The position numbers were made by a program, and so were the translations under genes. Of a stretch of DNA of 64,000 nucleotides, positions 1 through 64,000 are shown piece by piece; position 1 is the stretch's first letter, and each line of letters begins with the position of its first letter. The stretch spans positions 1,815,801-1,879,800 of the forward strand of contig NZ_LT977071.1 in assembly GCF_900250075.1 (NCBI RefSeq). Reading direction: 5' to 3'. The notes under the pieces are model-generated. The model was given only the letters and a program-made list of their open reading frames with translations. It was not told the DNA's origin and ran no database searches. The DNA is from Cupriavidus taiwanensis (GTDB taxonomy: Bacteria; Pseudomonadota; Gammaproteobacteria; Burkholderiales; Burkholderiaceae).

Positions 1-2
1 GC

Positions 3-143
3 GATGCGCCGCCGCGCGGGCTGGTGTTCGTGCCGTGGTTCGACGCCAGCCAGCTGATCAACAAGGTCACGCTCGACGCCACCTGCCCGATCTCGCTGCA
101 GACCGACTTCAAGAAGTGCGCGGTCAAGATCGTCAAGGTCTAG
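3..143 (+). CDS. napA: NapA C-terminal end (partial)
   Basis: These are the last 46 residues of an open frame that enters from outside the window and stops with TAG at 141-143. The peptide contains [15 protein letters not shown] and ends [13 protein letters not shown], which is the characteristic C-terminus of the periplasmic nitrate reductase catalytic subunit NapA (molybdenum bis-MGD and one 4Fe-4S cluster). napB begins 25 bases later, the normal nap order. Nothing can be said about the rest of the protein. Confidence 0.93.
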
Positions 144-168
144 CGCGGCCGATACAACAGGAGACGCC

Positions 169-690
169 ATGAAACCGAGTCGATCCTGGGCGCCACTGCT
201 GGCCGTGCTCACGCTGCTGCTGGCGGCGGCATTGCCGCTGCCGGCGCGTGCTCAGCAGCAGCAGCAAGGCCTGGTCGATGCCATGCGCGGCAACACGCCC
301 ATCGGCAACGAGACCAAGGCCCCGATCATATACCCGACCGAGAACAAGGACATACGCCGCAACCGCAACTACACCATGCAGCCGCCGACGATCCCGCACA
401 AGATCGACGGCTACCAGGTCGACAAGGACTTCAACCGCTGCATGTTCTGCCACGCGCGCACCCGCACCGAAGAGACCCAGGCGATCCCGGTCAGCATTAC
501 GCATTACATGGACCGCGACAACAACGTGCTGGCCGAGGTGTCGCCGCGCCGCTATTTCTGCACGCAGTGCCACGTGCCGCAGGCGGACGCCAAGCCGCTG
601 GTGGGCAATACCTTCATCGATGTCGAGCAGATGCTCAAGCGCAAGCCCGGCGCCAAAGGAGCGGCCGACACCAAGGGAGCGGCCAAATAA
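169..690 (+). CDS. napB: NapB, dihaem cytochrome c subunit of periplasmic nitrate reductase
   Basis: This 173-residue protein has an N-terminal signal peptide (hydrophobic residues about 8-26, then PARA-Q). It has two haem c attachment motifs, CMFCH at 91-95 and CTQCH at 131-135. Conserved blocks such as APIIYPTENKDIRRNRNY and PPTIPHKIDGYQ are typical of NapB. NapB passes electrons from NapC to NapA in the periplasm. A good ribosome site (AGGAG at 160-164) precedes the ATG. It lies between napA and napC in the usual order, and its haems need the ccm genes found just downstream. The alanine/lysine-rich tail (about residues 155-173) has no clear function. Confidence 0.96.
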   Translation: MKPSRSWAPLLAVLTLLLAAALPLPARAQQQQQGLVDAMRGNTPIGNETKAPIIYPTENKDIRRNRNYTMQPPTIPHKIDGYQVDKDFNRCMFCHARTRTEETQAIPVSITHYMDRDNNVLAEVSPRRYFCTQCHVPQADAKPLVGNTFIDVEQMLKRKPGAKGAADTKGAAK

Positions 691-739
691 GGGCGCGACC
701 AGATAGCAGCGCCCGGCCCCGACCTCAACCTCATTGCGG

Positions 740-1336
740 ATGCGCGCCATGCTCGACCTGCTCAAGCGCTACTGGCGGACCATCAACCGGCCCAGCGCCT
801 ACTTCAGCCTGGGCTTCCTGACACTGGGCGGCTTTATCGCCGGGGTGGTGTTCTGGGGCGCGTTCAACACCGCGCTGGAACTGACCAACACCGAGCAATT
901 CTGCACCGGCTGCCACGAGATGCGCGACAACGTCTACCAGGAGCTGCAGGGCACCATCCACTTCACCAACCGCAGCGGCGTGCGCGCCAAATGCTCGGAC
1001 TGCCACGTGCCGCACAACTGGACCGACAAGATGGCGCGCAAGATGCAGGCGTCCAAGGAAGTCTGGGCCAAGATCTTCGGCACCGTCGACACGCGCGAGA
1101 AATTCCAGGCGCACCGGCTGACGCTGGCGCAGCACGAGTGGGCCCGCTTCAAGGCCAACGATTCGCTGGAATGCCGCAACTGCCACGATTACCAGTCGAT
1201 GGACTTCACCCGGCAGAGCCCGCGCGCGCAGGCCATGCATTCGACCTACCTGGCCAACAAGGAGAAGACCTGCATCGACTGCCACAAGGGCATCGCCCAC
1301 CATCTTCCGGACGTATCCAAGGCCGAGGAGAAATGA
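740..1336 (+). CDS. napC: NapC, membrane-anchored tetrahaem quinol dehydrogenase
   Basis: NapC/NirT-family cytochrome of about 198 residues. One N-terminal transmembrane helix ([20 protein letters not shown]) is followed by a periplasmic domain with four CxxCH motifs (CTGCH, CSDCH, CRNCH, CIDCH). It oxidises quinol in the membrane and reduces NapB/NapA. The start is uncertain: TTG at 734, ATG at 740 and ATG at 749 are in frame and none has a strong ribosome site. The stop overlaps the ccmA start (ATGA at 1333-1336), so translation of nap and ccm genes is probably coupled. Confidence 0.95.
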
Positions 1337-1992
1337 CGCGTGCTGCCGCGCCCGTGCTCAGCGCCAGCGGCCTGGCGGTGTCGCGTGCCGGCCGCAAGGT
1401 ATTGCATGGCATCGACCTCAGCTTGGCGCCGGGCGACCTGCTGCAGGTGCTGGGTGCCAACGGCAGCGGCAAGACCACGCTGCTGCGCGTGCTGTGCGGC
1501 CTGGCCAGCGCGGATGCCGGCACGCTGCACTGGCACGGCCGTCCGCTGCACGCCGCCGATCCGGAGTTCCAGCAGGCGCTGGCCTACCTGGGCCACGCCA
1601 ACGGCATTGACGTCGACCTGACCCCGGCCGAGAACCTGCGCTTTGCTGCCCGCCTCGTTGGCCACCGTGCCGGCCGCCATGCCGATGCCGGCCAGCGCGC
1701 CGACGGCGTCGCGCGCGCGCTCGCCGCGCAAGGGCTGGAGCACGTCGCGCAGGTGCCGGTGCGCACGCTGTCGCAAGGCCAGCGACGCCGCGTCGCGCTG
1801 GCGCGGCTGGCGCTGGCGCCGCGCACGCTGTGGCTGCTGGATGAACCGGTGACCGCGCTGGATGCCGATAGCTGCGCGCGCTTCCAGCGCCAGCTGGACG
1901 CGCACCTGGCCGCGGGCGGCATGGCCGTGATCGCCACGCACCAGTTGCTGCCCGCCGGCGGCGCGGTGCTGCGCCTGGAGGGGCCGGCATGA
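1333..1992 (+). CDS. ccmA: CcmA, haem exporter ATP-binding protein
   Basis: ABC ATPase of 219 residues for System I cytochrome c maturation. It has Walker A GANGSGKT at 41-48, a signature in the form LSQGQRRR, and Walker B LWLLDEP followed by TALD. The signature has Q instead of the second G of LSGGQ, a variation common in CcmA. With CcmB, CcmC and CcmD it drives release of haem-loaded CcmE. The ATG sits inside the napC stop, and the gene overlaps ccmB by four bases. A much longer in-frame reading begins at 991, but it covers napC and is not credible. Confidence 0.96.
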
Positions 1993-2684
1993 TGGGCATG
2001 ACCGGCATGCCAGGCACCCTCGCCGCCATCGTCGCGCACGATGTCTCGCTGTCGTGGCGGCGGCGCGGCAGCCTGCTCGGCGGCGTGGTGTTCTATGTCA
2101 TGGCCGCCAGCCTGTTCCCGCTGGCGCTCGGGCCCGAGCCGCAGCAGCTGCGCGCGCTGGCGCCGGGCATCCTGTGGGTGACGGCGCTGCTGGCCTCGAT
2201 GCTGTCGCTGTCGCGCCTGTTCGCGCAGGAGCATGCCGACGGCAGCCTGGACCAGCTGCTGCTGTCGCCGCATCCGCTGGCGCTGCTGGTGCTGGCGAAG
2301 ATTGCCGCGCACTGGCTCACCAGCGGGCTGCCGCTGCTGGTGCTGACGCCGCTGCTGGCGCAGCAATACGGGTTGCCGTTTGGCGCCGCGCTATTGCTGG
2401 CCGCATCGCTGCTGGTCGGCACGCCGGCGCTGAGCTTGATCGGCGCAGTGGGCGCGGCGCTGACGCTGGGCGTGCGCGGCGGCGCGGTGCTGCTGTGCAT
2501 CCTGGTGCTGCCGCTGTGCGTGCCGGTGCTGGTGTTCGGCGCCAGCGCCGCGGCGGCGGCCGACGCCGGGCTCGACGTGGTGCCGCAGTTCTCGTTGCTG
2601 GGCGCGTGCCTGGCGTTGTCGCTGTTCCTGTGCCCGCTGGCCGCCGCCGCGGGGCTACGCATCGCCATGGAGACGCCGGCATGA
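1989..2684 (+). CDS. ccmB: CcmB, haem exporter membrane subunit
   Basis: Integral membrane protein of 231 residues with about six hydrophobic helices. It has the family feature FAQEHADGSLDQLLLSPHPL (about residues 78-97), a cytoplasmic loop that contacts the ATPase. It forms the CcmAB transporter that uses ATP to free holo-CcmE from CcmC. It starts inside the ccmA stop and ends inside the ccmC start (ATGA), so it belongs to one translationally coupled operon. Confidence 0.95.
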   Translation: MMGMTGMPGTLAAIVAHDVSLSWRRRGSLLGGVVFYVMAASLFPLALGPEPQQLRALAPGILWVTALLASMLSLSRLFAQEHADGSLDQLLLSPHPLALLVLAKIAAHWLTSGLPLLVLTPLLAQQYGLPFGAALLLAASLLVGTPALSLIGAVGAALTLGVRGGAVLLCILVLPLCVPVLVFGASAAAAADAGLDVVPQFSLLGACLALSLFLCPLAAAAGLRIAMETPA

Positions 2685-3451
2685 GCCAGCCGCTGCACTC
2701 GCTGCATACCGCCGGAGCGCCGCGGGCGCGCTTTGCCTGGATGGCATACGCGGCGCCGGTGCGGTTCTATCCGCTGGCCGGGCGCATGGCACCGTGGTTC
2801 TTCGCCGCGGCGGCGGTGCTTGCCCTCGCCGGCCTGTATGTCGGCTTTGCCGTGGCGCCCACCGATGCGCAGCAGGGCGAGGTCTACCGCATCATCTTCA
2901 TCCACGTGCCGGCGGCATGGATGTCGATGTTCATCTACCTGGTCATGGCGTGCTACTGCGCGCTGGCGCTGGTGCTGCGCACGCGGCTGTCGTCGATGAT
3001 GGCCTCGGCGCTGGCGCCCACCGGCGCGCTGTTCACGGCGCTGGCGCTCTGGACCGGTGCGCTGTGGGGCCAGCCGACGTGGGGCACTTGGTGGGTCTGG
3101 GATGCGCGGCTGACCTCCGAGCTGATCCTGCTGTTCCTGTACCTCGGCTTTATCGCGCTGGAATCCGCCATCGACGAGCCGCGCCGCGCCGAGCGCGCCT
3201 GCGCGGTGCTGGCGCTGGTGGGCGTGGCCAATATCCCGGTGATCTACTTCTCGGTGCAGTGGTGGAACACGCTGCACCAGGGCGCTTCGGTCAGCCTGAC
3301 GGCGGCGCCGTCGATGGCGGCCACGATGCTGGCCGGCATGCTGCTGATGACGCTGGCATGCTGGATGTACACCATCGCCGTGGCGCTGGTGCGGGTGCGC
3401 TGCATCCTGCGCGAGCGCGGCGAGGTGCCGCCCACCGGAGAGACATCATGA
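2681..3451 (+). CDS. ccmC: CcmC, haem-handling protein with WWD domain
   Basis: Six-helix membrane protein of 256 residues. The tryptophan-rich haem-handling motif ([12 protein letters not shown], around residue 137) and the histidines in FIHVPAAWM and WNTLHQG are the expected haem-contacting elements. CcmC presents haem to CcmE in the periplasm. The start is the ATG overlapping the ccmB stop. The frame is open further upstream but that stretch lies on ccmB. The stop overlaps ccmD. Confidence 0.95.
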
Positions 3452-3597
3452 CCCTGTCGTCGCTGCTCCCCGATGGAGGCCATGGCATCTTCATCGCCGG
3501 CGCGTTCGGCATGAGCGCGCTGCTGCTGGCGCTGGAACTGGTGCTGCTGGCGCGCCGCTGCCGCGCCGGTGCAAAACGGGCCGGCACGCGCCGATGA
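3448..3597 (+). CDS. ccmD: CcmD, small membrane component of the haem exporter
   Basis: Protein of 49 residues with one transmembrane helix ([18 protein letters not shown]) followed by a strongly basic tail. This is the standard architecture of CcmD, which helps release holo-CcmE from the CcmABC complex. The N-terminal [10 protein letters not shown] resembles the conserved HxxYIxxAYG block of the family. Assignment rests mainly on size, topology and position between ccmC and ccmE; both ends overlap the neighbours by four bases. Confidence 0.9.
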
Positions 3598-4064
3598 CGC
3601 CGCGCCAGCGCCGCTTCGGCATGCTCGCCGCGGCCCTGGCCTGCGGCGGCATCGCGCTGGCGCTGGTACTTAATGCCTTCCGCTCCAACCTGGTGTTCTT
3701 CTTCAGCCCGAGCCAGGTGGCGGCGCAGGAAGCGCCGGTGGCGCGCAGCTTCCGGCTTGGCGGACTGGTCGAGCCCGGCTCGATCCGGCGCGAGGGCGAC
3801 GGCATGACCGTGCGCTTCGTCGTCACCGACACCGCGCGGCAGGTGCCGGTGCTCTACCGCGGCCTGCTGCCCGACCTGTTCCGCGAGGGCAAGGGCGTGG
3901 TCGCGCGCGGCAAGCTGGAAGCCGACGGCACATTCATTGCCAGCGAGGTGCTGGCCAAGCACGACGAGAACTACATGCCGCCCGAAGCCGCCGACGCGCT
4001 CAAGCAGGCTGAACAGGTGAACCGCCGCATGGCCGGGGCCCCCGCGCAGGGAGCGCGCCAGTGA
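3594..4064 (+). CDS. ccmE: CcmE, periplasmic haem chaperone
   Basis: Protein of 156 residues with an N-terminal anchor helix (about 9-27), a beta-barrel OB-fold, and the diagnostic C-terminal motif [10 protein letters not shown]. The histidine at residue 123 is the covalent haem-binding residue of the family. It receives haem from CcmC and delivers it to CcmF/CcmH. The tail after the motif is flexible and rich in Ala/Gln. The gene overlaps ccmD and ccmF by four bases. Confidence 0.97.
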
Positions 4065-6097
4065 TCGCCGAACTGGGGCACTTCGCGCTGATCGTCGCGC
4101 TGCTGGTAGCGCTGGTGCAGGCGGCAGTGCCGCTGGCGGGCGTGGCGCGCGGCAGGCTGGCGTGGATGGCGGTGGCGCGGCCGGCTGCGCGCGTGCAATG
4201 CGCGCTGGTGGCATTGTCGTTCGCGGCACTGGCATGGGGCTTCGTCGCCAACGACTTCAGCGTGCGCTATGTCGCCGCCAATTCCAACAGCGCGCTGCCG
4301 CTTGCCTACCGCATTGCGGCGGTATGGGGCGGGCATGAAGGTTCGATGCTGCTGTGGACGCTGATGCTGGCGCTGTGGTCGCTGGCGGTGGCGCGCTACA
4401 GCCGCCAGCTGCCGCTGGCCACGGTGGCGCGCGTGCTGGGCGTGATGGGAGCGATCAGCGCTGGTTTCGTGCTGTTCCTGCTGTTTGCCTCCAACCCCTT
4501 CGTGCGGCTGCTGCCGCCGGCGATGGCGGGGCGCGACCTCAATCCGTTGCTGCAGGACCCCGGCATGGTCTTCCACCCCCCGCTGCTCTACATGGGCTAT
4601 GTCGGCTTCTCGGTGACCTTCGCCTTCGCCGTGGCGGCACTGCTGGCCGGGCGCGTCGACGCCGCCTGGGCGCGCAGGTCGCGGCCGTGGACCACGGTGG
4701 CGTGGGCCTTCCTGACGCTGGGCATCATGCTGGGCAGCGCCTGGGCGTATTACGAACTGGGCTGGGGCGGCTGGTGGTTCTGGGATCCGGTCGAAAACGC
4801 CTCGTTCATGCCGTGGCTGGCGGGGACCGCGCTGATGCATTCGCTGGCGGTCACGGAGAAGCGCGGGGCGTTCCGCGCGTGGACCGTGCTGCTCGCCATC
4901 TTCACGTTCTCGCTGAGCCTGCTCGGCACCTTCCTGGTCCGCTCCGGCGTGCTGACCTCGGTCCATGCGTTCGCGGTCGATCCGAAGCGAGGCATCTTCA
5001 TCCTGGCCCTGCTGGGCCTGGTCACCGGTATCGCGCTGGCGCTGTACGCATGGCGCGCGCCGCGCTTGTCGTGCGTGTCGCGGCGGGTCGAGTTTGCCGC
5101 GGTCTCGCGCGAATCGCTGCTGCTGGCCAACAACGTGCTGCTGGCGGTGGCGGCGGCAACGGTGCTGCTCGGTACGCTCTACCCGTTGCTGGTCGATGTG
5201 CTGGGACTGGGCAAGATCTCGGTCGGGCCTGCCTACTTCGAGCAGGTGTTCGTGCCGCTGATGGCTCCCGCGGTGCTGCTGATGGGCGCGGCGCCGCTGG
5301 CGCGCTGGCGCCATGGCAGCCTGCCCGACATGGCGCGGCGGCTGCGCTGGGCCGGCATCGCCAGCGTCGCCATCGGCCTGGGGCTGTTGCTGGTGCTGCG
5401 CAACACCTCCGCCATGACCGGGCTGGGGCTGCTGCTGGCGGCATGGTGCGTGCTGAGCGCGGTGGCGAGCCTGGCGGGCCGGCTGCGCCATCAGCAGGGG
5501 CGCTGGTTCAGCGCGCTGCGCCAGCTCGCGCCCAGCTACTGGGGCATGCTGCTGGCGCACGCCGGCGTCGGCATCTTCATCGCGGGCGTGACGTTGGTCA
5601 CCGGGCAGGAAAGCCTGCGCGAACTGCCGATGCGCGCGGGCGATACCGTCAGTGTCGGCGGCTACGACTTCCGCTTCGCCGGCGTGAGGCAGGCCGCCGG
5701 TCCCAATTATGACGCGCTGCGCGGCACGCTGACCGCCTCGCGCGACGGCAAGCGCGTGGCGGTGCTCCATCCCGAGCGCCGCATCTACCGCAGCCAGGAC
5801 ATGCCGACCACCGAGGCCGCGATCGACAGCGGCCTGACGCGCGACCTGTACGTGGCGCTGGGCGAGAACGTGTCCAACGGCGCCGACGGCAGCGCCTGGG
5901 CCGTGCGCATCCACGTCAAGCCCTTCGTCGACTGGATCTGGGCGGGCTGCGTGCTGATGGCGCTGGGCGGCCTGCTGGCCGCGTGCGACAAGCGCTACCG
6001 GCTGCGCCGCCGCGCCGCGGCCGAAGCCGCTCCCGCGCCGACGAGTGCCCCTGCCGCGCCCGCACTGGCCTCCACGCGCGAGGAGACGCCGGCATGA
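4061..6097 (+). CDS. ccmF: CcmF, cytochrome c haem lyase core subunit
   Basis: Large membrane protein of 678 residues, the normal size for CcmF, with about 14-15 hydrophobic segments. The WWD-type haem motif ([17 protein letters not shown]) lies around residue 238. The periplasmic domain close to the C-terminus (about 520-620) precedes the last helix. It ligates haem from CcmE to apocytochromes together with CcmH. The start is GTG at 4061, overlapping the ccmE stop (GTGA). The stop overlaps ccmG. Confidence 0.96.
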
Positions 6098-6636
6098 CGC
6101 GTTTCCTGCTGCCGCTCGCCGCCTTCCTCGCGCTCGCCGTCGCTCTGGCCGCGGGCCTGCGCCACGATCCGCGCGAACTGCCCTCGCCGCTGGTAGGCAA
6201 GGCCGCGCCCGCCTTCACGCTGCCGCTGCTTGAACCGGAAGGCCGCACTCTGGCGTCCGCCGACATGCGCGGCAAGGTGTGGCTGCTGAATGTGTGGGCC
6301 TCGTGGTGCACGGCCTGCCGCACCGAACATCCGGTACTGGTCGACTTCGCGGCGCGCGCGCCGGTGCCGCTGTACGGCCTGAATTACAAGGACGAGGCCG
6401 GCGCCGCGCGCGACTGGCTGCAGCGGCTCGGCGACCCCTACACCGCATCGCTGGTCGACGCCGACGGGCGCGTGGGGATCGACTACGGCGTCTATGGCGT
6501 GCCCGAGACCTTTGTCATCGACCAGCACGGCGTGGTGCGCTACCGCCAGGTCGGCCCCGTCACGCGCGAGGTGCTGGAGCAGAAGCTGATCCCGCTGATC
6601 GAGCGCCTGCAGCGCCAGGGAGGTGGCCATGCATAG
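6094..6636 (+). CDS. ccmG: CcmG/DsbE, membrane-anchored thioredoxin-like protein
   Basis: Thioredoxin-fold protein of 180 residues with an N-terminal anchor helix (4-21). It has the CcmG-type motif LNVWASWC and the conserved GVYGVPETFVID segment. It keeps the cysteines of apocytochrome CxxCH motifs reduced before haem attachment. The active site is C72-T-A-C75, read directly from the bases TGCACGGCCTGC; most CcmG proteins have a proline between the cysteines. The start ATG overlaps the ccmF stop. Upstream in-frame codons lie over ccmF. Confidence 0.94.
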   Translation: MTRFLLPLAAFLALAVALAAGLRHDPRELPSPLVGKAAPAFTLPLLEPEGRTLASADMRGKVWLLNVWASWCTACRTEHPVLVDFAARAPVPLYGLNYKDEAGAARDWLQRLGDPYTASLVDADGRVGIDYGVYGVPETFVIDQHGVVRYRQVGPVTREVLEQKLIPLIERLQRQGGGHA

Positions 6637-7096
6637 GCTTCGCGCTGCGCTTGCCCTGTGGCTATGCTGGCTGCCAGTGCTGGCGGCTGCCGCGCCGACC
6701 GAGGCCGAGCTCGATGCGCGCGTGCATGCGCTGTCCAATGAACTGCGCTGCCTGGTGTGCCAGAACCAGACGCTGGCCGATTCCAACGCCGACCTGGCCG
6801 TCGACCTGCGCCGCCAGATCCGCGAGCTGCTGCGCGGCGGCGCCAGCGACCAAGCGGTCAAGGACTACCTGGCGCAGCGCTATGGCGACTTCGTGCTGTA
6901 CAAGCCGCCGCTGCGGCCGCTGACGTGGCTGTTGTGGTTTGGCCCGCTGCTGCTGGTTGCCGGCGTCGCATGGGCGATCGTGCGGGCCCGCGCGCGTCAC
7001 CGCGGCACGGGCGCTGCACTCGATGACAGCGCCCGGCGCCACCTTGAAAGCCTGCTCAACGACGCCGCCGATCCTGCCAGCCCCCGACAACCATGA
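6629..7096 (+). CDS. ccmH: CcmH (CcmL/NrfF-type), thiol reductase of cytochrome c maturation
   Basis: Short CcmH of 155 residues. It has a signal/anchor, the conserved redox motif LRCLVCQNQTLADSNADLA (cysteines 41 and 44), and one C-terminal transmembrane helix (about residues 104-120). It cooperates with CcmG and CcmF in preparing apocytochrome. ATG at 6629 is preferred, since GGAGGTGG lies just upstream; GTG at 6623 is also in frame. Here CcmH is separate from CcmI, unlike the fused form in E. coli. Confidence 0.94.
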   Translation: MHRLRAALALWLCWLPVLAAAAPTEAELDARVHALSNELRCLVCQNQTLADSNADLAVDLRRQIRELLRGGASDQAVKDYLAQRYGDFVLYKPPLRPLTWLLWFGPLLLVAGVAWAIVRARARHRGTGAALDDSARRHLESLLNDAADPASPRQP

Positions 7097-8292
7097 CGAC
7101 CTTCTGGCTGCTCGCCGCCGCGCTGATCGCCGCCGCCATGGCCGGGCTGTTGTGGCCGCTGCTGCGCCGCTTCGCCACTCCCGACCCTGGCACGCCGGAG
7201 CGCACGCTGCTGGTCGACCTGTACCGCGACCAGTTGCGCGAGCTCGACGCCGACCTGCGCACCGGCACGCTGAGCGCGGCCCGGCATGCCGAAGCCCGCG
7301 ACGAACTCGGCCGCCGGCTGCTGGATGAAGCCGCGGACACCGCCACCGGCACGCACCGCGCCAGCACTTCCCCCCTGCTCGCCGCGGCATTGCTGGCGGC
7401 GTTGCCGAGCGCCGCCATCCTGCTCTACCTGCACCTGGGCAACCCCGTCGCGCTCTGGCGCGCCGGCGACATGCCGGGCGTTGGCGGCAGCCAGCACCAG
7501 CTCAGCGGCGCGCAGGTCGAAGGCATGGTCAACCAGCTGGCGCAGCGGCTGCGCGAAGCGCCGGCCGATCCCGAAGGCTGGGCCATGCTGGCGCGCTCCT
7601 ACAGCGTGCTGGAGCGGCATGCCGACGCTGCGGCGGCCTACGCCCGCGCCGTCGAGCTGGCGCCAGAGGTGGCATCGCTGCGCGCCGATTACGCCGATGT
7701 GCTGGCCAGTCTCAACCATGGCTCACTGCAAGGTCTGCCAATGGCGGAGATCGGCCGGGCGCTGGCGCTGGACCCGGATGACCCCAAGGCCCTGGCGCTG
7801 GCGGCCAGCGCGGCGGTGGAGCGCGGCGACAAACAGGCGGCGATCGGCTACTGGGAACACCTGCACCGGCTGCTGCCCCCGGACTCGCAGACCGCGGCGC
7901 GCGTGGCCGCAAACCTTGTCGCGGCGCGCGGCGATTCCGCCGCGCCGCCGGCGAAGATCACCGGCATGGTCACGCTCAGCGAAAAGGCCGGGCGCACGCC
8001 GCAGCCGGGCGACACCCTGTTCGTCTACGCCCTGCCCGCCGACGGCTCGCGCATGCCGCTGGCGGTGGTGCGCCGGCAGGCGCGCGACCTGCCGCTGACG
8101 TTCACGCTGGACGACGCAATGGCGATGCGGCCAGACCGCAAGCTGTCGGCGCACACGCAGGTGGTGGTGGAGGCGCGCGTTTCAGCAAGCGGCAATGCCA
8201 TGCCGCAGTCGGGCGACCTGGTCGGGCGCAGCGGTCCGCTGGCAGTCGGCAGCGAAGGCGTGCGGATCGCGATCGACGCCGCCGTGCCATAG
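7093..8292 (+). CDS. ccmI: CcmI, TPR-containing apocytochrome chaperone
   Basis: Protein of 399 residues with two N-terminal membrane helices (about 2-20 and 92-112) bracketing a cytoplasmic coiled segment. A periplasmic TPR region (about 140-270) and a C-terminal beta-rich domain (about 280-399) follow. This matches CcmI/CycH, which holds apocytochrome c for the CcmF/H lyase. It is the last gene of the nap-ccm run; its stop lies only three bases from the stop of the convergent tdh gene, and no terminator hairpin is visible there. Confidence 0.92.
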   Translation: MTTFWLLAAALIAAAMAGLLWPLLRRFATPDPGTPERTLLVDLYRDQLRELDADLRTGTLSAARHAEARDELGRRLLDEAADTATGTHRASTSPLLAAALLAALPSAAILLYLHLGNPVALWRAGDMPGVGGSQHQLSGAQVEGMVNQLAQRLREAPADPEGWAMLARSYSVLERHADAAAAYARAVELAPEVASLRADYADVLASLNHGSLQGLPMAEIGRALALDPDDPKALALAASAAVERGDKQAAIGYWEHLHRLLPPDSQTAARVAANLVAARGDSAAPPAKITGMVTLSEKAGRTPQPGDTLFVYALPADGSRMPLAVVRRQARDLPLTFTLDDAMAMRPDRKLSAHTQVVVEARVSASGNAMPQSGDLVGRSGPLAVGSEGVRIAIDAAVP

Positions 8293-8295
8293 CGC

Positions 8296-9252
8296 TCAGG
8301 CAGCCAGCGTCGCCCTCAGGTTGGCCAGCATGTCCGCGACCATTTCCTCCAGGCCGTACTGCGCCTTCCACCCCCAGTCCGCGCGCGCCACCGAATCGTC
8401 GATCGAATCCGGCCAGCCTTGCGCGATCGCCTGGCGGTAGTCGGGTTCGTAGCGGATCTCGAAGTCCGGCACATGCTTGCGGATCGCCGCGGCGATCTGC
8501 GCGGGCGTGAAGGTGGTGCCGGCGATGTTGTAGCTGCCGCGTTCGCCCAGCCGTTCCGCAGGTGCCTCCATCAGTTCGATGGTCGCGCGCAGCGCGTCGG
8601 GCATGTACATCATCGGCAGGGCCTCGTCTTCCTTCAGGAAGCAAGTGTAGGGCTCGCCCTTCACGGCAGCATGGAAGATATCGACCGCATAGTCGGTGGT
8701 GCCGCCGCCAGGCGGCGTCTTGTGCGAGATCAGCCCCGGATAGCGCACGCTGCGCACATCGACGCCGTGGTTGGCGTGGTACCAGCGGCACCAGCCCTCG
8801 CCCGCCTGCTTGGAGATGCCATAGACGGTGGTCGGCTCCATCACGGTCTTCTGCGGCGTATCCACCGATGGCGTGGTCGGGCCGAACGCCGCGATCGAGC
8901 TGGGCCAGAACACGCGCTCCAGCCCGGTCTGCCGCGCCAGTTCCAGCACGTTGAGCAGGCTCGTCATGTTCAGGTTCCAGGCCCACTGCGGCGCCTTTTC
9001 GCCGGTGGCCGACAGCGCCGCCGCCAGCAGGTAGACCTGCGTGATGCCATGGCGCTCGACCACGGTGGCGAGTTCGCCGCGGTCGGTGGCGTTGAGCATC
9101 TCGTGCGTGATGTGCACGTGGCGGCCGGTCGGCACCACGTCGGAGGTAATGACGCTGCCGCGGCCGTAGCGCTCGGCCAGCGCCAGTGCCAGCTCGGAGC
9201 CGATCTGGCCGTTGGCGCCGACGATCAGGATCCTGGGAGTGCCGTCGGTCAT
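8296..9252 (-). CDS. tdh: L-threonine 3-dehydrogenase, SDR (epimerase-like) type
   Basis: Extended short-chain dehydrogenase of 318 residues. NAD-binding motif VGANGQIG lies at 11-18 and the catalytic YGISK (Tyr144, Lys148) lies after the PSSIAAFG segment. It oxidises L-threonine to 2-amino-3-ketobutyrate. The substrate call rests on family resemblance ([11 protein letters not shown], VYGISKxxGE) and on the gene overlapping by four bases with kbl, whose product uses that ketoacid. It is unrelated in fold to the zinc-type Tdh of E. coli. Confidence 0.9.
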
Positions 9253-10451
9253 CGGATCAGCCCCAGTTCGCGGCCGGCCTGGCCAAAGGCGTCCAGCGCC
9301 GCCTGCAGCGCGGCCTCGTCATGCAGCGCGCTCATCTGCACGCGGATGCGCGCCTGGCCCTTGGGCACCACCGGGTAAAAGAAGCCCACCACGTACACGC
9401 CCAGCTCCAGCAGCCGCTGCGCCAGCTGCTGCGCCTTGTCGGCGTCGTAGACCATGATCGGGATGATGGGGTGCTCGCCGGCCTTGACGTCGAAACCCAG
9501 CTGGTCCAGCCCCGCGCGGAAGAACTTCGTGTTGCGTTCCAGACGGTCGCGCAGCTCGGTGCTGCCTTCAAGGATATCGAGCACCGCGATCGACGCGCCC
9601 ACGATGGCCGGCGCCACCGTGTTCGAGAACAGGTACGGCCGCGAGCGCTGGCGCAGCAGCGCCACCACTTCCTTGCGCGCACTGGTGAAGCCGCCCGACG
9701 CGCCGCCCAGCGCCTTGCCCAGCGTGCCGGTGATGATGTCGATCTTGCCGAACACGCCGCGCGCCTCGTGCGTGCCGCGGCCGCGCTGGCCCATGAAGCC
9801 GGTGGCATGGCATTCGTCGATGCCCAGCAGCGCCCCGTACTCGTCGCACAGCGCACGCATCTGGTCCAGGCGCGCCACGGTGCCGTCCATCGAGAACACG
9901 CCGTCGGAGAACACCAGCGTGTAGCGCGCGCCGTCGGCGCGAGCCTGCTCCAGCTGCGCGCGCAGGTCGTCCATGTCGTTGTGCTGGTAGCGGTAGCGCC
10001 GCGCCTTGGACAGGCGGATGCCGTCGATGATCGAGGCGTGGTTGAGCGCATCGCTGATGACCGCGTCTTCCGCCCCCAGCAGCGTTTCGAACAGGCCGCC
10101 ATTGGCGTCGAAGGCCGAGCCGTAGAGGATGGTGTCCTCGGTGCCGAGGAAGCTCGACAGCCGGGCCTCGAGCGTCTTGTGCAGGTCCTGCGTGCCGCAG
10201 ATGAAGCGCACCGAGCTGAGGCCGAAGCCGTGCGTGCGCAGCGCTTCGTGCGCGGCCTCGATCACGCGCGGGTGCGACGACAGGCCCAGATAGTTGTTGG
10301 CGCACAGGTTGATGACCTCGCGGCCGTCGCTGGTGCGCACGCGCGCGCCTTGCGGCGTCGCGATCACGCGCTCGTTCTTGTACAGCCCGGCGTCGCGGAT
10401 GGATTGCAGCTCGTCGCGGATGGACGCGTAGAACGCCTGGGCATTCGGCAT
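9249..10451 (-). CDS. kbl: 2-amino-3-ketobutyrate CoA ligase (glycine C-acetyltransferase)
   Basis: PLP enzyme of 400 residues in the alpha-oxoamine synthase family. It has [18 protein letters not shown], the cofactor aspartate in [12 protein letters not shown], and the Schiff-base lysine Lys246 in [14 protein letters not shown]. It cleaves 2-amino-3-ketobutyrate with CoA into glycine and acetyl-CoA. It is first in a kbl-tdh operon, so threonine is probably converted to glycine plus acetyl-CoA. The divergent XRE-cupin gene 128 bases away is the likely regulator. Confidence 0.95.
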
Positions 10452-10579
10452 GGCTTGGCTCCTGGGTCTGGGTGGTGGATCGGTCGATTGGTGTGCCGGC
10501 GGATGTGCTACGATCCGATCGATAAATCGAACACGTTCTGTATATCGAACATTTTGCGCAATATAACGAACATCATTCC
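10452..10579. promoter_or_regulatory. Divergent kbl / XRE-cupin promoter region with repeated CGAACA boxes
   Basis: Three copies of CGAACA lie at 10528-10533, 10546-10551 and 10567-10572, spaced 18 and 21 bases (about two DNA turns). The first is part of an interrupted palindrome GAAC-AC-GTTC (10529-10538). The region is locally AT-rich in a GC-rich genome. These are probable operators for the adjacent XRE-cupin protein, controlling itself and kbl-tdh; that link is inferred from position. Confidence 0.55.
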
Positions 10580-11176
10580 ATGACGCAAGCCCTGCTCCAG
10601 ACCCCGCCGGCCGACGGGCCGCCCGCCGTCGGCATGGCGCTGCAGGCGCTGCGCCAGCAGCAGCGGCTGTCGCTCGACGAACTGTCGCGCCGCGCCGGTG
10701 TGTCCAAGTCGATGCTATCGCAGATCGAACGCAACCTGGCCAATCCGACCGTGGCGGTGCTGTGGCGGCTGGCCAATGCGCTCGGCGTGAGCCTGACCGA
10801 CTTCCTGGCCGGCGGCGCCGCGGAGCGTCCCGGCGGCGGCATCACCGTGGTCCAGCCGCACGCGATCCCTTCGCTGAAGAGCCCGGACACGCGCTGCGAT
10901 CTGCGCATCCTGGGCCCGATCGATCTGGCCGGGCGTTTCGAGTGGTATGAGCTGACGATCCAGGCCGGCGGCGTACTGGCCTCCGAGCCCCACGAGGCCG
11001 GCACCCAGGAACACCTGTCGGTGCTGAGCGGATCCATGACGGTGCGCGCGGGCGCCGACGAGAAGAAGCTGCGGCACGGCGAGACCGCGCGCTATGCGGC
11101 CGATGTCGCACATGCGATCTCCAATGGTGGCAAGACCACGGCCACCGCACTACTGGTTGTAGTGCATCCTGGGTAA
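10580..11176 (+). CDS. XRE-family regulator with C-terminal cupin domain
   Basis: Protein of 198 residues. A helix-turn-helix domain (about 20-75; [21 protein letters not shown]) is followed by a small cupin barrel (about 115-195; [27 protein letters not shown]). Such proteins sense a small metabolite, often an amino acid or amine, and control the adjacent catabolic or transport genes. It is divergent from kbl-tdh, so sensing threonine or glycine is plausible but unproven. The ATG at 10580 is the only good start. Confidence 0.85.
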
Positions 11177-11206
11177 GGCGGGCAAGGAGGCCGCGCTCCC
11201 CGCCTT
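11175..11206. terminator. Possible stem-loop between convergent genes
   Basis: AAGGCGGG at 11175-11182 can pair with CCCGCCTT at 11199-11206 across a 16-base loop. It begins at the stop codon of the XRE-cupin gene and lies 16 bases from the end of the convergent hydroxylase small-subunit gene. No T-run follows on either strand, so a role as terminator is weak. Confidence 0.3.
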
Positions 11207-11221
11207 CCCCGCCAAGGTGGT

Positions 11222-12388
11222 TCAGCGCGGGCCGAACAGGCGCCGCACGCGCTCCCACAGCACGCCGCAGAACATCGCCACCGGATTCAGCCGCGCGACC
11301 TGGTTGCGTTCGGCCTCGCTCAGCGTCGGATCCATCCTGCGCGATACCGACCTGCCGAAGTCGGCGATCATCCGCCGCACGAAGTCTCGCACCAGCCCCG
11401 AGCGCGAGAACTGCGCGAGCGGCCCCTGCAGCGAATACTGCAGGTCGACCGCAACTTCGGTCTCGCCGGCGGACAAGGCCCTGAGCTGGTAGGCGATATC
11501 GCCCGCCGCCTTGGAATTGCTGAGCGAGTCCTGTCCCGCACCCTTCAGCACGCCACGCTTGTTCGCGTCATCGCGCTGAAGGCGGGCGGCGCCTTCGAAC
11601 CTTGCCGACATGGGGCCGAACTTGATGGCGATATGGCCCTTGACCTTCTCGCCGGCCACTTCCGTCAGCACCGCACCGGGCAGGCAGCCCGCCACGGCCG
11701 GCAGGTCCGCCATGAAGGCCCATACCTCGTCCAGCGCATAGGGCACGGTAAAGCCGCCCTCGATGCGCGACCAGCCCTTGCGGTCGGCCGAGCGCTCCGG
11801 CTCGGCGCTGCCTGCTGCAGCCAGGTGCGGCTGCGTGCCGAGCGCCTCATCGGCAACCGTGAAGCCCGCGAATGGCAGCGGCGCGGCTGCCGCGCCGGCA
11901 TGCCGCGCGATCACGCCGGTGGCCGCGCGGCGCGCGTCCAGCACCGAACGGATCGCGGCGACGATGCCCATATAGCCGGTACAGCGGCACAGGTTGCCCG
12001 ACAGCTCATGCCGGATGGTGGCTTCGTCGGCATCGGGCAGGCGCAGCACGATATCGCGCGCGGTAGCCAGCATCCCGGGCGTGCAATAGCCGCACTGCAG
12101 CGCGTGGTGCCGGTTGAAGGCGGCGCGCAGGTCGGCCATGACCGCGTCGTCCTCGTAGCCCTCCACCGTGACGATGTCGGCGCCCTGGCAGGCGGCGGCA
12201 AAGGTGATGCACGCGCGCACCGGCTTGCCGTCCACCAGCACGGTGCAGGCGCCGCACACGCCGTGCTCGCAACCGAGGTGGGTGCCGGTCAGGCGATGCG
12301 TTTCGCGCAGGTAGTCGCCCAGGTGAGTCCGGTCCGCGCACGCGCCGGACACCCGGCGGCCGTTGACGGTGAATTCGATGGTCTGCAC
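11222..12388 (-). CDS. Molybdenum hydroxylase 2Fe-2S small subunit fused to a CoxG-like SRPBCC domain
   Basis: Protein of 388 residues, more than twice the usual small-subunit length of about 160. Residues 1-155 are a xanthine-oxidase-family iron-sulfur subunit with eight cluster cysteines (40, 45, 48, 60 and 99, 102, 134, 136). After a 45-residue Ala-rich linker, residues about 205-350 match the carbon monoxide dehydrogenase subunit G / SRPBCC fold, and a basic tail follows. CoxG proteins take part in assembly or membrane anchoring of such enzymes and are normally separate genes. It is last in the order large-medium-small on the minus strand, and should pass electrons from the molybdenum site to FAD. 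Confidence 0.88.
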   Translation of the reverse strand: MQTIEFTVNGRRVSGACADRTHLGDYLRETHRLTGTHLGCEHGVCGACTVLVDGKPVRACITFAAACQGADIVTVEGYEDDAVMADLRAAFNRHHALQCGYCTPGMLATARDIVLRLPDADEATIRHELSGNLCRCTGYMGIVAAIRSVLDARRAATGVIARHAGAAAAPLPFAGFTVADEALGTQPHLAAAGSAEPERSADRKGWSRIEGGFTVPYALDEVWAFMADLPAVAGCLPGAVLTEVAGEKVKGHIAIKFGPMSARFEGAARLQRDDANKRGVLKGAGQDSLSNSKAAGDIAYQLRALSAGETEVAVDLQYSLQGPLAQFSRSGLVRDFVRRMIADFGRSVSRRMDPTLSEAERNQVARLNPVAMFCGVLWERVRRLFGPR

Positions 12389-12398
12389 GGGGCGCTCC

Positions 12399-13226
12399 TC
12401 AATTCAGCAGTTGCGTGACGCAGCGCATCACGACGGTTCGGTACAGCTTGCGGTCGATGGCGTCCCTGCCCGGCGCGGCTTGCGCGACGGCTTCGGCGAC
12501 GGCGTCGGCCGTCAGCGCCGCCGCGCCCTGCGCCGCGACGGCGCGAGTCAGGCCGGGCAGCACCACGGGCGGGCCGTCCAGCGCGCCGAGCACGATGCGG
12601 GCGAAGCTGCGGCTGGCGTCGAAGTACGCGGCGCAGCTGGCCTCGGCGAACTCGCCGGTCTTGCGGCACAGCTTCTGGTAGCCCCAGCGGCTGTGCGCGG
12701 TCTGCGGCGGCACCCGCACCGCGGCAATCAGCTCGCCGTCAGCCAGCACCGTGGTGTAGGCACCGAGCATGAACGACTCCATCGGCACTTCGCGCGTGCC
12801 GGCAGCGGATGCGATCTCGATGCGCGCGCCCAGCGCGGTCATGGCCACGACCCAGTCGGCCGCGGGGTCCGCATGCGCTAGGCTGCCGCCTACGGTGCCG
12901 CGGTTGCGGATCGCCCGATAGGCGATGCCGCCGGCAACGGCCTGCAGCATGGTGCCGCGCAGCGGCTCGAATACGCCGTCCTCGATCTGCGCATGAGTCA
13001 CGCAGGCGCCGATGCGGATGCCGTCGGCGCCTGCGGTCACGTCGCGCAATTCGCGCAGCGCCGACACGTCGACCACCGTATCGGGCCGCGTCAGGCGCAG
13101 GTTCAGCATCGGCCCGAGCGATTGACCGCCGCCCATGGCCTTGGATACATCAATGTCCGCGCCCAGGCGGCTCAATGCGTCCGGCAGCGAGCCGGGTGCG
13201 TGGTAAGAGAATGCAACGGCTTTCAT
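12399..13226 (-). CDS. Molybdenum hydroxylase FAD-binding medium subunit
   Basis: Protein of 275 residues of the CoxM/CutM family. The FAD-contact motif is seen as AMGGGQSLGPMLNLRL (about residues 30-45) and the second as RNRGTVGGSLAHADPAADW (about 107-125). The typical C-terminal CO-dehydrogenase flavoprotein domain follows. It takes electrons from the fused iron-sulfur subunit. The gene lies three bases downstream of the large subunit and ten bases upstream of the small subunit, so the three form one operon. Confidence 0.93.
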   Translation of the reverse strand: MKAVAFSYHAPGSLPDALSRLGADIDVSKAMGGGQSLGPMLNLRLTRPDTVVDVSALRELRDVTAGADGIRIGACVTHAQIEDGVFEPLRGTMLQAVAGGIAYRAIRNRGTVGGSLAHADPAADWVVAMTALGARIEIASAAGTREVPMESFMLGAYTTVLADGELIAAVRVPPQTAHSRWGYQKLCRKTGEFAEASCAAYFDASRSFARIVLGALDGPPVVLPGLTRAVAAQGAAALTADAVAEAVAQAAPGRDAIDRKLYRTVVMRCVTQLLN

Positions 13227-13229
13227 CGG

Positions 13230-15626
13230 TCAGGCTGCCTTCCGGTTATGCGCATCGGCCTCGGCCGCATCCAGCGCTTCCAGGATCTTGCGCGGTGTCA
13301 GCGGCGTCTCCTTCAGCTCGACGCCGAAATCGCGCAACGCGTCGTTGACGGCATTGAAGATCGCCGCCGGCGGCGCGATCGCCCCGCCCTCGCCCATGCC
13401 CTTGGCGCCGAACTCCGTATGCGGCGACGGCGTCTCGAAATGATGGATGCGGATCGACGGGATCTCGGTCGGCCCCGGCAGCATGTAGTCCGCCAGCGTC
13501 GACGCCAGTGGCTGGCCGTTGCCGTCGTAATGCATCGCTTCGAACATCGCGGTGCCGATACCCTGCGCCACGCCGCCGTAGGTCTGCCCTTCGACCACCA
13601 TCGGGTTGATCATGGTGCCGCAGTCCTCCACCACGACGTAGTCAAGAATCTCGACGTGGCCGGAATCGATGTCGACTTCCACCGCCACCGCATGCGTGGC
13701 ATAGGTAAAGCTGCCGGTATCGACGGCGGGCTTGAAGCCCATCGTGACTTCCAGCCCCTGCGCATCGACGTCCGGTGGCAACAGGTGCGGGTTGATGTAC
13801 CAGGCGTTGGCGATGCGCGCGATGTCGGCGGTGCCCGCATCCCCGGCCGCCACGGCCCCGTCGCGGAACACCACGGCATCCTGCGGCAGGCCCAGCATGT
13901 GCGCACCGATCCTCAGCAGGCGCGGCAGCAGCGCCTTGCACGCGCGCGACACCGCGCCGCCGGACATCACCAGCGAGCGCGACGCATACGTGCCCGTCGA
14001 GAACGGCGTCAGGCCGGTATCGCCGTGCACGACCTTGATCCGCGCGATGTCGATGCCAAGGATCTCGTTGGCGATCTGCGCGAAGGTGGTCTCCATGCCC
14101 TGCCCGTGCGAATGCACGCCCACGCGCACCTCCAGCCCGCCGTCCGGCGTGATGCGTACCGTCGCCGAATCGAAGCCCGGAATCACCGGAGTGCCCCACG
14201 CGGCGAACACCGAGGTGCCGTGCGCCGATTGCTCGGTGTAGGTGCCGAAACCCACGCCGACATAGATGTTGCCCTGCGGGCCCGCCTTCTGGCGCGCGCG
14301 GATCGCGGGCAGGCCGATCATCTCCATGGCCTTGCGTACGCTGGCCGGGTAATCGCCGCCGTCGAAATGCTTGTTGGTGACGTTGACATAAGGCATGGCC
14401 TCGGGCGGCACGAGGTTTTCACAGCGCACCTCCCACGGTTCGCGTCCCACCTCGCGGGCGATGGCGTCGATCATCAATTCCATCGCAAAGCAGACGCCGG
14501 TGCGCGCCACGCCGCGATAGGGTACGAAGCCCGGCTTGTTCGTCGCCACGCAAGTGGTTTCGCAGCGGTAGCCGTCAAAGGCGTACGGCCCCGGCAGGTT
14601 GCCGATCGCCTGCCCCGGTTCCAGCCCGATGGTAAAAGGCCATACCGAATAGGCACCGCCATCGATCACGACCTTTGCATCGAGCGCCAGCAGGCGGCCG
14701 CGCGCATCGGCATACGCAGTCAGGTCGTAGTGGTGCTCGCGCGAGTTCGCGCCGGCGGTCAGGTGCTCGCGCCGGTCCTCTATAAAGCGGAACGGGCGCT
14801 TGTACGTCATCGCCAGCCACGCGATGCATAGTTCTTCCTGCTGCAGCACGCATTTATAGCCGAAGGCGCCGCCCACGTCGGGCGAGATCACACGCACGCG
14901 CTCCTGCTCCAGCCCCAGGCAGTGCGCCAGGATCGTGCGGATCATGTGCGGCACCTGCGTCGCGCTGTAGACCACCAACTGGTCGAACTGGTGGTCCCAA
15001 TAGGCCAGCACCGCCTTGCCTTCCATCGGCACCATGCACTGCCGAGCGAGGTCGATCTGGCGGCGCACCACCACCGTCGCCTCGCGCTGGCGCGCCTCGA
15101 AGTTCTTGTCGGCGGTCAGCGTCAGGAAGGTGTTGTCGCGCCAGTGCTCGTGCACGCGCACCTCGCCGGCAAGCTGGCGGGCCTGGGTTACGTCGGCAAG
15201 CGCGGGCAGTTCGTCGAACGACACGGCGACCTGCTCGGCGATGTCCTCGGCCTCGGCGCGCGTGGGTGCAAAAGCCATCGCCATCGGTTCGCCGACGAAG
15301 CGCACCTTGCCGCTGGCCAGCGGAGGCTGCGCCGAAGGCTGGTAGGACGGGAAGGCCGAGTCGGCGATGATGTCGGCAGCCGCCGTCATGTCTTCACGCA
15401 CGACCACCGCGGCGGCGTGACTGGACGGCTTGGTCACCGACAGCAGCCGCGCGTGCGCGACCGGGCTGCGCAGGAACGCCACTTCCTGCAGGTCCGGCAT
15501 GGCGATGTCCGCGACGAAGCGGCCTTTGCCGTGAAGGTGCCGCGCGTCCTCCTTGCGCGCCACGCGAGCGCCGACGCCCTGGCCGCGCGCGCTATCCGGG
15601 TAATCCGGTTCCATCGACGATGTCAT
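13230..15626 (-). CDS. Molybdenum hydroxylase large subunit, candidate picolinate 6-hydroxylase
   Basis: Protein of 798 residues in the xanthine oxidase/CO dehydrogenase large-subunit family, with MGEGGAIAPPAAI near the C-terminus (active-site Glu about 746) and molybdopterin motifs such as PDVGGAFGYK (about 249-258). At the place of the CO-dehydrogenase active loop AYRCSFR it reads VPYRGVART (about 368-376), so it is not a CO dehydrogenase. Its neighbours process 2,5-dihydroxypyridine and a decarboxylase is present. Hydroxylation of picolinate at C6 (a PicA-type role) is the best inference; nicotinate or another N-heterocycle is the alternative. An operator palindrome lies 35-46 bases upstream. 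Confidence 0.85.
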   Translation of the reverse strand: MTSSMEPDYPDSARGQGVGARVARKEDARHLHGKGRFVADIAMPDLQEVAFLRSPVAHARLLSVTKPSSHAAAVVVREDMTAAADIIADSAFPSYQPSAQPPLASGKVRFVGEPMAMAFAPTRAEAEDIAEQVAVSFDELPALADVTQARQLAGEVRVHEHWRDNTFLTLTADKNFEARQREATVVVRRQIDLARQCMVPMEGKAVLAYWDHQFDQLVVYSATQVPHMIRTILAHCLGLEQERVRVISPDVGGAFGYKCVLQQEELCIAWLAMTYKRPFRFIEDRREHLTAGANSREHHYDLTAYADARGRLLALDAKVVIDGGAYSVWPFTIGLEPGQAIGNLPGPYAFDGYRCETTCVATNKPGFVPYRGVARTGVCFAMELMIDAIAREVGREPWEVRCENLVPPEAMPYVNVTNKHFDGGDYPASVRKAMEMIGLPAIRARQKAGPQGNIYVGVGFGTYTEQSAHGTSVFAAWGTPVIPGFDSATVRITPDGGLEVRVGVHSHGQGMETTFAQIANEILGIDIARIKVVHGDTGLTPFSTGTYASRSLVMSGGAVSRACKALLPRLLRIGAHMLGLPQDAVVFRDGAVAAGDAGTADIARIANAWYINPHLLPPDVDAQGLEVTMGFKPAVDTGSFTYATHAVAVEVDIDSGHVEILDYVVVEDCGTMINPMVVEGQTYGGVAQGIGTAMFEAMHYDGNGQPLASTLADYMLPGPTEIPSIRIHHFETPSPHTEFGAKGMGEGGAIAPPAAIFNAVNDALRDFGVELKETPLTPRKILEALDAAEADAHNRKAA

Positions 15627-15660
15627 TGCCCTGTCCGTTCCGATGATAAGCGTGGTTTAT

Positions 15661-15672
15661 TCAGCATACTGA
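15661..15672. promoter_or_regulatory. MarR-type operator upstream of the molybdenum hydroxylase operon
   Basis: TCAGCATACTGA at 15661-15672 is one of nine related 12-bp palindromes in the island. It lies 35-46 bases upstream of the large-subunit ATG, where a repressor would block the promoter of this minus-strand operon. Assignment to the MarR protein encoded at 30520-31062 is inferred. Confidence 0.75.
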
Positions 15673-15742
15673 CCAAAATCCTATGGAAATGCCGGAGTGC
15701 CTGTCAATTGCGGCTTTACCGCATGCCGGCCCCTTCAGGCGC

Positions 15743-16369
15743 CTATTCCCGCACGCCAATGGCAGCAAGCCCGTCTGCCCGCGTGGCGACGGTTGCGTAC
15801 TTCTGCGCCATGTCGAACAGGTTGGCCTCATGCGGCCCCAGCGCGCGGTCGCCCACGCAGTCGGACAGCACCAGCGGGCGGAAGCCGTACTGCATCGCAT
15901 CGACCACGCTGGCCCGCACGCACCCGCTGGTGACGGCGCCGGCCACCACCAGCGTGCGCACGCCGCGCTGCGTCAGCCATGCCGCCAGCGACGTGCCGAA
16001 GAACGCCGACGGCACCGTCTTGCGCACCACCAGTTCGCCCGGGCGCGGCGCCAGTTCTTCCACGATGGCGCTGTTGAAGGCATGCTCCTTCAGCGTCAGC
16101 ATGTTCGGCACCTTCATAGAGAAGACGTTGTGGTCGGCGCCGTCATCGGCATAGACGATGCGGCTGTGCGCGACCGGCCAGCCTTCGCGCCGCGCCACCG
16201 CGAGCAGCGGCACGGTACTGGCAATGGCCTCGCGGATATTTCCGCCGCCGAACACCGCCGGATCGGCAAAGCCGTTGACGAAGTCCACGATCAGCAGCCC
16301 GAAGGGCCCATCCAGCTCCAGCGCATTGCCGAAGCCCTGGCGCTGGTACGCGCCGATTTCCCTGTGCAT
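15743..16369 (-). CDS. nicF: Maleamate amidohydrolase (isochorismatase family, NicF/PicF type)
   Basis: Cysteine hydrolase of 208 residues with the family triad Asp29 (VDF), Lys117 (RKT) and Cys150 (AGAVTSGCVRAS). The N-carbamoylsarcosine amidase/NicF branch deamidates maleamate to maleate and ammonia. The functional call is strong because the dioxygenase, deformylase and maleate isomerase genes of the same route are adjacent. The ATG at 16369 overlaps the stop of nicX (TGATG); the frame is open further upstream but only over nicX. Confidence 0.9.
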   Translation of the reverse strand: MHREIGAYQRQGFGNALELDGPFGLLIVDFVNGFADPAVFGGGNIREAIASTVPLLAVARREGWPVAHSRIVYADDGADHNVFSMKVPNMLTLKEHAFNSAIVEELAPRPGELVVRKTVPSAFFGTSLAAWLTQRGVRTLVVAGAVTSGCVRASVVDAMQYGFRPLVLSDCVGDRALGPHEANLFDMAQKYATVATRADGLAAIGVRE

Positions 16370-17427
16370 CACGACTTGTCCTCCGGGTAGCGGAAGCCGT
16401 CGGTCACCTTGCCCGCAGTCACCACGTCGACGCCGTCCAGGCGCACGGTGCAGCGGCGCACCGGGATGTCGATATGGCAGGCCGTGGTGCGATGGCCGCC
16501 GGCCTCGTTGTTCGGGCCGAGCGAGAACAGGAAGTTGCCCTCGAACGCGCGCGCATCCATGCCAATGGTGGCCTCGCGGTCGTACAGGCCCAGCGTCGAC
16601 CAATGTGCACGAGGCTGGAGCCCCCAGCCGATATGCGAGATCGCATACGCTTCGGGATCGTTGAATGACGCCATGTATTCGCTCAGCAGTTCGGCATGGA
16701 GCCCACCTTCGATGCGCGTCGCAAAGCCCGCTTCGACCGTCAGGCGGATCGGCTCGGTGACGTAGCTCTTCTGCGGCAGCAGGATGTCGCCCTTATCGAG
16801 CACGATGGTGCCGTGCGCAGCGCCTTCGTTCGGCCAGGTGAGCGCGAAGCCGCTGGGCCAGTGGTCCCAGCGCCCGGGCTCGTCGACAAAGCCGTACTCG
16901 CCGATGGCGGCGAATTCGCCCAGCGGGCAGCGCAGGTCGGTGCCGGCGGGCGAGACGACGTGCATTTCCTTCGCGCTTGCCAGCCGCTGAGACGCCGCCT
17001 TCACGCGTTCGCGATCGGCCTCGCAGGGCACCAACCGGGCCAGCACCTCGGGCGGCTCGACGGCGAGCAGGATTTTGGTGCCGCCCTGCAGGATCTCGTG
17101 CTGCTCCGGCGAGAACAGCAGCGTCATCAGATCCAGCACCAGGTCGCTCGCCTTCAGTGCGGCGATGGCCGCCGGATTGCCGGTCAGCGGCGTGGTACCG
17201 AGGTAGGCGAGCGCATCGCGGCTCAGTGCCTTCTCGCCGTTGACGGGGGGCAGGTCGAGCCGGTTGACGATGGCACCCATCGATTGCGTGGCGGTGAGCG
17301 CGGTGGACAGCGTCTGCGGGTGGGTGGCGGCACTGGTGAGGATGGTGACGGTCTGTCCCGGCTCCAGCCGGGACAGCCGCAGCACCTTGCGCCAGGCCTC
17401 GATCATCTGGTGGTCACTTACCGGCAT
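16369..17427 (-). CDS. nicX: 2,5-dihydroxypyridine 5,6-dioxygenase (NicX/PicD type)
   Basis: Protein of 352 residues related to M29 aminopeptidase-fold enzymes. It carries His265 (ISHIGWG), His318 and Asp320 (CHIDIP), the same residues that I recall as the iron ligands of Pseudomonas putida NicX. It opens 2,5-dihydroxypyridine to N-formylmaleamate using Fe(II) and oxygen. The start at 17427 has GGAG eight bases upstream; a longer in-frame reading overlaps the hydrolase gene. This is the most diagnostic gene of the cluster and fixes the lower pathway. Confidence 0.93.
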   Translation of the reverse strand: MPVSDHQMIEAWRKVLRLSRLEPGQTVTILTSAATHPQTLSTALTATQSMGAIVNRLDLPPVNGEKALSRDALAYLGTTPLTGNPAAIAALKASDLVLDLMTLLFSPEQHEILQGGTKILLAVEPPEVLARLVPCEADRERVKAASQRLASAKEMHVVSPAGTDLRCPLGEFAAIGEYGFVDEPGRWDHWPSGFALTWPNEGAAHGTIVLDKGDILLPQKSYVTEPIRLTVEAGFATRIEGGLHAELLSEYMASFNDPEAYAISHIGWGLQPRAHWSTLGLYDREATIGMDARAFEGNFLFSLGPNNEAGGHRTTACHIDIPVRRCTVRLDGVDVVTAGKVTDGFRYPEDKS

Positions 17428-18284
17428 GTCGGCTCCTTGCTCGCTGATTGTCCCAGCGCTTGCGCCAGCGGCGCGCCGAGGAAGTCCCCCAGCGCCGCGT
17501 AAAAACCCGCTTCGTCGTCCCACGGGATCATGTGGCCGGCATTGGCGACGTGGCTGACCAGCACGCCGGGCAGCAGCGTGCGGATCTCGGCGACGTCTTC
17601 GGGCCGGACGACGTCGCCACGGCCTGCGGTCATCAGCAGCGTGGGCACCTTTACCCGCGGCATGTCGGCGTGGATGTCGTCACGGTGGAAGTCCTCGAAA
17701 CTGCGCACCACCGCGTCTTCATTGCAGGTGTGCAGCCATTCGGCGCGCAGGCGCAGTTGCTCGTCGGTCCAGGTCGTGCAAAAGCGGCGCATGCCTTCCA
17801 GGCCGGTGCCTTTCCGGGACAGCCGGATCGAATCGACGTACCAGGGCAGTTGCGCCGGATATGGGCGACGCCCGGGGCCCGAGACAGGCGGGTCGACCAT
17901 CACCAGCCGCGCCAGCCCGTGCGGCCTTGCCGCCGCGGCACGCAGGCCGATCCGTGCGCCCATCGAATGGCCGACCACGCTGTAGCGCCGCAGGCCCAGC
18001 GCTTCGGCAAAGGCGACGACGTCTCGCGCCTGCGCATCGAGGCCATAGTCGAGCCCCGGCTCCGCCGACGACAGCCCGCGGCCGCGCACGTCGAGGATGT
18101 AGGTGTCAAAGTGCACGCCGAACTGCTCGCCGACAAAACCCCATGTGATCGCGGGGCTGGTGATGCCGGGCACGATAACGACGGCGTCGCGCCCGCCATG
18201 CTCGCCCCCATTGCCGCCGTAGCGCAGGTAATGCTGGCGGATGCCATTGGCATGAACCTGGCCTCCGTATTGGAAGGTACTCAT
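17418..18284 (-). CDS. nicD: N-formylmaleamate deformylase (alpha/beta hydrolase, NicD/PicE type)
   Basis: Alpha/beta hydrolase of 288 residues. The nucleophile elbow is GHSMG (Ser107), a candidate acid is Asp224, and the catalytic His is His251 (NAGHMIPWD). NicD-type enzymes remove formate from N-formylmaleamate to give maleamate. The substrate is taken from its position between nicX and the maleate isomerase gene. Its 3' end overlaps the nicX start by ten bases. Confidence 0.88.
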   Translation of the reverse strand: MSTFQYGGQVHANGIRQHYLRYGGNGGEHGGRDAVVIVPGITSPAITWGFVGEQFGVHFDTYILDVRGRGLSSAEPGLDYGLDAQARDVVAFAEALGLRRYSVVGHSMGARIGLRAAAARPHGLARLVMVDPPVSGPGRRPYPAQLPWYVDSIRLSRKGTGLEGMRRFCTTWTDEQLRLRAEWLHTCNEDAVVRSFEDFHRDDIHADMPRVKVPTLLMTAGRGDVVRPEDVAEIRTLLPGVLVSHVANAGHMIPWDDEAGFYAALGDFLGAPLAQALGQSASKEPTCR

Positions 18285-18293
18285 GGCCCCCCC

Positions 18294-19046
18294 TCAGTAA
18301 GCGCCGGACAGCAGCGCACCCGCGCCCGGCACGACCGGTTCCAGGTCCAGCGCGCGCAGCATGGCGTAGGTGGTTGCAATGGCGGCGGTGAGCACCGGCT
18401 TGCCGGTCATCGCCTCGACCTTGGCCACGGCCGGCAGCGATGGCATCTGCACGCAGGCAGACAGCACGATCACGTCGGCGTCCCGCGTGTCCATCTGCGC
18501 AACGATCTCCGGCAGGCGCGACGGATCATGGCGGCCGACGTCGAGGTTGTCGGGGATTTCCAGCGCGCGGTAGTCCACGACTTCATAGCCCTCGTTGCGG
18601 ATGTAGTCCACCACCAGTTCGGTCAGCGGCTTCATGTAGGGCGCGACCACTGCAATGCGCTTCGCGCCCATCACCTTGAGCGCATCCACCAGCGCCCCGG
18701 CACTGGTGATGACTGGCGCGTCGCCGCCGTTCGCTGTGGTATGTGCCTTCAGGCGCTGTTCGGATTGCCGGTGGTAGCCATGGCCCATCGCCATGATCGC
18801 GACGAGGCAGGCATAGCCAAGCACGTCGACGCGGGCATCGCTCAGCTCCACCGCGCAGCGGTCGGACTCGGCATCCATTGCCGCCAGTTCTTCCTTGACC
18901 ACCTTCTTCATCCGCATGCGGCTTGAATGGAAGGTGAAGCGTTCCGGGCGGATCTGCTGGCGCGCCATCAGCATGGCGGGGATTTCGGTTTCCATCGTCG
19001 TGTTCGAGCTGGGGACGATCTGGCCGATACGAAAGACTTTTTGCAT
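18294..19046 (-). CDS. nicE: Maleate isomerase (Asp/Glu racemase family, NicE/PicG type)
   Basis: Protein of 250 residues with the two catalytic cysteines expected for maleate cis-trans isomerase, Cys80 (LGYACLVAIM) and Cys198 (LSACVQMPS). N-terminal GQIVPSSNTTMETEIP is characteristic. It converts maleate to fumarate, which enters the TCA cycle. The gene lies nine bases upstream of nicD in the same operon. Confidence 0.93.
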   Translation of the reverse strand: MQKVFRIGQIVPSSNTTMETEIPAMLMARQQIRPERFTFHSSRMRMKKVVKEELAAMDAESDRCAVELSDARVDVLGYACLVAIMAMGHGYHRQSEQRLKAHTTANGGDAPVITSAGALVDALKVMGAKRIAVVAPYMKPLTELVVDYIRNEGYEVVDYRALEIPDNLDVGRHDPSRLPEIVAQMDTRDADVIVLSACVQMPSLPAVAKVEAMTGKPVLTAAIATTYAMLRALDLEPVVPGAGALLSGAY

Positions 19047-19066
19047 GGGGTTTCCAGGTTGGGCAA

Positions 19067-20029
19067 TCAGAGCTTGAGCAGGCGTTGCGCGTTGCCGTGG
19101 CAGACCAGCGCGCGCGTGGTGTCGTCAAGCGGCGCGCTGTCGATGAACCGCGCGGCCACTTCGGTGGACTCATAGGGGTAGTCGACGGAGAACATCACCG
19201 CCTCCGGTCCCAGTTCGGCAAGGGCGCCCATCAGCGCGCCGTGCGAACACACGCCCGAGGTGGTGATGACGATATTGCTGCCGATGTACTCGGACGGCGC
19301 GCGCTCCAGCCTGACGCCATGCGAATAGACCGCAAAACGGCTGTCGAAGCGCCAGCGCTGGTAAGGCAGGCCTTCGCCCATATGGCCGAGGATCAGCTTC
19401 AGGCGCGGGAAGCGGTCGAACACGCCGCTGAACAACAGCCGCAGCGCGTGCGAAGCGGTTTCCACGCCCCACCCCCACGCGGCTCCGGCCAACTCCGGAT
19501 GGCCGGCGAGCACTTGCGGCGACACGAAGGCATCGGTCGGATGCAGGTACATCGGCACGTCCAGCGCCTGCATGCGTTCCCAGAGCGCGTCATACGCCGG
19601 GGCGTCGTAATAGCGACCATGTGTATGGCCGTTTACCAGCGAGCCCTTGAAGCCGAGCTGCAGCACGGCACGCTCCAGTTCGCCAGCGGCCTGCCCTGGA
19701 TCGTGCATCGGCAGCGCGGCAAAGCCGGCATAGCGCGTCGGATGGCGGGCGATCTGCGCCGCCAGGAAGTCATTGCTCTGGCGCGCACGGGTCAGCGCCA
19801 GTCCGGGATCGGCTTCGCCCTGCACGCCGGGTCCGGTTTGCGACAGCACGGTGATGTCGATGCCGCACCGGTCCATCTCGGCAAGCCGCTCTTCGTCGAA
19901 GTCGGCAAGACGGCGACCAAGCTCGGCGAACACCGCCGGATCGATATGCTGCGTGAACCCTTTGGAATAAGCCTGGAAGCCGGGGGTCATGAAATGCTCT
20001 TCCAGGGCGATCTTCTTCACGTAAGTCAT
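19067..20029 (-). CDS. picC: Amidohydrolase-family decarboxylase, candidate 3,6-dihydroxypicolinate decarboxylase
   Basis: Protein of 320 residues of the ACMSD / gamma-resorcylate decarboxylase family. Metal-site elements are ALEEHF (Glu10/11 and His12), His162 (YLHPTDA), His215 (LGHMGEG) and Asp282 (SVDYPYES). Members do non-oxidative decarboxylation of hydroxylated aromatic acids. In this cluster the expected substrate is 3,6-dihydroxypicolinate, giving 2,5-dihydroxypyridine for NicX; this step separates the picolinate route from the nicotinate route. It is first in the five-gene minus-strand operon behind the operator array. Confidence 0.82.
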   Translation of the reverse strand: MTYVKKIALEEHFMTPGFQAYSKGFTQHIDPAVFAELGRRLADFDEERLAEMDRCGIDITVLSQTGPGVQGEADPGLALTRARQSNDFLAAQIARHPTRYAGFAALPMHDPGQAAGELERAVLQLGFKGSLVNGHTHGRYYDAPAYDALWERMQALDVPMYLHPTDAFVSPQVLAGHPELAGAAWGWGVETASHALRLLFSGVFDRFPRLKLILGHMGEGLPYQRWRFDSRFAVYSHGVRLERAPSEYIGSNIVITTSGVCSHGALMGALAELGPEAVMFSVDYPYESTEVAARFIDSAPLDDTTRALVCHGNAQRLLKL

Positions 20030-20111
20030 GCTGGTGGGGGCTCCTGATGGATGGAATCGGTGCGTGCCGAGCTTTGTCCCGCGTGCGCCGATGCGTCGCC
20101 TCGTCGATTAC

Positions 20112-20123
20112 TCAGTACACTGA
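20112..20123. promoter_or_regulatory. MarR-type operator near the decarboxylase operon
   Basis: TCAGTACACTGA at 20112-20123, 83-94 bases upstream of the picC-like start. It is identical to the site at 26964. It lies in the 453-base divergent region 20030-20482, which otherwise holds no credible gene. Confidence 0.72.
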
Positions 20124-20230
20124 TTAGTTTTCGGATTCTAGTGAGCGGATTTTCAAAAGTCCAGAAGGAGCGCGGAGGGTTAACACCTATAACGATGGCC
20201 GGAACCGCTCATTACACTGGCCCCAGATGA

Positions 20231-20242
20231 TCAGTATGCTGA
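20231..20242. promoter_or_regulatory. MarR-type operator in the middle of the divergent region
   Basis: TCAGTATGCTGA at 20231-20242, flanked so that ATCAGTATGCTGAT is a 14-base palindrome with two mismatched centre pairs. It lies about midway between the divergent picC-like and MFS genes and could serve either promoter. Confidence 0.72.
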
Positions 20243-20321
20243 TGATATGAAACATCCATTTAAATCGGGCTTTCCGGCGCCTTCGCAATATCCCAGGTGC
20301 CGGCTCTGGCCCGCATTTTGC

Positions 20322-20353
20322 TCAGCATACTGCGCTTCTCATCAGCATACTGA
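20322..20353. promoter_or_regulatory. Tandem MarR-type operators upstream of the MFS permease
   Basis: TCAGCATACTGC (20322-20333, last base off consensus) and TCAGCATACTGA (20342-20353) are spaced exactly 20 bases, about two helical turns, allowing two dimers on one face. They lie 130-161 bases before the MFS start. Confidence 0.72.
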
Positions 20354-20482
20354 CTGATGCACCGGCAGGATGCGGCACCGCACAGTGCCGGGTCAGCAAT
20401 GACCCGCGCCATCGGGGCCCGGCACCACCGGGAAGCAAACAAACAATAGAGACATACGGCCTGACCAAAAGGAGCCCCCGCC

Positions 20483-22099
20483 ATGACGATCAGCCTGACC
20501 CGCGCCAAGACGCGCGCCGAGACGAGTGCCCCGGCCTCCGGCATGACCGCCGAAGAACGCAAGGTCATCCTTGCCTCATCCTTCGGCGCCCTGATGGAGT
20601 GGTACGACTTTTACATCTACGCGGCGCTGGCGGTGTATTTCGGCGCACTGTTCTTTCCGCCGGGCAATGAAACGGCCGCCTTCCTGGCCAGCCTGGCTAC
20701 CTTCGGCGCCGGCTTCCTGATCCGGCCGGTGGGCGCGCTGGTGTTCGGGCGCCTGGGCGACCGGATCGGCCGCAAGTACACCTTCCTGGTCACCATCCTG
20801 CTGATGGGCGTGGCCACGGTGGGCGTCGGCGTGCTGCCGACATACGAGCAGATCGGCATCACCGCCACGGTGCTGCTGGTGCTGCTGCGACTGCTGCAAG
20901 GCCTCGCGCTGGGCGGCGAAGTGGGCGGCGCGGTCACGTATGTCGCCGAGCATTCGCCGGCAGGCAAGCGCGGCCTCTACACCAGCTCGCTGCAGACCAC
21001 CGCCACGCTGGGGCTGCTGTCCTCGCTATTCGTGGTCTACCTGCTCAAGACCTTCCTGACCGAAGCGGAATTCCGCGCGTGGGGCTGGCGCATCCCGTTC
21101 ATCGTGTCGCTGGTGATGCTGGTGATCTCGGTCTATATCCGCGGCAAGCTGCATGAATCGCCGGTGTTCGCACGCATGAAGGCTGGCAATGCCACCTCGA
21201 AGTCCCCCATCCGCGAAAGCTTCACGCGGTGGGAGAACCTGAAGTCGGTGCTGCTGCTGTTCGTGGTGGCCGCCGGACTCGGCGCGATCTTCGGCACCGG
21301 CCACTTCTACAGCATGTTCTTCCTCAACAAGACGCTGCACGTGCCGATCGAAACCGTGCACAAGCTGATCGCGATCGCCCTGGTGGTGGCGACGCCTTGC
21401 TACCTGTTCTTCGGCTGGCTGTCGGACCGCATCGGCCGCAAGTACATCATGATGGCCGCCTGCCTGCTGGCTGCGCTCTGCACCCAGCCGGTGTTCAAGG
21501 GGCTGACCCACTACGCCAATCCCGCCCTGGAGCAGTTCCAGCGGCAAGGCACGGTGCAAGTGACCGCGGGCGACTGCAAGGCGCGCCTGTTCGGCGAACC
21601 GGTGTCGGCCTGCGACAAGATCCGCGGCTACCTGACCGACCTGGGCGTGGGCTACACCTTCGTGCCGGCCAGCGACCCGGGCCGGGCGGAAATCCAGATC
21701 GGCGCGCGCACGCTACAGGGCTTCGACCGCACCGCCATCAAGACGGCACTGGTCGAGGCCGGCTGGCCGGAGCGCGCCGATCCCGGCAGGATGAATACGC
21801 CGATGGTGTTCATGCTGCTGCTGGTGCCGATCCTGTTCCTGGCCATGGTCTATGGGCCGATGGCCGCCTTCATGGTCGAGCTGTTCCCGGCCCGGGTACG
21901 CTACACCTCGCTGTCGCTGCCCTTCCACCTTGGTGCGGGCTGGGTCGGAGGCATGCTGTCATTCGTGGTGACGGCGATGAACGTCTCCAGCGGCGACGTG
22001 TATTTTGGCCTCTGGTACCCGGTGGTTATCGCCGGCCTCGCCTTCGTCATCGGCATGGTGTTCGTGCCGGAGACGCGCGGGCGCGACCTGTCCACCTGA
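20483..22099 (+). CDS. MFS metabolite:H+ symporter with an inserted loop domain
   Basis: Permease of 538 residues in the MHS family (ProP/ShiA/KgtP type), with SFGALMEWYDFYIYA at 33-47 and GRLGDRIGRKYTF at 89-101. Most relatives are about 430-450 residues. The excess is a hydrophilic insert at about 340-440, between helices of the second half, containing two cysteines (365, 377). It is probably an uptake system for the pyridine carboxylate. A GGAGCCCCC site precedes the ATG, and a clean terminator follows, so it is a single-gene unit. Confidence 0.85.
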   Translation: MTISLTRAKTRAETSAPASGMTAEERKVILASSFGALMEWYDFYIYAALAVYFGALFFPPGNETAAFLASLATFGAGFLIRPVGALVFGRLGDRIGRKYTFLVTILLMGVATVGVGVLPTYEQIGITATVLLVLLRLLQGLALGGEVGGAVTYVAEHSPAGKRGLYTSSLQTTATLGLLSSLFVVYLLKTFLTEAEFRAWGWRIPFIVSLVMLVISVYIRGKLHESPVFARMKAGNATSKSPIRESFTRWENLKSVLLLFVVAAGLGAIFGTGHFYSMFFLNKTLHVPIETVHKLIAIALVVATPCYLFFGWLSDRIGRKYIMMAACLLAALCTQPVFKGLTHYANPALEQFQRQGTVQVTAGDCKARLFGEPVSACDKIRGYLTDLGVGYTFVPASDPGRAEIQIGARTLQGFDRTAIKTALVEAGWPERADPGRMNTPMVFMLLLVPILFLAMVYGPMAAFMVELFPARVRYTSLSLPFHLGAGWVGGMLSFVVTAMNVSSGDVYFGLWYPVVIAGLAFVIGMVFVPETRGRDLST

Positions 22100-22123
22100 G
22101 CGCTGCTCTCCGGCGCACTTGCA

Positions 22124-22145
22124 GGGCGGAGAACTCCGCCCTTTT
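22124..22145 (+). terminator. Intrinsic terminator after the MFS permease
   Basis: GGGCGGA (22124-22130) pairs with TCCGCCC (22135-22141) across a GAAC loop, followed by TTTT (22142-22145). It lies 25 bases after the MFS stop and just before the next operator and promoter. Confidence 0.85.
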
Positions 22146-22158
22146 CATCGGCATATAT

Positions 22159-22170
22159 TCAGCATACTGA
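22159..22170. promoter_or_regulatory. MarR-type operator at the ABC transporter promoter
   Basis: TCAGCATACTGA at 22159-22170 directly abuts a TATATT sequence (22154-22159) that resembles a -10 element. It lies 96-107 bases before the ABC binding-protein start. Confidence 0.72.
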
Positions 22171-22265
22171 TTTTCTTCCCGAGCGCGCGCAGCGATGGCG
22201 CCCGCGTCGGGCGCATGCAGCCATCGCCAACTTCCATCCCTTCGCGCAGACAACCTGGAGCCCCC

Positions 22266-23483
22266 ATGTCCACCTCTCGCATCCTACGCACCCTAGCCTC
22301 GTCGTCCGCACTGCTCGGCCTGGCGCAGGCCACGCCCGCCCTGGCCGACGCCAGCGGCGTGAAGATCGGCGTCATCACCGATATGTCCGGCTCCTATGCC
22401 GATCTGTCCGGCAAGGGCTCGGTCGTCGCCGCCCAGATGGCCGTCGATGAGTTCGGCGGCAAGGCCCTGGGCAAGCCCGTCACGGTGCTTTCGGCGGATC
22501 ACCAGAACAAGGCGGATATCGCTTCGTCGCTGGCGCGCCGATGGTTCGATACCGACGGCGTCGACATGGTGATCGACTTCCCCAACTCGTCAACCGCGCT
22601 CGCGGTGCAGGAAGTGGCGCGCCAGAAGCAGAAGATCGACATCGTCTCCACCGGCGGCGCCATGGCGCTGACCAACCAGAACTGTTCGCCCACAGGCTTC
22701 CATTGGGCCTGGGACACCTACTCGGTGTCGTATCCGCTGGTCCGCCGCCTGATCGACCAGGGCCGCAACAGCTGGTACTACATCACCGTGGACTATGCCT
22801 TCGGCCAGTCGCTGGAAGCCGATTTCCGCAAGGCCGTGGATGCCGGTGGCGGCAAGAACGTCGGCAGCACGCGCCATCCGCTCAATGCCAGCGACTTCAG
22901 CAGCCCGGTGGTCGCGGCGTCGGCCTCCAAGGCCAAGGTGGTGGTGCTGGCCAACGCCGGCAACGACATGATTAATGGCGTCAAGGCCGCCGGCGAGTTC
23001 GGCCTGATCAAGGCGGGGCAGACGGTCATCACGCCGTCCACCTTCATCACCGATATCAAAAGTCTGGGTCTGCCCGCCGCGCAGGGCCTGACCTATGTCG
23101 ATCCGTTCAGGCTCGACCTCGACGCGAAGTCGAAGGACTTCGTCGAGCGCTACCACAAGCGCCACAAGGCGTATCCCACGCACGGGCAGATCGGCGTCTA
23201 TTCCGGCGTGCTGCACTACCTGAAGGCCGTGGAAGCCGCCAGGACCGTCGAGGGCCCCGCGGTGGCGGACAAGATGCGCGCGCTGCCCGTCAACGACGCC
23301 TTCGTGCGCAATGGCAAGGTCCGGATCGATGGCCGCATGGTGCACGACATGTACCTGGCCCAGGCCAAGACGCCGGCGGAGTCGAAAGGCCCGTGGGACC
23401 TGGTCAAGTACATCGGCACCATTCCCGGCGACGAGGCCTTCCGCCCCCTCTCCGCCAGTGAATGCCCGCTGGTCAAGAAGTGA
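22266..23483 (+). CDS. ABC transporter periplasmic binding protein, branched-chain amino acid type
   Basis: Protein of 405 residues of the Peripla_BP_6/LivK family. It has a signal peptide ending in ALA at about 27, then KIGVITDMSGSYADLSGKGS, the usual ligand-pocket start. The closest functional class binds aromatic or amide compounds rather than leucine (SCP-type, with the C-terminal AECPLVKK-like end), but the ligand cannot be read from sequence. It heads the five-gene importer operon in the island, so a pyridine carboxylate ligand is plausible. The ATG at 22266 has TGGAG eight bases upstream. Confidence 0.9.
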   Translation: MSTSRILRTLASSSALLGLAQATPALADASGVKIGVITDMSGSYADLSGKGSVVAAQMAVDEFGGKALGKPVTVLSADHQNKADIASSLARRWFDTDGVDMVIDFPNSSTALAVQEVARQKQKIDIVSTGGAMALTNQNCSPTGFHWAWDTYSVSYPLVRRLIDQGRNSWYYITVDYAFGQSLEADFRKAVDAGGGKNVGSTRHPLNASDFSSPVVAASASKAKVVVLANAGNDMINGVKAAGEFGLIKAGQTVITPSTFITDIKSLGLPAAQGLTYVDPFRLDLDAKSKDFVERYHKRHKAYPTHGQIGVYSGVLHYLKAVEAARTVEGPAVADKMRALPVNDAFVRNGKVRIDGRMVHDMYLAQAKTPAESKGPWDLVKYIGTIPGDEAFRPLSASECPLVKK

Positions 23484-23491
23484 GCGCGCCA

Positions 23492-24265
23492 ATGCCTGAG
23501 CAAGACGTGATCCTGCGCACGCAGCGGCTGACCAAGGCGTTCAAGGGCTTTACCGCCGTCAGCGATGTCAGCCTGTCGGTGCGGCGGGGCTCGATCCATG
23601 CGCTGATCGGCCCCAACGGCGCCGGCAAGACCACCTGTTTCAACCTGCTGACCAAGTTCCACGCGCCGTCGTCCGGCTCCATTCATTTCAACGGGGCCGA
23701 CATCACCGCTCTGCGCCCGGCGCAGATCGCCCGCATGGGCGTGATCCGCTCGTTCCAGATTTCCGCGGTGTTCCCGCAGCTGACCGTGCTGGAGAACGTG
23801 CGCATCGCGCTGCAGCGCAAGCTGGGAACGTCGTGGCATTTCTGGCGCGGCAAGCGCTCGCTGTCACGGCTGGATGCGCACGCCATGGAACTGCTGGACG
23901 AGGTGGGCCTGGCCAGCTTCGCGCACCTTGGCACGGCGGAGCTGGCCTATGGCCGCAAGCGCGCACTCGAGCTGGCCACCACGCTAGCCACCGATCCGGA
24001 ACTGATGCTGCTGGACGAGCCCACGCAGGGTATGGGCCACGAGGACGTCGAGACCGTGACCGCGCTGATCAAGCGCGTGTCCGCGGGACGGACCGTGCTG
24101 ATGGTGGAGCACAACATGAGCGTGGTGTCGTCGATCGTCGATCGCATCACGGTGCTGCAGCGCGGCGCCGTGCTGGCCGAGGGCACGTACGACGAAATCT
24201 CGCGCAATCCGCAGGTGAAGGAAGCCTATATGGGAACCACCGAAGACCAGCAGGAGGCCGCATGA
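23492..24265 (+). CDS. livG: ABC transporter ATP-binding protein LivG type
   Basis: ATPase of 257 residues with Walker A GPNGAGKT, the LivG-type loop ARMGVIRSFQISAVFPQLTVLENV, and Walker B LMLLDEPTQGM. The signature is degenerate (LAYGRKRALELA instead of LSGGQ), which is frequent in LivG. It pairs with the next ATPase to drive import. The start could be ATG 23492, GTG 23480 (overlapping the upstream stop) or ATG 23462; 23492 is preferred because it leaves no overlap with the binding protein. Confidence 0.9.
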   Translation: MPEQDVILRTQRLTKAFKGFTAVSDVSLSVRRGSIHALIGPNGAGKTTCFNLLTKFHAPSSGSIHFNGADITALRPAQIARMGVIRSFQISAVFPQLTVLENVRIALQRKLGTSWHFWRGKRSLSRLDAHAMELLDEVGLASFAHLGTAELAYGRKRALELATTLATDPELMLLDEPTQGMGHEDVETVTALIKRVSAGRTVLMVEHNMSVVSSIVDRITVLQRGAVLAEGTYDEISRNPQVKEAYMGTTEDQQEAA

Positions 24266-24999
24266 CCGCAACCGCCACCCCGGCCCTCGAATTGCGGGGC
24301 CTGCATGCCTGGTACGGCGAATCGCACATCCTGCACGGTGTCGACCTGGCGGTCCATCCGGGTGAAGTGATCACGCTGCTGGGCCGCAACGGCGCCGGGC
24401 GCACCACCACGCTGCGCGCCATCATGGGACTGACCGGCACGCGCAAGGGCTCGGTGCGCGTATTCGGCCGGGAAACGATCGGCATGAAGACGCACCGCAT
24501 TGCGCCGCTGGGGCTTGGCTACTGCCCGGAGGAGCGCGCCATTTTCGCCAGCCTGTCGTGCGAAGAGAACCTGCTGCTGCCGCCGGCCTTCGAGGCAGCG
24601 CCGGGCGCGACGGGTCTGCTCGAGCCCATGTCGGTCGCCGAGATCTACGAGATGTTCCCCAACCTGCATGAGCGGCGCAAGAGCCAGGGCACGCGCATGT
24701 CGGGCGGCGAGCAGCAGATGCTGGCAGTGGCGCGCATCCTGCGCACCGGCGCCAGCGTGCTGCTGCTCGACGAGATCTCGGAAGGGCTGGCACCGGTGAT
24801 CGTGCAGAAGCTCGCAAAGATGATCGCCACGCTGCGCCGGCGCGGCTACACCATCGTCATGGTGGAGCAGAACTTCCGCTTCGCGGCGCCGCTGGCGGAC
24901 CGCTTCTTCGTGATGGAGCACGGCCGCATCGTGGAGGCCTTCGCCGCCAGCGAGCTGGAACGGAAGATGTCCACGCTCAACGCCCTGCTGGGCGTGTAA
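24262..24999 (+). CDS. livF: ABC transporter ATP-binding protein LivF type with arginine in Walker A
   Basis: ATPase of 245 residues. The Walker A loop reads GRNGAGRT (41-48), with Arg47 where lysine contacts the ATP phosphates; the bases GGGCGCACC confirm it. The remaining motifs are normal: signature MSGGEQQ, Walker B VLLLDEISEGLAP, and H-loop-region VMVEQN with no histidine at the switch position, as in other LivF proteins. It overlaps livG by four bases. Activity may depend mainly on the intact LivG site. Confidence 0.9.
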   Translation: MTATATPALELRGLHAWYGESHILHGVDLAVHPGEVITLLGRNGAGRTTTLRAIMGLTGTRKGSVRVFGRETIGMKTHRIAPLGLGYCPEERAIFASLSCEENLLLPPAFEAAPGATGLLEPMSVAEIYEMFPNLHERRKSQGTRMSGGEQQMLAVARILRTGASVLLLDEISEGLAPVIVQKLAKMIATLRRRGYTIVMVEQNFRFAAPLADRFFVMEHGRIVEAFAASELERKMSTLNALLGV

Positions 25000-25011
25000 G
25001 GAGACCTTGTC

Positions 25012-25896
25012 ATGGAATTGTTTGGAGTGCCCCTGCCCGCGCTGCTGAGCCAGCTGCTGCTGGGGCTGGTCAACGGGTCGTTCTACGCGATCCTGAGCCT
25101 GGGGCTGGCCGTGATCTTCGGCCTGCTCAACGTGATCAACTTCGCGCACGGCGCGTTGTTCATGCTGGGCGCGGTGCTGGCGTGGATGGGCCTGAACTAC
25201 CTTGGGATCAGCTACTGGCTGATGCTGCTGCTGGCGCCGCTGGTGGCCGGTGCGCTGGGCGTTGTACTAGAGCGCACCATGCTGCGCCACCTGTACCGCT
25301 TCGACCACCTGTACGGGCTGCTGCTGACGCTCGGCATCTGCCTGCTGATCGAAGGCTTGCTGCGCTCGGTCTACGGGGTCTCCGGGCTGCCCTACCCCAC
25401 CCCTGAAGCGCTGACCGGTATCAGCCAGCTGGGCTTCATGGTGCTGCCCAACTACCGTGCCTGGGTGGTAGTGGCATCGCTGACGGTGTGCTTCGCTACC
25501 TGGTTCATGATCGAGAAGACCCGGCTGGGCGCTTACCTGCGCGCCGGCACCGAGAATCCGCGCATGGTCGAAGCCTTCGGCGTCAATGTGCCGCTGCTGG
25601 TGACGCTGACCTATGCCTTCGGCGTCGGGCTGGCGGCGCTCGCCGGCGTGCTCGCCGCGCCGGTGATGCAGGTGTCCCCGCTGATGGGTCAAAACCTGAT
25701 CATCACGGTGTTCGCGGTGGTGGTGATCGGCGGCATGGGCTCGATCCTCGGCTCGATCTTTACCGGCCTGGGACTGGGTGTGTTCGAAGGCATCACCAAG
25801 GTCTACTATCCCGAAGCGTCCGCGACCGTTGTCTTCGTCGCCATGGTCTGCGTGCTGCTGGTGCGGCCGGCCGGTTTGTTTGGAAAGGAGAAATAA
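25012..25896 (+). CDS. livH: ABC transporter permease LivH type
   Basis: Membrane protein of 294 residues with about eight helices. It has LivH-type blocks LVNGSFYAILSLGLAVIFGLLNVINFAHGA near the N-terminus and VFAVVVIGGMGSILGSIFTGLGLG near the C-terminus. It forms the channel with LivM. A GGAG site lies nine bases before the ATG. The stop overlaps the livM start (TAATG). Confidence 0.93.
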   Translation: MELFGVPLPALLSQLLLGLVNGSFYAILSLGLAVIFGLLNVINFAHGALFMLGAVLAWMGLNYLGISYWLMLLLAPLVAGALGVVLERTMLRHLYRFDHLYGLLLTLGICLLIEGLLRSVYGVSGLPYPTPEALTGISQLGFMVLPNYRAWVVVASLTVCFATWFMIEKTRLGAYLRAGTENPRMVEAFGVNVPLLVTLTYAFGVGLAALAGVLAAPVMQVSPLMGQNLIITVFAVVVIGGMGSILGSIFTGLGLGVFEGITKVYYPEASATVVFVAMVCVLLVRPAGLFGKEK

Positions 25897-26939
25897 TGGC
25901 AAGCCCCACTTACGCAACGCGGCCGCGGCTCGCATACGGACTGCTGCTGGCGGCGCTGCTGCTCGCGCCCTGGCTGGGCGCCTACCCGGTGCTGGTGATG
26001 AAGCTGCTGTGCTTCGCGCTGTTTGCCTGCGCCTTCAACCTGCTGCTGGGCTATACCGGGCTGGTGTCGTTCGGCCATGCCGCGTTCTTCGGCGGCGCTG
26101 CCTACGCCTGCGGCTATGCAATGAAGTCGCTGCAGCTCGCGCCGGAACTGGCGCTGCTCGGCGGCACCGCCTTCGGTGCGCTGCTGGGACTGGTGTTCGG
26201 CGCGCTGGCGATCCGCCGCCAGGGGATCTACTTCGCCATGATCACGCTGGCGCTGGCGCAGATGTTCTACTTCTTCTGCCTGCAGGCGCCAATCACCGGC
26301 GGCGAAGACGGCATGCAGGCGGTGCCGCGCGGCGAGCTGTTCGGCTTGCTGCCGCTGGCGTCCGATCACACCATGTACTACGTGGTGCTGGCGATCACGG
26401 TCGCTGCCTTCCTCGGCATCATGCGTATCGTCAACTCGCCCTTCGGGCAGATCCTGCGGGCGATCAAGGAAAACGAGCCGCGCGCGGTCTCGCTGGGCTA
26501 TGACGCGGACCGGTTCAAGCTGCTGGCGTTCGTGCTGTCGTCGGCGCTGGCCGGGCTTGCGGGCGCGCTCAAGACTCTGGTGCTGGGCTTCGCCACGCTG
26601 ACCGACGTCCACTGGATGATGTCGGGCTCGGTGATCCTGATGACACTGGTCGGCGGCATGGGCACCCTGTCCGGCCCGCTGGTCGGCGCGCTGGTCATTG
26701 TCGCGCTGGAGAACAAGCTGGGGGATGCGGGCAACGCGCTGGCGGCGATGACTGGGATCGGCTGGTTCGATACGCTGGGCGAGTCGGTCAGCATGGTGAC
26801 CGGGCTGATCTTCGTGGTCTGCGTGCTGACGTTCCGCCGCGGCATCATGGGCGAGATCCTGGCGCGGTGGCAGACACGTCCCACGCTGCAGCACGGCGCC
26901 GCGGCCACGACCGGGACGGCCCGCACCAGTCAGGGTTAA
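25896..26939 (+). CDS. livM: ABC transporter permease LivM type
   Basis: Permease of 347 residues with the LivM-type segment NLLLGYTGLVSFGHAAFFGG (about 48-67), cytoplasmic coupling region ILRAIKENEPRAVSLGYD, and GGMGTLSGPLVGALVI. It completes the importer. The true start is the ATG overlapping the livH stop, preceded by AAAGGAG. It is the last gene before the double operator at 26964-26997. Confidence 0.92.
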   Translation: MASPTYATRPRLAYGLLLAALLLAPWLGAYPVLVMKLLCFALFACAFNLLLGYTGLVSFGHAAFFGGAAYACGYAMKSLQLAPELALLGGTAFGALLGLVFGALAIRRQGIYFAMITLALAQMFYFFCLQAPITGGEDGMQAVPRGELFGLLPLASDHTMYYVVLAITVAAFLGIMRIVNSPFGQILRAIKENEPRAVSLGYDADRFKLLAFVLSSALAGLAGALKTLVLGFATLTDVHWMMSGSVILMTLVGGMGTLSGPLVGALVIVALENKLGDAGNALAAMTGIGWFDTLGESVSMVTGLIFVVCVLTFRRGIMGEILARWQTRPTLQHGAAATTGTARTSQG

Positions 26940-26963
26940 CAAGGATATTTCTCGCCCAAAACA

Positions 26964-26997
26964 TCAGTACACTGATCTTATATACTCAGCATACTGA
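26964..26997 (+). promoter_or_regulatory. Double MarR-type operator around a -10 box, Rieske oxygenase promoter
   Basis: TCAGTACACTGA (26964-26975) and TCAGCATACTGA (26986-26997) flank TATACT (26981-26986), a near-perfect -10 element. The two palindromes are 22 bases apart, start to start. Binding at either would cover the promoter, and the ferredoxin start lies 24 bases after the second box, implying a very short leader or an alternative start point. Confidence 0.8.
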
Positions 26998-27021
26998 CAA
27001 ATTAGATTTACGGAGATGACC

Positions 27022-27327
27022 ATGGCATGGATTCACATCGATGCGGCCGACACGCTGCAGAACGACGAGGTGATGCCGCTGACGCTGGGCGATCGCCAGC
27101 TTGCCGTCTATCGCAGCGATGACGCGTTCTTTGTCACCGACAACGTCTGCACGCACCAGTACGCCCTGCTGTCCGACGGCTATCTGGAAGACGGCTGCAT
27201 CGAATGCCCTCTGCACCAGGCCCGCTTCGACATCCGCACCGGCAAGGCGATGTGCGCGCCCGCAACCGGCGATATCCGCACCTATCCGGTCAAGATCGAA
27301 GACAGCCGGGTGTGGGTCGAGCTGTAA
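27022..27327 (+). CDS. Rieske-type [2Fe-2S] ferredoxin of the oxygenase
   Basis: Protein of 101 residues with the Rieske ligands Cys43-x-His45 (CTHQYALLS) and Cys62-x-x-His65 (CPLHQARFD). It carries electrons from the FAD reductase encoded next to the oxygenase encoded after it. ATG 27022 is chosen over 27016 because GGAG at 27012-27015 is then at normal spacing. It is the first gene of a four-gene operon of the size expected for a PicB1-B4 type 6-hydroxypicolinate monooxygenase. Confidence 0.93.
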   Translation: MAWIHIDAADTLQNDEVMPLTLGDRQLAVYRSDDAFFVTDNVCTHQYALLSDGYLEDGCIECPLHQARFDIRTGKAMCAPATGDIRTYPVKIEDSRVWVEL

Positions 27328-27337
27328 GGAGGCGGTC

Positions 27338-28618
27338 ATGACAGAGCACACGCCCATCCTGATCGTCGGTGCCGGCCAGGCCGGCGCCATGGCCGCGGCC
27401 ACGCTGCGTGGCCTGGGCTACGGCGGCCGCCTGGTCATGGCAGGCGGCGAACGGCACGCGCCGTACGAACGCCCCCCGCTGTCCAAGTCCGTGCTCGCCG
27501 ACGTCGGACAGGACGGCAAGATCGGCGTGCACCCCGCCAGCTTCTATGCCGACCAGGACATCGAACTGCGGCTGGGCGCCAGCGTCACCTCGCTCGATGC
27601 AGCCCGCCATGTCGCGCACCTGGCAGACGGCAGCGCCATCGGCTACGACGCCTGCCTGCTCGCCACCGGCGGCAATGCCCGCGTGCTGCCGGCGCTGCCG
27701 CCGGGCACGCCCCATGTGCATTACCTGCGCTCGCTGGATGACGCGGCGCGCCTGCGCGACGCCATGCCGCGCGCCGGTGAACTGGTGGTGATCGGCGGTG
27801 GCTTCCTTGGCCTGGAGACCGCTTCGACGGCCGCGGCCATGGGCCTGAAGGTTACGCTGGTCGAGCATGCACACCGCCTGCTGGCCCGCGCGCTGCCCGC
27901 TGAGCTTTCCACGTGGCTGGCCGACCGGGTGCAGGCGCAAGGCGTGACCCTGCGCCTCGGCTGCGGCATCGTTCATTGCGATGTCCAGGGCGGCGCCGTG
28001 CGGATGCAACTCGACGATGGCGCGTCGCTGCGCGCTCCGCTGGTGGTGATTGCCATCGGCCTCACCCCGGAAGTCACGCTGGCGGTGGGCGCCGGGCTGG
28101 CTCTGCATCCGCAGAACGGCGGCATCCAGGTCGACGCCCGGTGCCGCACCAGCGCCGAAAGCGTCTACGCCGCTGGCGACTGCTGCAGCCAGTACCAGCC
28201 GCTGTTCGGCACCGAGGTGCGGCTCGAGTCGTGGCAAAGCGCCAATGAGCAGGCGCGCATCGCGGCAGCATCCATGATGGCCGTGGATGCCGAACCCGCA
28301 GCACTGCCGTGGTTCTGGACTGACCAGTTCGGTTGCAACGTACAGATGCTCGGCGCCGCGCATCCGGAACTCCGTTATGCCTGGCGCGGCAGCGCCGCCC
28401 ACGATGACGCCGCGCCGAAGTTCATGCTGCTGGGCACCCGCCAGGGCCGCCTGAGCCACGCCATTGCCGTGAATGCAGGCGGCGACCTGCGCCAGTTGCG
28501 CGCACTGGTTGGACGCGACGTCTCATCCCATCTGGCACGCCTGTGCGACGACAGACTGCCGCTGCGACAGGTCGTCCGCGAACGCCAAACCGAAGCAGAC
28601 AGCTCTATCACACTCTGA
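27338..28618 (+). CDS. FAD-dependent ferredoxin reductase of the oxygenase
   Basis: Protein of 426 residues of the BphA4/aromatic dioxygenase reductase type. It has an N-terminal FAD-binding GAGQAG motif, the PYERPPLSK block, the second GxGxxG as VIGGGFLGLE for NAD(P)H, and the FAD-contact AAGDC near 290. A reductase C-terminal domain follows (WFWTDQFGCNVQMLG). GGAGG lies 7 bases before the ATG. It feeds electrons into the upstream ferredoxin. Confidence 0.93.
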   Translation: MTEHTPILIVGAGQAGAMAAATLRGLGYGGRLVMAGGERHAPYERPPLSKSVLADVGQDGKIGVHPASFYADQDIELRLGASVTSLDAARHVAHLADGSAIGYDACLLATGGNARVLPALPPGTPHVHYLRSLDDAARLRDAMPRAGELVVIGGGFLGLETASTAAAMGLKVTLVEHAHRLLARALPAELSTWLADRVQAQGVTLRLGCGIVHCDVQGGAVRMQLDDGASLRAPLVVIAIGLTPEVTLAVGAGLALHPQNGGIQVDARCRTSAESVYAAGDCCSQYQPLFGTEVRLESWQSANEQARIAAASMMAVDAEPAALPWFWTDQFGCNVQMLGAAHPELRYAWRGSAAHDDAAPKFMLLGTRQGRLSHAIAVNAGGDLRQLRALVGRDVSSHLARLCDDRLPLRQVVRERQTEADSSITL

Positions 28619-28630
28619 GAGGACCCCCAC

Positions 28631-29920
28631 ATGTACCAGACACAAGCGGTGATCCAGCACACGCTGGGCAAGAAGAACCCGTCGCTGGATGAATGCCGCT
28701 GGCCCGAGGACGGGCTGCACTATATCCCCGACTGGGTCTATACCAGCCAGGCCGTGCATGACCTGGAACTGCAGAAGATCTTCCGCGGCCGCTCGTGGAA
28801 CTATGTCGCGCTCGAAGCCGAAATCCCGCATGCGGGCGACTTCAAGCGCTCGTATGTCGGCGCGACGCCGTTGGTCGTGTCGCGCGCCGAGGACGGCTCG
28901 ATCAACGTGTTCGAGAACCGGTGCGCGCACCGCGGCGCCGAGTTCTGCCGCCACAGCCAGGGCAACGCCAAGGAATTCGTCTGCCCTTACCATCAGTGGT
29001 CCTACGATCTCAAGGGTAACCTGCAGGGCGTTCCGTTCAAGCGCGGCGTCAACCGCGCCGGCGGCATGCCCAAAGACTTCCGCAACGAAGACCACGGACT
29101 GGTGAAGCTGCACGTGGCAACGCGCAACGGCGTGATCTTTGCCTCCTACGCGCCCGACATGGAAAGCCTGGAAGACTACATGACGCCGGAGATCCTGAAG
29201 GACTTCGACGTGGTCTTCAACGGCAAGCCGCTCAAGGTGCTCGGCTATTACAAGAACGAACTGCCGTGCAACTGGAAGATGTACCACGAGAACCTGAAGG
29301 ACCCCTACCACGCCACGCTGCTGCACTCCTTCCTGGTGGTGTTCGGCCTGCTGGTGGCGGGCAACGAGTCGGCAATGATCGCCGACCCCGCGCACGGCCG
29401 CCACGGCACCATGGCATCGGCCAAGAAGGAAGACAAGTATGCGGCCGTCAGCGACGAGAACAAAAAGGAGATGCGCTCGTACCACGAAGGCATGCGGCTG
29501 GAGGACGAGCGCTTCCTGGAGTACGTGCGCGAGTTCGACTCACCGTGGTCGGTGACGATGCAGACGATCTGGCCCAACCTGATCGTGCAGCGCGAGATGA
29601 ACACGCTGGGCGTGCGCCAGATCGTACCCAACGGCCCCGACAGCATGCTGATGCTGTGGACCATGTTCGGCTACGAGGACGATACCGAGGAAATGACGCA
29701 GCACCGCCTGCGCCAGGGCAACCTGATGGGCCCCGCCGGCTTTCTCGGGCTGGAAGACAATGAGGCGATGAAGTTCGTACAGGAAGGTGTGCGCCGCTCC
29801 AGCAGCGACCTCAACGTGCTCAAGCTGGACGCCCAGCAGATCGGCACTTCCAGTTCCCTGATCTCCGAATCCGCGATCCGCGCGATGTACCAGTACTACC
29901 GCGGCGTGATGGGATTCTGA
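28631..29920 (+). CDS. Rieske non-haem iron oxygenase alpha subunit, candidate 6-hydroxypicolinate 3-hydroxylase
   Basis: Protein of 429 residues. The Rieske centre uses Cys98, His100, Cys118 and His121 (CAHRGAEFC...CPYHQWSYD). The catalytic iron site is marked by ENLKDPYHATLLH (bridging Asp224, ligands His227 and His232). The sequence resembles anthranilate/salicylate-type alpha subunits. The cluster needs an enzyme that adds a hydroxyl at C3 of 6-hydroxypicolinate, and this is the only oxygenase available for it; the exact substrate is inferred. Confidence 0.9.
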   Translation: MYQTQAVIQHTLGKKNPSLDECRWPEDGLHYIPDWVYTSQAVHDLELQKIFRGRSWNYVALEAEIPHAGDFKRSYVGATPLVVSRAEDGSINVFENRCAHRGAEFCRHSQGNAKEFVCPYHQWSYDLKGNLQGVPFKRGVNRAGGMPKDFRNEDHGLVKLHVATRNGVIFASYAPDMESLEDYMTPEILKDFDVVFNGKPLKVLGYYKNELPCNWKMYHENLKDPYHATLLHSFLVVFGLLVAGNESAMIADPAHGRHGTMASAKKEDKYAAVSDENKKEMRSYHEGMRLEDERFLEYVREFDSPWSVTMQTIWPNLIVQREMNTLGVRQIVPNGPDSMLMLWTMFGYEDDTEEMTQHRLRQGNLMGPAGFLGLEDNEAMKFVQEGVRRSSSDLNVLKLDAQQIGTSSSLISESAIRAMYQYYRGVMGF

Positions 29921-29948
29921 ACGCGGCCTGACGGGAATCCAAAAGCAT

Positions 29949-30473
29949 ATGAAACCGATGAACTACTCCCTCTATCGCGAGAGCACCCTCGGCACCGCGC
30001 GCGCGGCCGAACTGCGGCTGGAGATCGATGCCTTTCACGCCGACTATTGCGCGGCGCTGGACGCCGGCATGGTCGAGCACTGGCCGGGCTTCTTCACCGA
30101 CGATGCGCTCTACCGCATCACCGCGCGCGAGAACGCCGAACGCAACCTGCCGGTCGGGCTGGTGTATGCCGAAGGCATCGGCATGCTGCGCGACCGCGCC
30201 GCGGCGATCGCCAATACGCAGATGTTCGCCCCGCGCTACAACCTGCACCTGGTGACCAACACGCGGGTCAGCGACGAGACCGTCGACGGCGATATCGTGG
30301 CGCAGGCCAACTTCATGCTGTTGCAGACGCTGGTCGAAGGCCCCACCACGATCCACCTCGCCGGGACCTACCATGACCGCTTCCGCCGCCAGGGCGGCAG
30401 GCTGCTGCTGCGCGAGCGCCAGGTGGTGTACGACACCACCATCATCGCGAACGACCTGGTCTATCCGGTCTGA
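29949..30473 (+). CDS. Rieske oxygenase beta subunit
   Basis: Protein of 174 residues of the SnoaL-like ring-hydroxylating beta-subunit family. It has the typical RxRLEIDAFHADYCAALDAG-like opening (here ELRLEIDAFHADYC), a central YAEGIGMLRDRAAAI segment, and LLLRERQVVYDTTIIANDLVYPV at the end. It is structural in the alpha3beta3 hexamer. It lies 28 bases after the alpha subunit and ends just before the MarR terminator. Confidence 0.92.
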   Translation: MKPMNYSLYRESTLGTARAAELRLEIDAFHADYCAALDAGMVEHWPGFFTDDALYRITARENAERNLPVGLVYAEGIGMLRDRAAAIANTQMFAPRYNLHLVTNTRVSDETVDGDIVAQANFMLLQTLVEGPTTIHLAGTYHDRFRRQGGRLLLRERQVVYDTTIIANDLVYPV

Positions 30474-30487
30474 GCCACATCGCAATG

Positions 30488-30514
30488 AAAAACGGCGGGC
30501 CTTGAGCCCGCCGT
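30488..30514 (-). terminator. Intrinsic terminator of the MarR gene
   Basis: ACGGCGGGC (30492-30500) pairs with GCCCGCCGT (30506-30514) across five bases. On the minus strand the stem is followed by five Ts (AAAAA at 30488-30492). The stem may also slow transcription arriving from the oxygenase operon, but there is no T-run on the plus strand. Confidence 0.88.
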
Positions 30515-30519
30515 GGTGC

Positions 30520-31062
30520 TTACATGCTCCGCAAAACGGTGCGGCTGTACTGGTTGTTGGCTTCCACCAGTGTGGCCAGCAATTCCATGAATACCTCCCG
30601 CTGCGCCGGCTTCAGCGGCGCCAGCATGCGCTCCTGCGCGCGCGCCATGTCGGCACGCAGCGACGTGACCACGCTCTTGCCTTCGCGCGTCAGGTGAACG
30701 TGGCGCGTGCGCCGGTCCGCGGGATTCTCGCGGCGCTCGACCAGGCCCCGCTCTTCGAGCCGGCGCACCACGTCCATCGTCGTGGTTCGGTCCAGCCCCA
30801 CCTCCTGTCCCAGCGAGGTCTGGTCCAGCCCCGGCAGCACCGACAGCACGGTCAGGATGGCGTACTGCACCGGCGTGATATTGGGCGCCTTGCACTCCTC
30901 GAAGAACATCGCCACGTGGATCTGGTGAAGCCGCCGCACCAGAAACCCGGGACGTGCCCAGAGCAGTTCCTTGGCCGGATCCGCTTCCGGCACTGCAGTA
31001 GCCAGGCCGCCGCTTTCAGTCGTTGCACTGCGCTTTGCTCTCGAAGCCATTGCCTTCACCAT
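30520..31062 (-). CDS. MarR-family regulator, probable repressor of the island
   Basis: Winged-helix protein of 180 residues (176 if it starts at 31050, which has a better GAAGG ribosome site). The core is TPVQYAILTVLSVLPGLDQTSLGQEVGLDRTTTMDVVRRLEERGLVER, then the wing DRRTRHVHLTREG. Proteins of this type bind short palindromes and release them on binding an aromatic acid. It is convergent with the oxygenase operon and has an imperfect copy of the island operator immediately upstream, which suggests autoregulation. It corresponds in role to PicR of picolinate clusters. Confidence 0.9.
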   Translation of the reverse strand: MVKAMASRAKRSATTESGGLATAVPEADPAKELLWARPGFLVRRLHQIHVAMFFEECKAPNITPVQYAILTVLSVLPGLDQTSLGQEVGLDRTTTMDVVRRLEERGLVERRENPADRRTRHVHLTREGKSVVTSLRADMARAQERMLAPLKPAQREVFMELLATLVEANNQYSRTVLRSM

Positions 31063-31066
31063 TTTG

Positions 31067-31078
31067 TATGCACACTGA
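31067..31078. promoter_or_regulatory. Imperfect MarR-type operator at the marR promoter
   Basis: TATGCACACTGA at 31067-31078 matches 9 of 12 positions of the sites at 20112 and 26964, with one half-site (CACTGA) intact. It begins five bases upstream of the first ATG, next to AT-rich GTATATATGAG. A weaker site is what autoregulation often uses. Confidence 0.6.
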
Positions 31079-31157
31079 CAGTATATATGAGGCTCGGTCA
31101 CGGCGCCCCCAAAACGGGTCGCAGCCGATGGCACGCAGATCACAGAGCGCAGCAGTC

Positions 31158-31829
31158 TCAACGCGCGCCGGCGTCGCGGAGTAGGCGCTCGATTTGCGTA
31201 TAGCCGCGCTGGCGCGCATGCTGCACCGGCGTGACCCCGTCGCCGTCGGCCAGGTTCACGTCGGCCCCCGCGTTGACCAGCAGGCGCACGATCTCGGTAT
31301 GGGCGGCGCCGCCGTTGCCGAGGATGATGGCCTCGAGCAAGGCCGTCCACTTGAGCCGGTTCACATGGTCCACCGCCACGCCGGCCGCGATCAGCAGGCG
31401 CACGGTCTCGACATGGCCGCGCTCGGCGGCGGGGATCAGCGCGGTGCCGCCGTAGCGGTTGGTGCTGAGCAAGTCGGCGCCGTGCGCCAGCGTCATGCGC
31501 AGGATCTCGTTGTGGCCGCGCGCGCCGGCATACAGGTAGGGGCTGTCGTGGATCGCGTCCTGCGCGTTCACGTCGGCGCCGGCATCGATCAGCACCCGCG
31601 CCGCCTGCACGCGGTTGTGGTGCGTGGCCAGCAGCAGCGCGGTGCGTCCCTGCGCGTCGCGCGCGTCGATGCTGGCGCCCTGGGCCAGCAGCGCGCTGAC
31701 CTGCGCGGCGTCGCCGCGCGCCGCGGCGTCGCGCAGTTGTTGCTCGGGCGTTGCGCTCGCGGCGGCGGGAACGGATGTCAGCATGGCAATGAACAGGGAC
31801 AGGGAAACGAACAGGCGCGCCACCAGCAT
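31158..31829 (-). CDS. Exported ankyrin-repeat protein
   Basis: Protein of 223 residues with a signal peptide (about 1-25, ending AAASA). It has about six ankyrin repeats from residue 30 to the end, for example GRTALLLATHHNRVQAARVLIDAGADVN and GGTALIPAAERGHVETVRLLIAAG. It should be periplasmic and bind another protein; similar proteins sit beside catalases and other redox enzymes in proteobacteria, but no such partner is adjacent. The start at 31829 is chosen for the signal peptide. Confidence 0.85.
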   Translation of the reverse strand: MLVARLFVSLSLFIAMLTSVPAAASATPEQQLRDAAARGDAAQVSALLAQGASIDARDAQGRTALLLATHHNRVQAARVLIDAGADVNAQDAIHDSPYLYAGARGHNEILRMTLAHGADLLSTNRYGGTALIPAAERGHVETVRLLIAAGVAVDHVNRLKWTALLEAIILGNGGAAHTEIVRLLVNAGADVNLADGDGVTPVQHARQRGYTQIERLLRDAGAR

Positions 31830-32047
31830 GTGGAATCCTTCAGGAATACATCGGGCGCATTCTGGCACGCCGCCCGCGCCACGCGAAGTTAAGGATTCGA
31901 ATGCGCGCCAGTGCCAGCCGCAATAGCCGGCCGGCGCCCGAATACGCTCTATAACAACCCGCGCCACCGTGCCCGCGCAGGCTGTCCTATAGTCGCGAGG
32001 CCCGCATCACTCAGCCTGCGCGGGCCAGGCCTGAACGGAGACAACGC

Positions 32048-32515
32048 GTGTCGACAACCGAAGCCTATCTGCTGGATTCCATCCGCCTCGCCATGGAGAA
32101 CGTGCGCGAGCGCAATACCTGGCCCTTTGGCGCCGTGGTAGTCAAGGACGGCAAGGTGCTGGCGCGCGCGGTCAACGAGGTCGATGCCACCTGCGACCCC
32201 AGCGCGCATGCCGAGATGCAGGCGGTGCGCGCCGCCAGCCGCGCGCTCGGCAAGCCCGACCTGAGCGGCTGCACCGTATACGCCAGCGGCTATCCCTGCC
32301 CGATGTGCCTGACCGCGATGTACCTGGCCGGGGTCGAGGCGGTCTACTACGCGTATTCCAACGAGGATGGCGCTCCTTACGACCTGTCGGCCGAGCGCGG
32401 CTACGTCGAGCTGGCCCGTCCGCTCGAGCAGCGCGAGATGAAGCTGGCCTACGTGCCGGCGCGCGACGAGGGCGTCGACCTGTACGAAGCCTGGCGCGCG
32501 CGGCAAGCGCGGTAA
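32048..32515 (+). CDS. Nucleoside/nucleobase deaminase (guanine deaminase-like)
   Basis: Protein of 155 residues of the cytidine/deoxycytidylate deaminase superfamily with zinc motif His54-Ala-Glu56 and PCPMC (Cys84, Cys87). The overall pattern (PFGAVVVKDGKV, MYLAGVEAVYYAYSNEDGAPYDLS) resembles GuaD-type guanine deaminases and is not that of tRNA adenosine deaminase. The start is GTG at 32048 after CGGAGACAACGC. It is followed by a terminator and is probably a single-gene unit. Confidence 0.82.
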   Translation: MSTTEAYLLDSIRLAMENVRERNTWPFGAVVVKDGKVLARAVNEVDATCDPSAHAEMQAVRAASRALGKPDLSGCTVYASGYPCPMCLTAMYLAGVEAVYYAYSNEDGAPYDLSAERGYVELARPLEQREMKLAYVPARDEGVDLYEAWRARQAR

Positions 32516-32522
32516 GGGCGAG

Positions 32523-32561
32523 GGGCAAGCCGGGAGCGGACGGCTGCCGCTCCCTTTGCCC
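32523..32561 (+). terminator. Terminator after the deaminase gene
   Basis: GGGAGCGG (32532-32539) pairs with CCGCTCCC (32547-32554) across a seven-base loop, followed by TTT. An outer GGGCAA/TTGCCC pairing (32523-32528 with 32556-32561) extends the stem. The remaining 285 bases to the next gene hold no other clear feature. Confidence 0.65.
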
Positions 32562-32846
32562 ACGATGCCGGCATGGCCATCGCTTTGTCACCGCGGCCGG
32601 CTAGTATGGAGATGACGGCGCTGCGACAGCGGGTCACATGTAACGGACGGCGGCAGCAAGGAACCGCGCGCGGAGCCTCCCGTCAAACCAATGGATTGCG
32701 AGACTCCGGCAGCGCTGCGCATTGCGGCGCAACATGTGCAATGCATGTGGCCGCGTCGTCCCGACGATCGTATTACGCCTTCCCGCCGGCGCGATGTCGC
32801 CGCGCAGACTCCCAGCAAACGCCCCCCTCTAGCCAAGGAGACGAAC

Positions 32847-33056
32847 GTGCTGAGCCCGCATGAACTTGCCACGCTGCTGTTGCTGAGCGACGGCCCCGAT
32901 TCCCTCGATTCCACCGATTCCCGCCAGATCGATCCCACCGACCTCAAGGCCCTGGTCGACAAGCGATTGGTTCACCTCGAAGTCCTGCACGGTCGCCGCC
33001 AGGCGCCGCGCATCACCAGCCACGGTTATTCCATGCTCAAGGCCATGGGACGCTGA
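32847..33056 (+). CDS. Small conserved-looking hypothetical protein
   Basis: Protein of 69 residues beginning LSPHELATLLLLSDGPDSLDS and ending TSHGYSMLKAMGR. The start is GTG at 32847 because AAGGAGACGAAC precedes it at good spacing; the in-frame ATG at 32691 has no ribosome site and gives an odd basic extension. The middle resembles a small winged-helix half (DLKALVDKRLVHLE...ITSHGYSMLKA), but this is weak. No function is assigned. Confidence 0.55.
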   Translation: MLSPHELATLLLLSDGPDSLDSTDSRQIDPTDLKALVDKRLVHLEVLHGRRQAPRITSHGYSMLKAMGR

Positions 33057-33119
33057 GGCCGCGTTGGCCGATTCGCGGCAAGCGCCGTCCAGCCCACCCG
33101 CAACCCCACGGAGGCCTCC

Positions 33120-33815
33120 ATGACAACGGGCCCGGCGCCTGATGCCGGCGTCCCCGCAGACCCCGACGCGGCGCGCCGCCGCTTCCTGCGCGACCTCGGC
33201 CTGCTGGCCGCGGCCGGCATTGCGCCGGGCACGGCCGCGGCGGCAACGCCCGCGGCCTGCCTGCTGACGCCGGCCGCCACCGAAGGACCGTTCTACCTGG
33301 ACGATGCCCTGGTGCGCGCCGATATCCGCGATGGCCGTCCCGGCCAGCCCTTGCGGCTGCGCATACGGGTGGTCGATGCCGGGCGCGGCTGCGCGCCGGT
33401 GCCGGGTGCCCTGGTCAGCATCTGGCACTGCGATGCGCAAGGCCACTACAGCGGCGAAGGCGGCGGCGACCGGCAGGCGCGCTTCCTTCGAGGGGTCCAG
33501 CCGGCGGACAGCGACGGGGTCGCCACCTTCACCTCGATCTATCCCGGCTGGTACGCGCCGCGCGCCATCCATATCCACTTCAAGGTGCTGCTCGGGCGCG
33601 CGGAGGCGCTGACCAGCCAGCTGTATTTCAGCGACGCGCTCAACCGCCAGGTCCTGGGCAGCCATCCGGCCTACCGTGCGCACGGCGTGCCGGCGCGCGC
33701 CACCGTGCAGGATCCGATCGCGGGTCCACGCCCCAACCTGATGGCAGTGCGCGAGGCCGCCGAAGCGCCGGGGTTGCTTGAAGCCGGCTTCACGGTCGGC
33801 ATCGCGCGCGCCTGA
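33120..33815 (+). CDS. Exported intradiol ring-cleavage dioxygenase-like protein
   Basis: Protein of 231 residues with a Tat-type leader (RRRFLRDLGLLAAAGIAPGTAAAA, arginines 19-21). The intradiol dioxygenase fold carries the non-haem iron ligands Tyr110 (GHYSG), Tyr145 (YPGWYAPR), His151 and His153 (RAIHIHF). Cytoplasmic catechol dioxygenases lack a signal, so this belongs to the poorly studied exported branch, and its substrate is unknown. No other aromatic-pathway gene adjoins it. Confidence 0.85.
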   Translation: MTTGPAPDAGVPADPDAARRRFLRDLGLLAAAGIAPGTAAAATPAACLLTPAATEGPFYLDDALVRADIRDGRPGQPLRLRIRVVDAGRGCAPVPGALVSIWHCDAQGHYSGEGGGDRQARFLRGVQPADSDGVATFTSIYPGWYAPRAIHIHFKVLLGRAEALTSQLYFSDALNRQVLGSHPAYRAHGVPARATVQDPIAGPRPNLMAVREAAEAPGLLEAGFTVGIARA

Positions 33816-34095
33816 GCCGGCGGCACGTCGCTCGTCTGCGGCCACGAAGTGCGTCGGCGCACACCGCGCGGGTAATCCCTAGATTGTGGTTCCCTGTGCC
33901 TTTCCTACCATGAAGGGAATCACGGGCCACCTGCCCGGCACCCCTGCCCGTCGGCAGGCCTGCCGCGCGTCCGCTGGCCCCGCATGCTCCAGTTTTTCCC
34001 GACTTTTCCGGTGTTCGCGTCAGTGGCGAGCGGCCTCGGTCCTCCATGGCCGGCACGCTCGCGGGTAGTCCCACACTCATCAGAGGGAGACGGTC

Positions 34096-35262
34096 ATGGC
34101 ATCCAGGGCGAGGAAATCAGAGGGGCGGAGCAGCGGTCAGGGTAGCGGCCATGGCAGCAGCGTGTCCCGCCGCGGCTTCCTGGGCGGCGCCGCCGGCGCG
34201 GCCGCGGGGGCGGCCGCCATGGGCTTCCCGGCCATAGTCAAGGCGCAGGGGCCGGTCACGATGCGCTGGCAGAGCACCTGGCCCACCAAGGATATTTTCC
34301 ACGAGTTCGCCGGCGACTTCGTCGCCAAGGTGAACGACATGTCGGGCGGCGACCTCAAGATCGAGCTGCTGCCGGCGGGCGCGGTGGTCAAGGCCTTCGA
34401 CCTCATCGACGCGGTCAGCAAGGGCACGCTGGACGGCGGCCATGGCGTGATCGCGTACTGGTATGGCAAGAACTCGGCGCTGGCGCTGTGGGGCTCGGGC
34501 CCGGCCTGGGGCATGGACCCGAACATGCTGCTGGCCTGGCACAAGTACGGCGGCGGCAAGGAATTGCAGCAGGAGATCTACCGCAGCCTGAACCTGGACG
34601 TGGTCTCGTTCCTGTACGGGCCGATGCCGACCCAGCCGCTGGGCTGGTTCAAGAAGCCCATCACCAAGCCGGAAGACTTCAAGGGGCTGAAGTTCCGCAC
34701 CGTCGGGTTGTCGATCGATATCTTCACCGGCCTGGGCGCCGCGGTGAACGCGCTGCCGGGCGCCGAGATCGTGCCGGCGATGGACCGCGGCCTGCTCGAC
34801 GCGGCGGAATTCAACAACGCCAGTTCCGACCGCGCGCTGGGCTTCCAGGACGTGTCCAAGGTCTGCATGCTGCGCAGCTTCCACCAGTGCTCGGAACAGT
34901 TCGAGATCCTGTTCAACAAGAAGCGCTACGACGCGTTGCCGGCCAAGCTCAAGGCGCTGATTGCCAACGCGGTGGAAGCGGCCTCGGCCGACATGTCGAT
35001 GAAGGCCATCGACCGCTATTCCAAGGACTACCAGGCGCTGCAGCAGCAAGGCGTGAAGTTCTACGCCACCCCCAACTCGGTGCTGCAGGCGCAACTGAAG
35101 ATCTGGGACGAGATCGTGGCGCGCAAGGAAAAAGAGAACCCCATGTTCAAGAAGGTCAATGATTCGATGAAGGCCTTCGCGCAGCGCTCCACGCGCTGGC
35201 AGAACGATACCAACGTCGACTACCGGCTGGCCACCAGCCATTACTTCTCCAAGCGCGGCTGA
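34096..35262 (+). CDS. TRAP transporter solute-binding protein (DctP/TakP type)
   Basis: Protein of 388 residues with a Tat leader ([20 protein letters not shown], about 23-42). The DctP fold follows, with TMRWQSTWPTKDIFHEFAGDFVAKVNDMSGGDLKIELLPAGAVVKAFDLIDAVSKGTLDGGHG as its usual start, here quoted only to locate residues 53-115. The W/Q/N pattern is of the TakP-like subgroup that binds 2-oxo or other organic acids. The ligand is not determinable. It heads a three-gene TRAP operon. Confidence 0.92.
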   Translation: MASRARKSEGRSSGQGSGHGSSVSRRGFLGGAAGAAAGAAAMGFPAIVKAQGPVTMRWQSTWPTKDIFHEFAGDFVAKVNDMSGGDLKIELLPAGAVVKAFDLIDAVSKGTLDGGHGVIAYWYGKNSALALWGSGPAWGMDPNMLLAWHKYGGGKELQQEIYRSLNLDVVSFLYGPMPTQPLGWFKKPITKPEDFKGLKFRTVGLSIDIFTGLGAAVNALPGAEIVPAMDRGLLDAAEFNNASSDRALGFQDVSKVCMLRSFHQCSEQFEILFNKKRYDALPAKLKALIANAVEAASADMSMKAIDRYSKDYQALQQQGVKFYATPNSVLQAQLKIWDEIVARKEKENPMFKKVNDSMKAFAQRSTRWQNDTNVDYRLATSHYFSKRG

Positions 35263-35280
35263 GTCCGCGGGACGCGCGCC

Positions 35281-35910
35281 GTGCAACGCCTGCTGCTGGG
35301 CATCGACTGGCTCAGCACCCTCGTGGGCCAGGCCGCCTCGTGGCTGATCATCGCGCTCACGCTGATGATCAGCTACGAGGTGTTCTCGCGCTATGCGCTG
35401 GGCGCGCCGCACGCCTGGGTGTTCGACGCCAGCAACATGCTGTACGGCGCGCTGTTCATGCTGGCGGGCGCGTACACGCTGGCCAAGCGCGGCCACGTGC
35501 GCGGCGACATCCTCTACGGCTTCCTGTCGCCGCGGATGCAGGCCGGCATCGACCTGGTGCTGTACCTGGCGTTCTTCTTCCCCGGCGTGATCGCACTGGC
35601 CTGGGCCGGCATCGATTTCTTCGAGGTCTCGCTGGCGCAGAACGAACACTCTTCGATCGCCGCCGACGGCCCGCCGATCTATCCGTTCAAGGCGGTGATC
35701 CCGGTGGCCGGCGCGCTGCTGCTGCTGCAGGGCGTGGCCGAAACCATCCGCTGCGTCCTGTGCCTGCGCAGTGGCAGCTGGCCGCTGCGCGAAGGCGATG
35801 TCGAGGAAGTCGACGTCGACAAGCTCAAGGAGATGGTGCAAGGCACGCCCACGGCCGAGCTGGTCGACGCTCCGCCGCCGCGCGACAACCCGCCGGGAGC
35901 CGGCCGATGA
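35281..35910 (+). CDS. TRAP transporter small membrane subunit (DctQ)
   Basis: Protein of 209 residues with four membrane helices and the DctQ-type segment MISYEVFSRYALGAPHAWVFD (about 30-50). The start is GTG at 35281. The hydrophilic C-terminal tail of about 45 residues ends in a Pro-rich stretch. It overlaps dctM by four bases. Confidence 0.92.
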   Translation: MQRLLLGIDWLSTLVGQAASWLIIALTLMISYEVFSRYALGAPHAWVFDASNMLYGALFMLAGAYTLAKRGHVRGDILYGFLSPRMQAGIDLVLYLAFFFPGVIALAWAGIDFFEVSLAQNEHSSIAADGPPIYPFKAVIPVAGALLLLQGVAETIRCVLCLRSGSWPLREGDVEEVDVDKLKEMVQGTPTAELVDAPPPRDNPPGAGR

Positions 35911-37832
35911 GGAAGGAACTGTGGTTTGGCGTGTCGCTGATGGTGCTGATCGTCGGTGCCGTGGCCTGGTTCATGCCGGCTCCGGGGGACTGGACCAGCG
36001 GGCACCTGGGCCTGCTGATGCTGGCGCTGATCGTGGTGGCGATCATGCTGGGCTTTCCCACCGCGTTCACGCTGATGGGCATGGGCGTGCTGTTTTCCTG
36101 GCTGGCTTACCGCAACGCCAACCCCGAGATCGCGGTACAGCAGACGCTGGACCTGATGGTGCAGCGGGCCTATGCGGTGATGACCAACGATGTCCTGATC
36201 TCGATCCCGCTGTTCGTGTTCATGGGCTACCTGGTCGAGCGCTCGAACCTGATCGAGAAGCTGTTCCGCAGCCTGCACCTGGCGCTGGCGTGGATCCCCG
36301 GTTCGCTCGCCGTGGCCACGCTGGTGACCTGCGCGATTTTTGCCACCGCCACCGGCATCGTCGGCGCGGTGGTCACGCTGATGGGGCTGCTGGCCTTCCC
36401 CGCCATGCTGCGCGCGGGCTACAGCACCTCGCTGTCGGCCGGCGCGGTGACCGCCGGCGGCTGCCTGGGCATCCTGATCCCGCCGTCGGTGCTGCTGATC
36501 GTCTACGGCGCCACCGCGGGCGTCTCCGTGGTGCAGCTCTATGCCGGCGCCTTCTTCCCCGGCCTGATGCTGACCGGGCTCTATGTGCTTTACATCGTGC
36601 TGCTGGCCAAGCTCAAGCCCGCGCTGGCGCCGCCGCTGCCTGAAGCGGAACGCGTGGTGCCGCTGCCGCCGGTGGCGCGCACGCTGCAGGCGCGCGGCGC
36701 CACCCATGCCCTGCCGGCGCTGGGCGCGGGCCTGATGCGCGCACTCAAGGGCCCGCGCAATGCCGAGGTGCCAAGCGCCGTGTTCGCGCGCCAGCTCGGC
36801 ATCGTGCTGCTGCCGGCGCTGGCGACGGCGCTGGTAATGGGCACGATCTACAGCGTGGTCACTTCCCCGGCCGCGAGCATCGCGGTCGAGTCGCCGTTGT
36901 CGCTGGGCGGCGCAGAGGAAAGCAGCGCGGCGGTCGACGACCTGGCGGCACCGCCGTCGGAGGAACCGGCGGCGCCGGCCGCCGCGGCACCGGCCACGCC
37001 TGCGGCACCGGCCACGTCCGCCACACCCGGCGCCGCCGAGGCGGATGCCCGCCCCGCTACCACGCCTGCCGCCGCCGTGTCGGCACCGCGCTGGTTCTGG
37101 ATCACGCTGGCGGTGGTGGGCCTGCTGCTGGTGTATTTCTACTGGCGCTTCAGCTTTGCGCGGGTGGAAATCTTCAAGATGCTGCTGACGTCTTTCTTCC
37201 CGCTGGCGCTGCTGATCCTGGCGGTGCTGGGTTCGATCGTGTTCGGGCTGGCCACGCCCACCGAGGCCGCCGCGGTCGGTTCGCTCGGCGGCGCGCTGCT
37301 GGCGGCCGCCTACCGCCAGCTGAACTTCCGCGTGCTCAAGGAATCGGTGCTGCTGACCGCCAAGACCAGCGCCATGGTGTGCTGGCTGTTCGTGGGCTCG
37401 TCGATCTTCTCGGCCGCGTTCGCGCTGCTGGGCGGGCAGGCGCTGGTCGAGCAATGGGTGCTGTCGATGAACCTGTCGCCGGTGCAGTTCATGATCCTGG
37501 CGCAGCTGATCATCTTCCTGCTGGGGTGGCCGCTGGAGTGGACCGAGATCATCATCATCTTCATGCCGATCTTTATCCCGCTGCTGGACAACTTCGGCAT
37601 CGATCCGCTGTTCTTCGGGCTGCTGGTGGCGCTGAACCTGCAGACCGCCTTCCTGTCGCCGCCGGTGGCGATGGCCGCGTTCTACCTGAAGGGCGTGGCG
37701 CCGCCCCATGTCACGCTGAACCAGATTTTCCTCGGCATGCTGCCGTTCATGGGCATCCAGCTGATTGCGCTGGTGCTGCTCTACGTCTTCCCTGAAATCG
37801 GCCTCTGGCTGCCGACCGTGCTGTACCGCTGA
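35907..37832 (+). CDS. TRAP transporter large membrane subunit (DctM) with a long internal insert
   Basis: Protein of 641 residues, whereas DctM is usually about 425-450. Residues 1-235 and about 425-641 are the normal halves (IPLFVFMGYLVERSN, GGCLGILIPPSVLLIVYG; ATPTEAAAVGSLGG, LNLQTAFLSPPVAM). Between them lie about 190 residues: a segment with two extra hydrophobic stretches (about 297-316 and 396-412) separated by an acidic, Ala/Pro-rich linker (about 336-393). The frame is continuous, so the insert is translated. It provides the main Na+/solute channel. Confidence 0.9.
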   Translation: MRKELWFGVSLMVLIVGAVAWFMPAPGDWTSGHLGLLMLALIVVAIMLGFPTAFTLMGMGVLFSWLAYRNANPEIAVQQTLDLMVQRAYAVMTNDVLISIPLFVFMGYLVERSNLIEKLFRSLHLALAWIPGSLAVATLVTCAIFATATGIVGAVVTLMGLLAFPAMLRAGYSTSLSAGAVTAGGCLGILIPPSVLLIVYGATAGVSVVQLYAGAFFPGLMLTGLYVLYIVLLAKLKPALAPPLPEAERVVPLPPVARTLQARGATHALPALGAGLMRALKGPRNAEVPSAVFARQLGIVLLPALATALVMGTIYSVVTSPAASIAVESPLSLGGAEESSAAVDDLAAPPSEEPAAPAAAAPATPAAPATSATPGAAEADARPATTPAAAVSAPRWFWITLAVVGLLLVYFYWRFSFARVEIFKMLLTSFFPLALLILAVLGSIVFGLATPTEAAAVGSLGGALLAAAYRQLNFRVLKESVLLTAKTSAMVCWLFVGSSIFSAAFALLGGQALVEQWVLSMNLSPVQFMILAQLIIFLLGWPLEWTEIIIIFMPIFIPLLDNFGIDPLFFGLLVALNLQTAFLSPPVAMAAFYLKGVAPPHVTLNQIFLGMLPFMGIQLIALVLLYVFPEIGLWLPTVLYR

Positions 37833-37869
37833 GCGGCGCATCGTTGCCGCGGCGCCCGTTTCCTATACT

Positions 37870-37886
37870 GGTTGGCAATGCCAACC
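37870..37886. repeat. Perfect inverted repeat across the start codon of the next gene
   Basis: GGTTGGCA-A-TGCCAACC is an 8-bp perfect palindrome with a one-base centre at 37870-37886. The ATG at 37878 lies inside it. A TATACT sequence (37864-37869) directly before it looks like a -10 box, so the mRNA may be nearly leaderless. It could be an operator or an RNA hairpin hiding the start. Confidence 0.6.
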
Positions 37887-39344
37887 GATACCGCCCTCGC
37901 CAGCCCGCCTGCCGGCACCACCTTCCACACCGACATTCCCGGGCGGCTCGACCGCCTGCCGTGGTCGCGCTGGCACTGGCGCGTGGCGATCGCGCTGGGC
38001 GTCGCGTGGGTGCTCGATGGCCTGGAGGTCACGCTGGTGGGCTCGGTCGGCGCGGTGCTGGAGCGTCCCGATACGCTCGGGCTGAGCGCGACCGAGGTGG
38101 GCTGGTCGGGCTCGCTCTACATCGCCGGCGCGGTGCTGGGGGCGCTGGTGTTCGGGCGCATGGCCGACCGGCTCGGCCGCAAGCGGCTGTTCCTGGCCAC
38201 GCTCGCGGTCTACATGGTGGCCACGCTGGCGACCGCGTTCGCACCCGACTTTGCCTTCTTTGCGGCCTGCCGCTTCTGCACCGGCCTGGGCATCGGCGGC
38301 GAATATGCCGCCATCAATTCGGCCATCGACGAACTGATTCCCGCGCGCGTCAGGGGACGCGTGAACCTGGCCATCAACGGCAGTTTCTGGCTGGGCGCGG
38401 CGCTGGGCGCGGGGCTCAGCCTGGTGCTGCTGGATGCGCGCGTATTCGGTCCGGTGTGGGGCTGGCGCGCCTGCTTCGCGCTCGGCGCGGTGCTGGCGGT
38501 GGCGATCGTGCTGGTGCGCCGGCATGTGCCGGAGAGCCCGCGCTGGCTTGCCACGCACGGGCGGCTGGACGAGGCCGAGCGCATCATCGCCGCGATCGAG
38601 GCCGAAGTGCGCGCCAGCCATGGGACGCTGCCGCCGGTGTCGCCCGATTGCGCGGCGGTGGCGATGCGCCGCCGCGCCGCGCCCGGCGTGGGCGAGGTCA
38701 TGCGCCTGCTGCTGCGGCGCTTTCGCCAGCGCAGCCTGATCACGCTGGCGCTGATGGTGGCGCAGGCCTTCTTCTACAACGCGATCTTCTTCACCTATGC
38801 GCTGGTGCTGTCGCGCTTCTACGGCGTGCCGGAAGCCCGCGTGGCGCTGTATATCTTTCCGTTCGCGCTCGGCAACGCGCTGGGCCCGCTGCTGCTGGGG
38901 CCGTTGTTCGACCACGTCGGGCGCCGGCGCATGATCGCCGCCACCTACGTGCTGTCGGGCGTTGGCCTGGCCTTGACCGGCTGGGCCTTCGTGCAGGGCT
39001 GGCTCGACGCGCGCACGCAGGCGCTGTGCTGGTCCGCGGTGTTCTTTCTCGCCTCGGCCGCGGCCAGTTCCGCCTACCTGACCGCGAGCGAGGTATTCCC
39101 GCTGGAAATGCGCGCGCTGGCGATCTCGGTGTTCTACGCCGTGGGCACCGGCACCGGCGGCTTCATCGCGCCGCTGCTGCTGGGCGCGTTGATCGAGAGC
39201 GGCAGCCGCGAAGCAGTGGCGGCGGGCTACGGCTTCGGCGCGGCGCTGGTGATCGTCGCCGGGCTGCTGGCGTTGCGCTTCGGCATCGATGCCGAACGCC
39301 GCCCGCTGGAGCATATCGCGCCGCCGCTCGGCAGCGACGAATAG
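37878..39344 (+). CDS. MFS transporter, sugar/aromatic acid porter-like
   Basis: Permease of 488 residues with 12 predicted helices. It has an N-terminal LDGLEVTLVGSVGAVL helix resembling the AAHS/NiaP group, and MFS loop motifs GRMADRLGRKRLF and DHVGRRRM. R-rich cytoplasmic middle (about 205-270). Substrate cannot be read. ATG 37878 is preferred to the TTG six bases earlier. It is separated from the TRAP operon by 45 bases and an inverted repeat. Confidence 0.82.
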   Translation: MPTDTALASPPAGTTFHTDIPGRLDRLPWSRWHWRVAIALGVAWVLDGLEVTLVGSVGAVLERPDTLGLSATEVGWSGSLYIAGAVLGALVFGRMADRLGRKRLFLATLAVYMVATLATAFAPDFAFFAACRFCTGLGIGGEYAAINSAIDELIPARVRGRVNLAINGSFWLGAALGAGLSLVLLDARVFGPVWGWRACFALGAVLAVAIVLVRRHVPESPRWLATHGRLDEAERIIAAIEAEVRASHGTLPPVSPDCAAVAMRRRAAPGVGEVMRLLLRRFRQRSLITLALMVAQAFFYNAIFFTYALVLSRFYGVPEARVALYIFPFALGNALGPLLLGPLFDHVGRRRMIAATYVLSGVGLALTGWAFVQGWLDARTQALCWSAVFFLASAAASSAYLTASEVFPLEMRALAISVFYAVGTGTGGFIAPLLLGALIESGSREAVAAGYGFGAALVIVAGLLALRFGIDAERRPLEHIAPPLGSDE

Positions 39345-39801
39345 AGACGCTGCGCGGCGCAATTCTGCGCCTCTTCTCCACGCCGTGTTAAGCAGTGCTA
39401 CAGCCTCCTCTTACACATTCTTACAGCAAGCGAAGGGGCAACTGACTAGCCTTAACTCACCCGCGGCGGCCTGAGTGCGTGAATCTTTGCTTCAGCGGGC
39501 CGCCATGTCTTGGCCAATCAACTGGCCATTGTTCAACTCTGCCTGGATGAAGCCGGGCAACTCCACGGGCTGCACGCCGCTGCATGCGGTATGTCGGTCC
39601 GATTGCAAAGTGCGCCGATACGGCCCAGCCACATCGCGCGTGCTGCAGACAACAAGCTGAATTGGGGACTTGCAAGCCGGGCCACGCGCGACAGCCCTTG
39701 CGCGACGCCACACGCTTGCCTGACGGATACGCTCGCCCGGCATCCATGCGCCGGATGCCGGCGGGGATGTTTTTTGACTTTGCTTGCCGGAGAACAACAC
39801 C
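39345..39801 (+). promoter_or_regulatory. 457-base leader/promoter region of the polysaccharide locus
   Basis: No convincing gene is present. Visible signals are two exact TCTTACA copies at 39409-39415 and 39419-39425 (10-base period, the pattern of a response-regulator tandem site) and a refolding hairpin at 39737-39775. A 61-codon open frame from GTG 39475 is uncertain. GGAG at 39789-39792 is the ribosome site of the first gene. Confidence 0.5.
39737..39775 (+). terminator. Intrinsic terminator with an alternative fold, candidate attenuator
   Basis: Fold 1: CATCC (39741-39745) pairs with GGATG (39765-39769) and CGCCGG (39749-39754) pairs with CCGGCG (39758-39763), directly followed by six Ts (39770-39775), a good intrinsic terminator. 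Fold 2: CCGGCATCC (39737-39745) pairs with GGATGCCGG (39753-39761), which uses the same bases and leaves the T-run unpaired from the stem. The element ends 26 bases before the HlyD-type start, so it can act on this operon. Confidence 0.6.
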
Positions 39802-41202
39802 ATGGCCGACCAGCGCAACAACCCACCGCCGCGCCCCCACTCGCTGACCCCCGCCCCGCTGCGCCAACCCCAGGGCGAGGGGCTGGTGCAGCGCCCGCAG
39901 CCGGTCGCCGTGCCGCTGTGGCATATCGTGCCGCGCATGGCGGGCTACGGCGTGGTGCTGTTCATCATCTGGGCCGTGCTGACGATCATGTTTCCAAATG
40001 TGTTTACGCGCTCGTCGGAACGCGCGGTGGTGAACAGCCCCGTCAGCCTGGTGACGTCGCCGGTGGAGGGCGTGGTGATGAAGCAGATGGTGGCCGCGGG
40101 CCAGCCGTTCACGGCCAACCAGGCGCTGATGGTGGTGCAGAACCCCAACATCGACCGTTCGCTGCTGGTCGACCTGACCGGCAAGAAGCTCGACAACCAG
40201 CAGCGCTATGACTCGGCCAAGGCGCGGCTGGAAAGCAACCGACGGCTGATGGCTGCCACCGACCAGGACCTGCAGCGCTACAACAGCGCCGCGCAGCGCG
40301 AGCATGCCGCGCGCGTGCGCGCGCTGGAAGCGCGGCTGGCTTCGGCCAAGGCGCAGGAAGACCAGCAGCAGGAAGTGGTCAACCGCAACCAGGGCATGCA
40401 GTGGGCCGGCGCGGTCAGCGAGGCCTATACCAATGCCTCGCGCTACCAGCTGTCGATGCTGTCCAACGCCAAGGCCGCGGCCAAGGCCGAGCTCGACAAT
40501 GCCATCGGCGACAGCCAGGCGTCGCGCAACAAGGTCTATGCGTCGTCCACCGACGGCCCCAGCGCCACGCTCGCGCAGCGCCGCCAGGTGCTGGGGGCGG
40601 AAGCGGCACAGCTGACGGCGGAGCTGGAGCAGCTGGAAGCCTACGGCAAGTCGGTCGACGCAATGATCGCGACCGAGCAGGAACGCATCGACCGTCTCTC
40701 CAACCTTGAGATCCGCTCGCCCGAGCCCGGCACCATCGAAGACCTGATCGCGCAGCCGGGCATGCGCGTCGCCGCCGGCGCCACCCTGGCGCGCGCCAGC
40801 AACTGCGCGCAGACGCGCGTGGTGGCGGTGTTCCCGCGCAGCCTCAGCGACAACCTGCTGCCCGGTGCGCGCCTGAACGTGCAGGTCGACGGCGTGCCCA
40901 CCGCGCTGCCGGCATCGGTGGCCGAGGTGCTGCCGCGCGCGCCGGACGGCGACCAGGCGCGCTACTTCGTGCCGTTCCCGCCGATCGAGAAGAACGAGAT
41001 CTACGTGATCGCCAAGCTCGACCGCCCGCTGGGCAACCTGCCGGCCAAGGCCGGCGCGGCGTCGGGCAGCGCGGCCGCGCCCGCTACCGCAGGCACGGCA
41101 GCGGCGGCGGCGCCGGCGCAGTCCGGACACTGCGGCATGGGCCGCTGGGCCCGCGTCACGCTGAACCAGAGCTGGCTGGGCCAGCTGCGGGCCTCGCTGT
41201 AA
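39802..41202 (+). CDS. HlyD-family periplasmic adaptor of the polysaccharide locus
   Basis: Protein of 466 residues. A Pro-rich cytoplasmic start (1-40) is followed by one membrane helix (about 47-65). Then come a biotinyl-lipoyl half (SPVEGVVMKQMVAAGQPF), a coiled-coil region (about 125-300) and the second half IRSPEPGTIEDLIAQPGMRVAAGATL, with an Ala-rich stretch and an unusual Cys near the end. This is membrane fusion protein architecture, like Alg44- or BgsB-type partners of glycosyltransferases. ATG 39802 has GGAG nine bases upstream. Its neighbours suggest it links the inner-membrane synthase to the outer-membrane channel. Confidence 0.82.
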   Translation: MADQRNNPPPRPHSLTPAPLRQPQGEGLVQRPQPVAVPLWHIVPRMAGYGVVLFIIWAVLTIMFPNVFTRSSERAVVNSPVSLVTSPVEGVVMKQMVAAGQPFTANQALMVVQNPNIDRSLLVDLTGKKLDNQQRYDSAKARLESNRRLMAATDQDLQRYNSAAQREHAARVRALEARLASAKAQEDQQQEVVNRNQGMQWAGAVSEAYTNASRYQLSMLSNAKAAAKAELDNAIGDSQASRNKVYASSTDGPSATLAQRRQVLGAEAAQLTAELEQLEAYGKSVDAMIATEQERIDRLSNLEIRSPEPGTIEDLIAQPGMRVAAGATLARASNCAQTRVVAVFPRSLSDNLLPGARLNVQVDGVPTALPASVAEVLPRAPDGDQARYFVPFPPIEKNEIYVIAKLDRPLGNLPAKAGAASGSAAAPATAGTAAAAAPAQSGHCGMGRWARVTLNQSWLGQLRASL

Positions 41203-41225
41203 GCGCCCGCGCCAAGGAGAGCCGG

Positions 41226-42569
41226 ATGCGATTGCCGATCCCGACCGCGCGCCTGCCCCGCATGATCGCCGGCGCGCTGCTTCCCGTCCTGCTGGCGCTG
41301 GCGCCGAGCGCGGCGCGCGCCGCCGATCCCGCGCAGCAGGCGCTGCTGTCAGAAGGCTGCAAGGCGCTGGCCGACCAGGTCGCCCGCGCCGGCGGCAATG
41401 GCCCGCTGTTCCTGCCCAGCTACGAGCCCGCGCCCGGCGGCGAACCGCTGTCGCCGGCGCTGCGCAATGCCGCCTTCGTCTACGACAACGCGCTGGCCGG
41501 CATCGCGCTGGTCGCCTGCAAGCGGCCCGCGGAAGCGCGCCGCATTGCCGACGCGGTGCTGCAAGCCACGCGCCAGGACCGCCACTTCCGCGACGCGCGC
41601 TTGCGCAACGCCTACCGCGCCGGGCCGCTGCCAGCGGGCCCGGCGCCGCTGCCGGGCTGGTGGGACGAACCCAGCAAGCGCTGGTTCGAAGACGCCTACC
41701 AGGCCGGCACCGCCACCGGCAACGTGGCCTGGGCCGCGCTGCTGCTGCTGGCGGTGCATGACGCCACGCGCGATGCGCGCTATCTCGACGGCGCCGCGGC
41801 GCTGATGGGCTGGGTGCATGCCACCGTGCCCGACCCCGCCGCGCCGGCCGGCTATATCGGCGGCTTCTTCGGCCATGAGCCCAAGCAGATCCGCCAGGGC
41901 TGGAAATCGACCGAGCACAACGTCGACACCTATGCGGCCTTCAGCTGGCTGGCCAGCCTGCGCAACGAGCCGCGCTGGCGCGACGGCGCGGCGCGCTCGC
42001 GCGGCTTTGTCGGCGCCATGTGGCAGCCGCGCGAGGGCCGCTTCATCATCGGCACGCACGACGACGGGCGCGCGCCCAATGCCGGCCCGTCGGCGCTGGA
42101 CGCCGTGCTGTGGCCGCTGATCGCCTTCCCCGATCCGCCGCAGGACTGGCGCCGCAACCTGGCCTGGGTCGAAGCCAGGCATCGCGCCGGCGCCGGCTAC
42201 GGCTTCAAGGGCAGCCCCGACGGCATCTGGACCGAAGGCACCGGACAGGCCGCGCTGGTACTGCAGGCCGCCGGCCAGGCGCAGCAGGCCGCGCCGCTGT
42301 GGCCGCTGCTGCGGGCGCAGCGCGCGCCGTCCGGCATGCTCTACGCCACGCCGCAGGCGCGCGTCAGCACCGGGCTGTCGATCGGCCCAACCTCCACCAC
42401 CGAGGACTTTCACTACTTCCACCTGCCGCACCTGGGCGCCACCGCGTGGGCGGTGCTGGCCGCCGCGCGCTGGAACCCGTTCCGCCCGGGCGGCTGCCTG
42501 GAGCCGTCCTGCCCGCCGCCGGCCATCGCTGCCACCGCCGCCGCCAGCCCCACCCCCGACAAGGACTGA
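41226..42569 (+). CDS. Exported alpha/alpha-toroid protein, candidate polysaccharide hydrolase or lyase
   Basis: Protein of 447 residues with a signal peptide (about 10-32, ending ARAAD). Repeated helical pairs typical of six-hairpin glycosidase folds follow (AFVYDNALAGIALV, WAALLLLAVHDATRDARYLDGAAALMGW, TEHNVDTYAAFSWLA). Candidate acidic residues occur in YDNAL and STEHNVDTY. It would act in the periplasm on the nascent polymer, as BcsZ or AlgL do in other systems. The exact family is not recognised with certainty. Confidence 0.65.
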   Translation: MRLPIPTARLPRMIAGALLPVLLALAPSAARAADPAQQALLSEGCKALADQVARAGGNGPLFLPSYEPAPGGEPLSPALRNAAFVYDNALAGIALVACKRPAEARRIADAVLQATRQDRHFRDARLRNAYRAGPLPAGPAPLPGWWDEPSKRWFEDAYQAGTATGNVAWAALLLLAVHDATRDARYLDGAAALMGWVHATVPDPAAPAGYIGGFFGHEPKQIRQGWKSTEHNVDTYAAFSWLASLRNEPRWRDGAARSRGFVGAMWQPREGRFIIGTHDDGRAPNAGPSALDAVLWPLIAFPDPPQDWRRNLAWVEARHRAGAGYGFKGSPDGIWTEGTGQAALVLQAAGQAQQAAPLWPLLRAQRAPSGMLYATPQARVSTGLSIGPTSTTEDFHYFHLPHLGATAWAVLAAARWNPFRPGGCLEPSCPPPAIAATAAASPTPDKD

Positions 42570-42571
42570 CG

Positions 42572-44533
42572 ATGTTCGCCCTCTTCCTGGAAAACCAGAC
42601 GCTGCTGATCATCAACGGCGGCGTGCTGCTGGCCACGGTGCTGCTGTCGCTGCTGTGCCGGCACGAACGGCCGGCGGACCGCATCCTGTTCGGCGGCATC
42701 ACCGCGCTGCTGCTGGGCGTGTACCTGACCTGGCGCATCCGCGAAACCCTGCCCGACTGGCAGATGACCTTCGCCAGCGTGTGGGCCCATGTGTTCTTTA
42801 TCTTCGAATGCATGACGCTGGCCTACACGCTGCTGTCGATCGTGGTGCTGTCGCGCACCAGCAACCACACGCCCGATGCCGACGCCGGCGAAGCGGCGCT
42901 GCGCCGCGCGCAGCGGGTGCCGCCGGTGGACATCTTCATCGCTACCTACAACGAAGGCCTGGAGATCCTGGAGAAGACCATCGTCTCCGCGCTGGCGATC
43001 GACTATCCGGACTTCCGCGTCTGGGTGCTCGACGACACCCGCCGCGACTGGCTGCGCGAGTTCTGCGAGCGCGTCGGCGCCAACTACGTGACGCGTCCCG
43101 ATAACGCCCACGCCAAGGCGGGCAACCTCAACAACGGCCTGCGCCACAGCGCCGCCGCCGGCGGTGCGCCCTACATCCTGGTGCTGGACGCGGACTTCGC
43201 GCCCCATCGCAACATCCTGCTGCGCACCGTGGGCCTGTTCGGCGACCCGCGCGTGGGCGTGGTGCAGACGCCCCAGTTCTACTACAACGCCGATCCGATC
43301 CAGTACAACCTGCGCGCCACCGAATGCTGGGTCGACGAGCAGCGCGCCTTCTTCGACGTGATGCAGCCGGCCAAGGACGCGTGGGGCGCGGCGTTCTGCA
43401 TCGGCACCTCGTTCGTGGTGCGGCGCGACCTGATCGAGCTGATCGGCGGCTTCCCCACCGGCACCGTGACCGAGGACATCCACCTGACCTACCGGCTGCT
43501 GCCGCACGGCTATATCACGCGCTGGCTCAACGAGCGCCTGAGCGTGGGCCTGTCGGCCGAGGGCCTGCCCGAATACATCAGCCAGCGCAGCCGCTGGGGG
43601 CTGGGCACGATCCAGGTGGCGCTGACCGCCGACGGACCGCTGCGCGGGCGCGGCTACACCTTCATGCAGCGCCTGCACTATGTGCACGGGCTGCTGCACT
43701 GGCTGTCGCGCCCGTTCACGCTGATGCTGCTGGCGGGGCCGCTGCTGTACTGGTACTTCGGCGTCTCCACGCTGTACGGCGAGCCGCTGCAGTTCCTGGC
43801 CTACGGCCTGCCCGCGCTGGTGGCGTACTGGGCGTACAGCATCTGGATCACCGGGCAGCGCGCGCTGCCGATCTTTACCGAGGTGACGCAGATCGTCGCG
43901 GCGCTGGCGGTGACCGCGTCGCTGGTCAGCGCGATGTTCAAGCCGTTCGGCCGGCCGTTCAAGGTCACCAACAAAGGGCTGGACCGCTCCAAGCTGGTGA
44001 TCCACGGCAAGTTCGCCGCGCTCTACGCCGGCCTGCTGGGGTTCTCCGCGCTCGGCCTCGGCCGCGCGCTGGTGGTGGACCCCGATGCGCAGGGCCTGGC
44101 CTTCAACACGATCTGGACCGGCGTGGCGCTGATGCTGTACCTGGCCTCGCTGCTGGTGTGCGTGGAACTGCCGCGGCCGCGCAAGGAAGAGCGCTTTCCG
44201 CACCATGCCGCCGCGCTGCTGCGCGTCGACGGGCGCGAGTACCGCGTCACCACCCGGGACCTGTCCTGCAACGGCGTGGCCGTGAACACGCCGCTGGCGC
44301 CGGCCTTCCGCCCCGGCATGGAAGGCGCGCTGTGGCTGGCGCAGACCGGCTGGATCCCGTGCCGGGTGGTACGCCGCGACGGCCAGTTGCTGGGGATCGC
44401 GCTGCATACCAGCATGGCCGCGCGCCACGCGCTGATCCGGCTGCTGTTCACCGATCCCGCCCACAACATTGCCCGACAGGGGCAGCCCAAGCTGGCGATC
44501 TCGCGCTTCATGCGCCGTGCGCTGATGGGCTGA
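42572..44533 (+). CDS. Membrane glycosyltransferase (GT2, cellulose-synthase-like) with PilZ domain
   Basis: Protein of 653 residues. Two or three N-terminal helices precede a GT2 domain with processive-synthase motifs: Asp155 region (WVLDDT), DAD at 206-208, TED at 300-302 and QRSRW at 338-342. A C-terminal helix block (about 365-530) follows. The PilZ domain has RKEER (537-541) and DLSCNG (563-568), the complete RxxxR and DxSxxG c-di-GMP signature. It should polymerise a beta-glycan from a nucleotide sugar when c-di-GMP is high. No BcsB or BcsC gene is present, so it is not a standard cellulose operon. Confidence 0.9.
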   Translation: MFALFLENQTLLIINGGVLLATVLLSLLCRHERPADRILFGGITALLLGVYLTWRIRETLPDWQMTFASVWAHVFFIFECMTLAYTLLSIVVLSRTSNHTPDADAGEAALRRAQRVPPVDIFIATYNEGLEILEKTIVSALAIDYPDFRVWVLDDTRRDWLREFCERVGANYVTRPDNAHAKAGNLNNGLRHSAAAGGAPYILVLDADFAPHRNILLRTVGLFGDPRVGVVQTPQFYYNADPIQYNLRATECWVDEQRAFFDVMQPAKDAWGAAFCIGTSFVVRRDLIELIGGFPTGTVTEDIHLTYRLLPHGYITRWLNERLSVGLSAEGLPEYISQRSRWGLGTIQVALTADGPLRGRGYTFMQRLHYVHGLLHWLSRPFTLMLLAGPLLYWYFGVSTLYGEPLQFLAYGLPALVAYWAYSIWITGQRALPIFTEVTQIVAALAVTASLVSAMFKPFGRPFKVTNKGLDRSKLVIHGKFAALYAGLLGFSALGLGRALVVDPDAQGLAFNTIWTGVALMLYLASLLVCVELPRPRKEERFPHHAAALLRVDGREYRVTTRDLSCNGVAVNTPLAPAFRPGMEGALWLAQTGWIPCRVVRRDGQLLGIALHTSMAARHALIRLLFTDPAHNIARQGQPKLAISRFMRRALMG

Positions 44534-44571
44534 CCCCTGCTGCTCCCGTTTCTCTCTCTCCGGAACCATCC

Positions 44572-46353
44572 ATGCGAAGCCTGCCCCGTCCCCGCCGCCG
44601 TGCCCCCCTGCCGCCACGCCTGCTGCTGCCTGGCGCGCTGGTACTGGCGCTTGCCGCGTGCACGCTGGAGCCGCAATACCAGCGCCCCGAAGCCCCGGTC
44701 CCGTCGGCATGGCCCGACGGCGCGGCCTACCGCACCGCGCAGGCCAAGCCGGCCAACGGCGCGGCGCAGCCGGGCCAGCCGGCGCAGCCCCCAGGCCCCT
44801 CGGCCGCCGACCTGGGCTGGCGCGATGTCTTCGTCGACCCGCAACTGCGCCAGCTGATCGAGCTGGCGCTGGCCAACAACCGCGACCTGCGCATGGCCAC
44901 GCTGGCCATCGACGAGGCGCGCGCGCTGTACCAGATCCAGCGCGCGGCGCAGTTTCCCACCGTGGAGGGCAATGCCGGCATGGTGTCGCAGCGGCTGCCG
45001 CAACGGCTGCGCGCGGCGGGACAGTCGCCGCAGATCACCACCTACAACGCCGGCATCGGCCTGACCGCGTTCGAGCTGGATTTCTTCGGCCGCGTGCGCA
45101 GCCTCAAGCATGCCGCGCTGGAGGAATACATGGCCACCGAAGAGGCGCGCCGCAGCGCGCAGATCAGCCTGGTGGCGGAAGTGGCCAGCGCCTACCTGAC
45201 GCTGCGTGCCGACCGCGCGCTGCTGCAGCTGTCGCAGAACACGCTCAAGACCCAGCAGGACGCGGCGGAGATGGTCCGGCGCGGGCACCAGGTGGGCGCG
45301 ATGGCGCAGCTTGACCAGCATCGCGCGCAAACCCAGGTGCAGACCGCGCAGGTGGGCGTGGAGCAATACACCCGGCAAGTCGCGCAGGACGAGAACGCGC
45401 TGGCGCTGCTGATCGGCGGGCCGCTGCCCAAGTCGGTCACCGATGCCGGTGCCGCGCCCGCCAATCCGAATGCCCCCGCGCCGGATCCGCTCGACGCGCG
45501 CATGCTGATGCGCGAGTTCCCCGAAGGGCTGCCCTCCAGCGTGCTGGTGCGCCGTCCCGACATCCTCGACGCCGAGCACCGGCTCAAGGCCGCCAACGCC
45601 AATATCGGCGCGGCGCGCGCGGCCTTCTTCCCGCGCATCTCGCTGACCGGCGCGCTGGGCGTGGCCAGCAGCAGCCTTGCGGGGCTGTTCTCGGGCGGCA
45701 TGGCGTGGGTCTTCGCGCCGCAGCTGACGGTGCCGATCTTCGATGCCGGACGCAACCGCGCCGGCCTCGACGCGGCCAACGTGCGCAAGGACATCAACGT
45801 CGCCAACTACGAGAAGACCATCCAGACCGCGTTCCGCGAAGTGGCCGACAGCATGGCGGCACGCGCCACCTACGAGCGCCAGGTGCAGGCGCAGGAAGCG
45901 CTGGTGCGCGAAGGCAGCGAAACCCGGCGGCTGTCGGAGATGCGCTTCAAGAACGGCGTGGACGACTACTTCGGCGTGTTCGACGCGCAGCGCGAGCTCT
46001 ACACCGCGCAGCAGGCGCTGATCACCTACAAGCTGGCCGGGCTGACCAGCCGCGTATCGCTGTACAAGGCGCTGGGCGGCGGCTGGCGCGAACTGACCGA
46101 GGCCGCTCCGGGCGCCAACGGCGCGCCCGCCGCCGGCCCGCAAGCCGCGGTGCGGCCCCAGGCGGTGGCGCAGCCGCAGGCCGTCGCGCAACCTCAGGCG
46201 GTCGCGCAGCCGCAAGCCGTCGCACAGCAACTCGCGCAGCCTCAAGCCGTCACACAGCAACAGCCCGTCGCACAGCCGCAGCCAGCGGCGCAGGCGCCGG
46301 CACCGGCCCCGGCGACGGTGCAGCCGGCCGCTGCCGCCACTGCACCACGCTAA
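44572..46353 (+). CDS. OprM/NodT-family outer-membrane channel lipoprotein
   Basis: Protein of 593 residues with a lipoprotein signal (LALAAC, acylated Cys30). Two TolC-type repeats follow (first about 80-300; second from SSVLVRRPDILDAEHRLKAANANIGAARAAFFPRIS onward, about 325-500). After YKALGGGW, where the family normally ends, there is an extra tail of about 75 residues built from AQPQAV units. As no RND pump gene is adjacent, the channel most likely serves the HlyD/glycosyltransferase genes upstream. Confidence 0.88.
   Translation: MRSLPRPRRRAPLPPRLLLPGALVLALAACTLEPQYQRPEAPVPSAWPDGAAYRTAQAKPANGAAQPGQPAQPPGPSAADLGWRDVFVDPQLRQLIELALANNRDLRMATLAIDEARALYQIQRAAQFPTVEGNAGMVSQRLPQRLRAAGQSPQITTYNAGIGLTAFELDFFGRVRSLKHAALEEYMATEEARRSAQISLVAEVASAYLTLRADRALLQLSQNTLKTQQDAAEMVRRGHQVGAMAQLDQHRAQTQVQTAQVGVEQYTRQVAQDENALALLIGGPLPKSVTDAGAAPANPNAPAPDPLDARMLMREFPEGLPSSVLVRRPDILDAEHRLKAANANIGAARAAFFPRISLTGALGVASSSLAGLFSGGMAWVFAPQLTVPIFDAGRNRAGLDAANVRKDINVANYEKTIQTAFREVADSMAARATYERQVQAQEALVREGSETRRLSEMRFKNGVDDYFGVFDAQRELYTAQQALITYKLAGLTSRVSLYKALGGGWRELTEAAPGANGAPAAGPQAAVRPQAVAQPQAVAQPQAVAQPQAVAQQLAQPQAVTQQQPVAQPQPAAQAPAPAPATVQPAAAATAPR
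46153..46292 (+). repeat. Tandem AQPQAV-coding repeat in the channel gene tail
   Basis: About seven imperfect 18-base units (cgCAGCCGCAGGCCGTCG and variants) encode Ala-Gln-Pro-Gln-Ala-Val. The first four are regular; the later ones are shortened or changed (AQQLAQPQAVTQQQPV). Such runs change length easily by slippage. Confidence 0.85.
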
Positions 46354-46380
46354 GGCTCGCGCGGCGGCTCGCGGCGCTGG

Positions 46381-47553
46381 TCAGAAGTACTTCAGCCAGC
46401 GCCAGTCCCGCCGCGTCGCCTTCAGCACCGCGAACCAGCGCACCGCCGGCCACAGCAGCAGCGCCAGCACTGCTGCCGCCAGCCACAGCTGCCAGACATG
46501 GTCCAGGCCGAACACGCGGCCCTGGTTCAGGCCCCAGCGGTACACGCAAAGCTGGTACAGGCCCTGCAGCACATACAGGTGCAGCAGATAGAAGAACATC
46601 GGCACCGCGCCGAACACGGCCAGGCAACGCGCCGCCCGGCCAGCCTGCGCGCGCTCCAGCCACAGCAGCAGCAGGCAGCCGGTGCCCAGCGTCAGCAGCA
46701 GGAACAGCAGCGACGGCGGGTACTTGGTCACGTTGAGGAAGCTCATCGCGGTATGCAGGGCATCCGCGCCGGGCGTCCATTTCTGTTCCTGGCCGTAGCC
46801 GTTGAGCGCGCGCAGCCACGCAAACCCGGCCAGCCCGGCCAGGCCGCAGGCGGCCAGCCTCAGCTGGCGCGCGCGGGCAGGCATGGTCGCGGCAAACCAC
46901 GGCCCCGCCGCATAGCCCAGCGCGATCACGCCGATCCACGGCAGCACCGGATATGAAGTGCGCACGCGCAGGCCATCGGCCACCTCGATCCAGGTACGGT
47001 CGTGCAGGATCGCCCAAGGTACGTGCCAAGCACTGTCAGCCGCAAAGTGCAGCGGATCCAGCAGGTTGTGCCCCGCCACCAGGGCAACGCCGGTGGCGAC
47101 CAGCGCCGCGCGCGGCAGCCATGCCAGCGCGGCCAGCGCCATCATGCTCAGGCCGATGGCCCAGATCACCTGCAGGTAGATCACCTGCGGCGGCAAGCGC
47201 CAGGTCCAGGCAAAGCCCACCAGGGTCAGCTCCAGCAACACCAGGAACAGGCAGCGCCTGAGCAGGAAGCCGCTGACCGCGCGCCGGTCGTGCCCGGCGT
47301 TGCCGTAGAGCCAGGCCGACACGCCCGCCAGGGCGATGAACACCGGCGCGCACAGGTGGGCCAGCAGCCGCGAACAGAACAGCGCCGGCGAGGTCGCGGC
47401 GACATCCATCGGATCGGCGACCGGCACGTGCAGGAAGAACATGTCGCGCACATGGTCCAGCAGCATGATCAGGATCACCAGCCCGCGCAACGCATCGATG
47501 GAGAGCAGCCGGTGGGTCGGGCCCCGGGCAACCGCCAGTGGTGTCGGCATCAT
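46381..47553 (-). CDS. Membrane acyltransferase-like protein (DUF1624 / heparan glucosaminide acetyltransferase type)
   Basis: Protein of 390 residues with about ten helices. It has the family start RLLSIDALRGLVILIMLLDHVRD (histidine at about 39) and FLRSLAHLCAPVFIALAGVSAWLYG-like second helix. Relatives transfer acetyl groups to sugars across the membrane. It converges on the channel gene with 27 bases between stops, so it may modify the polymer made by that locus, but it is not in the same transcript. Confidence 0.78.
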   Translation of the reverse strand: MMPTPLAVARGPTHRLLSIDALRGLVILIMLLDHVRDMFFLHVPVADPMDVAATSPALFCSRLLAHLCAPVFIALAGVSAWLYGNAGHDRRAVSGFLLRRCLFLVLLELTLVGFAWTWRLPPQVIYLQVIWAIGLSMMALAALAWLPRAALVATGVALVAGHNLLDPLHFAADSAWHVPWAILHDRTWIEVADGLRVRTSYPVLPWIGVIALGYAAGPWFAATMPARARQLRLAACGLAGLAGFAWLRALNGYGQEQKWTPGADALHTAMSFLNVTKYPPSLLFLLLTLGTGCLLLLWLERAQAGRAARCLAVFGAVPMFFYLLHLYVLQGLYQLCVYRWGLNQGRVFGLDHVWQLWLAAAVLALLLWPAVRWFAVLKATRRDWRWLKYF

Positions 47554-47562
47554 CGGTCCCCG

Positions 47563-49734
47563 TCAGTAGCTCAGCTGCACGCCCAGCCGCACGCTGCGGC
47601 CCGCGCCCGGCGCCACCCACAGGCTGCTGTACGAGCTGGCGTAATAGGTCTTGTCGAACAGGTTGCCCACGTTGAGCGACACGCGCACGTGCCGGCTGTA
47701 TTGCCAGTAGCCGTGCAGGTCGACCAGCACGTAGGCGGGCAAGGAGAAGCTGTCCTGCACGTCGCCCGGGCGCCGTCCGACATAACGCAGGCCGGCGCCT
47801 GCGCCATAGCGCTGCCCGACCGGCGCCGCGTCCTCGTAAATCGCCAGCAGGCTGGCGCTGGTACGCGGCACGTTGGACAACGGCGTGCCGGGGGCCAGGC
47901 GGGTGTCCTGCGTGATCTCGGCATCGGTCAGCGCGAAGCTGCCCGAGACGCGCCAGTGCGTGCCGAGCTGCCCGGCCACGTCGAGCTCGACGCCGCGGCT
48001 GCGTGCTTCGCCGGCGGCGAGATAGAACGACGGATCGGCCGGGTCGGCGGCCAGCACATTGCGCTTGCGGATCTCGAACAGGGCCAGCGTGGCGCCGGTG
48101 CGGCGGTCGTCGCTGTCGAACTTGATGCCGGCCTCGAGCGCGCGGCCGCGCTCGGGTTCGAACGGCTGGCCGGCGGCGTCGCTGCCGGCATTGGGGCGGA
48201 ACGACTGGCTGGCATTGGCGAACAGCGACAGGTTGTTGCTGGCCAGATAGCTCACGCCCACGCGCGGCGACACCGCGTTGTGGTGCTGCGTGGTGCGGGT
48301 GCCGCGCAGGTGGTCGTCCAGCGACTGGCTGAAGCTGTCGAAGCGCACGCCGGCCAGCACGCGCCAGCGCTCGCCCAGGCGCAGCTGGTCCTGCGCGTAC
48401 GCGCCGACATTGTGCTGGCGCTCGTAGGTGTCCATGTTCCAGGCCAGCGGCGGCGCCGGCTGGCCATAGACCGGATCATAGATGTCGATCGCGTACGGTG
48501 CCGCGGCGCTGGGGTTTTTGCGCAGGATCGCCATGGTGTTGCCGAAGCGGTAGGCGTCGACCCCCAGCAGCAGTTCATGCCCGACCGGGCCGGTGCTGAA
48601 CTTGCCGGTCACGCTGGCCTGCAGCGAGACATCGTCGGACTGGAAGTCGCGGTAGCGGTGCTGGCGCCAGAGCGTGCGGCCGTCGGCGGCGAGCGCGACG
48701 GCTTCGCTGGAATGCCCCGCCAGCGCGCCGCCGCGGTACGACAGGCCGAGCCTGCCCTGCCACCGCGGCGAAAACTGGTGCTCCACGCTGAGCTGGTGCG
48801 ACTGGCTGTCCAGGCGCAGGCTGCCGTCGCCGGGCTCGCCCAGGAAGCGCGAGCGCGGGATGCGGCCCAGCTGGCCGTTGACGGCGACCACGCCGCGGTC
48901 CATCGGCGTGGTGTAGCGCTGGAATTCCGCCGCGTACTGCACGATGGTGTCGTTGCCGAGCATCCACGTGATCGACGGCGCGACCAGGTAGCGCTGACTG
49001 TGGATGAAGTCGCGGGTGCTGCCCTGGTGATCGGCCACCGCGATCAGCCGGCCGGCGATGTCTTCGCCCAGCGCGCCGGTGACGTCGGCGCTGGCGCGGT
49101 AGCCGTCGCGCGTGCCCAGCTCGAAGCCGTAGCGCTGCGCGGGCCGGAACTGCGGCTGGCGCGTGACCACGTTGAAGGTGCCGCCGGGCTCGCTGCTGCC
49201 GTACAGCGATGAGGTCGGGCCCTTGAGCACCTCGACGCGCTCGATGGTGGCCGCGTCCATCGGCGCGGTATAGCCGCGGTTGGCGGCGAAGCCGTTGACC
49301 AGGTAGCCGGCGCCGGTGTTCTCGTTGCCGGTGAAGCCGCGCATGGCAAAGTTGTCCCACAGCCCGCCGAAGTTGTTCTGGCGCGCTACGCCACTGACAT
49401 AGTCGAAGGTCTGGTCGAAGCGGGTCGCGGCAAGGTCGTCGAGCATGGCGCGCGGCACCACGCGCACCGACTGCGGGATCTCGCGCAGCGGCGTGTCGGT
49501 GCGGGTCGCGCCCGAGGCGTCGGGCGGGTTGTATGATGCGGTGGCCGTACCGGTCACCGACACCGCCGGCAGCGTAATATCGGAGGCCTGCGCGGGATCC
49601 GCCGCATCGGCCAGGCCGGACATCGCCAGCATCAGCGCGGCCAGTGGCCGCCGCGCGGGTACTGGCCGGAATACCACGCGCAGGAAGGAAAGCGGCACCG
49701 GATGCCGGGTACGGCTGGGCTGCGCAAGCAGCAT
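47563..49734 (-). CDS. TonB-dependent siderophore receptor
   Basis: Protein of 723 residues in the FhuA/FecA-like hydroxamate-type family. It has a signal peptide ending ADAA, a plug domain beginning TRTDTPLREIPQSVRVVPRAMLDD and continuing VEVLKGPTSSLYGSSEPGG, a 22-strand barrel, and the C-terminal aromatic-ending segment GRSVRLGVQLSY. It imports an iron chelate across the outer membrane. ATG 49734 is chosen; a GTG at 49800 would extend it into the iron box. The ligand is unknown; no siderophore biosynthesis gene is visible. Confidence 0.9.
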   Translation of the reverse strand: MLLAQPSRTRHPVPLSFLRVVFRPVPARRPLAALMLAMSGLADAADPAQASDITLPAVSVTGTATASYNPPDASGATRTDTPLREIPQSVRVVPRAMLDDLAATRFDQTFDYVSGVARQNNFGGLWDNFAMRGFTGNENTGAGYLVNGFAANRGYTAPMDAATIERVEVLKGPTSSLYGSSEPGGTFNVVTRQPQFRPAQRYGFELGTRDGYRASADVTGALGEDIAGRLIAVADHQGSTRDFIHSQRYLVAPSITWMLGNDTIVQYAAEFQRYTTPMDRGVVAVNGQLGRIPRSRFLGEPGDGSLRLDSQSHQLSVEHQFSPRWQGRLGLSYRGGALAGHSSEAVALAADGRTLWRQHRYRDFQSDDVSLQASVTGKFSTGPVGHELLLGVDAYRFGNTMAILRKNPSAAAPYAIDIYDPVYGQPAPPLAWNMDTYERQHNVGAYAQDQLRLGERWRVLAGVRFDSFSQSLDDHLRGTRTTQHHNAVSPRVGVSYLASNNLSLFANASQSFRPNAGSDAAGQPFEPERGRALEAGIKFDSDDRRTGATLALFEIRKRNVLAADPADPSFYLAAGEARSRGVELDVAGQLGTHWRVSGSFALTDAEITQDTRLAPGTPLSNVPRTSASLLAIYEDAAPVGQRYGAGAGLRYVGRRPGDVQDSFSLPAYVLVDLHGYWQYSRHVRVSLNVGNLFDKTYYASSYSSLWVAPGAGRSVRLGVQLSY

Positions 49735-49803
49735 AAGGAACACCCCGAAAAAAACGAGTCGCCGCGGCGGCCATCCGACTGGCAAACCGCGGCGACTCAC
49801 TAA

Positions 49804-49819
49804 TGATAATAGATTCTCA
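49804..49819. promoter_or_regulatory. Fur-type box between the receptor and the Fur-family gene
   Basis: TGATAATAGATTCTCA at 49804-49819 is an imperfect palindrome with the GATAAT/ATTCTCA halves of a Fur box, in an AT-rich patch (49798-49830). It is placed to repress both the divergent receptor gene and the regulator gene, whose ATG is 15 bases away. Confidence 0.75.
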
Positions 49820-49833
49820 CTAAGATTCTAGGC

Positions 49834-50256
49834 ATGGAACGCATGACCCGTCAACGCGGCGCCGTGATCGACGCGCTGCGCGAAGCCGGCCGGCCGCTGA
49901 GCCCGGCCGAGATCCTGGCCGCGGCGCAGCGCCAGGTGCCGTCCCTGGGCCTGGCCACGGTCTATCGCAATCTCCGCGCCCTGCTCGACGATGCGCAGGT
50001 GCACGCGGTGGAATTGCCCGGCCAGGCCGACCGTTATGAACTGGCGGAAGAACCTGGCGCGGTGACGCACCGCCACTATTTCCAGTGCCTGACGTGCGAC
50101 CGCGTGTTCCCGCTGGAAGGATGTCCCGGCCACCTGGAAGAGATCACGCCGCCGGGCTTCGTGGTGGAGCACCACGAACTGACGCTGCTGGGGCGCTGCC
50201 CGGATTGCGCCGCCAAGCCCGGCAAGCGGCGCAAGGCCGCGGCGCGGGAGCACTGA
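49834..50256 (+). CDS. Fur-family metal-dependent regulator
   Basis: Protein of 140 residues. Winged-helix domain with LSPAEILAAAQRQVPSLGLATVYRNLRALLDD, then a dimerisation domain with THRHYFQCLTCDRVF and CPDC near residue 122, the structural zinc cysteines. It is shorter in the middle than classic Fur and resembles the Zur/PerR/BosR-like group; which metal it senses cannot be decided. It is divergent from the TonB receptor and probably regulates it. Confidence 0.85.
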   Translation: MERMTRQRGAVIDALREAGRPLSPAEILAAAQRQVPSLGLATVYRNLRALLDDAQVHAVELPGQADRYELAEEPGAVTHRHYFQCLTCDRVFPLEGCPGHLEEITPPGFVVEHHELTLLGRCPDCAAKPGKRRKAAAREH

Positions 50257-50350
50257 GCCGCAGCAGGGGCCGGTCCGCGGCCGCGCGCGGCGCAACTATA
50301 CTGAGCCGCCTGCGCGCACCTGTATATGGCATCCGCGCCGCGCATGCCGC

Positions 50351-51277
50351 ATGATGCGGCAGCATTCGCACCGGCCACCAACCTCGATACAGGACCCGAC
50401 CTTGCAGCACGCCACCGCCCACCGCCACTCGACCCTGATTGCCGTACTGGCCCTGACCGGCTCGATGGCCTCGCTGTGCATCGGCACCTCGTTTGCCAAG
50501 AGCCTGTTCTCGGCGCTGGGCGCGCAGGGCACCACGGCGCTACGGGTCAGCTTTTCCGCGCTGATCCTGCTGTGCGTCTGGCGCCCGTGGCGCATGCCGC
50601 TGACGCGCGCCAACGCGCGCGCGATCGCGCTGTACGGCGCAGCGCTGGGCGCCACCAACCTGCTGTTCTACATGTCGCTGCGGACCATTCCGCTGGGGCT
50701 GGCGATCGCGATCGAGTTCACCGGGCCGCTGGCGGTGGCGGTGCTGTCGTCGCGGCGCGCGATCGATTTTCTGTGGATTGCGTTCGCGGTGACCGGGCTG
50801 CTGCTGTTGCTTCCGGTCGGCGATGCCGCCGGCACGCTGGATCCGGTCGGGATCGGCTATGCGTTGGCCGCGGGCGTGGGCTGGGCGCTGTATATCGTGT
50901 TCGGGCAGATGGCCGGCAACGCCCACGGCGGGCAGGCGACCTCGCTGGGGCTTACCATGGCGGCGCTGGTGGTGCTGCCGTTCGGCCTGGCGCACGCGGG
51001 CACCGCGATGTTCAGCCCGACCCTGCTGCTGTTCGGGCTGGCGGTCGGCATCCTGTCGAGCGCGATTCCCTATTCGCTCGAGATGGTCGCGCTCAAGCGC
51101 CTGCACCGGCGCACCTTCGGCATCCTGCTGAGCATGGAGCCGGCCATGGGCGCGCTCGCCGGGCTGGTGTTCCTGCATGAGCAACTGAGCACGGTGCAGT
51201 GGCTGGCGATCGCCAGCATCATCACGGCCTCGGTCGGCTGTACCATGACTTCGCGCGGCAAGCGCGAAGCCGGCTGA
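50351..51277 (+). CDS. EamA-family exporter (RhtA-like)
   Basis: Permease of up to 308 residues with ten helices in two EamA repeats (AFVYG-like FAKSLFSALGAQGTTALRVSFSALIL; and ALAAGVGWALYIVFGQ). SRSIPLGLAIAIEFTGPLAVAV-like motif (here LRTIPLGLAIAIEFTGPL) is typical of RhtA, an exporter of threonine/homoserine and other amino acids. The start is uncertain: ATG 50351 has no ribosome site, and TTG 50402 (AGGA upstream) would remove a 17-residue hydrophilic start. Confidence 0.8.
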   Translation: MMRQHSHRPPTSIQDPTLQHATAHRHSTLIAVLALTGSMASLCIGTSFAKSLFSALGAQGTTALRVSFSALILLCVWRPWRMPLTRANARAIALYGAALGATNLLFYMSLRTIPLGLAIAIEFTGPLAVAVLSSRRAIDFLWIAFAVTGLLLLLPVGDAAGTLDPVGIGYALAAGVGWALYIVFGQMAGNAHGGQATSLGLTMAALVVLPFGLAHAGTAMFSPTLLLFGLAVGILSSAIPYSLEMVALKRLHRRTFGILLSMEPAMGALAGLVFLHEQLSTVQWLAIASIITASVGCTMTSRGKREAG

Positions 51278-51296
51278 GGCTTTAGCGCGCGGCAGC

Positions 51297-51878
51297 TCAG
51301 CGCGCGCTGAACCAGTCCGCCGGCAACCGTTGCGCGCTGCGCGCCGGCTGCGCCAGCGCCAGCGAGACTTCATGCAGGAAGCTGTCCTGCGGATTGCGGC
51401 GGCTGGCAAAGCCCAGCCCCTTCAGGATCGCCAGCATGCGCCGGTTCTCGCTGAGCACGTCGCCGCGCAGGCCGTGCAGCCCGGCCGCACGCGCCAGCTC
51501 GCACAGCCTGGCGATCAGGCGCCGGCCCAGCCCCTGCCCCTGCCAGGTGTCGGCCACCACCACCGCGAACTCGGCAATCTGGCCGGAGACGACATATTCG
51601 GCGCTGGCGACGATGGTCTGGCTGCCGTCTTCACCGGGAGCGACCACGACCAGCGCCACGCCACCGTCTCCGGGCGCGGCCAGGCCGGCGACGATTTCAT
51701 CGATCACGCGCCCGCCAGTCAGGAAGCGGAAGTAGCGGCTTTCCCGCGACAGCGCGTCCACCATCGCGCGCAGTGCCGCGCCATCCTGAACCCCGGTGCG
51801 GCGCAGCGTCACCTGCGTGCCCCGTCTCGTCGTCCAGCTTTCCGTCACGCCGCCGCGCGCCAAGCCCTGTAGATCCAT
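51297..51878 (-). CDS. GNAT-family N-acetyltransferase
   Basis: Protein of 193 residues with acetyl-CoA-binding block VVVADTWQGQGLGRRLIARLCELARAAGLHGL (about 107-138; Q/RxxGxG/A present as QGQGLG) and a following SENRRMLAILKGLGF. The sequence resembles the acetyltransferase domain of protein lysine acetylases of the Pat type, but without a CoA ligase-like partner. Start ATG 51878 has GGTGG upstream; a longer in-frame reading crosses the divergent regulator gene. Target unknown. Confidence 0.82.
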   Translation of the reverse strand: MDLQGLARGGVTESWTTRRGTQVTLRRTGVQDGAALRAMVDALSRESRYFRFLTGGRVIDEIVAGLAAPGDGGVALVVVAPGEDGSQTIVASAEYVVSGQIAEFAVVVADTWQGQGLGRRLIARLCELARAAGLHGLRGDVLSENRRMLAILKGLGFASRRNPQDSFLHEVSLALAQPARSAQRLPADWFSAR

Positions 51879-51928
51879 GCTGCCACCACCTGAATTCACA
51901 ATCTGTAGCCAGAGTATAGGAGATAGCC

Positions 51929-51949
51929 TGACTTTTGCAAATGAAGTCA
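51929..51949. promoter_or_regulatory. Inverted repeat, candidate HxlR operator
   Basis: TGACTT (51929-51934) and AAGTCA (51944-51949) form a palindrome with a nine-base centre in the 78-base gap between the divergent GNAT and HxlR genes. HxlR proteins bind repeats of this kind in their own promoters. Confidence 0.6.
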
Positions 51950-51956
51950 GCATGCT

Positions 51957-52433
51957 ATGCTTCACGGCATCATGAGCACCACCGCGTCCGATCTCCGCCA
52001 TTGCTCGATCGCCTCCACGCTGTCGCTGATAGGCGAAAAGTGGACGATCCTGATCCTGCGCGACGTTTTCCACGGCGTGACGCGCTTCGACGACTTCCTG
52101 CGCCGGCTGGAATGTTCGCCCGCGGTGCTGTCGGCGCGGCTCAAGACGCTGACCGATGCCGGCCTGCTGCGCAAGGTCGGCTACCGCGAACCCGGCGAGC
52201 GCGAGCGCTTCGAGTACCGCCCCACCCGTGCCGCGGTCGAACTGCTGCCGGTGCTGGTCGGGCTGATGCAATGGGGCGACTGCCACATGGCGCCCGACGG
52301 CGGCCCGGTCGAGGTCCGCTCGCGCGCGAATGGCAAACTGGTGCGCGCCGCGTTGGTCGACGAGGACGGCGCCGAGGTGTCGCCGCGCGACATGCAGATC
52401 ATTCCGGTGCGAAAGCCCGCCGGCGGCGGCTAA
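51957..52433 (+). CDS. HxlR-family winged-helix regulator
   Basis: Protein of 158 residues (153 if ATG 51972 is used). HxlR core: STLSLIGEKWTILILRDVFHGVTRFDDFLRRLECSPAVLSARLKTLTDAGLLRKVGY. The cysteine at residue 16 (LRHCSIA, just before the wing core) is the position used for redox or aldehyde sensing in HypR/YodB-type members. A C-terminal extension of about 40 residues resembles a transcription-coupled beta domain. Probably controls the divergent acetyltransferase. Confidence 0.85.
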   Translation: MLHGIMSTTASDLRHCSIASTLSLIGEKWTILILRDVFHGVTRFDDFLRRLECSPAVLSARLKTLTDAGLLRKVGYREPGERERFEYRPTRAAVELLPVLVGLMQWGDCHMAPDGGPVEVRSRANGKLVRAALVDEDGAEVSPRDMQIIPVRKPAGGG

Positions 52434-52598
52434 CGCCAAAGCCTTCCTTGCCGCCGGTGCCGCACCGCACCAGCGCAGTCCACCGCACTGCACCATTAGC
52501 GTGCCGCGCGCTCACCGCCCGCCCCACCACAGCGCATCCAAAGCGCTTGCGCTCCCGCCGTCCGGCCGTCAGACGCCATTGCCCGTCACATAACGGGC

Positions 52599-52613
52599 TG
52601 GCACACCCCTTGC
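52599..52613 (+). promoter_or_regulatory. Sigma-54 promoter of the nitrate assimilation operon
   Basis: TGGCAC (52599-52604), five bases, TTGC (52610-52613): an exact match to the -24/-12 consensus. Transcription should begin near 52625, just before the leader hairpins. Sigma-54 with NtrC is the usual nitrogen-limitation control for nas genes. NtrC-binding sites were not identified in the 165 bases upstream. Confidence 0.85.
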
Positions 52614-52625
52614 GTAATTGGGTCC

Positions 52626-52649
52626 GGGCCCGTCAACGGCGACCGGCCC
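52626..52649 (+). promoter_or_regulatory. Leader hairpin P1 with AACGGC hexaloop (ANTAR target)
   Basis: GGGCC (52626-52630) pairs with GGCCC (52645-52649) and GTC (52632-52634) pairs with GAC (52641-52643), with one C-C mismatch between. The six-base loop is AACGGC, with A at position 1 and G at position 4, the rule known for ANTAR-protein RNA targets. Confidence 0.72.
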
Positions 52650-52690
52650 ACCCCCACATACACAGCCCCTATCCCTTGTAGTGGCTGTCA

Positions 52691-52704
52691 GGACAACGGC
52701 GTCC
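52691..52704 (+). promoter_or_regulatory. Leader hairpin P2 with identical AACGGC hexaloop (ANTAR target)
   Basis: GGAC (52691-52694) pairs with GTCC (52701-52704) around the loop AACGGC, the same loop as P1 about 60 bases earlier. The 3' part (GGC of the loop and GTCC) is also the 5' arm of the terminator stem, so P2 and the terminator cannot form together. Confidence 0.75.
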
Positions 52705-52750
52705 CCTGAACCGGCTTCACGGCCGGTTTGCGGGACGCCATTTGTTTTTG
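52698..52750 (+). terminator. Leader terminator controlling the nitrate assimilation operon
   Basis: GGCGTCCC (52698-52705) pairs with GGGACGCC (52732-52739), and inside it AACCGGC (52709-52715) pairs with GCCGGTT (52722-52728). The stem is followed by ATTTGTTTTTG. It ends 13 bases before the transporter start. With P1 and P2 this forms a nitrate/nitrite-responsive attenuator. Confidence 0.82.
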
Positions 52751-52762
52751 GAGCAAGTGACG

Positions 52763-54085
52763 ATGACCGGCAAAGCCACCCGCATCGAGCTGCTGAGCTT
52801 GAGCACTCCGCAGATGCGCGCCTTCCACCTGACCTGGATGGCGTTCTTCGTGTGTTTCTTCGCGTGGTTTGCCTGCGCGCCGCTGATGCCAGTGCTCAAG
52901 GGCGAGTTCGGCCTCAGCGCCGGCCAGATCGCCAACATCAATATCGCCGCGGTCGCGGTGACGATCCTGGTGCGCCTGGTGATCGGCCCGATGTGCGACC
53001 GCTTTGGCCCGCGCAAGACCTACACCGGGCTGCTGGCGCTGGGCGCGCTGCCGGTGCTGGGCGTGGCGCTGGCGCAGAACTACGAGACCTTCCTGGTGTT
53101 CCGCCTGCTGATCGGCGCGGTCGGCGCCAGCTTCGTGATCACGCAGTACCACACCTCGGTGATGTTCGCGCCCAACGTGGTCGGCACCGCCAACGCAACC
53201 ACGGCCGGCTGGGGCAATGCCGGCGGTGGCGCCGCGCAGGCGCTGATGCCACTGGTGCTGGCCGCGGTGCTGATGACGGGCGCGGACCACGCCTTCGGCT
53301 GGCGCATCGCGCTGCTGGTGCCGGGCGTGCTGATGCTGGTGATGGCCGTCGTCTACTACCGCTTCACTCAGGACTGCCCGGAAGGCAACTACTCGGAGCT
53401 GCGCGCGCGCGGCATCGAGATCAGCGGCAAGGATGGCGGCAAGGGTGGCGGTGGCTGGGCCAGCTTCCGCGCCGCCAGCGCCAACTACCGCGTGTGGCTG
53501 CTGTTCATCACCTACGGCGCCTGCTTCGGTGTCGAGATCTTCATCCACAACATCGCCGCGATGTACTACGTCGACCGCTTTGGCCTGAGCCTGAAGGCCG
53601 CCGGCATGGCCGCCGCGAGCTTTGGCCTGCTGGCGCTGTTTGCGCGCGCGCTGGGCGGCTGGCTGTCGGACAAGGCGGCGCGCCGGCGCGGCCTGGATGC
53701 GCGCGCCACGCTGCTGTTCGCGCTGATCCTGGGCGAAGGCCTGGGCCTGCTGTGGTTCGCGCAGGCCGGCAACGTGGCGCTTGCGGTGGTGGCGATGCTG
53801 ATGTTCGGCCTGTTCACCCACATGGCCTGCGGCGCCACCTATGCGCTGGTGCCCTTTATCGACCGCAAGGCGCTGGGCGGCGTGGCCGGCATCATCGGCG
53901 CGGGCGGCAACGTCGGCGCGGTGGCCGCGGGCTTCCTGCTCAAGGGCCTGGGCAACGTGCAGCAGACCCTGACGGTGCTGGGCGTGCTGGCCACCATCGC
54001 GGCGCTGTGCGCCATCGCCATCCGCTTCAGCGCCGAGCACAAGGCGCGCGAGCAGGCGCTTTACGACAGCGCGCTGGCCAACTGA
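52763..54085 (+). CDS. Nitrate/nitrite transporter, NarK/NasA family MFS
   Basis: Permease of 440 residues of the nitrate-nitrite porter family, with 12 helices. Signature glycine-rich segments are ATTAGWGNAGGGAAQALMPL (about 151-170) and GAGGNVGAVAAGFL (about 384-397). The N-terminal helix FVCFFAWFACAPLMPVLKGEFGLS is typical. ATG 52763 follows a GGAG; a TTG in frame lies at 52742. First gene of the assimilation operon, importing nitrate for the reductase encoded last. Confidence 0.93.
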   Translation: MTGKATRIELLSLSTPQMRAFHLTWMAFFVCFFAWFACAPLMPVLKGEFGLSAGQIANINIAAVAVTILVRLVIGPMCDRFGPRKTYTGLLALGALPVLGVALAQNYETFLVFRLLIGAVGASFVITQYHTSVMFAPNVVGTANATTAGWGNAGGGAAQALMPLVLAAVLMTGADHAFGWRIALLVPGVLMLVMAVVYYRFTQDCPEGNYSELRARGIEISGKDGGKGGGGWASFRAASANYRVWLLFITYGACFGVEIFIHNIAAMYYVDRFGLSLKAAGMAAASFGLLALFARALGGWLSDKAARRRGLDARATLLFALILGEGLGLLWFAQAGNVALAVVAMLMFGLFTHMACGATYALVPFIDRKALGGVAGIIGAGGNVGAVAAGFLLKGLGNVQQTLTVLGVLATIAALCAIAIRFSAEHKAREQALYDSALAN

Positions 54086-54150
54086 TTCCCAGGCATCGCC
54101 CCACCGCAACATCAAGCAGCAAAGACTGACTACCGGACAAGGAAAGCATC

Positions 54151-56712
54151 ATGAAACTGATCATCGTCGGCCACGGCATGGTGGGTCACAAGTTCCTGGA
54201 AGCGCTGGCGGAAGCCGGTGCGGAAAACCTGGAAGTGACCGTGCTGTGCGAAGAACCGCGTCCCGCCTACGATCGCGTGCACCTGTCCGAGTTCTTCTCC
54301 GGCAAGTCGGCGGAAGACCTGTCGCTGGTGCCGGCGGGCTTCTTCGAGCAGCACGACAACATGCTGCTGCGCCTGAACGCGCGTGCGGTGGAGATCGACC
54401 GCGCCGCGCGCACGGTCAAGGTCTCCACCGGCGAGACCCTGTCCTATGACAAGCTGATCCTCGCCACCGGCTCCTATCCGTTCGTGCCGCCGGTGCCGGG
54501 CAAGGACCGCAAGGACTGCTTCGTCTATCGCACCATCGAAGACCTGGAAGCGATGCAGGAATGCGGCGCGCGCTCGAAGACCGGCGTGGTCGTCGGCGGC
54601 GGCCTGCTTGGCCTCGAATGCGCCAAGGCGCTGCGCGACATGGGCCTGCAGACGCATGTGGTCGAGTTTGCGCCGCGCCTGATGGCGGTGCAGGTCGACG
54701 AAGGCGGCGGCCGCATGCTGCGCCAGAAGATCGCGGGCCTGGGCGTGACCGCGCACACCGGCAAGAACACCGTCGAGATCGTCGACGGCGAGGACGGCAC
54801 CCATCGCATGGTGTTCGCCGACGGCACCCATCTGGACACCGACATGATCGTGTTCTCCGCCGGCATCCGCCCGCGCGATGAACTGGCGCGCGCGTGCGGC
54901 CTGGAAGTCGGTGCGCGCGGCGGCATCGCGGTGGACAACAACTGCCGCACCTCCGACCCGGACATCTACGCCATCGGCGAATGCGCGCTGTGGGACGGCA
55001 AGATCTACGGCCTGGTGGCCCCCGGCTACGACATGGCCCGCGTGGCCGCGCGCCACCTGCGTGGCGAGGCGGCCGAGTTCGGCGGCGCCGACATGAGCAC
55101 CAAGCTCAAGCTGATGGGGGTCGACGTGGCCAGCATCGGCGACCCGCACGGCACCGTGCCGGGCGCGCGCATCTACCAGTTCAGCGACGATCGCAAGGAG
55201 GTCTACAAGAAGCTGGTGGTGTCCGATTGCGGCAAGTACCTGCTGGGCGGCGTGCTGATCGGCGATGCCAGCGAATACGGCACGCTGCTGCAGATGATGC
55301 TGAACAGGATCGAACTGCCCGAGTCGCCCGAGTTCCTGATCCTGCCCGACAGCACCGGCAAGGCCCGCCCGGCGCTGGGCGCCGATGCCCTGCCCGACAC
55401 CGCGCAGATCTGCTCGTGCAACAACGTATCGAAGGGCGAGATCTGCGCCGCCGTCTGCGATGGCTCGACCAGCATCGGCGCGCTCAAAAGCTGCACCAGG
55501 GCCGGCACGGCCTGCGGCGGCTGCGTGCCGCTGGTGACGCAGATCATGAAGGCCGAGATGAAGAAGCAAGGGATGGCGGTCAACAACCATCTCTGCGAGC
55601 ACTTCCCGTTCTCGCGCCAGGAGCTCTACCACCTGGTGCGCGTGGGCAAGTTCATGACTTTCGACGCGCTGCTGGAAGCGCACGGCAACGGCCTGGGCTG
55701 CGATATCTGCAAGCCCACCGTCGGCAGCATCCTGGCCTCGTGCTGGAACGAGTTCGTGCTGAAAGAAGAGCACGCCAGCCTGCAGGACTCCAACGATTAC
55801 TACCTGGCCAACATCCAGAAGGACGGCACCTACTCGGTGGTGCCGCGCATGCCGGGTGGCGAGGTCACGCCCGAAGGCCTTATCGCCGTGGGCCAGGTCG
55901 CGAAGAAGTATGGCCTCTACACCAAGATCACCGGCGGCCAGCGCGTGGACCTGTTCGGTGCGCGTGCCGAGGAACTGCCCTACATCTGGGAAGAGCTGAT
56001 CGCCGCCGGCTTTGAGTCCGGGCATGCCTACGGCAAGGCGCTGCGCACGGTGAAGTCGTGCGTGGGCTCGACCTGGTGCCGCTATGGCGTGGGCGATTCG
56101 GTCGGCCTCGCGATCGAACTGGAAAACCGCTACAAGGGCCTGCGCGCGCCGCACAAGATCAAGTTCGGCGTATCGGGCTGCACGCGCGAGTGCGCCGAGG
56201 CGCAAGGCAAGGACGTCGGCGTGATCGCCACCGACAAGGGCTGGAACCTGTACGTCTGCGGCAACGGCGGCATGAAGCCGCGCCACGCCGAACTGCTGGC
56301 GAGCGATCTCGACCACGACACGCTGGTGCGCTACATCGACCGCTTCCTGATGTTCTATGTGCGCACCGCCGACCGCCTGCAGCGCACCAGCGTCTGGCGC
56401 GACAACCTGGAAGGCGGCCTGGACTACCTGAAGGCCGTGGTGCTCGACGACAAGCTGGGCATTGCAGACGAGCTGGAAGCCGAGATGCAGCACGTGGTCG
56501 ACACCTATGAAGACGAGTGGAAGAAGGCCGTGACCGACCCCGAGACGCGCAAGCGCTTCCGCCATTTCGTCAACAGCGACCGCCGCGACGACAACCTGGT
56601 CTTCATCGAAGAGCGCGGCCAGATCCGCCCGGCCACGCCGGAGGAACGGAAATTGCAGCGCTCCCGGCTGAGCCACATTCCCGTGGTGTCCATGCCCGCG
56701 AAAGCCGCCTGA
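54151..56712 (+). CDS. nirB: NirB, assimilatory nitrite reductase large subunit
   Basis: Protein of 853 residues in the order FAD/NAD(P)H-binding domains (about 1-400; IIVGHGMVGHKF, VVVGGGLLGLE), BFD-type [2Fe-2S] domain (Cys421, Cys423 in ICSCNNVSKG and CGGC), and sirohaem/[4Fe-4S] reductase domain with CVGSTWC (Cys637, Cys643) and GCTREC (Cys677, Cys681). It reduces nitrite to ammonia with NADH/NADPH in the cytoplasm. Full family length, no broken motif. AAGGAAAG precedes the ATG. Confidence 0.96.
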   Translation: MKLIIVGHGMVGHKFLEALAEAGAENLEVTVLCEEPRPAYDRVHLSEFFSGKSAEDLSLVPAGFFEQHDNMLLRLNARAVEIDRAARTVKVSTGETLSYDKLILATGSYPFVPPVPGKDRKDCFVYRTIEDLEAMQECGARSKTGVVVGGGLLGLECAKALRDMGLQTHVVEFAPRLMAVQVDEGGGRMLRQKIAGLGVTAHTGKNTVEIVDGEDGTHRMVFADGTHLDTDMIVFSAGIRPRDELARACGLEVGARGGIAVDNNCRTSDPDIYAIGECALWDGKIYGLVAPGYDMARVAARHLRGEAAEFGGADMSTKLKLMGVDVASIGDPHGTVPGARIYQFSDDRKEVYKKLVVSDCGKYLLGGVLIGDASEYGTLLQMMLNRIELPESPEFLILPDSTGKARPALGADALPDTAQICSCNNVSKGEICAAVCDGSTSIGALKSCTRAGTACGGCVPLVTQIMKAEMKKQGMAVNNHLCEHFPFSRQELYHLVRVGKFMTFDALLEAHGNGLGCDICKPTVGSILASCWNEFVLKEEHASLQDSNDYYLANIQKDGTYSVVPRMPGGEVTPEGLIAVGQVAKKYGLYTKITGGQRVDLFGARAEELPYIWEELIAAGFESGHAYGKALRTVKSCVGSTWCRYGVGDSVGLAIELENRYKGLRAPHKIKFGVSGCTRECAEAQGKDVGVIATDKGWNLYVCGNGGMKPRHAELLASDLDHDTLVRYIDRFLMFYVRTADRLQRTSVWRDNLEGGLDYLKAVVLDDKLGIADELEAEMQHVVDTYEDEWKKAVTDPETRKRFRHFVNSDRRDDNLVFIEERGQIRPATPEERKLQRSRLSHIPVVSMPAKAA

Positions 56713-56738
56713 CCGTGCCAGCAACCAAGGAGAACGTG

Positions 56739-57122
56739 ATGAGCCATCCCCACCATGCCGAAACCTGGACCGCCATCTGCACCGTACGCGATATCGTGCC
56801 CAATACTGGTGTGTGCGCGCTGGTCGATGACCGGCAGGTCGCCGTCTTCCGCATCGGCCGCGGCGACGAGGTCTACGCCATCGACAACTTCGATCCCAAC
56901 GCGCAGGCCGCGGTGCTGTCGCGCGGGCTGGTGGGCAACCTTGGCGAGCGCCTGGTGGTGGCGTCGCCGATCTACAAGCACCACTTCGATCTGCGCACCG
57001 GCGAATGCCTGGAGGCACCTGAACAGTCGGTCAACGCCTACGCCGCGCGCGTCTATGACGGCAAGGTGTGGATCGCCGCCGCCGCGGCCGTGCGCGAGGC
57101 CGAGGAAGAACTCGCCGCCTGA
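56739..57122 (+). CDS. nirD: NirD, nitrite reductase small subunit
   Basis: Protein of 127 residues with a Rieske-like fold but no cluster ligands: the positions that carry Cys/His in Rieske proteins are replaced, as in true NirD (FDPNAQAAVLSRGLVGNLG, SPIYKHHFDLRTGECLEAPE). It is the small partner of NirB. The start at 56739 follows AAGGAG; the frame is open further upstream only over nirB. Confidence 0.94.
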   Translation: MSHPHHAETWTAICTVRDIVPNTGVCALVDDRQVAVFRIGRGDEVYAIDNFDPNAQAAVLSRGLVGNLGERLVVASPIYKHHFDLRTGECLEAPEQSVNAYAARVYDGKVWIAAAAAVREAEEELAA

Positions 57123-57180
57123 GCCTCGGCTCCGATCGATGCTGCCCTTGCCTACCTGCCCTGCCCACGGAGATGCCGGC

Positions 57181-58422
57181 ATGACGCCTTCCGCCAATCC
57201 CCAAGCCCGGCCGCGCCTGGTCGTCGTCGGCAACGGCATGGCCGGCATGCGCACGGTCGAGGAACTGCTCAAGCTCGCTCCGGACCTGTACGACATCACG
57301 GTGTTCGGTGCCGAGCCGCACGGCAACTACAACCGCATCCTGCTGTCGCCGGTGCTGGCGGGCGAGAAGACAGTGGCGGACATCATGCTCAACACGCGCG
57401 AGTGGTACGAAGAGAACGGCATCGAGCTGCTCGCCGGCGATCCGGTGGTATCGGTCGACCGGCCGCGCCGCGTGGTCCGTTCCGCCTCAGGACGCGAGGT
57501 GCGCTATGACCGCCTGCTGCTGGCCACCGGCTCCAGGCCGTTCATCATTCCGGTGCCGGGACACCAGCTCGAAGGCGTGATCGCATTCCGCGACATCCAG
57601 GACGTCGAGACCATGCTGGATGCCTCGCGCAACCACCGCCATGCGGTGGTGATCGGCGGCGGCCTGCTCGGGCTGGAGGCGGCCAACGGCCTGCTGCGCC
57701 AGGGCATGGACGTGACCGTGGTGCACCTGGCCGACTGCCTGATGGAGCGCCAGCTCGACAAGCCCGCCGCCACGCTGCTCAAGGGCGCGCTGGAACGCAA
57801 GGGCCTGCGCTTCCTGCTGAGCGCGCAGACCGCGGAAATTCTCGGCACCGGGCGCGTCACCGGCGTGCGCTTCAAGGACGGCAGCGAGATCCCCGCCGAC
57901 CTGGTGGTAATGACCGCCGGCGTGCGCCCCAACATCGAACTGGCCGCAGGCGCCGGCCTGCATTGCGAGCGCGCCATCGTCGTCGACGACACGCTGCAGA
58001 CCTACGATCCGCGCATCTATGCCGTCGGCGAGTGCGTGCAGCATCGCCAGGCCACCTTCGGGCTGGTGGCGCCGATCTGGGACCAGGCGCGCGTTTGCGC
58101 GGCCCATCTCGCCGGTGCCGGCCATCGCCGCTACGTGCAGCAGGCCACTGCGACCAAACTGAAAGTGACTGGCGTCGACCTGTACTCCGCTGGCGACTTC
58201 ATCGGCGGCGAAGGCAGCGAAGACCTTGTGCTGCGCGACGCGCGCCGCGGCGTCTACAAGCGCCTGGTACTGCAGGACGGGCGCCTGGTCGGCGCCGTGC
58301 TGTACGGCGACGTGCAGGACGGCGCCTGGTATTTCGAGCTGATCCAGCAACGCACGCCGGTGGCCGCGCTGCGCCAGCGCCTGCTGTTCGGCAAGGCGCA
58401 GTGCGAAGCGCTCGCTGCCTAG
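57181..58422 (+). CDS. NAD(P)H:FAD reductase subunit for nitrate reductase (NasB-like)
   Basis: Protein of 413 residues like the first half of NirB: FAD motif VVVGNGMAGMRTVE, HGNYNRILLSPVLAG, NAD(P)H motif VVIGGGLLGLEA, and GECVQHRQATFGLVAPIWDQARV. It lacks the Fe-S and sirohaem domains. It should deliver electrons to the nitrate reductase whose gene starts 40 bases later. GGAG lies eight bases before the ATG at 57181; an ATG at 57139 is also in frame. Confidence 0.88.
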   Translation: MTPSANPQARPRLVVVGNGMAGMRTVEELLKLAPDLYDITVFGAEPHGNYNRILLSPVLAGEKTVADIMLNTREWYEENGIELLAGDPVVSVDRPRRVVRSASGREVRYDRLLLATGSRPFIIPVPGHQLEGVIAFRDIQDVETMLDASRNHRHAVVIGGGLLGLEAANGLLRQGMDVTVVHLADCLMERQLDKPAATLLKGALERKGLRFLLSAQTAEILGTGRVTGVRFKDGSEIPADLVVMTAGVRPNIELAAGAGLHCERAIVVDDTLQTYDPRIYAVGECVQHRQATFGLVAPIWDQARVCAAHLAGAGHRRYVQQATATKLKVTGVDLYSAGDFIGGEGSEDLVLRDARRGVYKRLVLQDGRLVGAVLYGDVQDGAWYFELIQQRTPVAALRQRLLFGKAQCEALAA

Positions 58423-58462
58423 CATCACCCCAAGCCATATAACGCCCCCGCACGGAGAACGC

Positions 58463-61186
58463 GTGAACCTGTCCGACATCCCGGTTGTCTCTGCAACCCT
58501 GACCACTACCACCGCCACGACCTGCCCGTACTGCGGCGTCGGCTGCGGCGTGCGTGCCACGGTGCGCGCCGGCGGCCAGGTCGAGATCGCGGGCGACGCG
58601 CAACATCCGTCCAACCAGGGCCGGCTCTGCGTCAAGGGCTCGGCGCTGGGCGAAACGGTCGACCTGGAAGGCCGCCTGCTCCATCCCAAGCTGCGCGATG
58701 CCGAGGGCCGCTTGCAGCAGGTGTCATGGGACCGTGCACTCGGCACCGTGGCGCAGGGCTTCACCGACATCATCCGCCGCCATGGTCCGGATTCGGTCGC
58801 GCTCTACGTCTCGGGCCAGTTGCTGACCGAGGACTACTACGTCGCCAACAAGCTGATGAAGGGCTTCATCGGCAGCGCCAATATCGACACCAACTCGCGC
58901 CTGTGCATGTCGTCGGCCGTCGCCGGCCACAAGCGCGCCTTCGGCGAAGACCTGGTGCCGGGCAACTACGAAGACCTGGAACTGGCCGACCTGGTGGTGC
59001 TGGTGGGCTCCAACACCGCGTGGTGCCACCCGATCCTGTTCCAGCGCCTGTCCCGGGCCAAGGAAGCGCGCCCGGAGATGAAGATCGTGGCGATCGACCC
59101 GCGCCGCACTGCCACCTGCGAGCTGGCCGACCTGCACCTGGCGCTCCGCCCGGGCACCGACGTGTGGCTGTTCAACGGGCTGCTGAGCTACCTCGCGCGT
59201 GAAGGGCACGCCAACGCCGCCTTTGTCGGCGCCAGCACCGCGGGACTGGACGAAGCCCTGCAGGCCGCTGACGCCGCCTGCGCCGATCCTGCTGCGGTGG
59301 CCCGCGCCTGCAAGCTGAACCTGCAGGACGTGCTGGACTTCTACGCACTGTTCGCGCAGACCGAGAAGACCGTGACCGCCTTCTCGCAGGGCGTCAACCA
59401 GTCGTCGGCCGGCACCGACAAGGTCAACAGCATCATCAACTGCCACCTGCTCACCGGCCGTATCGGGCAGCCGGGCATGGGCCCGTTCTCGCTGACCGGC
59501 CAGCCCAACGCGATGGGCGGGCGCGAGGTCGGCGGCCTGGCCAACATGCTGGCCGCGCACATGGAACTGGCCAACCCGCTGCATCGCGAGGTGGTGCAAG
59601 GTTTCTGGCAATCGCCGGCGGTGGCCGATCGCCCCGGACTGAAGGCCGTGGAGCTGTTCGAGGCCATCGAAGCCGGCCGCGTCAAGGCGGTCTGGGTGAT
59701 CGCCACCAACCCGGTGGTGAGCCTGCCCGACGCCGACCAAGTGCGCCGCGCGCTGGCCAGGTGCGAGCTGGTGGTCAGCAGCGACATCATCGAGTGCACC
59801 GACACCAACGCCGCCGCGCATGTGCTGCTGCCCGCGCTGGGCTGGGGCGAGAAGGACGGCACCGTGACCAACTCGGAGCGGCGCATTTCGCGCCAGCGCG
59901 CCTTCCTGCCGGCACCGGGCGAAGCGCGCGCGGACTGGGACATCCTGTGCGAGGTGGCACGCCGCATGGGCTTCAGCGGCTTCGACTATACCGGGCCGCA
60001 CCAGATCTTCGACGAACACGCGCGCCTGAGCGCATGGCGCAATGATGACGCCCCACGCGCGTTCGATATCGGCGGGCTGGCCGGCCTGGACCGGGTGCGC
60101 TATGACGCGCTGGAACCGGTGCAGTGGCCCGTGCCCGCGCAAGGCACACAGGACGCCCACCGACTGTTCGGCGATGGCCGCTACGCCCATGCCGACGGCC
60201 GTGCCCGCTTTGTCGCCACGCCGCCGCGCGCGCCGGCCCACGCGCCCGACGACGACTTCCCGCTGATCCTGAACACCGGCCGCGTGCGCGACCAGTGGCA
60301 CACCATGACGCGCACCGGCAAGTCGGCCAAGCTGGCCGACCATCTGCCCGAGCCCTTTGTCGACATGCACCCGCAGGACGCGCTGCTGTGCGGCGTGGGC
60401 GAAGGCAAGCTCGCGCGCGTCAGCACGCGCTGGGGCGCGATGGTCGCGCGCGTGCGGCATGGCGGCGGCATTCCGCGCGGCAGCGTATTCGTCCCGATCC
60501 ACTGGAACGGACAATTCAGCTCCGACGCGCGCGTCGGCGCGCTGGTCAATCCGGTGGTCGATCCTGTTTCCGGCGAACCCGAGTTCAAGCACACGCCGGT
60601 GCGGGTCGAGCCGTTCGGCGTGCACTGGCATGGCTTCATGCTAAGCCGCCGCGCGCTGCCGGCCGAAGCGCTGACCTACTGGACGCGGGTGCAGGGCCGC
60701 CAGTTCCAGCGCTATGAATTTGCCGGCCGCGACACCGTCGCCGACCGCACCGCCTGGGCCCGCACGCTGCTTGGCGTAACCGACCCGGACGCCGACTGGC
60801 TGGAATACGAGGACCGCGCCGCGGGCGTGTACCACGCGGGCCATGTCGTCGACGACCGGCTCGAGGCCTGCGTCTATGTCTCGACACGTCCGGAGCTGCC
60901 ATCGCGCGCCTGGCTCGCCGGCCTGTTCGGGCGCGAGCGGCTGGAAGACACCGACCGCATCGGGCTGCTGCTCGGACAGCCGATGGAGAAAGGCGCCGAC
61001 ACCGGCCCGACGGTGTGCTCGTGCTTCGGCGTCGGGCGCAACACCATCTGCGATGCCGTGCGCAAGCACGACCTGAAAACGCCCGCGGAGATCACGGCCT
61101 GCGTCAAGGCCGGTGGCAACTGCGGCTCGTGCGTGCCGGAGCTGAAAAAGCTGCTGGTGGAGGTGCGCGTGGCCGAAGCGGCCTGA
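58463..61186 (+). CDS. Assimilatory nitrate reductase catalytic subunit with C-terminal [2Fe-2S] domain
   Basis: Molybdoenzyme of 907 residues. N-terminal [4Fe-4S] motif CPYCGVGC with Cys56 (Cys21, 24, 28, 56) and molybdenum-ligand region NSRLCMSS (Cys148). Bis-MGD binding continues to about 760. The last 60 residues are a BFD-like [2Fe-2S] domain (VCSCFGVG, Cys852 and Cys854, and NCGSC), as in Klebsiella NasA. It reduces nitrate to nitrite in the cytoplasm for NirBD. It has no signal peptide and so is distinct from NapA at the left edge of the window. Confidence 0.93.
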   Translation: MNLSDIPVVSATLTTTTATTCPYCGVGCGVRATVRAGGQVEIAGDAQHPSNQGRLCVKGSALGETVDLEGRLLHPKLRDAEGRLQQVSWDRALGTVAQGFTDIIRRHGPDSVALYVSGQLLTEDYYVANKLMKGFIGSANIDTNSRLCMSSAVAGHKRAFGEDLVPGNYEDLELADLVVLVGSNTAWCHPILFQRLSRAKEARPEMKIVAIDPRRTATCELADLHLALRPGTDVWLFNGLLSYLAREGHANAAFVGASTAGLDEALQAADAACADPAAVARACKLNLQDVLDFYALFAQTEKTVTAFSQGVNQSSAGTDKVNSIINCHLLTGRIGQPGMGPFSLTGQPNAMGGREVGGLANMLAAHMELANPLHREVVQGFWQSPAVADRPGLKAVELFEAIEAGRVKAVWVIATNPVVSLPDADQVRRALARCELVVSSDIIECTDTNAAAHVLLPALGWGEKDGTVTNSERRISRQRAFLPAPGEARADWDILCEVARRMGFSGFDYTGPHQIFDEHARLSAWRNDDAPRAFDIGGLAGLDRVRYDALEPVQWPVPAQGTQDAHRLFGDGRYAHADGRARFVATPPRAPAHAPDDDFPLILNTGRVRDQWHTMTRTGKSAKLADHLPEPFVDMHPQDALLCGVGEGKLARVSTRWGAMVARVRHGGGIPRGSVFVPIHWNGQFSSDARVGALVNPVVDPVSGEPEFKHTPVRVEPFGVHWHGFMLSRRALPAEALTYWTRVQGRQFQRYEFAGRDTVADRTAWARTLLGVTDPDADWLEYEDRAAGVYHAGHVVDDRLEACVYVSTRPELPSRAWLAGLFGRERLEDTDRIGLLLGQPMEKGADTGPTVCSCFGVGRNTICDAVRKHDLKTPAEITACVKAGGNCGSCVPELKKLLVEVRVAEAA

Positions 61187-61331
61187 TCTTTTACCAGGCT
61201 GATCTTTCACCATGCATTAGGCATCCTTCACGAGAACCAGATTGCTGTCGCCGCGGCTTGCCGCCATGCTAGCCGCGCAACCCTGACAAGCCGCCCCGGA
61301 CCCACGGCGCGGCACCTATCTGGAGACAGCA

Positions 61332-62339
61332 ATGAAGGATGCGAAGTATCGGCTCGCCGGGCCGCGATGGCTGGCGGGCATGCTGGTAACGGCTTCTGCG
61401 ATGGCAGGCGCCTCGGGCGCGGCAGCGGCCGATGCCTATCCGGCCAAGCCGATCACCCTGGTCGTGCCCTACTCCGCCGGCGGCCCGACCGATGTCGTCG
61501 CGCGCACGCTGGCCCAAGCGATGTCGCAAGACCTTGGCCAGAGCATCGTGGTGGAAAACCGCACCGGTGCCGGCGGCACCGTGGCGGCGGCCTTCGTCGC
61601 CCGCGCGCAGGCCGATGGCTATACGCTGCTGATCCACCACAACGGCATGGCGACCGCGCCGGCGCTGTACAAGAAGCTGTCGTATGCGCCGCTGAAGGAT
61701 TTCGAGTATGTCGGCCAGGTGGCGGACGTGCCGATGACGCTGATGGGCCGCAAGGACCTGCCGGCGAAGACGGTGCCGGAACTGATCCAGTACGTGACGC
61801 AAAACAAGGAGAAGGTGTCGCTGGCCAATGCCGGCCTGGGTGCCGTGTCCCAGCTGTGCGGGCTGTTGTTCGAACAATCGGTGCACGTGAAGCTGAACGC
61901 CATCCCCTACCAGGGCGCGGGCCCCGCGCTGACCGCGCTGCTGGGCGGCCAGGTCGACCTGCTGTGCGACCAGACCACGGCCACCCTGCCGCATATCCAG
62001 GCCGATCGCGTGCGCCTGTTCGGCGTCACCACGCCGGCACGGATCAAGGCGCTGCCGCAGGCCCCGACGTTGCAGGAAGGCGGGCTGAAAGGCTTTGACG
62101 TCAAGGTATGGCACGGCATCTACGCGCCCAGGGGCACCCCGCCGGCTGCCGTCGAACGCCTCACCAAGGCATTGCAAAAAGGGCTGAAGGATCCGACCGT
62201 GATCAAGAAGCTGGACGGACTCGGCGCGGAAATTGTTCCGGTCGACAAGCAAACGCCGGAAGGCCTGCGGACGCTGCTGAAGGCGGAAAGCGACAAGTGG
62301 CAGCCGCTGCTGAAGTCGATGAAGGTAGAGGCCGACTAA
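61332..62339 (+). CDS. Orphan tripartite tricarboxylate transporter binding protein (Bug family)
   Basis: Protein of 335 residues with a signal peptide ending AAAADAYPAKPI and the Bug-family pattern ITLVVPYSAGGPTDVVARTLAQAMSQDLGQSIVVENRTGAGGTVAAAFVARAQADGYTLL (residues about 40-100). It binds a small carboxylate in the periplasm. No TctA/TctB membrane genes are adjacent, the common orphan state in Burkholderiales. AGGCATCC upstream of the gene gives no clear promoter. Confidence 0.92.
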   Translation: MKDAKYRLAGPRWLAGMLVTASAMAGASGAAAADAYPAKPITLVVPYSAGGPTDVVARTLAQAMSQDLGQSIVVENRTGAGGTVAAAFVARAQADGYTLLIHHNGMATAPALYKKLSYAPLKDFEYVGQVADVPMTLMGRKDLPAKTVPELIQYVTQNKEKVSLANAGLGAVSQLCGLLFEQSVHVKLNAIPYQGAGPALTALLGGQVDLLCDQTTATLPHIQADRVRLFGVTTPARIKALPQAPTLQEGGLKGFDVKVWHGIYAPRGTPPAAVERLTKALQKGLKDPTVIKKLDGLGAEIVPVDKQTPEGLRTLLKAESDKWQPLLKSMKVEAD

Positions 62340-62384
62340 GCCCACGCTCCTTTCCCGGCGATACGCTAGAATTTTCCATCTTCC

Positions 62385-62407
62385 GGGCGGACCTTCCTGG
62401 TCCGCCC
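62385..62407 (+). terminator. Strong stem-loop after the Bug protein gene
   Basis: GGGCGGACC (62385-62393) pairs perfectly with GGTCCGCCC (62399-62407) across TTCCT, 45 bases after the stop. No T-run follows, so it may be an RNA-stabilising or weak termination hairpin. Confidence 0.5.
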
Positions 62408-62566
62408 ATCCCGCCTGACCGGTGCCCCGCGCACCGCTTCTGTCTGCGCCCGACTCTGCGGCGCCGCTCAATTCCCCGATTTAGCTGGCTTTAGCCCTCG
62501 ATGCCGTTGCGTTGCGCCGTCACGACGCGCGTTTCGGCTATCCGTCATCTCACCCCGGAGTTTCCG

Positions 62567-63706
62567 ATGCCATCGCCGTTCCTTCTGCCCGTCCTGGCCC
62601 TTGCCGTCTGCATGGTCGGAGCCGCGGAGTTCATGCTCGCCCCGATGCTGGCCCCGCTCGCATCGACCTTCCACACATCCCCGGCGCATTCCTCGGGACT
62701 GGTCTCGGCCTATGCCCTGTCGTACGCCGCGGCGGCACCGTTGATGGGCTGGCTCTCGGATCGCGCCGGACGGCGCCGGGTGCTGCTCGTTGCCACGCTG
62801 CTGTTCGCCGCCGATAGCATTGCGCTGACGCTGGTGCCGACACTGCACGCCGCCATGGCCCTGCGGATACTTGGCGGCCTCGCCGCGGCCGCAACAATCC
62901 CCACCGTCTTCGCCCTGATCGCCGATCGGATACCACCAGCAAAGCAGGCAGGCGCCATGGGCAGCGTCATGCTCGGTATGACCGCGGGGATCGCGGCTGG
63001 GCCCGCCGTGGCCGGTTTGCTGACAGAAGCCTGGGGCTGGCGCACGCCGTTTCTGTTGATCGCCGGGAGCTGCCTTGTGGCCTTCGGCGCGGGCTGGTGT
63101 GTAATTCCGCACGATCGGCCAAGCGCCTGCACGATTAAGGAATCTTCCATCAAAAAGGCAGGCGCCGGTATCTTCTGCCTTCTGCTTGCAAAAGGCGCCT
63201 GGAATGGCAGCGCAGTGGCGGGCTATGTTTTTGCGGGAGAAGTGCTGCGAATGCGATATGGGCTCGAGGTAGGAGCCGTCGGCGTTGCCGTCTCCGTATT
63301 CGGTCTGGGTCTGGGAGTCGGCAATATGCTGGCGGGACATTGCAGCCGGCGTTACCAGCGCGAAGAAAACATCCTGGTTCTCGCTACCGTGGTGATCGCC
63401 TGCTCCATGACATTATTCCTGACGGCCGCGACCGGGCTGCCGGTGGCGCTGGGATGCCTGCTGGTCTGGGGAGCGGCGCTGGGTATCGCGGCACCTGCCA
63501 GCACCGCCATCCTTGCGCAGCGTGCGGGCGCAAACAAAGGAAAGGTGTTGGCGGCGTCGGAAAGCGTCAATAACGTGGCCGTACTGATGCTGTTGCCGGT
63601 CGCTGCAAGCGCGTCGGCGACGTCCCTGATCACGCCTGCCGCGGCTTTGCTGGGCGGGATCTGTCTGGCTGGGGCCATCGGGAGTGCCACGGTACGGCGT
63701 CGTTAG
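62567..63706 (+). CDS. MFS transporter of the DHA1 efflux type
   Basis: Permease of 379 residues with 12 helices, conserved loop GWLSDRAGRRRVLL (about 58-71) and antiporter-type motif GSVMLGMTAGIAAGPAVAGLL in helix 5. ATG 62567 follows CCCGGAG at good spacing; upstream in-frame codons from 62501 have no such site. The 5' half is GC-rich and the second half uses more A/T-ending codons than most genes here, but no break in the frame is seen. Substrate unknown. Confidence 0.78.
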   Translation: MPSPFLLPVLALAVCMVGAAEFMLAPMLAPLASTFHTSPAHSSGLVSAYALSYAAAAPLMGWLSDRAGRRRVLLVATLLFAADSIALTLVPTLHAAMALRILGGLAAAATIPTVFALIADRIPPAKQAGAMGSVMLGMTAGIAAGPAVAGLLTEAWGWRTPFLLIAGSCLVAFGAGWCVIPHDRPSACTIKESSIKKAGAGIFCLLLAKGAWNGSAVAGYVFAGEVLRMRYGLEVGAVGVAVSVFGLGLGVGNMLAGHCSRRYQREENILVLATVVIACSMTLFLTAATGLPVALGCLLVWGAALGIAAPASTAILAQRAGANKGKVLAASESVNNVAVLMLLPVAASASATSLITPAAALLGGICLAGAIGSATVRRR

Positions 63707-63751
63707 CTCCAGCAAGAAAATGCGAGCGCAGCATTTTGGCCGCGCCAAAGA

Positions 63752-63788
63752 CAAAACCCCTCGCAGCACACGCTGTCGAGGGGTTTTG
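63752..63788. terminator. Shared bidirectional terminator of the MFS gene and the rRNA operon
   Basis: CAAAACCCCTCG (63752-63763) pairs perfectly with CGAGGGGTTTTG (63777-63788), a 12-bp stem with 13-base loop. A TTTT run on the 3' side of each strand lets it end transcription from both directions: 45 bases after the MFS stop and ten bases after the 5S gene. Confidence 0.88.
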
Positions 63789-63798
63789 CAGTATAAGA

Positions 63799-63913
63799 GC
63801 CTGGCGATGACCTACTTTCACACGGGAATCCGCACTATCATCGGCGCGGAGCTGTTTCACGGTCCTGTTCGGGATGGGAAGGGGTGGTTCCAGCTCGCTA
63901 TGGTCACCAGGCA
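63799..63913 (-). rRNA. rrf: 5S ribosomal RNA
   Basis: The minus strand reads TGCCTGGTGACCATAGCGAG at its 5' end and ends with GTAGGTCATCGCCAGGC, so the ends pair as in 5S rRNA. The internal CCATCCCGAACAGGACCGTGA segment (split here as CCATCCCGAAC and AGGACCGTGA) is the typical loop B/C region of beta-proteobacterial 5S. Length about 115. The rest of the rRNA operon lies to the right, outside the window. Confidence 0.95.
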
Positions 63914-63925
63914 TGAGGGGTTGTG

Positions 63926-63948
63926 GCGCTGTCGGATTGGGACAGCGT
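63926..63948 (-). other. Stem-loop in the 23S-5S spacer
   Basis: GCGCTGTC (63926-63933) pairs with GACAGCGT (63941-63948, with one G-T pair) in the spacer upstream of 5S on the minus strand. It is probably part of the processing stem. The rest of 63949-64000 shows nothing recognisable, and the 23S end is not reached with confidence. Confidence 0.5.
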
Positions 63949-64000
63949 CACGAATCGGGATGTAGTTGGGGTTGTGTGTATCGAGGCACAAGGCGATCAA

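Follow-up and report, generated by a model that had tools for sequence, protein, structure and literature searches.

A putative exopolysaccharide secretion operon in Cupriavidus taiwanensis with an outer-membrane channel of its own

How does a polymer made by a BcsA-like synthase cross the outer membrane when neither BcsC nor AlgE is at hand? The question is raised by four genes lying on the plus strand of C. taiwanensis, within the 64,000-nucleotide stretch of DNA that was analysed (hereafter the window). They encode an HlyD adaptor, a toroid protein (GHx), a GT2 synthase with a PilZ domain (GT2-PilZ) and an outer-membrane channel (OMF), as follows.

39802..41202, plus strand: HlyD/EmrA-type periplasmic adaptor, 466 aa, with one N-terminal membrane helix and a long alpha-hairpin (Pfam HlyD_3, 1.5e-10)
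40384..40419, plus strand: RLS-type TolC-docking motif of the adaptor (R195/M199/S206; M replaces the published L)
41226..42569, plus strand: GHx, secreted glycoside-hydrolase-like protein, predicted (alpha/alpha)6-toroid (AF2), 447 aa
42572..44533, plus strand: membrane GT2 synthase, BcsA-like, 653 aa (Pfam GT2, about 1e-22; PDB BcsA, 2e-68)
44180..44449, plus strand: C-terminal PilZ domain of the GT2, residues 537-626 (Pfam 3.7e-13; RxxxR, DxSxxG)
44572..46353, plus strand: NodT/OprM-type outer-membrane channel lipoprotein (OMF), 593 aa (Pfam OEP, 1.5e-48)
46155..46281, plus strand: tandem repeat coding a variable PQAVAQ-like C-terminal tail of the OMF (TRF period 18, 7.4 copies)

We consider that this operon probably specifies a tripartite exopolysaccharide secretion machine in its entirety, with a dedicated, RND-derived channel. 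A preliminary description had already read the locus as a tripartite duct borrowed from efflux or type 1 secretion, and this gains from two findings presented below, namely that synthase, adaptor and channel appear to have evolved as one unit and that the nearest relatives of the channel that were looked up are RND-linked.

The operon, its synthase and its adaptor

The four-gene locus at 39802..46353 was borne out by ORFs and by Pfam/NCBIfam searches, with intergenic gaps of 23 bp (HlyD/toroid), 2 bp (toroid/GT2-PilZ) and 38 bp (GT2-PilZ/OMF). A survey of the same gene order, as suggested in the preliminary description, found HlyD-GHx-GT2-OMF intact on a single strand in 30 of 32 Burkholderiales loci, the remaining two ending at contig edges (one locus with fragmented GT2 and OMF genes, L033, was used for this count alone), a recurrence that is beyond chance. 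The order was also found in 13/13 wide family stretches, drawn from 37 other genomes with a toroid gene (some genomes are shared between the two sets), and HlyD-GHx-GT2 in all 29 short loci that stop ahead of the OMF, while the set is complete in four of eight close gammaproteobacterial loci.

As for what is missing, neither the window ORF list nor the nine window proteins scanned showed an RND gene adjoining the operon, and neither BcsB (PF03170; control positive in E. coli and B. subtilis) nor the BcsC porin (BCSC_C, PF05420; control positive in E. coli) has a match in the C. taiwanensis genome. The original statement that RND pump, BcsB and BcsC are lacking thus stands for RND genes adjoining the operon and, genome-wide, for BcsB and BcsC matches; in five of seven operon-bearing genomes tested, BcsB is found elsewhere in the genome.

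The synthase aligns over about 500 residues with BcsA structures (2e-68) and has the motifs TED, QRSRW and FCIGT. QxxRW is the motif of processive synthases. On the CelA model TIGR03030, it scores 389.3 bits, under the cut-off of 699.1, and by these comparisons it is BcsA-like, yet short of the cellulose-synthase equivalog cut-off. The full c-di-GMP signature first noted in it is indeed present (RKEER and DLSCNG), and RxxxR and [DN]xSxxG occur in 31/31 unbroken synthase rows of Burkholderiales loci L004-L035. Gammaproteobacterial synthases have DxSxxG in 4/4 cases and RxxxR in 3/4 (one has K for the first R), and CED replaces TED in them. These counts indicate that the c-di-GMP signature is kept across OMF-bearing operons.

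The adaptor was modelled (AF2, mean pLDDT 76, pTM 0.48) with a helix at residues 42-63 and hairpin helices at 120-201 and 207-241, the turn at 202-206 putting the RLS-type motif at the predicted hairpin tip. The published TolC-docking motif of adaptors is RxxxLxxxxxxS (PMC3391258). At the corresponding column, R-x3-[LM]-x6-[ST] was found in 83/83 adaptor rows of HlyD-GHx-GT2 operons (70 with M, 13 with L), which amount to 56 distinct sequences; the window is represented more than once among the rows, and some rows come from short pre-OMF loci. The motif is absent from the Thalassospira and Sulfitobacter adaptors. The adaptor falls under the RND_mfp cut-off (36.2 vs 94.9), and the closest PDB folds to its model are those of EmrA from EmrAB-TolC (3.3e-16).

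That the best structural match is the adaptor of an MFS drug pump, together with the score of the GT2 under the cellulose-synthase cut-off, would be consistent with adaptor and channel exporting a small molecule or a glycolipid, the GT2 making a short glycan or glycolipid. However, the QxxRW motif and the long BcsA alignment speak for a processive enzyme, the operon is without an energised transporter (no linked ABC transporter was found in it by ORF list or Pfam), and a gene read as galU directly follows the OMF in two of three loci of genus g281; we regard export of this kind as decidedly unlikely.

The channel and its inheritance with the synthase

The OMF passes the outer_NodT model TIGR01845 (404.9 bits vs a cut-off of 210.05), and a LAAC lipobox can be read by eye in its translation. 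C-terminal tails differ among the operon channels compared. In a first tree, which set the window and 24 further operon loci against 26 other channels (L150-L175, taken from 52 OMF matches in four genomes) and three second Burkholderia OMFs, all 25 operon channels formed one clade against the 29 others (support 100/99). This clade, which spans beta- and gammaproteobacteria, was unchanged after rows L084, L130 and L158 were cut at their stops, and was recovered again (99/94) after 25 channels of operon-less genomes were added (L205-L229, a part of 38 matches that includes the best match of each of 12 genomes) and 14 distant ones dropped. The six nearest other channels looked up (L181, L182 and L235-L238) all adjoin an RND-sized gene, suggesting that a single recruitment from an RND pump may have given rise to the channel, which later became dedicated to the GT2-PilZ synthase.

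It could be argued instead that the OMF is a general channel, co-transcribed by chance and serving RND or ABC pumps, the glucan leaving the cell otherwise. OMF matches number 13 in the C. taiwanensis genome, and of those other than the operon channel at least two have RND-type neighbours; no OMF match was found in the 16 kb read around each of two related alphaproteobacterial triads (adaptor, toroid protein and synthase), carried by Agrobacterium pAt1 and a Nitrobacter plasmid, or in the stretch read beside the Azospirillum and S. meliloti adaptor-GT2 pairs. Nevertheless, the operon OMFs form a single clade across beta- and gammaproteobacteria, the OMF is absent where the synthase is absent, and the six operon flanks for which ORF lists were read by eye (L013, L083-L085, L126 and L130) showed no RND gene; we regard this explanation as unlikely. 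A distant RND partner for channel and adaptor, which the preliminary description had counted against its own reading, is made less plausible, though not dismissed: the genome has 12 other OMF matches, and both of those whose surroundings were read lie beside RND-type genes. With these 12 other matches, the operon-encoded channel could conceivably also be shared with other systems.

Further evidence that the channel belongs with the synthase comes from genomes in which both are missing. At the ybeY-corC slot of gammaproteobacteria, four genomes hold all four genes and four hold GHx alone. In the latter, the adaptor is missing at the slot, there is no GT2 match at 1e-30 in three of the four (G896 has only a 31% match), and none has an OMF of the operon clade (three have no match at 1e-60 and the sole match in G888 falls outside the clade). 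Two of these GHx-only genomes (L132 and L133) branch outside the operon-bearing gammaproteobacterial rows, and their state is therefore not established as gene loss. In Cupriavidus, the best GT2 match is of 31-33% identity in 11/11 genomes without GHx, and the best OMF matches of these genomes all fall outside the operon clade; judging from these matches, all 11 lack the operon-type synthase and channel. At the level of sequence, the synthase, its adaptor and the channel behave as a single unit in evolution.

The toroid protein and the flanking genes

The AF2 model of GHx (mean pLDDT 91.1, pTM 0.89) has structural matches (Foldseek, VIA) to cellobiose 2-epimerases, glycosidases, MmpH and dextran dextrinase; like that of the adaptor, the fold is a predicted one. 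By sequence, GHx has no Pfam family at E 0.1, no NCBIfam match and, as a single sequence, no match in the PDB, whereas a profile search of the PDB gave weak GH76/epimerase matches (best E 0.017), and a Nitrobacter relative has a weak match to GH127 (20.2 vs a cut-off of 24.9). Two other identities were considered. A GH8/BcsZ-type endoglucanase is unsupported by Pfam, which detected the Sulfitobacter GH8 used as positive control, and GH8 is not among the three families listed at E 0.01 for 59 GHx relatives. The predicted fold gives no support to 'methylaspartate ammonia-lyase', a name attached to some relatives. GH8 is also not seen in the 50 VIA rows shown for GHx, which by itself does not prove its absence.

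GHx is solitary in 16 of the 20 gammaproteobacterial loci read and is therefore not specific to the synthase-channel machine; for the same reason, it proved unreliable as a gammaproteobacterial marker for the machine. In a class-wide sample of 369 genomes, including that of C. taiwanensis, two others have GHx, and no synthase match lies near it within the 19 kb read in each.

The two g281 loci with galU also have a divergent MHYT-GGDEF-EAL gene upstream, but conserved c-di-GMP genes adjoining the operon were rejected as a general feature: of the 49 loci scanned, just three (L020, L083 and L084) have a GGDEF-like motif, and galU and GGDEF neighbours are exceptions. Scans for promoters (one promoter-like site against 0.3 expected, and that on the minus strand) and terminators (three terminator-like sites vs 3.0 expected) gave nothing useful.

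A possible mechanism and its relation to known systems

For the chemistry of the polymer, its activation by c-di-GMP, the physical assembly and the role of the toroid protein, we infer the following scheme. With c-di-GMP bound to its PilZ domain, GT2-PilZ would polymerise a glucan from UDP-glucose and extrude this polymer through the inner membrane. Atop the synthase, a periplasmic duct would be formed by the HlyD/EmrA-type adaptor, whose hairpin tip would dock end-to-end on the NodT/OprM-type channel. The toroid protein, replacing BcsZ, might trim or edit the polymer either within the periplasm or outside the cell. If true, drug-pump ducts have been reused for polysaccharide, and a new hydrolase-like family has acquired a likely substrate context. 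We also lean, if only slightly, towards a broader view in which such operons represent an unnamed class of machine, where a processive GT2 substitutes for the pump of an assembly of RND/EmrAB type, with an EmrA-like adaptor, an OMF captured once and a new (alpha/alpha)6 hydrolase family for editing. HlyD-type glucan systems at large may then use TolC-class channels, borrowed or owned, because the docking motif is kept in the adaptors of OMF-unlinked relatives (Agrobacterium, Nitrobacter, Azospirillum and BgsB).

The preliminary description had pointed to the rhizobial BgsA/BgsB pair as the nearest known parallel; as nearest relative, the pair did not hold up. In principle, the operon could be of the BgsBA type, a mixed-linkage glucan system to which a channel gene was added: in Sinorhizobium/Rhizobium too, an HlyD-domain protein is paired with a GT2, the synthase taken as BgsA is about 40% identical to that of the window, and the adaptor taken as BgsB has a docking tip of RLT type. 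Control by c-di-GMP is reported for BgsBA as well (PMC9495663), and the c-di-GMP domain of BgsA is described there as novel. However, BgsA has no Pfam PilZ match whereas the window GT2 does, the 13.6 kb read around BgsBA revealed neither a channel nor a toroid gene, and a tree of 17 operon synthases and 15 others (near-copies such as L037 excluded) puts BgsA in another group, albeit as one row on a long branch, all of which makes a BgsBA-type system very improbable. Outside the operon set, the synthases most similar to that of the window are instead those of the Agrobacterium and Nitrobacter plasmid triads (46-47% identity). These triads (L075 and L076) possess the same toroid protein (47-49% identity) and keep the adaptor tip motif, but have lost the PilZ motifs RxxxR and DxSxxG. 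The operon synthases do not form a clade apart from them (they make up one side of a branch in only 28% of bootstrap trees), and a synthase-adaptor pair can therefore evidently exist without a linked OMF.

With canonical BcsABCZ the operon shares a BcsA-like GT2-PilZ, and it differs in that the genome has no BcsB or BcsC match and the toroid protein no GH8 match. With AcrAB-TolC, MexAB-OprM and EmrAB-TolC it shares the adaptor fold, the docking motif and a NodT/OprM channel, but a polymerising glycosyltransferase stands where these have their inner-membrane pump.

No paper on an HlyD-GHx-GT2-OMF operon was found in the literature searched, whose scope mostly leaves out subscription papers. However, the novelty originally claimed has to be shared, since a similar route, XcsAB-TolC, in which a GT2-PilZ works with HlyD and TolC, has been proposed for cyanobacterial cellulose; what stands is that the channel is operon-encoded here. 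The route is described in a review (PMC12430437), which credits XcsAB-TolC of Thermosynechococcus to Maeda et al. 2018, has the TolC gene lie apart from the operon and describes the model as unvalidated. Compared by this description rather than by XcsA sequence, both systems have a PilZ-bearing GT2, an HlyD-like adaptor putatively in place of BcsB, a TolC-class channel in place of BcsC and a gene for a hydrolase or hydrolase-like protein. They differ in that the TolC gene is unlinked in the one, while the Cupriavidus channel lies in the operon and in an operon-specific clade, and in that the Cupriavidus hydrolase-like protein is without a named family whereas XcsC is an endoglucanase. The operon is a test case for a secretion route otherwise only proposed in cyanobacteria, and Cupriavidus is a genus with named strains in culture and with genomes that serve as natural controls for gene loss. 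By analogy, the best reading is that the operon would follow the mechanism proposed for XcsAB-TolC in cyanobacteria, with the difference that the channel gene is part of it.

The operon and its surroundings

The four genes that lie between positions 39802 and 46353 of the window, in a genome of 6.77 Mb, probably encode a dedicated tripartite polysaccharide duct. They run in the same direction, with intergenic gaps of 23, 2 and 38 bp; the preliminary description gave the arrangement correctly.

Genes of the operon (39802-46353, all in one direction)
Gene 1: HlyD-family adaptor, 466 aa (Pfam match)
Gene 2: GHx, a secreted protein, 447 aa (0 Pfam, 0 NCBIfam matches)
Gene 3: GT2 synthase with C-terminal PilZ domain, 653 aa (Pfam matches)
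Gene 4: OMF, an OEP/NodT lipoprotein channel, 593 aa (Pfam and NCBIfam matches)

On the 5' side are genes for a DctP-type binding protein and an MFS transporter, and on the 3' side a convergent HGSNAT-like gene is followed by a TonB receptor and a Fur-family gene. Inspection of the genes adjoining the operon in the window showed no RND and no ABC gene, and an RND or type 1 system was rejected because there is no linked pump. BcsB and BcsC-type porins gave no matches in the whole genome, in a search whose E. coli control works. Elsewhere in the window, a 962-aa minus-strand ORF with no Pfam matches (54130-57018) overlaps an 853-aa ORF on the plus strand (54151-56712), and either the one or the other is probably a shadow ORF.

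Conservation and joint presence of the genes

The operon GT2 is 97-98% identical in C. neocaledonicus and C. necator, which are among the closest named relatives (Cupriavidus species). The named-genome set comprises 36 loci, 32 of them from Burkholderiales (mostly Cupriavidus, with some Burkholderia, Ralstonia and Bordetella), and HlyD-GHx-GT2-OMF occur in this order on one strand in 30/32, including one locus with fragmented GT2 and OMF (L033); in the remaining two the contig starts within GHx, and GHx-GT2-OMF then follow in order. The other four loci (Thalassospira, Marivita, Salipiger) have a GT2 that is 38-43% identical and no OMF match, and both Thalassospira loci have a distant HlyD. In the family sample GHx is found in 38 of 299 genomes, our own counted. 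All four genes were present in the 13 wide stretches fetched from the 37 others (the OMF match being split in two pieces in one), and HlyD-GHx-GT2 in 29/29 short loci, each ending before OMF.

Dyella GHx was matched in 29/249 genomes of the order of genome G367, some matches being very weak. Among the 20 gammaproteobacterial loci read, eight are close (57-76% to Dyella GHx), four with the full operon and four with GHx alone, and all 12 more distant ones have GHx alone. Identities of these operons to the window are 30-34% for HlyD, 51-53% for GHx, 54-58% for GT2 and 42-45% for OMF.

The gammaproteobacterial operon occupies a slot between genes that we read from their translations as ybeY and corC; nearby, by the same reading, are miaB and phoH to one side, and to the other a DUF4105 and a CorA gene. 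In the four close GHx-only genomes (loci L127, L131, L132 and L133) GHx sits at the same slot, with no HlyD match on one side and no GT2 or OMF match on the other. Genome-wide, three of the four have no GT2 match at 1e-30 and the fourth (G896) a sole match of 31% identity; an OMF match at 1e-60 turns up in just one of the four (G888), and this single match is placed outside the operon clade. For the adaptor, the check covered the slot. Of 40 further genomes sampled from our own genus, 11 are without GHx, and the best GT2 match in all 11 is only 31-33% identical. None of 25 channels tested from operon-less genomes, each genome's best match included, belongs to the operon clade. Synthase and channel, plus the adaptor where checked, are therefore present or absent jointly, and GHx can persist alone. 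In the GHx tree, L127 and L131 nest within operon-bearing rows, at forks with support 100/98 and 99/98. This indicates loss of the partner genes with retention of GHx; L132 and L133 branch outside these rows, consistent with either direction.

Lone GHx genes occur in many gammaproteobacterial genomes (L127, L131, L132, L133 and L134-L145), at the ybeY-corC slot or elsewhere. The family, of toroid type, has no Pfam model. Several relatives carry the database name 'Methylaspartate ammonia-lyase', an identity that finds no support in the predicted toroid fold.

The outer-membrane channel and the adaptor tip

In a tree of 25 operon OMFs (21 beta- and four gammaproteobacterial) against 29 others (26 from four operon-bearing genomes and three from Burkholderia loci), the operon OMFs are separated from all the others by a branch with support 100/99, and the result was the same after three rows were cut at their stops. 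After addition of the 25 channels from operon-less genomes, the clade has support 99/94 and is found in 100% of bootstrap trees. Among the neighbourhoods of 11 other channels, which include the nearest relatives of the operon OMFs looked up, an RND-sized gene adjoins the OMF in 10, those nearest relatives among them, and an ABC gene in one, as called from length and sequence reading by eye, without Pfam. The simplest reading would be that the channel was recruited once from an RND pump operon and has since long served this operon.

At its C-terminus the OMF has a PQAVAQ-like tail encoded by a tandem repeat (window 46155-46281), a tail absent from some of the 18 operon OMFs listed (501 to 639 aa). 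Six Burkholderia loci (L012, L013, L015, L086, L088, L089) have a second, distant OMF (28-30% identical) approximately 1-6 kb upstream of the operon, and the three of these placed in the tree are far from the operon OMFs.

According to PMC3391258, MacA and AcrA bind TolC through the RLS motif RxxxLxxxxxxS at the tip of the adaptor hairpin, and HlyD has an RLT version of this motif. R-x3-[LM]-x6-[ST] is found at the aligned column in 83/83 operon adaptor rows (56 distinct sequences), with M replacing the published L in 70, window included, and L in 13, from gammaproteobacteria and genus g281. When the 80 residues surrounding the tip are shuffled, the motif arises at this place in 0.35-1.4% of trials for each representative. 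The predicted adaptor model, which in structural comparison comes closest to EmrA chains of EmrAB-TolC, places R195, M199 and S206 at the turn that joins helices 120-201 and 207-241. The motif is also present at the tip in four of six OMF-unlinked relatives (Agrobacterium, Nitrobacter, Azospirillum and, as RLT, the putative BgsB) and not in Thalassospira (A for S) or Sulfitobacter; we infer that related systems may also use TolC-class channels. BgsA and BgsB were assigned by their position on S. meliloti pSymB, in an unannotated record. The Sulfitobacter plasmid locus L080 is a GH8-HlyD-GT2 cluster whose adaptor is without the docking motif and whose GT2 is without PilZ motifs.

Synthase, product and known systems

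GT2 aligns with BcsA structures (2e-68) and has the motifs TED and QRSRW, as well as the claimed c-di-GMP signature, RKEER and DLSCNG. The PilZ motifs are intact in 31/31 unbroken betaproteobacterial rows of L004-L035, and gammaproteobacterial rows have DxSxxG in 4/4 and RxxxR in 3/4; they are lost in OMF-less Agrobacterium and Nitrobacter relatives. In two of three g281 loci fetched, a nucleotidyl transferase, by our reading a GalU that would make UDP-glucose available, follows OMF by 21 and 48 bp, and an MHYT-GGDEF-EAL gene lies upstream and divergent (L083 12599-14731, L084 12807-14876). Such neighbours are rare outside g281. Together with the kept PilZ motifs, they suggest that the product would most likely be a UDP-glucose-derived glucan switched by c-di-GMP.

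Plasmids of Agrobacterium (pAt1, L075) and Nitrobacter (plasmid 1, L076) carry triads of HlyD, GT2 and GHx in which the PilZ motifs are degenerate and near which there is no OMF match; this version may be constitutive or under a different control. Our own genome has a second GT2 with PilZ-type motifs (L040 8857-11031; G000:C2, ~2650000), 33-36% identical and with no bcsB seen beside it, which possibly serves another c-di-GMP-controlled polymer.

In a tree of 32 GTs, with several long branches and BgsA as one row, the 17 operon rows and these two alphaproteobacterial triads form one group (99/100), distinct from that of BgsA and from that of BcsA (100/96). Within the operon group, beta-, gamma- and alphaproteobacterial rows make a trifurcation, which fits either loss of a linked OMF by the alphaproteobacterial triads or its original absence from them. 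This tree, with its one BgsA row, and domain content rule against a BgsBA system. Unlike the canonical Bcs machine, which was rejected after all these features were tested, the operon is without BcsB, BcsC and GH8, and its GT2 scores 389 bits, below the 699-bit cellulose-synthase (CelA) cut-off; BcsB is found elsewhere in five of seven operon-bearing genomes tested, our own and G436 being without it.

The preliminary description named BgsA/BgsB as the nearest analogy; the nearest described mechanism, likened by description, is XcsAB-TolC. As PMC12430437 presents it, this system, proposed for cyanobacterial cellulose and termed unvalidated, combines a PilZ-GT2, an HlyD-like adaptor, an endoglucanase and an unlinked TolC. 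With the operon, this open and unvalidated model of secretion can be put to a set of clean genetic tests, in a genus that is tractable. Judged by description, the operon would work in the same way as XcsAB-TolC, but, unlike Xcs as described there with its unlinked TolC, it owns its channel, with phylogenetic evidence of dedication.
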